Source of the DNA: an uncultured Methylococcaceae bacterium
GTDB taxonomy: Bacteria > Pseudomonadota > Gammaproteobacteria > Methylococcales > Methylomonadaceae
Assembly: GCA_903908165.1 (NCBI GenBank)
Contig: CAIVQX010000096.1
Span: 1-33,216, forward strand
Reading direction: 5' to 3'
Length of the DNA stretch: 33,216 bases
A program made the translations under genes and the position numbers. Under the pieces are notes generated by a model. That model was not told the origin of the DNA, did not search any database, and was given only the letters and a program-made list of their open reading frames with translations. This document shows, in pieces, positions 1 through 33,216 of the stretch; the first letter of the stretch is position 1; each line of letters opens with the position of its first letter.

Positions 1-1
1 A

Positions 2-190
2 GGTAAGTTGACCGATTCAGTGTCTGGAACTGTAATGGCTTTGGGAGTTGATAAGCGAATCGGTGGTGGTTCTTTTACAACGGGTTTTCAGTGGCAGTGG
101 GGCGATGCAGAAAATGCGATTGACGATTGGATTGAATTATTGGTGACCAAGCTATATGGATGGACATCCGGTAAAGAAGTGGCGCAATAA
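2..190 (+). CDS. C-terminal part of an unrecognised protein (5' end outside window)
   Basis: The frame is open from the first bases of the window to a TAA at 188-190, so this is probably the last 62 or so residues of a longer gene whose start lies upstream. A TTG at position 8 could act as a start, but nothing like a ribosome site precedes it. The peptide is rich in Gly and Trp (GGGSFTTGFQWQWGD, then an amphipathic stretch DDWIELLVTKLYGW) and ends KEVAQ. I do not recognise the family and assign no function. The sequence just downstream is eroded, so this could also be part of a decaying gene. Confidence 0.4.
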   Translation, partial: GKLTDSVSGTVMALGVDKRIGGGSFTTGFQWQWGDAENAIDDWIELLVTKLYGWTSGKEVAQ

Positions 191-803
191 GTTATTGGCA
201 TTTGATGCTGTTTTTAAAAGAAACTCAGTACGCTGACATTATATCAACACTTAATTATGATTGGTTTTTGGATTACACCTTAAATGATGGTTGAAGCCTA
301 AGCCTATGTTGGTAAATTTTTAGGGAGATTCAAAAAATATTCTCCGCATCAAAAGGCGGCAAGTTTTGCAATCGATAAGGCAATTAAGCAATTGCGGCAC
401 AGAGAGCTGATACCAAATAAGCTGTTACAGTTAAATCAGAATAAAGTTTTGTAAGCTTAGATTATTTAACAGATGAAAGTTTGCTTTTGAGTTAGGTTAA
501 CGCGCATTTGAGTATTTAAATGAGCTTTAAGATCGTCTGGTTTAAAATTATGCGCTGTCATATCTTATATAGATTGGAAATATGTTGCGATCAAAATGAA
601 AATTATCTTTTGGTCTGGCGTTTGTAAAGTGATATTAGCGTTAACTTTAGTGTGCTAATTTTTTATCGACTATTGAGTCCAACTGATTTGGTAGTTGGAT
701 TAGAGTATATGATTGGCTTGCCCAAGTACTTATCTGTCTCACACGCAACTTTGTTATGTGATATTTTAGACCGAATTAAGCTTAAATACCTGTATTGTAT
801 AAT
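191..803. other. gene-poor, probably eroded region
   Basis: About 610 bases hold no convincing gene. Two short open stretches on the plus strand look protein-like in composition but are interrupted: 205-294 (29 codons from an ATG, containing DIISTLNYDWFLDYTLNDG) and 302-454 (about 50 codons with no start, containing GKFLGRFKKYSPHQKAASF). They are in different frames and separated by stops, which suggests remnants of a decayed gene, not two small genes. Nothing recognisable is seen from 455 to 803, and no clear terminator or promoter. Confidence 0.35.
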
Positions 804-1313
804 ATGAAGAAACTATTTAAATTATTTAAACACGAATTTAAGCTTGTTTTACCAACAACGATCTTCTTTTTTATTGCTTTTATTTTAATCGCCACAACCC
901 AGCGCTTGATTCTCCGTGAATATCATGTGCCGCTAACAGGTTATGCTGCTGCGCTTATTGGCGCTTTAATAGTAGGGAAAGTGGTTTTGATTGTTGATAA
1001 ATTACATTTCATTAATAAATTTCCTGAACATCCACTTATTTATAATATTACTTGGAAAAGTACTATTTATTTTTTTGCTACGCTAATGTTTCGTTATGTT
1101 GAACATCTGATTTCATTTTTGCGTAAGCACGATAATTTTGTTGAAGCCAATCAGCATCTTTGGAATGAAATTATTTGGCCACATTTTTGGTTGATTCAAA
1201 TGTGGCTGGCAGTTTTGTTCTTTCTCTACTCTACTATCCGTGAGTTGATTCGTGTTATAGGAAAGGAAGAGATCCTACTTATGTTTTTTGGCATGCAGGG
1301 GCATAGTAACTAA
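804..1313 (+). CDS. small integral membrane protein, unknown function
   Basis: The 169-residue product has four evident hydrophobic segments: roughly residues 15-38 (LVLPTTIFFFIAFILIA), 46-67 (GYAAALIGALIVGKVVLIVD), a weaker one near 86-105 (STIYFFATLMFRYVEHLI) and one near 130-153 (HFWLIQMWLAVLFFLYSTI). Short basic loops (KKLFKLFK at the N-terminus) suggest a cytoplasmic N-terminus. The frame could begin three codons earlier at a TTG (795), but the ATG at 804 is preferred; no strong ribosome site precedes either. I recognise no named family. It lies 150 bases upstream of mscL on the same strand, but co-function is not established. It is real by length, composition and membrane-protein pattern. 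Confidence 0.7.
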   Translation: MKKLFKLFKHEFKLVLPTTIFFFIAFILIATTQRLILREYHVPLTGYAAALIGALIVGKVVLIVDKLHFINKFPEHPLIYNITWKSTIYFFATLMFRYVEHLISFLRKHDNFVEANQHLWNEIIWPHFWLIQMWLAVLFFLYSTIRELIRVIGKEEILLMFFGMQGHSN

Positions 1314-1462
1314 CAAGGTTAAAAAGTGGTTAACAGCTTAACAAGGAAGACTTAATTATCTGGTTCCACCGTCAAGTATCCAGGAAATATAGCGGGCATT
1401 TATTGTTCGATTGTATTAGTAGTAAGCAATTAAAAAAATATTTCATCATTAATATCAAAATC

Positions 1463-1912
1463 ATGAACACTTTAGAAGAATTTAAGAAATTTATCCTTAA
1501 AGGCAATGTAATTGATCTCTCTACAGGCGTTATCATTGGTGCCGCTTTTACTGGAATTGTTACTTCTTTTACCAAAGGTATCATTGAGCCTATCCTTGCT
1601 TTATTAGGTGGAGGGCCTCAGCCTAAGCTGACTATTCCAATAATGAATAAATTAGTGGAAGTGACTGAAAAAAATGCAAATGGTCAAGATGTAATTCACA
1701 CAGTTAATAAACTTATTGAGCTTGATATTGGAGGTATTGTTAGTGCTGTCATTAGCTTTTTAATTACGGCCAGCGTTGTCTTTTTTATTATTATTAGACC
1801 TATGAACAAGCTCGTAGAAATAAGCAAGAGGAATAAACCTATAGAAGATCTTAATCCAGTATCTGAAGATATTAAGTTATTGACTGAGATTAGAGACTTG
1901 CTTAAAAAATAG
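1463..1912 (+). CDS. mscL: large-conductance mechanosensitive channel MscL
   Basis: MscL forms a homopentameric inner-membrane channel that opens under high membrane tension and releases solutes during hypo-osmotic shock. The 149-residue product has the family layout: an N-terminal amphipathic helix (EEFKKFILKGNVIDLSTG), the pore-lining first transmembrane helix with the GVIIGAAFTGIVTSF signature, a short periplasmic loop (about residues 50-80), a second transmembrane helix (ISFLITASVVFFIIIRPMNKL) and a charged C-terminal helix ending EIRDLLKK. The open frame extends 20 codons upstream to a TTG, but the family length and N-terminal alignment place the start at the ATG at 1463. The periplasmic loop is hydrophilic and slightly long (EKNANGQDVIHTVNK), within normal variation. 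Confidence 0.95.
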   Translation: MNTLEEFKKFILKGNVIDLSTGVIIGAAFTGIVTSFTKGIIEPILALLGGGPQPKLTIPIMNKLVEVTEKNANGQDVIHTVNKLIELDIGGIVSAVISFLITASVVFFIIIRPMNKLVEISKRNKPIEDLNPVSEDIKLLTEIRDLLKK

Positions 1913-1935
1913 AGAAGTTGTTTAGATTAAGTGTG

Positions 1936-2748
1936 ATGTATTTTTTTCTTGGTCTAACGACCCCTTCAGTTAAATGGAGTGAGTTTGACATATTTAACTC
2001 ATCTACTAAATACTCACCTTTTTTTATTTATAGATTGCTTTGGCATATAGTTGTTTTATGTATAGTGGTTTTTTTTAGTATTTTTAACGTAGTTTATGCC
2101 GGCTCAGAGCAGCTTTTTGGGACTTGGGGTAATGTCTTTATTAATGGACAATTCGCAAAAGATTCTAATTGGATTTATTACATGGATGTGTCAATAAGAA
2201 GCAGTCAAACGCATCAGAATTCTAATGGTGGACAAGGTTATGTCTTTGCATCCGTAGTTACGCATGACGCGATTGGATACCAGTTTGATCAAATGAACTC
2301 CGTTTTAGTCGGGTACGCTTTCCAAGTTTCGGAGCCACCTTATGCAGGAACAGATACCTATGAAAATCGAACTTGGCAACAATATTTGAATGTATACAAA
2401 ACCCAATCGTGGGGTGTTTTCCAGAATCGCTCGCGATTTGAACAAAGAACCATTACATCCTCGTTATCGGGCACGGCCCTTCGATGGCGACAGCAATTAA
2501 AATGGGTATATCCAGTTAGCCCCGACTGGTCATTTGTTGCTTCTGATGAGTTTTTTGCCAATATGAATACAGTTAGCTGGGGGCCTGCTGCTGGATTTAA
2601 TCAGAATCGATTATTCGTTGGAGCGGGTTATAGGTTTGATAAAACATACAGGACAGAATTTGGCTACATGAATCAATATGTTAATAGAGGATTGGTGGAT
2701 GATTTAATTGGCCATCTATTATCCTTGAATTTATATATTGATATTTGA
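1936..2748 (+). CDS. DUF2490-like outer-membrane beta-barrel protein
   Basis: The mature part, from about GSEQLFGTWGNVFINGQF onward, resembles the DUF2490 family of presumed outer-membrane barrels: alternating aromatic/polar strands, a central basic-aromatic block (TWQQYLNVYK, RSRFEQR, RWRQQLKWVYP) and a C-terminal strand ending in alternating residues (SLNLYIDI). Function is unknown for the family. The start is unclear. The ATG at 1936 is used here, but the hydrophobic signal-like segment (HIVVLCIVVFFSIFNVVYA, then GSEQ) would lie about 35 residues in, so a TTG at 2035 giving a 23-residue signal peptide is a credible alternative. It starts just after mscL and precedes the sterol cluster by about 300 bases; no functional link is shown. 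Confidence 0.6.
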   Translation: MYFFLGLTTPSVKWSEFDIFNSSTKYSPFFIYRLLWHIVVLCIVVFFSIFNVVYAGSEQLFGTWGNVFINGQFAKDSNWIYYMDVSIRSSQTHQNSNGGQGYVFASVVTHDAIGYQFDQMNSVLVGYAFQVSEPPYAGTDTYENRTWQQYLNVYKTQSWGVFQNRSRFEQRTITSSLSGTALRWRQQLKWVYPVSPDWSFVASDEFFANMNTVSWGPAAGFNQNRLFVGAGYRFDKTYRTEFGYMNQYVNRGLVDDLIGHLLSLNLYIDI

Positions 2749-3042
2749 TAGTAAAAAGCATTTATATTGAGGTTTTTGGTTTCTCTGTTTCCCCCGATTG
2801 ACTTAAGTTAGATTTAAATACCTTGAGGTGGCAAAAAAAGACAATTTATTTTTAGAATTGAATTAGGTTATTTAGTTTTAGGGGTACTTTCGATAATCAA
2901 TTGTATTGAAAGGTTTGTGCATTGATTAGCCACCGCGTAAAATTGTAGCTTGCGTTCCGTTTTCCTATGATATGTAAAGGGTTATGCTTTTTTGGTGATT
3001 AAGTATTCCTTTAATACACACCTCATTATTTAGATCGAGTTT

Positions 3043-4674
3043 ATGAATACAACAAATCCTGAAAAAACTGTTTCTCTCGGTAAAGAGCCACCTAAAATGC
3101 CGGGAGCATTGCCTATTTTGGGGCATATGCTCAGATTTGGAAAAAATCCCTTTCAGTATATGATGACACTTAGAAATACGCTGGGAGAAATTGGCGAATT
3201 TCGTATGTTTCATCAAAAAATGGTTTTAATGACAGGCCCTGAAGCGAATGAAGCCTTTTTTAGGGCGGCTGATGTTCAGTTGGATCAAAGTCAGGCTTAT
3301 AAAATAATGACGCCTATTTTTGGAAAGGGTGTGGTTTTTGATGCCCCGCCGCATAAAAAAGATCAGCAACTTAAAATGCTTATGCCTGTGTTGCGTGATA
3401 AGCCAATGCGAGGTTATGCTCAAGTTATAGTGAAAGAAGTTGAGCAAATGGTTGCTGATTGGGGCGATAGTGGTGAAATTGATATACTTGAGTTTATGAA
3501 AGAGCTCACGATATATACATCTAGTCATTGTCTACTGGGTGATGAATTTCGTTACGAGCTTAATGAAGAGTTCGCAAAGATTTATCATGATCTTGAGAAG
3601 GGTGTGAATCCTTTGGCTTTTGTTTTTCCTTACTTACCGCTGCCCGTGTTTCGCCGTCGTGATAGGGCTCGCGTGAGGCTGCAAGAGTTAGTGACAGGAA
3701 TTATTGCTAAAAGAGCGCAGAAAGCAGAGAAAAGTGAAGATGCGTTCCAATTGCTTATTGAGGCCAAATATGATGATGGTAGTCATTTGTCTGCTCATGA
3801 AATAACAGGCATGTTAATTGGCACTATATTTGCCGGACACCACACAACAGCGGGTACAGCAGCATGGACCTTGCTCGAGTTGGCAAGGCGTCCAGAGCAG
3901 TTGAATTTAGTGTTGAAGGAGTTGGATACGCATTTTGGCGTTGATGGAGAAGTGACTTTTCAATCGTTACGTGAAATTCCGGCATTGGAAAATACTATTA
4001 AAGAGGTGTTGCGTTTACACCCACCCTTGATATTTTTAATTCGTAAGGTGATGAAAGATTTTCACTTTAAAGGTTATACGATAAAAGCCGGTAAATATGT
4101 TTGTGCTTCGCCAAGAGTTTCTCACCGTATCGCTGAAGTTTTTCCTGATCCGGAAAAGTTTGATCCTGATCGTTATTCAGAAGCACGACAGGAAGATGCC
4201 AAGCCTTTTAGTTGGATAGCCTTTGGTGGTGGCAAACATAAATGCACGGGTAATGCCTTTGCCATGTTGCAATTAAAAGCTATTTTTAGCATTTTATTAC
4301 GTCGATACACCTTTGAACTGATAGATGATAAAGATAATTATCAGGATGATTTTACACAAATGGTGGTACAGCCAGTATCACCTTGCCGTGTTCGCTACAA
4401 AAAACGCATGGAAATTAAAGAAGCGGTTGCTGAGTTAGAGAAAGAGAGTGGGCAGGAAGTTGCTCAGCAAGTTTCCGGTCTACATATAAAAATAGATAGG
4501 GAGCTTTGCCAAGGGCACGCAACCTGTATGGCAGAGGCGCCTGAATTATTTAAGGTTGATGATGCGGGTAATGTAACGGTATTACAGGAAAATCCATCTC
4601 AGGATTTACTAACAAAAGCTCAACAGGCTGAAAAATATTGCCCAACAAAAGCAATTTCAATAGAACTCAAATAA
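3043..4674 (+). CDS. cyp51: CYP51 sterol 14-alpha-demethylase fused to a 3Fe-4S-type ferredoxin
   Basis: This 543-residue protein removes the 14-alpha methyl group of lanosterol-type sterols by three successive oxidations. The P450 part (about 1-455) shows the CYP51 B'-region signature MTPIFGKGVVFDAPPH, the I-helix oxygen-activation motif AGHHTT (residues 264-269), the K-helix ExxR (Glu321, Arg324) and the haem loop FGGGKHKCTG with proximal Cys401. A charged linker of about 30 residues follows. Residues about 478-543 form a small ferredoxin: Cys489 and Cys495 in CQGHATC, then APELF, and the third ligand Cys533 in CPTKAI. Three cluster cysteines suggest 3Fe-4S. The same fusion is known in Methylococcus capsulatus; it supplies the P450's electron donor in cis, with a separate reductase still needed. 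The ATG start fits the family N-terminus. It is the first gene of a four-gene sterol cluster. Confidence 0.95.
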   Translation: MNTTNPEKTVSLGKEPPKMPGALPILGHMLRFGKNPFQYMMTLRNTLGEIGEFRMFHQKMVLMTGPEANEAFFRAADVQLDQSQAYKIMTPIFGKGVVFDAPPHKKDQQLKMLMPVLRDKPMRGYAQVIVKEVEQMVADWGDSGEIDILEFMKELTIYTSSHCLLGDEFRYELNEEFAKIYHDLEKGVNPLAFVFPYLPLPVFRRRDRARVRLQELVTGIIAKRAQKAEKSEDAFQLLIEAKYDDGSHLSAHEITGMLIGTIFAGHHTTAGTAAWTLLELARRPEQLNLVLKELDTHFGVDGEVTFQSLREIPALENTIKEVLRLHPPLIFLIRKVMKDFHFKGYTIKAGKYVCASPRVSHRIAEVFPDPEKFDPDRYSEARQEDAKPFSWIAFGGGKHKCTGNAFAMLQLKAIFSILLRRYTFELIDDKDNYQDDFTQMVVQPVSPCRVRYKKRMEIKEAVAELEKESGQEVAQQVSGLHIKIDRELCQGHATCMAEAPELFKVDDAGNVTVLQENPSQDLLTKAQQAEKYCPTKAISIELK

Positions 4675-4693
4675 ACGATTAAAAGAGACAAAA

Positions 4694-5296
4694 ATGGCAG
4701 CATATCCCAGAGCAGAACTTGAAGAAATGGTGGAGCGTTGGTTGCAGGCGAATCGTGATGCTGAAAAGGCCGGTAACTGGCCAAAATATTTGGGGGCAAT
4801 GTACACTGATGATGCAGAATACCGCTGGAATATAGGCCCTAACGAAGAGTTTGTCGCACGAAGTCGAAAAGAAATAGAAGAATGGGCTTTAGGTGTTCAA
4901 ATGGAAGGTTTTGAAGAATGGCGTTATCCGTACCACAGGATTTTAATTGATGAAAAGCAGGGTGAGGTGATTGGTCTCTGGAATCAAGTATCGCCAGCTC
5001 TCCGAGAGGATGGTACGCATTACCAAGTAGAAGGGATTGGCGGATCTTGGTTCCGTTACGGCGGTAATTATAAGTGGGAATGGCAGAGGGATTTCTTTGA
5101 TTTAGGGAATGTCAAAGCCTTATTTTTCGAATTAGCTGCTGATGACAAGCTTGACCCAGCTGTAAAAATGAAAATAGGTAAACTGGCCAAAGGTCAGTTA
5201 TTGCCTGGTCATGAGCGTTTGCGAATTCAGCCTAGCCTATTAAAAAAGCTGAAAGGCTTTATTGCAATGGTTCGTATTGCATTGTTTAATAAGTAA
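4694..5296 (+). CDS. NTF2/SnoaL-like protein in the sterol cluster
   Basis: A 200-residue soluble protein with no signal peptide or membrane segment. The first 135 or so residues fit the cone-shaped NTF2-like fold: N-terminal helices (ELEEMVERWLQANRDAEKAG), then WPKYLGAMYTDDAEYRWNIGP, and later strands containing VIGLWNQVSP and GGSWFRYGG. The tail of about 65 residues is helical and basic, ending KKLKGFIAMVRIALFNK. The fold is used by ketosteroid isomerases, polyketide cyclases and many binding proteins, so chemistry cannot be read from it. It starts 19 bases after the CYP51 gene, behind an AGAGA ribosome site, and before the cyclase, so it is very likely co-transcribed. Sterol binding or a role in processing the CYP51 product is an inference. 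The basic amphipathic tail might touch membranes. Confidence 0.75.
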   Translation: MAAYPRAELEEMVERWLQANRDAEKAGNWPKYLGAMYTDDAEYRWNIGPNEEFVARSRKEIEEWALGVQMEGFEEWRYPYHRILIDEKQGEVIGLWNQVSPALREDGTHYQVEGIGGSWFRYGGNYKWEWQRDFFDLGNVKALFFELAADDKLDPAVKMKIGKLAKGQLLPGHERLRIQPSLLKKLKGFIAMVRIALFNK

Positions 5297-5364
5297 AGAA
5301 TTAAGTGCAATGGATGTCAATCTTTTGTTATAGCTCAGCTACGAAATAATACCCCATAAAAACT

Positions 5365-7608
5365 ATGTTGAATGTAAAAAAAAGCTGGAAACACTGGCAA
5401 CTTCTTACTGAAAAAGGAAGGCATATTTGGGCTTTTAAGTCCAAGTCAAACAATATAAGTCAACATCTCCAGCATGCTGAAGATATTTCGAATGAAGAAA
5501 TAAAACAGTTTGTTGAAGATTTTAAGTTTGATAAGTTTAGTAATCCCAATTCGGGTGATAAGGTTTTTAGGCATGCGGCAATAAATTCAAAGTTTCAGGC
5601 GTTTGCTGGCAAAATCCCGCAATCAGAAGATCCGGAGCATCAGAAAGTAACGAATGCACTGATTAATGGGATGAATTACTTCACCTATTTGCAAAGTGAT
5701 GAAGGCCATTGGCCGGGAGACTATGGTGGTCCTCTATTTCTTTTGCCCGGTTTACTGATTGCTTCGTATATTTCCGGGACACCCTTTCCTAAGGCTCATC
5801 AAGAAATGATGAAAATTTACTTGTTCAATCATCAGAATAAAGATGCTGGTTGGGGGATGCATATTGAAGGCGAATCAACAATGTTTGGTACGGTTATGCA
5901 ATATGTCTCATTGCGTATTTTGGGGGTTGACAAGAATGACGAGCGGTTGATAAAAGCTAGGGCATGGATTAGTGATCATGGTGGAGCTGTTGGTATTCCA
6001 TCATGGGGGAAATTTTACCTTTCAATTTTGAATCTATATGCGTGGGAAGGTTTTAATAGTCTTTTTCCTGAGATGTGGTTGTTTCCCAAATGGTTGCCGT
6101 TTCATCCTTGGCGTTATTGGTGTCACAGTCGAATGGTGTATTTGCCAATGGCCTATTGTTACGCAGAGCGAATCAAAATACCTGAAAATGAATTGATTTT
6201 GTCATTAAGAGAAGAAATTTATATCGAAGCTTTTGATGCGATTAATTGGTCGAAGCAACGTAATACAGTTTGTGAAAAAGATGCTTACACTATTCCATCT
6301 CCTGTTTTAAAGTGGATGAATTTTTTCACTAATACCTACGAGAAGATGCAATGCCCTTGGATAAGAAAGAGGGCTCTAGCTTATATCCTAAAATACCTAA
6401 ATGCTGAAGATGCACAAACTGACTATATCAATATAGGTCCAGTCAATAAAGCGATTAACTCTATTTGCATTTGGCATGCTTATGGTAAAGATTCAGTGCA
6501 ATTTAAAAAACATGTGGCACGTTGGTATGATTACTTGTGGGTTGCTGAGGACGGCATGAAAATGAGTGGTTATAATGGCTCTCAGTTATGGGATACTGCT
6601 TTCGCAACACGGGCTATGTTAGAAAGTGATTTGGGCAAATTATTTGCAGGAACTATTGCCAAAAGTTATCAGTTTATTGACCATTCACAAATTGCAGTTG
6701 AACATTCAACTCACGCTGAATTCTTTCGTCATCCTATGATTGGTAGTTGGCCTTTTTCAACAGCTGAAAACGGCTGGCCGGTTGCCGATTGCACAGCAGA
6801 AGGGTTAAGTGCTACTTTAGCTGTTCATCATTCCAGACTTATTGTGCCGTTAATTGATGAAGCAAGGATAAAACAGGCTATTGATGTTATACTGTCCTAT
6901 CAAAATTCTGATGGTGGTTGGGCGACATACGAATTAAGTCGAGCGCCTAAATGGTTGGAAAAGCTTAATCCCTCAGAAGTCTTTGCCGATATAATGATTG
7001 ATTATTCCTGGACGGAATGCACTGCAGCTTGTGTTATTTCTTTATTGGAAGCCCGAGAAGCTTACCCGGATTACAAAAATAGCGAAATACATAGGGCAAT
7101 TGGTGCAGGACTTAGGTTTATCCTAGAACAACAAAAGGGAGACGGTTCTTGGTATGGCGGCTGGGCAGTTTGTTTTACTTATGCTACGTGGTTTGGCGTA
7201 GAAGCGATTAGTAAGGCTATGGGTAAGGGTTTTTATAATGATACGGTTTTAGCAGGTAGCTTGAAAAAAGCTTGCGAATTTCTGGTAGGAAAACAGAAAG
7301 TTGATGGTGGCTGGGGTGAGACTTTTGAATCGTGTTCCAAGTTAGTTTATACTGAGGCTAAAAAGTCGCAAGTAGTTAATACGGCATGGGCATTGCTAGG
7401 ATTAATGGCAGCTGATTTTAATGATAAAATCTTAATTGAAAAAGGTGTTAATCAATTGTTAAGTAGACAGGCTGATATTGGTGATTGGTCGCAGGAAAGT
7501 ATTTCTGGCGTGTTTAACTATAACTGCATGATAACCTATTCAAATTATAGGAATATATTTCCTATTTGGGCGTTAAGTCGATATTACAGGCGGTATGTGC
7601 AGGAATGA
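5365..7608 (+). CDS. oxidosqualene cyclase, predicted lanosterol synthase
   Basis: A 747-residue triterpene cyclase that folds (3S)-2,3-oxidosqualene into a tetracyclic sterol, acting as a monotopic membrane enzyme. The acid motif is DCTAE (Asp475-Glu479), the form typical of oxidosqualene cyclases; squalene-hopene cyclases have DxDD. Several QW-type repeats are visible (near DEGHWPGDYGG, QNSDGGWATYE, QQKGDGSWYGG, QKVDGGWGE). At the positions that distinguish plant cycloartenol synthase from lanosterol synthase it has Tyr403 (GMKMSGYNGSQ), Asn469 and Val473 (NGWPVADC). By family knowledge Asn plus Val favours lanosterol even with Tyr present. Length is normal for the family. It lies 68 bases after the NTF2-like gene and 44 before squalene monooxygenase, giving substrate supply and product use in one cluster. 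The ribosome site is weak. Confidence 0.94.
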   Translation: MLNVKKSWKHWQLLTEKGRHIWAFKSKSNNISQHLQHAEDISNEEIKQFVEDFKFDKFSNPNSGDKVFRHAAINSKFQAFAGKIPQSEDPEHQKVTNALINGMNYFTYLQSDEGHWPGDYGGPLFLLPGLLIASYISGTPFPKAHQEMMKIYLFNHQNKDAGWGMHIEGESTMFGTVMQYVSLRILGVDKNDERLIKARAWISDHGGAVGIPSWGKFYLSILNLYAWEGFNSLFPEMWLFPKWLPFHPWRYWCHSRMVYLPMAYCYAERIKIPENELILSLREEIYIEAFDAINWSKQRNTVCEKDAYTIPSPVLKWMNFFTNTYEKMQCPWIRKRALAYILKYLNAEDAQTDYINIGPVNKAINSICIWHAYGKDSVQFKKHVARWYDYLWVAEDGMKMSGYNGSQLWDTAFATRAMLESDLGKLFAGTIAKSYQFIDHSQIAVEHSTHAEFFRHPMIGSWPFSTAENGWPVADCTAEGLSATLAVHHSRLIVPLIDEARIKQAIDVILSYQNSDGGWATYELSRAPKWLEKLNPSEVFADIMIDYSWTECTAACVISLLEAREAYPDYKNSEIHRAIGAGLRFILEQQKGDGSWYGGWAVCFTYATWFGVEAISKAMGKGFYNDTVLAGSLKKACEFLVGKQKVDGGWGETFESCSKLVYTEAKKSQVVNTAWALLGLMAADFNDKILIEKGVNQLLSRQADIGDWSQESISGVFNYNCMITYSNYRNIFPIWALSRYYRRYVQE

Positions 7609-7652
7609 TAGAATACAACTTTGTTTCAAGTGCTAGTGTAATCTAACATAAT

Positions 7653-8999
7653 ATGAAATCAGAATTCGACATTTGCATTATTGGTGCGGGTATGGCGGGA
7701 GCAACTATTGCAGCCTATCTTGCTCCAAAAGGCATTAGAGTTGCATTGATTGACCATTGCTTTAAAGAAAAGAAACGTATTGTTGGCGAACTTTTGCAGC
7801 CAGGTGCTGTCCTTTCACTTGAACAAATGGCTCTTGGGCATTTGTTGGAGGGTTTTGATGCGCAGCCTGTCGATGGTTATTCATTGTTACAAGGCGATAA
7901 AAAAATAACTATTCCTTACCCGCTACATTATAAGGGTATGGGGTTACATAATGGTCGTTTTTTACAGAAAATAAGAGCGTCAGCGCTTCAAAATGAGTCT
8001 GTTGAGCAAATACACGGCAAGGCCTTAGAGTTATTAGAAAATGAACGTCATGAGATTATTGGTGTGAGTTACCGAGAGTCACTGACATCCGAAATAAAAT
8101 CTATTTATGCGCCATTAACAATTACAAGTGACGGGTTCTTTTCAAATTTTAGAGAAAGTCTCAGTAATAATGAAAAAACAGTCACTTCTTATTTTATTGG
8201 TTTAATTCTAAAAGATTGTGATATGCCTTTCCCCAGGCATGGTCATGTATTCCTATCGGGTCCGACTCCTTTTATTTGTTATCCCATTTCAACAAATGAA
8301 GTTAGACTTTTAATTGATTTCCCTGGAGATCAATTACCCAGAAAATTCTTGTTACAGGAGCATTTGGATGCCAATGTGACGCCATATATACCCGAGTGCA
8401 TGCTTGCAAGTTACCAATATGCCATAGAAGAAGGTGGCTTTAAGGTTATGCCTAATCATTATATGGCGGCAAAACCAATATTCCGGAAAGGTGCTGTGAT
8501 GTTAGGTGATGCCTTGAATATGCGACATCCCCTAACAGGCGGGGGGTTGACTGCAGTATTTTCGGATATACAAATATTGAGTGGTCATTTATTGGCAATG
8601 CCTGATTTTAAAAATACCGATCTAATTCATCAAAAAATTGAAGCTTATTACCGCGATAGGCAGCATGCCAATGCAAATCTTAATGTTCTTGCGAATGCGC
8701 TTTACGGGGTTATGTCAAATGAGTTGCTTAAAACAGCGGTTTTTAAGTATTTGCAGTGTGGTGGCGTAAACGCGCAGGAATCAATTGCGATCTTGGCTGG
8801 ATTAAATAGAAACCATTATTCTTTAATAAAACAATTTTTTTGTTTAGCTATGTTTGGCGCTTATGACTTGGTGCGTGAAAGCTTAACAAATATCCCCAAA
8901 GCAACAAAAATATTGTTGGATGCACTTATTATTATCAAGCCATTAGCTAAAAATGAACTTTCAGTAGCCGAAGTTGTTAGTGGTTATTTTAAGAAATAA
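7653..8999 (+). CDS. squalene monooxygenase (squalene epoxidase)
   Basis: A 448-residue FAD-dependent monooxygenase that epoxidises squalene to 2,3-oxidosqualene using O2, the first oxygen-dependent step of sterol synthesis. The N-terminus has the dinucleotide-binding GxGxxG motif (Gly11-Ala-Gly-Met-Ala-Gly16), followed by VGELLQPGA, characteristic of squalene epoxidases. The second FAD motif reads GDALNMRHPLTGGG, with Asp286, which is close to diagnostic for this enzyme within the flavoprotein superfamily. The N-terminal membrane anchor of eukaryotic homologues is absent, as in other bacterial members. The hydrophobic C-terminal third (FCLAMFGAYDLV and following) may give membrane association. 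It follows the cyclase by 44 bases and is the last gene of the sterol cluster. It needs a reductase partner that is not encoded here. Confidence 0.94.
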   Translation: MKSEFDICIIGAGMAGATIAAYLAPKGIRVALIDHCFKEKKRIVGELLQPGAVLSLEQMALGHLLEGFDAQPVDGYSLLQGDKKITIPYPLHYKGMGLHNGRFLQKIRASALQNESVEQIHGKALELLENERHEIIGVSYRESLTSEIKSIYAPLTITSDGFFSNFRESLSNNEKTVTSYFIGLILKDCDMPFPRHGHVFLSGPTPFICYPISTNEVRLLIDFPGDQLPRKFLLQEHLDANVTPYIPECMLASYQYAIEEGGFKVMPNHYMAAKPIFRKGAVMLGDALNMRHPLTGGGLTAVFSDIQILSGHLLAMPDFKNTDLIHQKIEAYYRDRQHANANLNVLANALYGVMSNELLKTAVFKYLQCGGVNAQESIAILAGLNRNHYSLIKQFFCLAMFGAYDLVRESLTNIPKATKILLDALIIIKPLAKNELSVAEVVSGYFKK

Positions 9000-9519
9000 G
9001 CCTCAACAAAATTTAATATTTTGGTTTTGACTCAAATTTAAAACTTTCTTATTGGCAATATTCAACGTAATTTCTCTGCCACATTTCCATTTTCATTCTT
9101 GGTATTCTAAGCAATTTGATGTTGCCTTGTTCTCTTGCATAAATAGGCAAAGCAGATATCTGTTTATAACTGTCTAAGTGGATAAAAACAAAAGATTTCC
9201 TTTTGTAATATGTTAAAATCAGGCCGTATTGGAGGCCAAGATTGCAACTCATACGATCTAAATGTTTTTCTGTAACAGAATGAAACACTTTAAGGGTTAT
9301 TGTGATTTTCTAAGTGGTCTCCTTAAATTAGGAAGGGTGATTATATAACTTAAATATGCGATTGGCTTTTAGCCGATTTTTCTGTACATTACTTTAAATT
9401 AGTTTGCTAACGTTTAAGGGAATATGTGCTTGGGGTGGAATAAGAAGATCACATTAATTATTTGAATTATCACATACCGGTTCCATGTCTTTTATCTAAA
9501 TTCGTATCTTAAAATATCT
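9000..9519. other. 520-base intergenic region between sterol cluster and PPi-phosphofructokinase
   Basis: No convincing plus-strand gene is present. A minus-strand open frame of 79 codons with a GTG start (9049-9288) has no recognisable motif and no clear ribosome site, and is not called. A terminator-like hairpin lies at 9361-9381 (listed separately). The remaining 140 bases before the ATG at 9520 presumably hold the promoter of the phosphofructokinase gene; I could not pick out a convincing -35/-10 pair. Confidence 0.4.
9361..9381 (+). terminator. putative intrinsic terminator or leader hairpin upstream of pfp
   Basis: The arms ATTGGCT (9361-9367) and AGCCGAT (9371-9377) pair over seven positions, one of them a G-U wobble, around a TTT loop, and are followed directly by a run of T residues. 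This is the shape of a Rho-independent terminator on the plus strand. It is 360 bases after the end of the squalene monooxygenase gene and about 140 before the next start, so it might end the sterol transcript or act in a leader of the next gene. Confidence 0.45.
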
Positions 9520-10749
9520 ATGAACAAACCAAAAAAAGTTGCAATTCTAACCGCGGGCGGTTTGGCGCCATGTTTGAACTCGGCTATTGGCAGCCTAATT
9601 GAACGTTATACAGAAATTGATCCTTCTATAGAAATTATTTGTTACCGAAGTGGTTACAAAGGACTTTTGTTGGGAGATTTTTATACGGTAACTCCAGAAA
9701 TTCGTGAAAAAGCAGGTCTTCTTCATCGTTTTGGGGGTTCTTTGATTGGTAATAGCAGAGTTAAACTAACGAATGTTAAAGATTGTGTTAAGCGTGGGCT
9801 GGTTCAAGAAGGTCAAGATCCACAAAAAGTAGCTGCAGATCAATTGGTTAATGATGGAGTGGATATTCTTCATACGATAGGTGGTGATGATACAAATACC
9901 GCTGCTGCTGATCTTGCTGCATTTCTTGCAAGTAATAATTATGGGCTGACAGTTATAGGGTTGCCGAAAACAGTCGATAATGACGTATTTCCTATTAAAC
10001 AATCATTGGGTGCATGGACTGCCGCAGAGCAAGGCGCACGTTACTTTTGGAATGTAGTAGCTGAAAACAATGCTAATCCGCGTATGTTGATTGTCCATGA
10101 AGTAATGGGACGCAGTTGTGGATGGCTGACTGCTGCAACTGCTCAGGAGTACCGAAAGTTACTTGATCGCGCAGAGTGGTTGCCTGAGCTAGGACTTGAT
10201 CGCAATGCTTTTGAGGTTCATGGGGTATTTATTCCGGAAATGACTATTGATATCGCTGCTGAAGCTAAACGTCTTCGTGCAGTAATGGATAAATATGACT
10301 GTGTTAATATTTTTGTTTCAGAGGGTGCTGGGGTAGAGTCCATTGTCGCTGAAATGCAAGCTAAAGGACAAGAAGTCCCACGTGATGCTTTTGGTCATGT
10401 AAAGCTCGATGCAGTTAATCCCGGCAAATGGTTTGGTGAGCAGTTTGCAGAAATGTTGGGTGCAGAAAAAACCTTAATTCAAAAATCGGGTTATTTTGCT
10501 AGAGCTGCAGCTTCAAATGTTGAAGATATACGTTTGATAAAGTCTTGTGCTGATTTAGCAGTTGAATGTGCATTTCGACGTGAGTCAGGTGTGATTGGAC
10601 ATGATGAGGATCGTGGTGGTATTTTGAGGGCTATAGAGTTTCCGCGAATCAAGGGCGGAAAACCGTTTGATCTTGATACTTCTTGGTTCAATGAAACTCT
10701 TGAGGAGATTGGTCAAGCAAAGGGTGATAAAGTTGAAGTGGCTCATTAA
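9520..10749 (+). CDS. pfp: pyrophosphate-dependent 6-phosphofructokinase
   Basis: A 409-residue glycolytic enzyme that phosphorylates fructose 6-phosphate with pyrophosphate in a reversible reaction. Two signatures separate it from ATP-dependent enzymes: GGDDTN, with Asp123-Asp124 where ATP enzymes have a Gly as second residue, and PKTVDND (Pro149-Asp155), with Lys150 replacing the Gly of PGTIDND. The substrate-binding MGRSCGWLT segment is also present. PPi-dependent enzymes are characteristic of aerobic methanotrophs, where the enzyme can also act on sedoheptulose phosphates of the ribulose monophosphate cycle; that activity here is inferred from relatives. It is followed after 74 bases by a dynamin-like GTPase on the same strand, probably co-transcribed. 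No clear ribosome site precedes the ATG, but the N-terminus KKVAILTAGGLAPC matches the family start. Confidence 0.95.
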   Translation: MNKPKKVAILTAGGLAPCLNSAIGSLIERYTEIDPSIEIICYRSGYKGLLLGDFYTVTPEIREKAGLLHRFGGSLIGNSRVKLTNVKDCVKRGLVQEGQDPQKVAADQLVNDGVDILHTIGGDDTNTAAADLAAFLASNNYGLTVIGLPKTVDNDVFPIKQSLGAWTAAEQGARYFWNVVAENNANPRMLIVHEVMGRSCGWLTAATAQEYRKLLDRAEWLPELGLDRNAFEVHGVFIPEMTIDIAAEAKRLRAVMDKYDCVNIFVSEGAGVESIVAEMQAKGQEVPRDAFGHVKLDAVNPGKWFGEQFAEMLGAEKTLIQKSGYFARAAASNVEDIRLIKSCADLAVECAFRRESGVIGHDEDRGGILRAIEFPRIKGGKPFDLDTSWFNETLEEIGQAKGDKVEVAH

Positions 10750-10823
10750 TTAATTTTTTACGGGTAAGCTTTTGTAATGTTTGCCCTCAATATCTTGAAT
10801 GTACTTAATAACCTTGGAAATTT

Positions 10824-13169
10824 ATGGCTACATGGCTTGAAACTTGTCAACAACAACTTGCTAGATTAGAAATAACTTCTGTCTTAGCGGATAGACTTGT
10901 TACGTTGTGTAATAAAACCGGCGTAGATCTTTCACCTGAGCTAGTGCATAAACTAACGATTGAGCACGGGCGATTAAATTTGCAATTGGAGCGTTTACAA
11001 GCCAACCGTTTTGAAGTTGCCGTGATTGGATTGGAAAAAGCGGGTAAAAGTGCTTTGCTAAATGCATGGTTAGGGCAAGAAATTTTGCCCTCTGCACGAG
11101 AAAGATGTACTTTCACGAGTACAGAAATTTGGTCTGCTCAGACTGAACAAGACCAACTTCTTTTTATTCAATATTACACCAAGGAAGAGATTGGTAAGCT
11201 TCAGCAGCAAAGAAAAGATGCGCTAAACGGTACATTGAATGATAAAGAAAGGAAAGAAATACAGGAAGATTTTGATGATACCGAGAAAAATCTTAATGCT
11301 ATCTACGAATTTACCAAGCAAAAAAATGGTTATACGCAAAGTTTTCTCGATATTAGTGAAGTTAATGACCAATTACAGTCGGCGATATTTAAAAATCGTG
11401 CGCAGTCTTTAGCTATTAAGCGTATTCAGCTTAAAACAGTCCGTTTAAGAAGCGATCGTGACATAGTTTTTCATGACGTTCCAGGCTTTAATTCTGGCGT
11501 TCAAATGCATTCAGAGCAGGCGATTTCTCGGCTTAAAGGTTGTGATGCCATTATTTATGCTAAAGAGATGAAGCAACCATCGATTACTGGCCCAGAAAAA
11601 GAGATTTTACTCATTGCTGATTCTGAAGATCCCAGTATTAGAGTGTCCGATAAAATTTTTGTTGTGCTTACACAAGCAGATGCTTTAGATGATCAGATTG
11701 ATTATAAAGAAACTTTGGCAAAACACAGGAATAATTGGCCTGATGTTCCTGAACGACGCATGATGCCAGTATGTGCTCGTGCTCATTTGGTTGAATTTGG
11801 AATTCCATCAGAGGATACCATGAGACGCACTAAAAGTGCTGATGACAAATTGAAGTTAAAGAAATTAGGTATAACAGATGGCATGGTTAACCTAAAAGGA
11901 ATGGTAAACGATTATATCGACCATGAGCGGGTAGAAGTTCTTCAAAGACGTTGTGATGCACTGGTTAATAACATAAGGCAATATGCCGCTGATATATTGG
12001 GTAAGCTTGAACCAGTCTATGAGGCAATAGCAACCGGTGATATAGAAGAAGATGACCTCTTGGGAAAAGAGTTTAATCAATGGTGGGGCCGTGAATGGCA
12101 ACGTATCAAAAAAGATTTTGATATGTGGTATGCAGAAAGTATTCAAGGTCGTAAGGAAGCCGATGCTATTAGTGCAGAACATCAAGAGTTAGCAACTTTA
12201 CATACGGCTTATGATGAAAAAATCGAGGCCTTACTTTCCAATCTTACGACGGGTCAAACTGAAGAGTTAAAGCGGATTTATACCGCAGGAAGAACTATCT
12301 CTATGCCTGATCCACGTGAAGGAAATTATAAAATACGTGAGGAGTTGTTTAGAGAAATTCAGCAAAAATTTGAAACTGAATTAACTGATCAATTGGCGCA
12401 ATCATTACAGGTATTAATTGATCAAATTGTTCAAAAAACACAGTCATTGCTTTGGGAAACTGAAGATGTCCGTAAAAATCTACTTAATACCGATGAAAAT
12501 ATCGAACAGGCTCGAATTCGACATGGTTTTCAGGTTCTTTTTTTACGTTTCGGCCGTGTTGCTGTAGAAGCTTTCATCGCTAAGCCTTTGCAGGCCCGCG
12601 AACGTTTACTCGATGAGCGATCAGCTGAGATTAAAACGTTGGAAGCCTTTTATCAAGGAACAGATATCAATAAGCAGGATGTTACCCATTACTTACGTCA
12701 CGGACTATGGGCAAATAACGTGCCTGCCCCATCTGTAATTGGCAGAACGGTTAAAACAGCCATTAAAGCAGCCATGAGTCCCGATGCTCAAAATTTATCA
12801 GCTGCAGAGCAGGCTAAGAAAACAGCGGATGACCAAGACAGATTATTAGAACCTACTAATTTTGAACAGGTCGTTCAAGAAATTAATGGTGATCTAGGTG
12901 CCTTGAAAGATTATCTGAAAAATAGTGTGTTTTATGCGGCTGGCTTTGTTACTTATTGTAACCAAGAGTTAGAGCGAATTCGTAATCGTTTTAAAGAAAT
13001 GGAAGACAACGAAAGACAATGGATAGGTTTGATTCGCACAGCTGTTAAGTATGAAAGAAACTCCAAAATTCCTTATAACATCGCACATTCAAGACGAGAT
13101 TTTCGTATGCGTCGAGAAATAGCTTTGGAGCTTAAAGAGGTTAGAGAAAGTTATACACAAGTTTATTGA
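10824..13169 (+). CDS. dynamin-like large GTPase
   Basis: A 781-residue GTPase of the bacterial dynamin-like group, whose known members bind, remodel or protect membranes. The P-loop is GLEKAGKS (residues 69-76). The switch-I threonine is probably in CTFTSTE just after it. The G3 motif is DVPG (Asp218-Gly221) and the G4-like motif TQAD (Thr283-Asp286), where N/TKxD is usual. About 100 charged, coiled-coil-prone residues separate the P-loop region from G3, and the C-terminal half is largely helical with many Glu/Lys/Gln, as expected for a dynamin stalk. I see no strong transmembrane helix; moderately hydrophobic patches (QVLFLRFGRVAVEAFI and SVFYAAGFVTYC) could contact membrane. Bacterial dynamins often occur in pairs, but here only one is present, behind PPi-phosphofructokinase. 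The role is unknown. Confidence 0.85.
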   Translation: MATWLETCQQQLARLEITSVLADRLVTLCNKTGVDLSPELVHKLTIEHGRLNLQLERLQANRFEVAVIGLEKAGKSALLNAWLGQEILPSARERCTFTSTEIWSAQTEQDQLLFIQYYTKEEIGKLQQQRKDALNGTLNDKERKEIQEDFDDTEKNLNAIYEFTKQKNGYTQSFLDISEVNDQLQSAIFKNRAQSLAIKRIQLKTVRLRSDRDIVFHDVPGFNSGVQMHSEQAISRLKGCDAIIYAKEMKQPSITGPEKEILLIADSEDPSIRVSDKIFVVLTQADALDDQIDYKETLAKHRNNWPDVPERRMMPVCARAHLVEFGIPSEDTMRRTKSADDKLKLKKLGITDGMVNLKGMVNDYIDHERVEVLQRRCDALVNNIRQYAADILGKLEPVYEAIATGDIEEDDLLGKEFNQWWGREWQRIKKDFDMWYAESIQGRKEADAISAEHQELATLHTAYDEKIEALLSNLTTGQTEELKRIYTAGRTISMPDPREGNYKIREELFREIQQKFETELTDQLAQSLQVLIDQIVQKTQSLLWETEDVRKNLLNTDENIEQARIRHGFQVLFLRFGRVAVEAFIAKPLQARERLLDERSAEIKTLEAFYQGTDINKQDVTHYLRHGLWANNVPAPSVIGRTVKTAIKAAMSPDAQNLSAAEQAKKTADDQDRLLEPTNFEQVVQEINGDLGALKDYLKNSVFYAAGFVTYCNQELERIRNRFKEMEDNERQWIGLIRTAVKYERNSKIPYNIAHSRRDFRMRREIALELKEVRESYTQVY

Positions 13170-13648
13170 TTAGTTCAGTATTTTAAGATAAAGCCAATGA
13201 TGATTTTACGGTTCTTTATTAGTATTGCATGTTTTTGTTAAGTGTTACTGATTAGTCACATAAATATTAAAACTAATATTGGCAAAATAGATCGCCTAAT
13301 ATTACCTATGTTACACATTCATATTGTTGCTTGTGTTTATTTGTAATCTAGTTGCCTTGTTTCTGGGTGGCTTTTGATTAAAAAATACCCATAAGAAGAG
13401 CTTTATTTCAAAAAATAGACAAGTTATCTAAAATATATTTTTCTCAATTGATGTTCTAATTTAAATCGATCGTAGGTCATAGCGATTTATATTGAAGTCG
13501 TTCAAACAATCTTTTTATCCCTGTTTTTATCCAAATAATTAGGGAATTATTTGGATAAAAATTCGCAGTCTTCAAAAAAATATAATTCATTACTCACGTT
13601 ATGAAATAATTAGCTTTCGTTCTTAGTTAGGTCAAAAGAAGGTTTCTT
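13170..13648. other. 480-base intergenic region upstream of msrP
   Basis: No gene is seen on either strand in this very AT-rich stretch. Its one clear structure is a 38-base perfect inverted repeat at 13524-13561 (listed separately). A GAAGG ribosome site lies just before the msrP start at 13649. No convincing -35/-10 pair could be chosen by eye. Confidence 0.4.
13524..13561. repeat. perfect 17-bp inverted repeat with 4-base loop
   Basis: The left arm TTTTTATCCAAATAATT (13524-13540) is exactly complementary to the right arm at 13545-13561, with loop AGGG. The left end is also duplicated just upstream: TTTTTATCC occurs at 13512-13520 and again at 13524-13532. It sits 88 bases before msrP and about 355 after the GTPase gene. 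It could be an operator for a dimeric regulator, a bidirectional terminator or a transcript-stabilising hairpin; the sequence alone does not decide. Confidence 0.8.
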
Positions 13649-14581
13649 ATGAAATACTATAAAAATAAACCAATATCATCTTCTGAAATTACTCCGTCAT
13701 ATTTATTTTATGCCCGCCGAAAATTCATGCAGCTAGTCGGCGGAGCTACTCTGGCTGCGATAATGCCAAGCACTGTTTGGGCTAATGATAAATTATCCGC
13801 AAGTCAGAATGTAACTTACAATTTAAAGGATGAGTTAACACCTTACAAAGATGTAACCAGTTACAATAACTTCTATGAATTTGGAACGAGTAAAGAAGAT
13901 CCGGCTGAGAATGCAAAGGGATTAAAGACGAGACCGTGGTCAATAGTAGTCGATGGGGAAGTCAAAAAACCTAAGACTTTTGATATTGAAGAGCTTCTCA
14001 AAATGGCGCCATTGGAAGAGCGAATTTATCGTTTTCGATGTGTTGAGGCTTGGTCTATGGTGATTCCTTGGATTGGTTTTCCGCTTAATGAGCTTATCAA
14101 GCAAGTAGAACCAACTGGTAACGCAAAATTTGTTGAATTTATTAGTCTGCATGATCAGGAACAAATGCCGGGGCAAAAAAGTTCGGTGCTCGAGTGGCCC
14201 TACCGTGAGGGCTTACGTATTGATGAGGCAATGCATCCGTTGACATTATTGACAATGGGTTTATACGGAGAACTTTTACCTAATCAGAATGGTGCGCCAG
14301 TAAGGGTAGTGGTTCCGTGGAAATATGGATTTAAAAGTCCTAAGTCAATTGTTCGGATAAGGTTTACAGAAAGCCAACCAGTCTCTAGTTGGATGCAGGC
14401 TGGACCCAATGAATACGGATTTTATTCAAACGTCAATCCAGATATAGATCATGCTCGTTGGAGTCAAGCTAAAGAACGTCGTATCGGTGAGTTTTTTAAA
14501 CGAAAGACACTTTTATTGAATGGTTATGCGGAAGAAGTTGCTCAGTTATATGCGGGCACAGATATCAATAGCTATTTTTGA
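13649..14581 (+). CDS. msrP: periplasmic methionine sulfoxide reductase, molybdopterin subunit MsrP (YedY)
   Basis: MsrP reduces methionine sulfoxide in periplasmic proteins, using a molybdenum-molybdopterin cofactor. The 310-residue product begins with a Tat signal: a twin arginine in [10 protein letters not shown], a hydrophobic stretch ([10 protein letters not shown]) and a likely cleavage after VWA. This fits export of a folded cofactor-loaded enzyme. Cys131 in [18 protein letters not shown] matches the molybdenum-ligand cysteine of the sulfite-oxidase fold. Other conserved segments include [21 protein letters not shown]. Length is typical. A GAAGG ribosome site precedes the ATG. The next gene, msrQ, starts five bases after the stop, the usual two-gene operon. 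An AT-rich inverted repeat stands upstream. Confidence 0.95.
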
Positions 14582-14585
14582 TAAA

Positions 14586-15200
14586 ATGAGTTTCAAGAAT
14601 CTCAGTGATAAAGTCATTGCTAGGGTAAAAATAATTGTTTTTTTATTAGCTTTTATGCCTCTAGACAAACTGCTTTTGTATGCTTACCTTAATAATTTGG
14701 GAGCAAATCCTATTGAAAAAATCACTCGTGTCACAGGTTATTGGGCGTTATTTTTTCTCTTAATAACCCTAGCGATAACACCAATAAGACGTTTAACAAA
14801 ATGGTTATGGGTAATGCGTTTAAGGCGAATGTTAGGCTTATTTGCATTTTTTTACGGATTTTTACATTTTTTAACATATTTAATTTTAGATCAATTTTTT
14901 GATTGTGAGGCAATTTTAAAGGACATTATCAAGCGGCCATATATTACCATTGGTTTTTTTGCCTTTGTATTAATGATTCCTTTGGCAATAACATCTACTG
15001 ACAGTTTGATTCGTAGGTTAGGTGGTAAACGTTGGCGATTTTTACATCGTTTGGTTTATTTAACGGCTATTGCCGGAGTCATTCATTATTGGTGGCTTGT
15101 AAAAAAAGACCTTACGGAGCCGATTATTTTTGCAGTAGTGCTTACTACCTTGCTAGGTGTTCGAGTTTTCTATGGCTTAAAAAGTATCTATAAAGTGTAG
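14586..15200 (+). CDS. msrQ: haem-binding membrane subunit MsrQ (YedZ)
   Basis: MsrQ is the inner-membrane b-type cytochrome that passes electrons to MsrP. The 204-residue product shows six hydrophobic segments, including IIVFLLAFMPLDKLLLYAY, ALFFLLITLAITPI, LFAFFYGFLHFLTYLI, IGFFAFVLMIPLAI, LVYLTAIAGVIHYWW and IIFAVVLTTLLGVRVF. Histidines in GFLHFLTY, WRFLHRLVY and VIHYWW are the expected haem-ligand candidates of the ferric reductase-like domain. The ATG at 14586 is chosen because it directly follows the msrP stop at 14579-14581; the open frame extends upstream into msrP, but that would overlap the gene by about 60 bases and misplace the first helix. Confidence 0.93.
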   Translation: MSFKNLSDKVIARVKIIVFLLAFMPLDKLLLYAYLNNLGANPIEKITRVTGYWALFFLLITLAITPIRRLTKWLWVMRLRRMLGLFAFFYGFLHFLTYLILDQFFDCEAILKDIIKRPYITIGFFAFVLMIPLAITSTDSLIRRLGGKRWRFLHRLVYLTAIAGVIHYWWLVKKDLTEPIIFAVVLTTLLGVRVFYGLKSIYKV

Positions 15201-15209
15201 AGTTAATTC

Positions 15210-15229
15210 TTTTTATAGGGTTATAAAAA
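15210..15229. repeat. 8-bp AT-rich inverted repeat after msrQ
   Basis: TTTTTATA (15210-15217) and TATAAAAA (15222-15229) pair perfectly around GGGT, ten bases after the msrQ stop. It could serve as a weak terminator. Its TTTTTAT outer end and G-rich loop resemble the larger repeat upstream of msrP. Confidence 0.5.
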
Positions 15230-15307
15230 TACCTTTGTAACTATTTTTAAACTTATTCAGAAAAGCTAAAAAGCATTATATTCAACATTAATTTTAATAT
15301 TATTGAC

Positions 15308-17031
15308 ATGGTTCAGATAACTTCACGGTTTATGCGTCTTTTACTTTTTATACGGATAAGACTTATAGAAGCAGTGGGGCCGAGCATGTCTGATGGTATT
15401 TTAATTTGGGCAGCAGTTATCGGATTTGTGGGGGGGCTTTCATCTGCAGCCTTTCGTGAAGCTAATATCGGGCTAAAATTAATCCTGACAGGGCAGTCAA
15501 GAGATATAGTCACCATCGCTGAAAGTCTTTCTCCAGAAATGCGCATAATTATCCCAACCGTAGGGGGCTTTTGTGCCGGCATAACTCTTCTTATGGGTGC
15601 AAAATTATTTCGTGGGATGCGTTCACAGGATTATTTGGAGGTGATACGATTATAGGTGATGGCATAATTTCAATTCGACCTACTGTGGCACGTCTTATTT
15701 CCTCATTGTTTTCAATAAGTTCAGGAGCATCAATTGGTCGTGAAGGGGGTATGGTGCAAATGTCTGCATTGTTCGCATCCAGCATTGGTCGGTTTTTTAA
15801 TTTTACTCGGCCAAAACTTCGATTATTGGTAGCATGTGGTGCAGCAGCAGGGCTTGCTTCTGCTTATAACGCTCCACTTGCGGGAGCGCTTTTCATTGCT
15901 GAAATTGTGCTTCAATCTCTGGCAATAGAAGTACTGGGTCCATTAATTATAGCCTCAGTAGTTGCTACTATTACAATAAGGCATTGGATTGGTATTAGCC
16001 CCATTTTTACTTTGCTCTCCTTTAAAGGCCCCATTGATATTGAGATTTTACCGATATTAGGGCTTGGGGTTTTAGCGGGATTTATATCGCCACTCTTTTT
16101 ATTTATGCTAGATTATACAAAGAGATTGTTTAATTTTTTAAACTTACCTTTGCCCTTAAGCTTAGCGTTAGGCGGTTTTTCAGTTGGAATTATCTCTCTT
16201 CATGTACCTGAAGTTTGGGGGAATGGACATGCAGTAATAGAGTCTTTATTAAATGGACATCCAGAGCAGGATTTTGTGTTTGATCTGTTCGTTTTGAAGA
16301 TATTGGCAACTTTAGCTGCAGTAGGTTCTGGGGCGGTAGGTGGGGTTTTTACGCCTACATTGGTTCTTGGAGCAACTTCTGGCTGGCTTTATGCTCATCA
16401 ATTACAAACCCTATTCACCCTAACCGATATTGATACAGTAACTTATGTTGTTTTGGGTATGGGTGCATTTCTTGCGGGAACAACACATGCACCTTTAATG
16501 GCTATTCTGATGGTTTTTGAGATGACTCTCGATGGTAATCGTCTTTTTCCACTTATTTTAGTAGCAATTTTGGCGCGTTATTTATCGGCTGTCATTCGGC
16601 CTACTTCAGTATATGGCCAAACAATAAAGAATTTTCAAGGCAGGTTGCATTATGTGATGCAAGTATCAGATATACAATCACCTGTTTCAACGGTTATTAA
16701 TATGAACGCTTCGGCCGAATTAGTCAGTCAACTATTTTGTTTATCACCTATCCAATTAATTTGGGTAACTGATGATCTTGGTTTTTATCAAGGTGCTATT
16801 TCTTTGCATGATATGAAGCCGTTTCTTGGTGATTCAGGACTTAAACATGTTAGTGCTGCTAGTGTTTTTATGGAAACTAATGTTCCCACAATTTCACCTG
16901 AAGATGCTTTGACCGATGCTTATGCTGCTTTTGCTAAGACAGATGCGGAAAGATTACCTGTAATAAATTCAGATAGACTTTTAGTTGGCGAGCTCATAAA
17001 AAATAATGTTTTATTATCGCTGGTTAAATAA
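15308..17031 (+). pseudogene. ClC-family chloride channel/antiporter with C-terminal CBS domains, frameshifted
   Basis: Two overlapping open frames together encode one ClC protein of about 574 residues. The first (15308-15655, ATG start) gives the N-terminal helices and ends RGMRSQDYLEVIRL before a TAG at 15653-15655. The second continues one base back with IGDGIISIRPTVAR and runs to 17031. Joining them by a -1 step at the stop gives a smooth family match. Downstream are ClC motifs GASIGREGGMVQ (GREGP-like) and GAVGGVFTPT (GxFxP-like), then many membrane helices, and the last 120 or so residues form a CBS pair. No obvious slippery heptamer is seen, so a sequencing error or a recent one-base deletion is more likely than programmed frameshifting. 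The rest of the gene looks undamaged. If intact it would move Cl- (or exchange Cl-/H+) across the inner membrane. Confidence 0.85.
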
Positions 17032-17048
17032 GTATATAGTGATGAATG

Positions 17049-17076
17049 ATTTTACAAAAAAAAATTTTTGTAAAAT
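17049..17076. terminator. likely bidirectional terminator between convergent genes
   Basis: ATTTTACAAAAA (17049-17060) and its exact complement at 17065-17076 flank an AAAA loop, giving a 12-bp AT-rich hairpin with a T-run in either direction. It lies between the end of the ClC gene (plus strand) and the end of the SIMPL gene (minus strand), where a shared terminator is expected. The low GC of the stem lowers confidence. Confidence 0.55.
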
Positions 17077-17149
17077 TTGTAATATTGTGAAAATCTACAA
17101 ATACTTTGGTAGATAAGTAAGCTAACTTCTTCGAATATATTTCTTGGCT

Positions 17150-17869
17150 TTAATCTGACAAATAATACTCCACTGTCGATACCACACGGATTTTTTTGAT
17201 ATGGGGATTATTTTTATCTCTGGGCGTTATATCAAATTGACCTTGAGATGCTTGTTTTATTTTACCTAATTTACTGTTGGAGTCTTGGGCAAATTTTAAT
17301 GCTACTTCCCTTGCTTTAGTGGTCGCTTCTTGGATCATTTCGGGTTTTATCTTGTTTAAACCGCTAAAAATGTACTCATTCTGATTTTGATAATCGCTGC
17401 TGGTAAAAGCAATCCCTTGTTTACCAAGCTCTGCGAGTTCGCTCATGGTTTGTCGAGCCAAATTAACTTTAGACGTGTATACGGTGATGTTTTCAATGGC
17501 AGTATAACGAAATTCGGGTTTACTTGTGTCACTATATTGTTGTGCGAATTTATCGGTAATGGAAGGCGTAGTTGCCGTTACTTCGGTAGTGGTGATTCCT
17601 TTTGAAACGAGAAAGCTCTTTATTTTCTGAGTGTTGCTGTCAATAGAACTGTAGAGAGCATTAAGGTCATTACCTGCCTCAGTAAAAACAATGGGCCAAA
17701 TAACAACATCGGCTGGAAGTTCACGTTCCGATAACCCTTTTACCGTGACACTCCGATCATATTCTTTGAAGTCGATAACAGCTTTAGAAAGAAGATAGCC
17801 TAGTGAGCTTAATCCCAGAAATAACCATGCCCCTAATAAAAAAGTACTGAGTATATTTTCTAGTTTCAT
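17150..17869 (-). CDS. SIMPL-domain (DUF541) membrane-anchored periplasmic protein
   Basis: The 239-residue product starts with a single hydrophobic segment (about residues 8-30, STFLLGAWLFLGLSSLGYLLS) acting as signal anchor or uncleaved signal. The rest matches the SIMPL family: SVTVKGLSERELPADVVIW at the domain start, a helix with repeated Ser/Asn (ALYSSIDSNTQKIKSFLVSKG), a strand-rich middle (YTAIENITVYTSK) and the C-terminal helix KAREVALKFAQDSNSKLG. Family members are periplasmic or envelope proteins of poorly known function. The ATG start fits the anchor. It is convergent with the ClC gene and followed by no partner. The upstream gap of 220 bases holds nothing I recognise. Confidence 0.85.
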   Translation of the reverse strand: MKLENILSTFLLGAWLFLGLSSLGYLLSKAVIDFKEYDRSVTVKGLSERELPADVVIWPIVFTEAGNDLNALYSSIDSNTQKIKSFLVSKGITTTEVTATTPSITDKFAQQYSDTSKPEFRYTAIENITVYTSKVNLARQTMSELAELGKQGIAFTSSDYQNQNEYIFSGLNKIKPEMIQEATTKAREVALKFAQDSNSKLGKIKQASQGQFDITPRDKNNPHIKKIRVVSTVEYYLSD

Positions 17870-18089
17870 TTTGTTTCCTTCTAAGAAAAGTGAAAAAAAT
17901 CAGGTTTATTGGGTCAATTTTTAACAAGACTGAGATGAGTTCATTGATCAATAATAGTTCATTTACTCGCGATATTGAATTTACCAATTCTAATGCGGCT
18001 TAGCTTTAGATTATTAACTAATGTTTTCTTCTAATATTGCCTATTAGTGTGCTTTTGTCTGAAGTGGTTAAGACATGGAAGCCCTTGTG

Positions 18090-19253
18090 TTAATAAAATA
18101 ATTGTTTATCGATTATTGTCCAATTGAAAGCGACACCGATAATCAAAAGTAGCGTTAGTCCAATTTGAAAATTCCTGTTAATTCGGTCGATGCGTATGAT
18201 AGTAACAAGTTTTTCTGCTTCTGTGGCTTCGGCATGGTATTCGTTTCCCCCCCAGAGGAAAAGGCCAAAAAGAACAAGGTTAATTAAGTAACAAATATTG
18301 TAAACGCTATCAAGAAAAGTAATGTAGTGTAACTCTGGTAGTTTTTCCAGATAGCTTTGTTGAAGGAAAATAAGTGATAAAAGAACAGTTGGTGGAATAC
18401 CGACTCGTATATCCCAGCCCGATGAGGATATAGATGCTGTAAAGAGTGTTAGAGTCATAATAGTAACTAACGGAACAATAAGCTTTAAAAAGGCTCCATT
18501 AAGGTATTTTTGGTGATTTATTTCTAATTTTACAAATGGTATTTTTGTTGAATGGGTGTTTGACAATGAGTTGCCCATATTAGTTATATATTCATGGGAT
18601 CCACCTTTAATATCGAATCCTTTTGTCCTATAACCGCTAATCTCACTATGCACATTGATTCCTGAGTTCTTTTGATCAATGATAAGGCCAACGGGTTCAC
18701 CTTTGGCGGTAACATTTTCACCGCCTAGTTCGAGGATAACTGGCAGATTTATTTTTTCAAAGGGGTACCGGCGAAAATCTGGATTGCTTGCGAAAAAGTG
18801 TCCAGAGAATCTGTATTTTTGATAAAGCATCCCCTCCCCAACTTTTAACGGTTCTTTATTTATGGGTCTTAGAATAAAATCCCAGTCATCAATTTTATTA
18901 ACAAAGTTTAGAAGTATTTCGGGTGACTTTTTTTGCATATCCATGATACTTTTTAAAGAAGTTGGCCATTTAATCCATACCCAGCCGTTGACACCATAAT
19001 TTTTATTTAAGGGATCAAAGTTAGTAATGTTTTTTATGTAAAGCCCTAATTCAACTGAATTTAGTGGGTCAGCATTAGGATTATATGGGATAACCTGTTC
19101 TTTTAATGAGTCAATTGGTAGATTATGGTTGTTATAAATCCGAAATGAAATTGCACAGATTACCCAGATTGTTATAGTAACGACATATACAATGAGTAAG
19201 GTGCGATGTTTTGATGGTCTTGAGTTAACGGGGTTTGTATTGTTATTTTGCAT
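18090..19253 (-). CDS. putative pentameric ligand-gated ion channel (Cys-loop-like) subunit
   Basis: The 387-residue product has the layout of a prokaryotic pentameric ligand-gated channel. A strand-rich extracytoplasmic domain (about 60-250) includes VELGLYIKNITNFDPLNKNY, VNGWVWIKWP and the YPFEKINLPVILEL stretch. Four membrane helices follow: M1 about 254-275 with a conserved-type proline (KLIVPLVTIMTLTLF), M2 about 281-299 (VGIPPTVLLSLIFLQ), M3 about 310-333 after LP (YITFLDSVYNICYLINLVLF) and M4 about 362-379. The Cys-loop cysteines are absent, as in other bacterial members. An extra N-terminal helix (residues 18-37, IVYVVTITIWVICAISF) looks like a signal anchor, not a cleaved signal, which is unusual. 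Ligand and ion are unknown; the short acidic/basic M3-M4 loop is typical of bacteria. The family call rests on pattern recognition. Confidence 0.65.
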   Translation of the reverse strand: MQNNNTNPVNSRPSKHRTLLIVYVVTITIWVICAISFRIYNNHNLPIDSLKEQVIPYNPNADPLNSVELGLYIKNITNFDPLNKNYGVNGWVWIKWPTSLKSIMDMQKKSPEILLNFVNKIDDWDFILRPINKEPLKVGEGMLYQKYRFSGHFFASNPDFRRYPFEKINLPVILELGGENVTAKGEPVGLIIDQKNSGINVHSEISGYRTKGFDIKGGSHEYITNMGNSLSNTHSTKIPFVKLEINHQKYLNGAFLKLIVPLVTIMTLTLFTASISSSGWDIRVGIPPTVLLSLIFLQQSYLEKLPELHYITFLDSVYNICYLINLVLFGLFLWGGNEYHAEATEAEKLVTIIRIDRINRNFQIGLTLLLIIGVAFNWTIIDKQLFY

Positions 19254-19488
19254 ATTATCAAAGTTCCCGAAACAAACTAAAGGTATTAGTTTTATGCCTT
19301 ATTGACTATAGATATTAAATCAAGGAATTTAATAGCAGCAAAAAAATTCTAGTTTTGATGCGATATAAAAAAATTTCAATCATTATCAAGCTTGTTTAAA
19401 ATAACATTTATTTAGAGAAGTAATTCTTTTCTATTTATATAAAATAAATTAATCTTTATTAAGTTGTCTTGCCACAAGAGCCTTAATC

Positions 19489-19519
19489 AAAAAAGCCCAT
19501 CATAAGGATGGGCTTTTTT
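19489..19519 (-). terminator. intrinsic terminator of the ilv operon
   Basis: AAAAAAGCCCATC (19489-19501) and GATGGGCTTTTTT (19507-19519) form a perfect 13-bp stem with a five-base loop (ATAAG). The GC-rich core and a T-run in either direction make a canonical Rho-independent terminator, 23 bases beyond the ilvC stop on the minus strand. It would also work for plus-strand transcription. Confidence 0.92.
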
Positions 19520-19542
19520 GTTGCTATAACGGACTCTTAGCT

Positions 19543-20580
<1,038 letters not shown>

Positions 20581-20632
20581 TTAAAATTTAGTGAACAAAA
20601 TATTAAGGTGTTTTTTATACTTTATAGCTTCT

Positions 20633-21124
20633 TTATAAATGCAATCCTTTTTCGCCTCTAGAAATGCCTGTCGCGCCTGAGCGAACTGCTTCAATAATAG
20701 AGTCTGGATCGATCGCAGCTATAAAAGCATCGAGTTTTTCTGAAGGACCGGTCATCTCAATAATATAGGTGCTAGGTGTGACATCGATAATCTTTCCACG
20801 AAATATATTCGCCATACTTCTAATTTCATCACGATTTTCAATGGTTGTTTTTATTTTAACCATCATAAGTTCGCGCTCAATATGAAAAGATTCAGCAAGG
20901 TCGACCAGTTTAACAACGTCAATTAATTTATTTAGTTGTTTGGTGATTTGTTCGATAATTTCTTCGCTACCACTGGTAACTAATGTCATTCTTGAAAGGC
21001 TGGGATCTTCAGTTGGTGCTACAGTGAGCGACTCAATGTTATAGCCACGTGCTGAAAACAAACCCGCTACGCGTGATAAAGCGCCTGATTCATTTTCCAT
21101 CAGAATAGAAATAATGTGCTTCAT
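20633..21124 (-). CDS. ilvH: acetolactate synthase, small regulatory subunit
   Basis: The 163-residue subunit binds the large subunit and gives it feedback inhibition by valine. The N-terminal ACT domain is clear: HIISILMENESGALSRVAGLFSARGY then NIESLTVAPTED, with the conserved Asn-Glu-Gly positions that shape the amino-acid site. The C-terminal half (MVKIKTTIENRDEIRSMANIFRGKIIDV, then EMTGPSEKLDAFI) is the second domain typical of full-length IlvH. Its ATG abuts the stop codon of ilvI with no gap, which implies translational coupling and balanced subunit amounts. Length equals that of the Escherichia coli IlvH type. Confidence 0.96.
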   Translation of the reverse strand: MKHIISILMENESGALSRVAGLFSARGYNIESLTVAPTEDPSLSRMTLVTSGSEEIIEQITKQLNKLIDVVKLVDLAESFHIERELMMVKIKTTIENRDEIRSMANIFRGKIIDVTPSTYIIEMTGPSEKLDAFIAAIDPDSIIEAVRSGATGISRGEKGLHL

Positions 21125-22861
21125 TTAAGCCAGCTCCCTGTCTGTTGAAGTGCCTGTAGCGACCCTTAATTTCATTTCATGGTGACCTTTACCCGCCTCA
21201 ATCATTGGGTAAACATTTTCAGTTTGATCAGTCATAATGTCTAAAAAAACTGTGCGATCTGTCATTGCAAACGCTGCTTCCAAAGCAGGCCTAACTTCTT
21301 CTGGTTTGCTTATCCGCATGCCGACATGACCATAGGCTTCTGCTAGTTGGACAAATTCAGGGATAGTATCCATATACGAATGTGAATATCTGCTTTGGTA
21401 AGAAAATTCCTGCCATTGTCTAACCATGCCCATATAGCGATTATTCAAATTAATGATCTTAATCGGAGTATTGTATTGCAAGGCAGTTGATAGTTCCTGG
21501 ATACACATTTGTATGCTGGCATCACCCGTTACACAGGCAACCTCCGATTCCGGAAAGGCTAATTTAACCCCAATGGCTGCTGGTAAACCAAAGCCCATGG
21601 TGCCTAGTCCCCCAGAATTTATCCAATGACGTGGCTTGTCAAAAGGATAGTATTGCGCTACCCACATCTGATGTTGGCCAACATCGGAAGTTACATAGGC
21701 ATCGCCTTTAGTTACTTCATGCAGTTGTTCAATGACATATTGCGGCTTAATTAAAGGACTTGTTCGATCAAAATCCAGGCAGTTGAGTGCTTGCCAATGT
21801 CTAATTTGATTCCACCATTGTTCCAATGCTTTTTTATCTGGCTTTTTTTGACTTTCTTTGATCAGTTCAAGCATTTGTTTTAACACTGGCTTAACATCGC
21901 CAACAATAGGAATATCCACCTTAACTGTTTTGGAAATGGAGGCTGGGTCAACATCAATATGAATTATTTTTGCATAAGGGCAAAATAAATCGAGTTTACC
22001 CGTAACTCGGTCGTCGAAACGTGCTCCGATGGCAATAATAACGTCGCTATCATGCATCGCCATATTGGCTTCATAAGTGCCATGCATCCCTAGCATACCT
22101 ACAAATTGTTTTTCAGTTGCAGGATAGGCTCCCAAACCCATTAGGGTGTTAGTGATTGGGTAGCCTAGTGTCTTTGTAAATTCGATTAATTCATTACTGG
22201 CTTCACCTAAAACCACGCCACCGCCAGAGTAAATGATTGGCTTTTGTGCGCTTAATAATAACTCAACAGCTTTTTTAATTTGTCCTTTATGACCTGTAAC
22301 CACAGGGTTATAAGACCGAATGGAAACTTTTTTAGGGTATTTATAGGGCACTTTTATGTTGGGTGCAGTTATATCTTTAGGCACATCAATTACAACGGGA
22401 CCAGGACGACCGGTTGTGGCAACATAAAATGCCTTTTTAATGGTTTCTGCTAATTTGGTCACATCTTTAACCAAAAAATTATGCTTAACACAAGGTCGCG
22501 TAATGCCAATCATATCAACTTCTTGAAAGGCATCACTACCAATTACTGGTAAAGATACTTGGCCTGAAATGATGACCATAGGTATTGAGTCCATATATGC
22601 AGTCGCGATACCGGTCACTGCATTGGTGGCACCAGGGCCTGAAGTAACTAATACCACACCCGGTTTTCCGGTAGCTCGTGCATAACCATCAGCCGCATGT
22701 GTTGCACCCTGTTCATGACGAACCAGTATGTGTTTAAGTTCATCTTGTTGGAATAGGGCATCATATAAATGCAATACTGCTCCGCCAGGATAGCCAAAAA
22801 TATATTCTACGCCCTCGTCTATAAGACTTTGAACTAGGATTTGTGCTCCGCTTAGCTCCAC
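21125..22861 (-). CDS. ilvI: acetolactate synthase, large catalytic subunit
   Basis: The 578-residue ThDP-dependent enzyme condenses pyruvate with pyruvate or 2-oxobutyrate, the first committed step to branched-chain amino acids. The catalytic glutamate lies in [19 protein letters not shown] near the N-terminus. The ThDP/Mg2+ motif begins [12 protein letters not shown] and ends with [12 protein letters not shown] in the C-terminal third. [19 protein letters not shown] and the central FAD-type domain ([17 protein letters not shown] nearby) also match. It starts with GTG at 22861, preceded by a good AGGT ribosome site. About 275 bases upstream have no gene; I found no leader peptide rich in branched-chain codons there, so attenuation of the E. 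coli type is not supported. Confidence 0.97.
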
Positions 22862-23137
22862 GCTAATACCTCAGTAAACATGATTATTTTTAATTTAAGT
22901 CGCTTATAAAATTTTTTTTTAATCCAGAATAGATGAATTAAAAAACAAACTAGAAGACATTGTTAAGATGATTAACTTTTTTCAGACAGTTTAATATTCG
23001 ACATTTTACTAGGTTATTAAACAAATTGTAATTATCTCTCTTATACTTTTTGATTTTTAAGGAAATGACTGATACTTCTCCCCATCAAATTAAGGTAAAA
23101 AAACAGCTTGCATTATGTAACACAGTCTTTTGTTGGG

Positions 23138-23560
23138 TTAATCATCATTCATCGTGAGTGGCATTTCCAGTGAGGTGTTCTCATGAATTTTGAAGCCACG
23201 CATTTCAAGAATGCCTTTGGTATTAAGAGAAATTATTAAGTGGAGGGCGTCAGGATAGGAGGTTAAATTTATATCTTCGGCAGAGGGTAATGCTGGAGCT
23301 GTCGGGTGAGAGTGATAAATGGCGAAGAAATGTTCACCTAAGTCTCTCATTGATTTCATGGCTGAAATCTGTTGACTGCTATCAAGAAGAAAATTGCTCT
23401 CAGGGAATTTTGCGACGTTTTTTATTGGGTAGCAATGAGTTGGAAAACCATTTTTACTGCCAATAAGTCCGCATATTTCAATATTTGGCGAAATTTGTGC
23501 AAGATGGAGTAATTGGTTGGTTATTTTACGAGGAATTTTTATAGGCGCTTTGGTTATCAT
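23138..23560 (-). CDS. JAMM/MPN-domain (Mov34/PAD-1 family) metallopeptidase-like protein
   Basis: The 140-residue product carries a complete JAMM zinc-peptidase signature: Glu28 (IEICGLIG), His83 and His85 in YHSHP, and Ser93 and Asp96 in LPSAED. In eukaryotes such proteins cleave ubiquitin isopeptide bonds; bacterial ones act on small ubiquitin-fold sulfur carriers or have unknown targets. All ligand residues are present, so it is probably active. No ThiS/MoaD-like carrier or E1-like partner is adjacent. It is downstream of prmC on the same strand with a 33-base gap, so it may be the last gene of the hemA-prfA-prmC operon. The ATG start leaves a short basic N-terminus before the first helix. 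Confidence 0.85.
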   Translation of the reverse strand: MITKAPIKIPRKITNQLLHLAQISPNIEICGLIGSKNGFPTHCYPIKNVAKFPESNFLLDSSQQISAMKSMRDLGEHFFAIYHSHPTAPALPSAEDINLTSYPDALHLIISLNTKGILEMRGFKIHENTSLEMPLTMNDD

Positions 23561-23593
23561 GCTTAATTTAAAGGGATAGTTATTGACTAGAGG

Positions 23594-24454
23594 TTAATAA
23601 ACGGTCGGTTGTGGTTTGTTCCATTGTCCGTAAGTTACTCTAGGTTGTCCTGATAGGTCTGTGGTTGTTTTAACAAGGTCATATTCAAAGGTATTAAAAA
23701 TAGCTTGAACAGCTTGTTGTTGATCATAACCATGCTCAATTAACAAATGGCCTCCAGGCTCCAGAAAATTACGGGCGTTTTCACTTATGATTTTAATATC
23801 TTTAAGTCCGAGTTTTCCAGAACATAAGGCTGATCGTGGTTCAAAACGAATATCACCTTCAGTTAAATGTACATCATCTTCGGCTATATAGGGTGGGTTG
23901 CTTACTATTATATTGAACTTGGTAGAGGACACATTTGATAGCCAGTTGCTTTGAGAGAACTTGATATTATTAATGTTGTGTTTGTTGGCATTAAGTTGAG
24001 CAATTCCAAGTGCTGCCAAACAAAAATCGGTGGCGCTGACATCAGCATTTGGTCGTTCAGCGGCTAATGTGATGGCTATATTCCCAGAACCTGTGCCGAG
24101 ATCAAGTATTTTTATCGGTTTATTGTGGGGTATCAACTTTAAGCTAAGTTCGATAATGAGCTCAGTGTCGGGGCGAGGAATTAAAACGTCTGGGCTGACG
24201 TGAAAATTTCGCGACCAAAACTCTCTATTGCCGGTGATATAGGCAATAGGTGTTCCCTTTTGTCGATCATTTATTAGTGACCAAAATTGGGTTGTCTGTT
24301 TTGGTTGAAGTTCAAAATCTGGCCAGGTACGAAGGTATGATCTTTCTTTTTTTAGTGTCTGGCACAATAATATCTCCGCATCTAGGGTCGCTGAATCTGA
24401 ATTGATGGCAAGTATTTTTGTCGCTTCATCCAATAAGGATTTAATACTTGGCAT
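23594..24454 (-). CDS. prmC: peptide chain release factor N5-glutamine methyltransferase
   Basis: PrmC methylates the glutamine of the GGQ motif in release factors RF1 and RF2, raising termination efficiency. The 286-residue product has an N-terminal helical domain (MPSIKSLLDEATKIL onward) that recognises the factor, then a SAM-binding fold with ILDLGTGSGNIAITLA and the glutamine-binding catalytic motif NPPY (Asn186-Tyr189). It starts five bases after the stop of prfA, the gene for its own substrate, an arrangement conserved in gammaproteobacteria. The gene was formerly called hemK because of its position near hemA. Confidence 0.97.
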   Translation of the reverse strand: MPSIKSLLDEATKILAINSDSATLDAEILLCQTLKKERSYLRTWPDFELQPKQTTQFWSLINDRQKGTPIAYITGNREFWSRNFHVSPDVLIPRPDTELIIELSLKLIPHNKPIKILDLGTGSGNIAITLAAERPNADVSATDFCLAALGIAQLNANKHNINNIKFSQSNWLSNVSSTKFNIIVSNPPYIAEDDVHLTEGDIRFEPRSALCSGKLGLKDIKIISENARNFLEPGGHLLIEHGYDQQQAVQAIFNTFEYDLVKTTTDLSGQPRVTYGQWNKPQPTVY

Positions 24455-24459
24455 TAAAT

Positions 24460-25545
24460 TTAATCTTCACCTAGTTGAGTGAGAAGTTCTGCCTGATGTT
24501 CGCGAATAAGTGGTTGAATAACTTGTTCTAGGCCGCCTTGCATGATGTCATCCAGTTTATACAAGGTTAAATTAATGCGGTGATCCGTTAAGCGACCTTG
24601 GGGATAATTGTAGGTTCGGATACGCTCAGAGCGATCACCGCTACCAACCTGAAGCTTTCGGGTCGCTGATTGCTCAGCATGTTGTTTTTCTTGTTCCACG
24701 GATAATAATCGTGAGGCCAGTAAAGACATAGCTCTCGCTCTGTTTTTGTGTTGTGAGCGCTCGTCCTGGCATTCAACGACCGTGCCTGTGGGAATGTGTG
24801 TAATACGTATGGCTGACTCGGTTTTATTAATATGTTGGCCACCAGCCCCTGATGCTCTGAAGGTGTCGACTTTGAGGTCGGATGGATTGATGTCAATGGC
24901 ATCCACTTCCTCGACTTCTGGCATGATGGCCACGGTGCAGGCTGATGTGTGGATTCTTCCTTGTGATTCTGTTTCAGGTACGCGCTGTACTCGGTGGGCT
25001 CCAGATTCAAATTTTAATTGGGAATAAACGTCCCGACCGGTAATTCGCAAAATTACTTCTTTATAGCCGCCATGATCTCCTTGGTTTTCGCTAATAATTT
25101 CTATTTGCCAGCCTTTTCTTTCTGCGTAACGTTGATACATACGGGAAAGATCGCCGGAAAAAATAGCGGCTTCATCACCACCTGTTCCGGCTCGCACTTC
25201 TAGGAAAATATTACGGTTGTCGTTGGGGTCTTTGGGGAGTAATAATATCTGTAATTCATGATCTAGAGACTCTATCAGCTTTTCGGCTTCGTTAACTTCT
25301 TCTTTAGCCATTTCCCTGAGTTCTGGGTCAGTGTCAGTAGCCATTTCTTTAGCTGAGGCAAGCATTTCTAATGCTTGTTCGAATCTTTTGTAACAATCGA
25401 CCAAAGGTGCGATTTGAGCATATTCTTGGCTTAGCGTGCGAAATTTATTTTGATTGCCCTGAACTTCAGGTTCTGAAAGTAAGGCGGCGATTTCGTCATA
25501 ACGCTCACATAGGTTTTCTAATTTAAGTTGGATGGATTGTTTCAT
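24460..25545 (-). CDS. prfA: peptide chain release factor 1
   Basis: RF1 recognises UAA and UAG stop codons and triggers peptide release. The 361-residue product has an N-terminal helical domain, the acidic [15 protein letters not shown] segment, and the GGQ catalytic tripeptide at Gly235-Gln237 inside [15 protein letters not shown], followed by [14 protein letters not shown]. Length is standard. The start ATG overlaps the stop of hemA by four bases (ATGA), indicating translational coupling. The glutamine of GGQ would be modified by the next gene product, PrmC. Confidence 0.98.
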
Positions 25546-26801
25546 TTAGGGTAGTTTAATTTAAAAATTTCTCGGGCAGCCGCAATTAAATCGTGGCGTT
25601 CATTTTCTGCTGCTGCTCTTATTTGAGTGCTGGGTGTATGTATTAATTTATTAGTTAGGCTGTAGGCAAGTCGATTAAGTGCTTCTTCGGGAGAAATGCC
25701 GTTTTTAAGTTGTAGCAATGCTTTTTGTAAGGCTTCATTTCGAGTTTCAAGCGCTTGATCACGGTAATCAAGAATAGTTGATTGTGCGCCTTGAGCGCGT
25801 AGCCAAGATGAGAAGAAATCAACCTGAGTGTCGATTATTTCTTCTGCTTGTTCTGCCGCCAGTCGGCGTGAATTCATATTTTGGTCTATAGTGTGTTGCA
25901 AATCATCAACGGTGTAAAGGTAGACATCCCTAAGTTGTTCAACTTCAGCTTCTATATCACGAGGCACGGCTAGATCTACCATAAAGATAGGTTTATGTTT
26001 GCGTTTTTTAAGGGCGCTTTCGACGCGCCCTTTCCCTAAGATAGGTAGTTGACTAGCAGTGGATGAAATAACAATATCTGCTTCAGCTAGGTGCATAGGC
26101 AATTCAGATAAAGCAATTGCATAGCCATTAAATTGTGATGCAAGCGTGTGTGCTTTGTCATAAGTGCGGTTTGCAATAATAATACGCCCTATGCCTTGTT
26201 GGGATAGGTGGCGTGCTGCAAGTTCAATGGTTTCTCCTGCGCCAATGAGTAAAGCGGTCTGCTCGCTAAGTTTATCGAATATTTGTTGAGCCAGTTGTAC
26301 GGCAGCAAATGCTATAGATACTGGGCTGGAGCCAATTGAGGTGTCAGTGCGAACTTTCTTGGCAGCAGTAAAAGTGTGCTGAAAAAGTTTTCCTAGTTGC
26401 TTTCCTAAAGTGCCTGCGTCACAAGCGGCTTGGTAAGCAGTTTTCATTTGACCAAGAATTTGCGGTTCTCCAAGGATCATAGAATCTAGGCCACAAGCAA
26501 CTCGAAAAATATGTCGGTACACAGATCTGTCAGTATGCCAATACAAGTATGGTGTGAAATCAGCTGGATTAATTTGTTTGCATTGGGCTACCCAATCCAC
26601 CAATATTTGTTGGTTTTTAGAAGTGGATGTGCAATAAAATTCTGTACGATTACATGTCGAGAGAATTGCAGCTTCACTAATTTCTTTGAGCTGCCATAGT
26701 TCTTTCAAAGATGTTTCTAGGGCATCCGCAGGGAATGACAGGCGTTCACGTATGTACACCGGTGCGGTATTGTAATTAATCCCTACGGCAAGAAAAGTCA
26801 T
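25542..26801 (-). CDS. hemA: glutamyl-tRNA reductase
   Basis: HemA reduces the glutamate on glutamyl-tRNA to glutamate-1-semialdehyde with NADPH, the first step of tetrapyrrole (haem) synthesis by the C5 route. The 419-residue product shows the catalytic Cys50 in [10 protein letters not shown], the substrate-site segment [17 protein letters not shown], the NADPH-binding [15 protein letters not shown] and the C-terminal helical dimerisation domain. Haem demand in this organism would include CYP51 and MsrQ encoded nearby. It is the first gene of hemA-prfA-prmC and is divergent from the lipoprotein gene at 27054. The 250-base gap between them must hold both promoters, but I could not assign them. 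Confidence 0.97.
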
Positions 26802-27053
26802 GGCAATTTGTTAGGTTAAATTTAATGTTAAATAAAATTCAAGATGTGAGATTAAAGATGTTTTCAGTGTTTCTTGTCGGGCATTTTACACTTCAGCGTT
26901 ATGAATTTAATTAAAAACATACGTATATTATGTAGTCGAATTTCAAGAAATATAATAAATTTATCTAAATAGCGTAAATTTGCTGTCTAAACTGGCTACT
27001 ATTTTATGATAATCTATTGTGAAATATATATTGAGTAATAAATAGGATTGTGT

Positions 27054-28796
27054 GTGTTAATTTTTAGATTGATTCTGGTGCTAGCACTTATTTTGCTGAA
27101 TAGTTGTGCAGATTTTTCGGAAAAATTAAGTGATTCTGAGGTAACTGCTGCGCCTGTAAGGGAATTAGAGGTAAAGGAAAAGGTTAAGCAAAAAGAACAA
27201 AAATCATCAATTGATCCGGAAATACTGTTCACGTTATTAACGGCAGAACTTGCAGGGCAAAGAGGCCAATATGATATTGCTCTAGATGGCTATATTGAAG
27301 TTGCAAAACGTACGCAAGATGCAAAGTTTTCTGAAAGGGCAGTTATGATTGCTATGTATGTAAAAAATAGCAACAAAACGAAAGAGGCATTGGGCTTATG
27401 GTTGCGGCAAGATCCCAAGAATCTATCAGCGAGAAAAATTGCAGCATTATTGGCATTAAGATCCGGAAATAAGTTGGAAGCTACTGAGCATTTAAATGCT
27501 ATGTTGATTTACGATGCTACTGGTTTTGAAAGCGCATTGCTTGAATTGGCTGGTGTTATACAAAAAGAAGGTAGAGTAGATATTATTTATGATGTGCTAG
27601 ATGAATTGTCAAAACAGCATAAGGACAATGCAGAAATTTATTTTATTCAGTCGTTGCTGGCGCTGCAGAAAAAAGACAAAAATCTAGCAGAAACAAAAAT
27701 TCAGCAGACATTAAGATTAAAACCTGATTGGGAAAAGGCGGTTATATTACAAGCTCAGATCGCTGTGTTTGGTGGGGATTTTAATAAGGCAAAGTTGTTG
27801 TTGAGTGATGCTTCAGATAAGTATCCGAATAATAGCAAGATTAATAGAATGTTAGCTCAAATCTTAATCAAAACCGGTGGATACAAAGAGGCGATCGAGC
27901 TCTATAAAAAGATAATCTTGGCTGATCCTAAGGATTTTGAGAGTCAATTTGCTGAAGGGTTGGTCTATTTGCAATTGGATCAAGATCAACAGGCTGAAGA
28001 TGTTTTCAAAAAGATGCTGGAGCAGCCAGATTGGCGTTATCAGGCATGTTTTTACCTGGGTAAGCTGGAAGAGAAGCAAGGTAATGAGAAAAAAGCGCTA
28101 TCATGGTTTGATCAGGTAACCGAAGGGCCATTTGCCTTTGATGCATCGGTTTCAGCAATTTCTTTGCTGCAGAAAGAAAAACACTTAGAAGAGGCTGGTT
28201 CTCGATTAAGTCTTTTGCAAATGAAATTTCCAAGACAAAAGTTGCAGTTAGTGCTGGTTCAGGCTGAGCTATATAATCAGCAAAAGAAATACGATGAGGC
28301 TATCAGTACTCTAAGTAATGCATTGACTGATTTTCCTAATCAAAAGGAGCTTTTATATACAAGAGCTTTGATTTTAGAGCGTATAAATAAGCTTGACTTA
28401 GCGGAAATTGATCTGAAGAAAATATTAGCTATTGATCCCAATAATTTTGAGGCATTAAATGCTTTGGGCTATACCCTGTTAAATAATTCTGGTCGTTACG
28501 TTGAAGCCGAAAAATTATTGCAGAAAGCACTTGATCTTGAGCCCAATGAAGCGGTCATAATTGATAGTTTTGGGTGGCTTCAGTTTAAGTTGGGGCATCT
28601 TGATCAGGCGCTAAAATATTTACAGCAAGCCTATGAAAGGCAGCCAGAAAATGAAATAGCTGCTCATCTTGCCGAAGTATTATGGGTCTTAGATAGAAAG
28701 GATGAAGCAAGGAAGGTCTTTGAAAGGGCAATTAAAGGGTCGCCAGATGATGAGTATCTTCAAGACTTTAAAAAAAGAATATTGAGAAGCGAGTGA
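27054..28796 (+). CDS. TPR-repeat outer-membrane lipoprotein, LbcA-like
   Basis: The product of about 580 residues begins with a lipoprotein signal (RLILVLALILLNSC, cysteine near residue 18) and is otherwise made of tandem tetratricopeptide repeats, about ten of them, for example around LDGYIEVAKRTQDAKFSERA, YIDNNPYDAL-like helices in the middle, and the clear terminal repeats NALGYTLLNNSGRYVEAEKLL and AHLAEVLWVLDRKDEARKVF. Position, length and architecture match PA4667 (LbcA) of Pseudomonas aeruginosa, an adaptor that activates the protease CtpA for peptidoglycan-hydrolase turnover; the equivalence is inferred from synteny and layout. A GTG at 27054, six bases after an AGGA ribosome site, is preferred over the TTG at 27048, which touches that site. 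lolB follows after five bases. Confidence 0.85.
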   Translation: MLIFRLILVLALILLNSCADFSEKLSDSEVTAAPVRELEVKEKVKQKEQKSSIDPEILFTLLTAELAGQRGQYDIALDGYIEVAKRTQDAKFSERAVMIAMYVKNSNKTKEALGLWLRQDPKNLSARKIAALLALRSGNKLEATEHLNAMLIYDATGFESALLELAGVIQKEGRVDIIYDVLDELSKQHKDNAEIYFIQSLLALQKKDKNLAETKIQQTLRLKPDWEKAVILQAQIAVFGGDFNKAKLLLSDASDKYPNNSKINRMLAQILIKTGGYKEAIELYKKIILADPKDFESQFAEGLVYLQLDQDQQAEDVFKKMLEQPDWRYQACFYLGKLEEKQGNEKKALSWFDQVTEGPFAFDASVSAISLLQKEKHLEEAGSRLSLLQMKFPRQKLQLVLVQAELYNQQKKYDEAISTLSNALTDFPNQKELLYTRALILERINKLDLAEIDLKKILAIDPNNFEALNALGYTLLNNSGRYVEAEKLLQKALDLEPNEAVIIDSFGWLQFKLGHLDQALKYLQQAYERQPENEIAAHLAEVLWVLDRKDEARKVFERAIKGSPDDEYLQDFKKRILRSE

Positions 28797-28801
28797 TTTA
28801 A

Positions 28802-29398
28802 GTGTTGTTGGGTCAGATGGTAAAAAAAACTGCGCTGTATTTGTTTATATTGATGGCATCAAGTTGCGCTATGGAGACGGTTGTTCAAGAAACGCCATAT
28901 TCAAAATTCAGCAGAGAAAGTTTATATAACTTAGAGCATTGGTCATTTGATGGTCGCTTGGGGCTGACTAATGGTAAGGAATCTTGGCAGGCAAATATAA
29001 ATTGGCAGCATAAACCTAATGATGAGGAAATGAAGTTATCCGGACCTTTGGGTCAAGGTGCAATTGTAATAAAGCTAACTGGTGAGAAGGTTACTATAGA
29101 TCGTGGAAATGCTAAAATTCAGACATCATCGCAACCGGAAGCCTTTATAAGTCAGCAAGTTGGTATGTTTGTACCCGTGCATTCATTGCGATATTGGGTG
29201 ATTGGTGTGCCTGAACCTGGTATTTCGTTCATTGATACGCCACTGGGGTTCAGGCAGTCAGGATGGTTGATTGAGTACAAGCAAATGCAGCGAGTTAATG
29301 AGCGGAACATGCCCCGGAGAGTTACAGTGGCAAATGAGCGGGTTAAATTGAAAATAATGATAGATCAGTGGGCTTTAAATGTTGGAAAAACAATATAG
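28802..29398 (+). CDS. lolB: outer-membrane lipoprotein insertion protein LolB
   Basis: LolB accepts lipoproteins from periplasmic LolA and places them in the outer membrane. The 198-residue product has a lipoprotein signal with lipobox ASSC (YLFILMASSC), then the LolB core: WSFDGRLGLTNGKESWQANINWQH, LSGPLGQGAIVIKL and SLRYWVIGVPEPG, which is the family's conserved central strand. The GTG at 28802 gives a 20-residue leader; an ATG at 28817 would give a 15-residue leader and is also possible. It is followed by ispE with a 20-base overlap, as in many gammaproteobacteria. Its upstream neighbour is itself a lipoprotein and would be a LolB client. Confidence 0.95.
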   Translation: MLLGQMVKKTALYLFILMASSCAMETVVQETPYSKFSRESLYNLEHWSFDGRLGLTNGKESWQANINWQHKPNDEEMKLSGPLGQGAIVIKLTGEKVTIDRGNAKIQTSSQPEAFISQQVGMFVPVHSLRYWVIGVPEPGISFIDTPLGFRQSGWLIEYKQMQRVNERNMPRRVTVANERVKLKIMIDQWALNVGKTI

Positions 29399-30263
29399 TA
29401 ATGCTGGTTGGGCTGAGAGATGGCCTGCACCAGCAAAAATAAATTTAATGTTAAGAATTGTTGGGCAAAGAGCTGATGGATATCATTTGTTGCAAACCGT
29501 ATTTCAGTTTATTGATTTATTTGACTGGCTGGTTTTTCATCCGGTTGATAATGGTAGAGTCACTTTAGTAAATCCTATTCCAGGAGTGCCAGAGCTTGAT
29601 GATTTAACAGTTAGAGCAGCAAATTTGTTAAAAGTGGAGACTGGTTATAAATCAGGTGTGCGTATCGAAGTAGAAAAAAACTTACCAATGGGTGGTGGTT
29701 TGGGTGGGGGCAGTTCAGACGCAGCAACAACTTTGGTGGTTTTAAATAAATTATGGGGCTTACAGTTATCTGTAGAGAGATTGATGGCGCTAGGATTAAG
29801 TTTAGGGGCGGATGTGCCTATTTTTGTTTCAGGTTATGCTGCATGGGCTGAAGGTGTTGGTGAAAAATTAGAGAAAATAATTCTTGATGAGCAATGGGTT
29901 GTAGTTATTAAGCCGGAGTGCCATGTAAATACAAAAGAGATATTTTCAGCTAAAAATTTGACACGTAATAGTAAATCAATCAAAATAAGTGACTTTATAG
30001 CTGGACAACACCAAAATGATTGTGTTGAGGTAGTCAGTCAGCGATACCCGCTTGTAAAAGATGCTTTAGTTGCTTTGTCTGAGTTTTCGGAGGCAAGGTT
30101 GACTGGTTCAGGGGCTTGTGTATTTGCACAGTTTGATTCAGAAATATTAGCGATAAATGCGTATCAGTCGCTTAAAAATAACGGCTGGCAGGTTTATATT
30201 GCTAAAGGGTTAAATGAATCGCCTTTGTTTTCAAAGCTAAAGGCTGGTAAATATAATTCATAA
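29379..30263 (+). CDS. ispE: 4-diphosphocytidyl-2-C-methyl-D-erythritol kinase
   Basis: IspE phosphorylates CDP-methylerythritol in the MEP pathway, which supplies the isoprenoid units used for squalene and hence the sterols made by the cluster at 3043-8999. The 294-residue product is a GHMP kinase: the substrate motif PAPAKINLMLRIVGQRADGYH near the N-terminus, the ATP loop MGGGLGGGSSDAATTL and the C-terminal motif ARLTGSGACVFAQF. Its ATG lies inside lolB (20-base overlap), so the two are co-transcribed and probably coupled. It also marks the organism as an MEP-pathway user. Confidence 0.97.
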   Translation: MLEKQYSNAGWAERWPAPAKINLMLRIVGQRADGYHLLQTVFQFIDLFDWLVFHPVDNGRVTLVNPIPGVPELDDLTVRAANLLKVETGYKSGVRIEVEKNLPMGGGLGGGSSDAATTLVVLNKLWGLQLSVERLMALGLSLGADVPIFVSGYAAWAEGVGEKLEKIILDEQWVVVIKPECHVNTKEIFSAKNLTRNSKSIKISDFIAGQHQNDCVEVVSQRYPLVKDALVALSEFSEARLTGSGACVFAQFDSEILAINAYQSLKNNGWQVYIAKGLNESPLFSKLKAGKYNS

Positions 30264-30267
30264 TTAT

Positions 30268-30342
30268 TGGGTCGTCGCCAAGCGGTAAGGCACGGGGTTT
30301 TGATCTCCGCATACCAAGGTTCGAATCCTTGCGACCCAGCCA
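30268..30342 (+). tRNA. tRNA-Gln (UUG anticodon)
   Basis: Acceptor arms TGGGTCG (30268-30274) and CGACCCA (30332-30338) pair fully, followed by discriminator G and an encoded CCA. The anticodon loop TTTTGAT gives TTG. The T-arm contains GGTTCGAATCC. It lies five bases after ispE and before prs, the position of the same tRNA in Pseudomonas, so it may be processed from the long mRNA. Confidence 0.97.
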
Positions 30343-30382
30343 TTTACCTCCACTAAATTAATTTCTAATTGGGAGTGCTTGA

Positions 30383-31336
30383 ATGAATGAGACTCCAATG
30401 ATGGTGTTTTCAGGGAATGCTAATCTGGCTTTGTCTGAAGGAATAGTTAAGAAGCTAAATATGCGCCTGGGGATGGCGACTGTTGGTAGGTTTAGTGATG
30501 GAGAAATAGCGGTAGAAATTGAAGAAAATGTCCGTGGTAAGGATGTTTTTATTATTCAGCCTACTTGCTCCCCTACCAATGAAAATTTAATGGAATTATT
30601 GGTGATGATTGATGCTCTTAAGCGTGCATCTGCATCTCGAATTACTGCGGTATTGCCATATTATGGTTATGCCAGACAAGATAGGCGCTCTCGATCGGCT
30701 CGTGTACCAATAAGTGCAAAGCTGGTTGCTAGGATGATAGAGCAGGCAGGCGCAAGTCGTATTTTAACGGTTGATTTGCATGCCGATCAGATTCAAGGTT
30801 TTTTTGACATACCTGTGGATAATGTTTATTCATCGCCGATTCTATTGGGTGATGTATGGCGTCAACAATATAAGGATTTGATAGTTGTATCGCCTGATGT
30901 AGGTGGTGTTGTTAGAGCCAGAGCGCTGGCAAAACGCTTGGATGATGCTGATCTAGCAATTATAGATAAGCGTAGGCCAAAAGCTAATGTATCAGAAATA
31001 ATGCATATTATTGGTGATGTTGATGGTCGAACCTGCGTAATGATTGATGATTTGGTCGATACTGCAGGAACTTTATGCCATGCAGCCGCTGCTTTAAAGA
31101 GGCGCGGAGCGGTAAGGGTAGTTGCTTATTGTACGCATGCGGTTTTATCAGGTGCGGCAATGAAGAATTTGAATGGTTCTGAATTAGATGAGTTAGTTGT
31201 TACAGATACCATTCCTTTAAATTCAGATGCGGCAGGGTCCGGTAAAATAAGGCAGCTGAGTGTTGCTGAAATGCTGGCTGAGACTATTAGACGTATTGCA
31301 GTAGGTGAGTCAGTTAGTTCGCTTTATGTAGATTAA
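30383..31336 (+). CDS. prs: ribose-phosphate pyrophosphokinase (PRPP synthase)
   Basis: Prs makes PRPP from ribose 5-phosphate and ATP, feeding nucleotide, histidine and tryptophan synthesis. The 317-residue length is standard for class I. It has the N-terminal [18 protein letters not shown], the flexible catalytic loop [11 protein letters not shown], the metal/allosteric [17 protein letters not shown] motif and the PRPP-binding loop [18 protein letters not shown] ribosome site sits eight bases before the ATG. The ribulose monophosphate cycle of methanotrophs produces pentose phosphates, so its substrate is readily available; that link is general inference. Confidence 0.98.
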
Positions 31337-31402
31337 GAGACGATTATTAGAATTTATGTAGGTGTTTATTGGATGCCTATTTCAGAGAAATGGTGAGGAA
31401 AG

Positions 31403-32005
31403 ATGTCAAGTGTATTTGAATTTGTTGCTGAAAGACGAGAGCAATCAGGAAAAAACGTGGCTAGGCGTGCGCGTAGACAAGGGAATGTGCCTGCTGTTAT
31501 ATATGGCGGATTAGGTGCTCCTCAAATGTTGCTGCTAAATCATAACGAAGTAATTAAGCATCTTGCCCATGAGGCTGTTTATTCGCATGTGTTAGATATA
31601 ACAGTTGATGGAAAAAAAGAGCAGGCTATTTTGAAAGGAGTTCAGCGGCACCCTGCTAGAGTTCAAATTTTGCATCTTGATTTTTTGCGGGTTAATATGT
31701 CTGAAGAATTAAAGGTGCATGTGCCATTACATTTTATCAATGAGCATTCATCGGTCGGTGGAAAAAAGGGAGGTATTGCAGCTCATTCCATGGTTGATAT
31801 AGAAGTTTCCTGCCTGCCATCATTGTTGCCTGAATATTTAGAAGTAAATCTTGCTGGTTTAGATATTGGAGAGACAATACATCTTTCTGATATTGTATTG
31901 CCGAAAGGTGTTGAGATATTGGCTTTGTTGCAAGGACCGGAGCATGACTTGCCAGTTGTATCTATGATGGCCTCAAAAGCTAGTAAGGATGATGCGGCTG
32001 TTTAA
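31403..32005 (+). CDS. rplY: large ribosomal subunit protein bL25, long CTC form
   Basis: bL25 binds 5S rRNA in the large subunit. The 200-residue product has the L25 domain at the N-terminus (EFVAERREQSGKNVARRARR, NVPAVIYGG, then HPARVQILHLDFLRV), followed by the extra beta domain of general stress protein CTC forms (KVHVPLHFINEHSS, DIEVSCLPSLLPEYLEV), so it is the long form and not the short E. coli type. A GAGGAAAG ribosome site precedes the ATG. The order prs-rplY-pth is widely conserved. Confidence 0.97.
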   Translation: MSSVFEFVAERREQSGKNVARRARRQGNVPAVIYGGLGAPQMLLLNHNEVIKHLAHEAVYSHVLDITVDGKKEQAILKGVQRHPARVQILHLDFLRVNMSEELKVHVPLHFINEHSSVGGKKGGIAAHSMVDIEVSCLPSLLPEYLEVNLAGLDIGETIHLSDIVLPKGVEILALLQGPEHDLPVVSMMASKASKDDAAV

Positions 32006-32022
32006 AGAGAGATGTGCTAAAA

Positions 32023-32589
32023 GTGATTAAACTTATCGTTGGGCTGGGTAATCCAGGTCAACAGTATGAAAAAACCCGGCATAATGCCGGGTTTTTGTTT
32101 TTGGACAGGCTTGCATCAGAATTGGGTGTGTTCTGGGTTAGTCAATCGAAGTTTCAGTGTTCATTAGCAGAAGCGAATATTGGAAATACCAGTGTTATGT
32201 TGTTAAAGCCCACCACATTCATGAATAGAAGCGGTGAGTCGGTAGGAAAGGTTGCAAGATATTACAAAGTGATGCCGGAAGAAATTCTCGTGGTTCATGA
32301 TGAGTTGGATTTTAATCCTGGTGTTCTGAGGCTAAAAATATCTGGAGGTCATGCTGGTCATAATGGTTTAAGGGATATTATTAGTCATTTGGGATCCAAT
32401 GAGTTTTATCGGTTAAGAATCGGTATTGGTCGCCCAGATCAAAAGCAAGATGTTGCGAACTTTGTATTGTCTCAACCAACAAAGTTAGAGTCAGAAATGA
32501 TAGGAAGTGCGATTGAGTTGGGTCAGTCTTTCATGGCGCAAATGGTTTCTGGTGATATAGCGACTGTGATGAACAAAATGAATTCCTGA
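32023..32589 (+). CDS. pth: peptidyl-tRNA hydrolase
   Basis: Pth recycles tRNA by cleaving peptidyl-tRNA released from stalled ribosomes. The family motifs are all present: KLIVGLGNPGQQYEKTRHNAGF with the catalytic His, FMNRSG with the substrate-binding Asn, VVHDELD with the Asp, and GGHAGHNGLRDI. Two GTG starts are possible, at 32014 and 32023. The second is chosen because it puts the catalytic histidine at residue 20, as in E. coli, and leaves about 11 bases after the GAGAG ribosome site; the first would leave two. The product is 188 residues. Confidence 0.96.
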   Translation: MIKLIVGLGNPGQQYEKTRHNAGFLFLDRLASELGVFWVSQSKFQCSLAEANIGNTSVMLLKPTTFMNRSGESVGKVARYYKVMPEEILVVHDELDFNPGVLRLKISGGHAGHNGLRDIISHLGSNEFYRLRIGIGRPDQKQDVANFVLSQPTKLESEMIGSAIELGQSFMAQMVSGDIATVMNKMNS

Positions 32590-32727
32590 GCTCTGGCTAT
32601 GTTAACGTGACATGATTAAAGCAATATTAGTGACATTAGTCTTTAGATTAAATATTGCAATATTAAAGTGATGCTCTTGTGGGGCCATGGCTTTATAGTT
32701 TATTAGTCCAATTATAGTAATCTTTAG

Positions 32728-32756
32728 TTGACACATGATTTCTTATAAAAGATAAT
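32728..32756 (+). promoter_or_regulatory. sigma-70-type promoter for the tRNA-tuf operon
   Basis: A perfect -35 box TTGACA (32728-32733) is followed by a 17-base spacer and a -10 box GATAAT (32751-32756), one base off consensus. Transcription would start near 32763, about a dozen bases before the first tRNA. This fits a strong, growth-rate-linked promoter of a tRNA and elongation-factor operon. Confidence 0.8.
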
Positions 32757-32775
32757 GGTTTGCTTACCCGATATA

Positions 32776-32860
32776 GGAGGGGTTCCCGAGCGGCCAAAGG
32801 GATCAGACTGTAAATCTGCCGGCTCTGCCTTCGGAGGTTCGAATCCTCCCCCCTCCACCA
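32776..32860 (+). tRNA. tRNA-Tyr (GUA anticodon)
   Basis: Acceptor arms GGAGGGG (32776-32782) and CCCCTCC (32850-32856) pair, with discriminator A and encoded CCA. The anticodon is GTA in GACTGTAAATC. The long variable arm (GCCGGCTCTGCCTTC region) is that of a class II bacterial tyrosine tRNA. Confidence 0.97.
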
Positions 32861-32881
32861 TCATGAATTAAAAATAAATCT

Positions 32882-32955
32882 GCGGGTGTAGTTCAATGGT
32901 AGAACTCCAGCCTTCCAAGCTGATCACGTGGGTTCGATTCCCATCACCCGCTCCA
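32882..32955 (+). tRNA. tRNA-Gly (UCC anticodon)
   Basis: Acceptor arms GCGGGTG (32882-32888) and CACCCGC (32945-32951) pair, with discriminator T and encoded CCA. The anticodon loop CTTCCAA gives TCC. It is the second of three tRNAs upstream of the EF-Tu gene. Confidence 0.97.
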
Positions 32956-32969
32956 TTTTCTGAGATTAA

Positions 32970-33045
<76 letters not shown>

Positions 33046-33077
33046 AGATATTTTTGCGATTTTTGTCAGGTGTAATC

Positions 33078-33216
33078 ATGGCCAAAGAAAAGTTTTCACG
33101 TAATAAGCCCCACGTCAACGTAGGCACAATTGGTCATGTTGACCACGGTAAGACAACGCTAACAGCGGCATTAACAATAGTCATGGCAAAGTTGCACGGT
33201 GGTGCGGTAAAAGCAT
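33078..33216 (+). CDS. tuf: elongation factor Tu, N-terminal part (runs off the window)
   Basis: The first 46 codons of EF-Tu, which delivers aminoacyl-tRNA to the ribosome. [20 protein letters not shown] leads into the P-loop [10 protein letters not shown], which is diagnostic. The gene is cut by the window end at codon 46, near the start of the switch-I region. Cotranscription with the three tRNAs upstream is the standard tufB layout. An AGG ribosome site precedes the ATG. Confidence 0.97.

What the first reader, a model, noticed from the sequence alone, without database searches (positions are those of the whole stretch)
3043..8999. Compact four-gene bacterial sterol cluster from squalene to 14-demethylated sterol
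The sequence shows CYP51-ferredoxin, an NTF2-like protein, oxidosqualene cyclase and squalene monooxygenase on one strand with gaps of 19, 68 and 44 bases. Sterol synthesis is rare in bacteria. As I recall, the cyclase and epoxidase genes are paired in Methylococcus capsulatus while CYP51 lies elsewhere, so having all steps plus an accessory gene in one likely operon is a useful case for how the pathway is organised or transferred.
Basis: partly seen in the sequence, partly recalled or inferred. Interest (0 to 1): 0.72.

Follow-up and report, generated by a model that had tools for sequence, protein, structure and literature searches.

The report
Methanotroph four-gene sterol synthesis cluster
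Four neighbouring genes in a methane-eating bacterium should turn squalene into an unusual bacterial sterol; the set is real, but its members and much of its order are already described, so its remaining interest is how two of the four enzymes came to differ in origin between bacterial families.

Summary
[quoted passage not shown] The "accessory" gene matches the 8,14-sterol reductase 8,14-Bsr (Lee et al., J Bacteriol 2026); all six published pocket residues are kept. Predicted route: squalene, oxidosqualene, lanosterol, 4,4-dimethylcholesta-8,14,24-trienol, 4,4-dimethylcholesta-8(14),24-dienol. The same order occurs in 18 of 25 Bsr-bearing genomes of the window's family, and published Methylobacter luteus locus tags already imply it: an ordinary new member. 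Beyond the finding: between two methanotroph families CYP51 and Bsr are about 61-65% identical, OSC and SMO only 35% and 24%, though within each family the four differ far less. This family's OSC groups with Bacteroidota-type cyclases and carries Y-[N/Q]-V where those carry Y-H-I. This suggests a swapped OSC-SMO pair beside an older CYP51-Bsr pair, and a cyclase turned from cycloartenol to lanosterol; the rooting is not settled, and the OSC split is known (Wei 2016).

The parts
3043..4674 (+). CYP51-ferredoxin fusion: sterol 14alpha-demethylase; lanosterol to 4,4-dimethylcholesta-8,14,24-trienol (activity inferred)
   Evidence: P450 domain plus C-terminal ferredoxin domain (residues 482-540); best PDB match 6mcw 'Cytochrome P450 51' over residues 15-540, 741 bits; 59-64% identity between the families f1 and f4 in the pairs compared
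4694..5296 (+). 8,14-Bsr, NTF2-superfamily bacterial 8,14-sterol reductase (activity inferred from homologs)
   Evidence: Y37, Y43, Y78, Y80, D133, D136, the positions mutated in PMC13277303, are identical in 10 of 10 aligned proteins, window included; follows CYP51 on the same strand in 25 of 25 Bsr-bearing genomes of the family, 24 with a gap of 9-29 bases and one of about 650
5365..7608 (+). Oxidosqualene cyclase, predicted lanosterol synthase (D475 of DCTAE; Y403, N469, V473 at the human T381/C449/V453 positions)
7653..8999 (+). Squalene monooxygenase (squalene epoxidase) of the type shared with eukaryotes and Bacteroidota
   Evidence: PF08491 264 bits; 6c6n squalene monooxygenase 272 bits; tree
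9360..9378 (+). Terminator-like hairpin after the last gene (weak)
   Evidence: Consensus scan; 4 sites found in the region against 5.3 expected, so not significant on its own

Best explanation
A sterol biosynthesis operon of a Methylobacter-like methanotroph (family coded f1 by the tool). SMO epoxidises squalene; OSC closes 2,3-oxidosqualene to lanosterol; CYP51, fed electrons by its own fused ferredoxin, removes the C-14 methyl and leaves 8,14-double bonds; 8,14-Bsr reduces and shifts these to one 8(14) double bond. With no SdmA or BstA and no convincing SdmB found in the genome, the product should stop at 4,4-dimethylcholesta-8(14),24-dienol or a side-chain-reduced form. Shown here: the genes, domains, residues, conserved order, and absence of detectable SdmA and BstA. 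Inferred: co-transcription, enzyme activities and the product. Inferred from comparison: OSC and SMO have another origin than the OSC and SMO of the second methanotroph family, while CYP51 and Bsr are shared.
For: Genes and domains. 8,14-Bsr residues all kept; function by heterologous expression in the paper (sections 6-8 read). V at human position 453 tracked lanosterol synthesis in the bacteria tested by Wei 2016 (passage). CYP51>Bsr>OSC>SMO> in 18 of 25 Bsr-bearing family genomes; short gaps (estimated from match ends): CYP51-Bsr 9-29 bases in 24 of 25, OSC-SMO 21-111 in 24 of 24. Methylobacter luteus holds the same four genes, followed by SdmB, SdmA and BstA homologs, and is listed as making a 4,4-dimethyl and a 4-methyl sterol (Wei table). 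Own genome (99.4% complete): one Rieske match, in a 205-aa frame with CTHLGC/CPCHGS letters that I read from recall as the bc1 subunit; no SdmA match; no BstA match; only a 20-bit generic match for SdmB.
Against: No transcription or lipid data. Wei's table names the methanotroph sterols as 8-enes, not 8(14)-enes, while PMC13277303(14) characteristic of them. Bsr-OSC gaps vary from 8 to 478 bases in 18 genomes, and two named relatives have inserts of about 1.8 and 2.2 kb inside the cluster (L073, L101), so one transcript is not certain. Promoter and terminator scans do not exceed shuffles. The OSC passes the NCBIfam squalene/oxidosqualene cyclase model TIGR01787 but stays under the cut-off of the bacterial 2,3-oxidosqualene cyclase model TIGR03463 (639 of 851 bits). 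The genome is a 210-contig assembly, so absence of SdmAB/Bst could be an assembly loss, though five other same-genus genomes of 97-100% completeness also lack SdmA (G084, G100, G110, G147, G149; a sixth, G127, has no Bsr or CYP51 match either). Position 381 is Tyr and 449 Asn, not the eukaryotic lanosterol-synthase T and C/Q, so minor cycloartenol or parkeol cannot be excluded.
Confidence: 0.9

Rival explanations
1. The 200-aa protein is not a reductase here but a sterol carrier, scaffold or NTF2-type isomerase that helps CYP51.
For: No known cofactor-binding site, and hydride source unknown, as PMC13277303 itself says; follows CYP51 in 25 of 25 Bsr-bearing genomes of this family.
Against: 80-96% identity of the window protein to 11 aligned family homologs and 61-70% between the families (24 pairs); every mutated pocket residue kept; the M. 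capsulatus homolog was active when expressed, and those of M. tuberculosis and Sandaracinus too, at lower efficiency.
Confidence: 0.06
2. The OSC makes cycloartenol or a mixture, because it descends from a cycloartenol-synthase-like clade and keeps Tyr at position 381.
For: The OSCs nearest to the family among the 80 loci kept all carry Y-H-I (22 of 22 distinct sequences, two of them Methylothermaceae); grouped with the family at 97/94.
Against: V at 453 in all 77 family-type sequences examined (44 YNV, 33 YQV; some genomes counted twice); V453 tracked lanosterol in the bacteria tested by Wei 2016; Methylobacter and Methylosarcina strains are listed with 4,4-dimethylcholesta- and 4-methylcholesta-type sterols and no cycloartenol.
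Confidence: 0.07
3. OSC and SMO of the two methanotroph families are true orthologs that simply evolved faster after the split.
For: Same relative order CYP51, Bsr, OSC, SMO in both families (18 in f1; 12 in f4 with CYP51 flipped, 2 unflipped). An AU test does not reject joining the f1 and f4 OSCs (p 0.396).
Against: Within families the four genes diverge about alike (f4: CYP51 73, Bsr 72, OSC 69, SMO 64% mean), between families they do not (61, 65, 35, 24); f1 OSC groups with Bacteroidota-type sequences, and f1 SMO lies with these and human SMO across a 100/100 branch from f4; Wei 2016 puts methanotroph OSCs in both Group 1 and Group 2.
Confidence: 0.15

Closest known systems
Sterol gene cluster of Methylobacter luteus / M. 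whittenburyi / Methylosarcina lacus (locus tags in Wei et al. 2016; example methanotroph clusters in Fig. 1b of Lee et al. 2026, legend only seen)
   Same: CYP51, Bsr, OSC, SMO in this order in M. luteus, read here as L135; spacing of the locus tags fits in the other two
   Different: M. luteus continues with SdmB, SdmA and BstA homologs after SMO; the window continues with phosphofructokinase and a dynamin-like gene, and its genome lacks recognisable SdmA and BstA
8,14-Bsr of Methylococcus capsulatus
   Same: All six pocket residues at the same numbers
   Different: In M. capsulatus it lies among genes not known to act on sterols
Sterol genes of the second methanotroph family (f4; calling it Methylococcaceae-like is inference)
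   Same: CYP51 59-64% and Bsr 61-70% identical; CYP51< Bsr> OSC> SMO> in 12 of 34 genomes
   Different: CYP51 mostly flipped or elsewhere; OSC 33-36% and SMO 22-28% identical only
Bacteroidota-type OSC and SMO pair (also in Methylothermaceae)
   Same: Nearest OSC (49-53%) and SMO (38-46%) outside the family among the loci kept
   Different: SMO, where found, divergent in nearly all; no CYP51 or Bsr within the fetched loci; Y-H-I (cycloartenol-type) residues

Membership tests
8,14-Bsr (bacterial 8,14-sterol reductase) | Pocket residues Y37, Y43, Y78, Y80, D133, D136 | tested here: met
   Invariant in 10 of 10 aligned proteins, window included
8,14-Bsr (bacterial 8,14-sterol reductase) | Co-localised with a ferredoxin-fused or ferredoxin-linked CYP51 | tested here: met
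   19-base gap to CYP51-Fd; 25 of 25 Bsr-bearing family genomes
8,14-Bsr (bacterial 8,14-sterol reductase) | NTF2-superfamily fold | not testable with these tools
   Structure prediction switched off; no Pfam hit
8,14-Bsr (bacterial 8,14-sterol reductase) | Converts the 8,14-diene to the 8(14)-ene | not testable with these tools
   Needs expression
CYP51 with fused ferredoxin (methanotroph type) | CYP51 P450 plus C-terminal ferredoxin domain | tested here: met
Lanosterol synthase | Catalytic Asp in DCTAE and Val at human position 453 | tested here: met
   D475, V473
Lanosterol synthase | Thr at 381 and Cys/Gln at 449 (eukaryotic pattern) | tested here: not met
   Tyr and Asn in the window; Tyr and Asn/Gln in the family; Wei 2016 found position 453 alone to be predictive in bacteria
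Bacterial 2,3-oxidosqualene cyclase model TIGR03463 | Score over the curated cut-off (851 bits) | tested here: not met
   638.5 bits; the wider model TIGR01787 is passed (672 of 322.7 bits)
Squalene monooxygenase | Squalene epoxidase domain PF08491 with FAD-binding part | tested here: met
   264 bits; PF01494 38 bits
C-4 demethylating methanotroph pathway (SdmAB/Bst) | SdmA, SdmB and BstA genes in the genome | tested here: not met
   No SdmA or BstA match, only a 20-bit generic SdmB match
Single operon | One transcript over the four genes | not testable with these tools
   Short same-strand gaps only; promoter scan uninformative

The most novel reading that the evidence does not exclude
The cluster is a chimera assembled in place: an older bacterial CYP51-Bsr pair, shared by the methanotroph families, next to an OSC-SMO pair that in this family was taken from a Bacteroidota-type cycloartenol pathway, replacing or paralleling the unrelated pair that sits at the same place in the other family. 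On the way the cyclase changed from Y-H-I (cycloartenol) to Y-[N/Q]-V (lanosterol), the kind of change that laboratory work on plant cycloartenol synthase found to switch the product (recalled; the positions are cited by Wei 2016). The new lanosterol supply then matched the CYP51-Bsr pair already present.
Probability: 0.45. Interest if true: 0.55.

Novelty: new member of a known kind. Interest (0 to 1): 0.3.

Why it matters
Sterols are rare in bacteria and bear on how sterol synthesis arose and on how sterane fossils are read. The finding itself adds one more methanotroph to a described pathway. The comparison done on the way gives testable points: the two methanotroph families use very different OSC-SMO pairs with the same CYP51-Bsr pair and often the same order, and one clade may record a natural change from cycloartenol-type to lanosterol-type residues, which bears on a question that Wei et al. 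2016 left open for their Group 2d. If Group 2d includes these Bacteroidota sequences (not checked against their tree), a bacterial source becomes as likely as the eukaryotic one they considered.

Tried and rejected
Rooting the OSC tree on the squalene-hopene cyclase of the genome: branch length 7.9, so the root was unreliable; rebuilt with the f4 cyclases as outgroup (44 rows chosen from the 118). AU tests do not decide the direction: holding all Y-H-I sequences as one clade p 0.248, holding f1 with f4 p 0.396; so the step from cycloartenol to lanosterol type is the shortest reading, not a proven one. Only two eukaryotic cyclases were in the tree, both on long branches. The SMO tree (36 rows) had an unsettled bootstrap, and human SMO falls, unresolved, on the same side as f1 and the Bacteroidota, so it does not by itself tell a bacterial from a eukaryotic source.

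Promoter and terminator scan: no more sites than in shuffles. Search for a canonical C-14 reductase (PF01222) in the own genome gave nothing, but nothing rang in the controls either, so it does not show absence. The PDB sequence hits of the 200-aa protein (7awz/7awy, about 45 residues, E 0.0001 and 0.0004) were set aside as chance by judgement. Paper searches that bear on the swapped pair or the residue change: (25 of 293 papers listed); none of the listed titles and abstract beginnings reports it, but I did not read most of these papers, the library lacks most subscription papers, and the trees of Hoshino and Gaucher 2021 and of Villanueva 2014 (recalled or cited) were not read. Wei 2016 (parts and passages) already reports two OSC lineages in Methylococcales.
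Full report
OBSERVATION. Pfam, NCBIfam and PDB searches identify a CYP51 with a C-terminal ferredoxin domain, an oxidosqualene cyclase and a squalene epoxidase; the 200-aa protein matches no Pfam or NCBIfam family. The cyclase passes TIGR01787 but not the stricter bacterial model TIGR03463. The window is contig 96 of a 2.78-Mb, 210-contig assembly, 99.4% complete. Genome G150, of the same genus by the tool's code, has a contig of exactly the length of the record 'Methylobacter sp. KS41' (2,423,795 bases), so I take the organism to be Methylobacter-like (inference).

THE ACCESSORY GENE. Lee, Giner and Welander (PMC13277303; abstract, sections 6, 7 and 8 and passages read) describe 8,14-Bsr, an NTF2-superfamily protein that co-localises with sterol genes in several methanotrophs and, when expressed with CYP51 in E. 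coli, converts 4,4-dimethylcholesta-8,14,24-trienol to the 8(14) sterol. The residues they mutated (Y37, Y43, Y78, Y80, D133, D136) are at the same positions in the window protein and in all 10 aligned proteins; the paper found D133, Y43 and the rings of Y37 and Y78 to matter and D136 and Y80 not.

HOW GENERAL THE ORDER IS. Four searches over 151 genomes of the order, the same set each time, were combined. Bsr was found in 59 of 151: 25 in family f1 (the window's), 33 in f4, 1 in f6. In f1, 18 of 25 have CYP51>Bsr>OSC>SMO> together; 6 have CYP51>Bsr> and OSC>SMO> apart (12 kb apart in G114); in one (G147) the contig ends 58 bases after the Bsr match. One of the 18 (G121) has CYP51 cut by the contig end. 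Of 34 f4 genomes in the table (33 with Bsr), 12 have CYP51< Bsr> OSC> SMO>, 2 have all four in one direction, and the other 20 are split in various ways or fragmentary. Among the named relatives, L073 and L101 carry inserts of about 1.8 and 2.2 kb within the cluster. Wei et al. 2016 (PMC4919349, parts and passages) list ERG11, Las and SE of Methylobacter luteus as MetluDRAFT_1253, 1255 and 1256; the skipped 1254 fits Bsr, and the M. luteus locus L135 read here has these four genes in this order. The order is therefore known in substance.

END PRODUCT. In M. luteus, SMO is followed by homologs that I call SdmB, SdmA and BstA (names by domain and position, following PMC10942540 and PMC10202945, passages). 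The window's genome gave no SdmA match, no BstA match (query the first 234 residues) and only a weak generic SdmB match; its one Rieske match lies in a 205-aa frame that looks like a cytochrome bc1 subunit (that label is recall). G084, G100, G110, G147 and G149 of the same genus also lack SdmA, while G121 and G150 have it. I expect 4,4-dimethyl 8(14) sterols and no 4-methyl sterols. Wei's table names the sterols of tested Methylobacter strains as 8-enes, so the double-bond place needs a proper lipid check.

TWO ORIGINS IN ONE CLUSTER. In 11 genomes chosen from those fetched, mean identity within f4 is 73 (CYP51), 72 (Bsr), 69 (OSC) and 64% (SMO); within f1 it is 76, 86, 71 and 68%. Between f1 and f4 it is 61, 65, 35 and 24%. 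Against the one f6 genome, f1 has 55, 58, 50 and 44%: there OSC and SMO are nearer than in f4 although CYP51 and Bsr are farther. CYP51 and Bsr thus behave as shared genes, OSC and SMO of f1 and f4 do not. A scan of named genomes (351 relatives, best 80 kept) shows that the nearest OSCs outside the family are from Bacteroidota, Chlorobiota, Verrucomicrobiota and Methylothermaceae. In 12 of the 20 such loci outside Methylococcales an SMO homolog lies in the fetched DNA (11 of the 12 upstream and divergent), and none of the 20 has a CYP51 or Bsr match there. In the OSC tree (44 rows) f1 and these sequences form a group at 97/94 apart from human lanosterol synthase, with f1 itself at 100/100. In the SMO tree f1 lies on the side of these sequences and of human SMO, across a 100/100 branch from f4; the order within that side is unresolved.

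RESIDUES. At the human positions 381/449/453 all 77 family-type sequences examined read Y-[N or Q]-V (44 and 33), all 24 relatives read Y-H-I (22 after removing two repeats), and 14 f4 sequences read A-H-V (some genomes occur twice through two collections). Wei 2016 gives T/C,Q/V as the lanosterol and Y/H/I as the cycloartenol pattern and finds position 453 to be predictive in bacteria. The shortest reading is a cycloartenol-type ancestor that became a lanosterol synthase in f1. The AU tests leave the rooting open.

VERDICT. The cluster is real and its function is well supported, but it is a new member of a described kind. The part with some reach is the comparison of origins, of which the OSC half was known.

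Noticed in passing
G051:C23:177462-178154, next to SMO at 178343-179686: A BstA-like transporter gene lies directly after SMO in a genome with no SdmA match and only weak SdmB matches; PMC10942540 (passage) describes Bst genes as found in the methanotrophs that hold sdmA/sdmB.
   Followed up: partly
G012:C29:123985-127977 (in L051): A 99%-complete Methylothermaceae genome has OSC (Y-H-I, cycloartenol-type) and SMO but no CYP51 or Bsr match; its relative G046 has all four.
   Followed up: partly
G029, G055, G067, G105 and other f4 genomes: SdmA of M. luteus is 78-82% identical to that of seven f4 genomes, more than CYP51 or Bsr between the families, while other f4 genomes and genus g4 hold a 40-45% type: two SdmA kinds, perhaps moved between families.
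   Followed up: no
window 9520-13169: Pyrophosphate-dependent phosphofructokinase and a dynamin-like GTPase follow the cluster; both also follow it in several same-genus relatives.
   Followed up: partly
G121:C11:22637-23206: A second, partial SdmA match with one in-frame TGA, about 10 kb from a full-length copy on the same contig.
   Followed up: no
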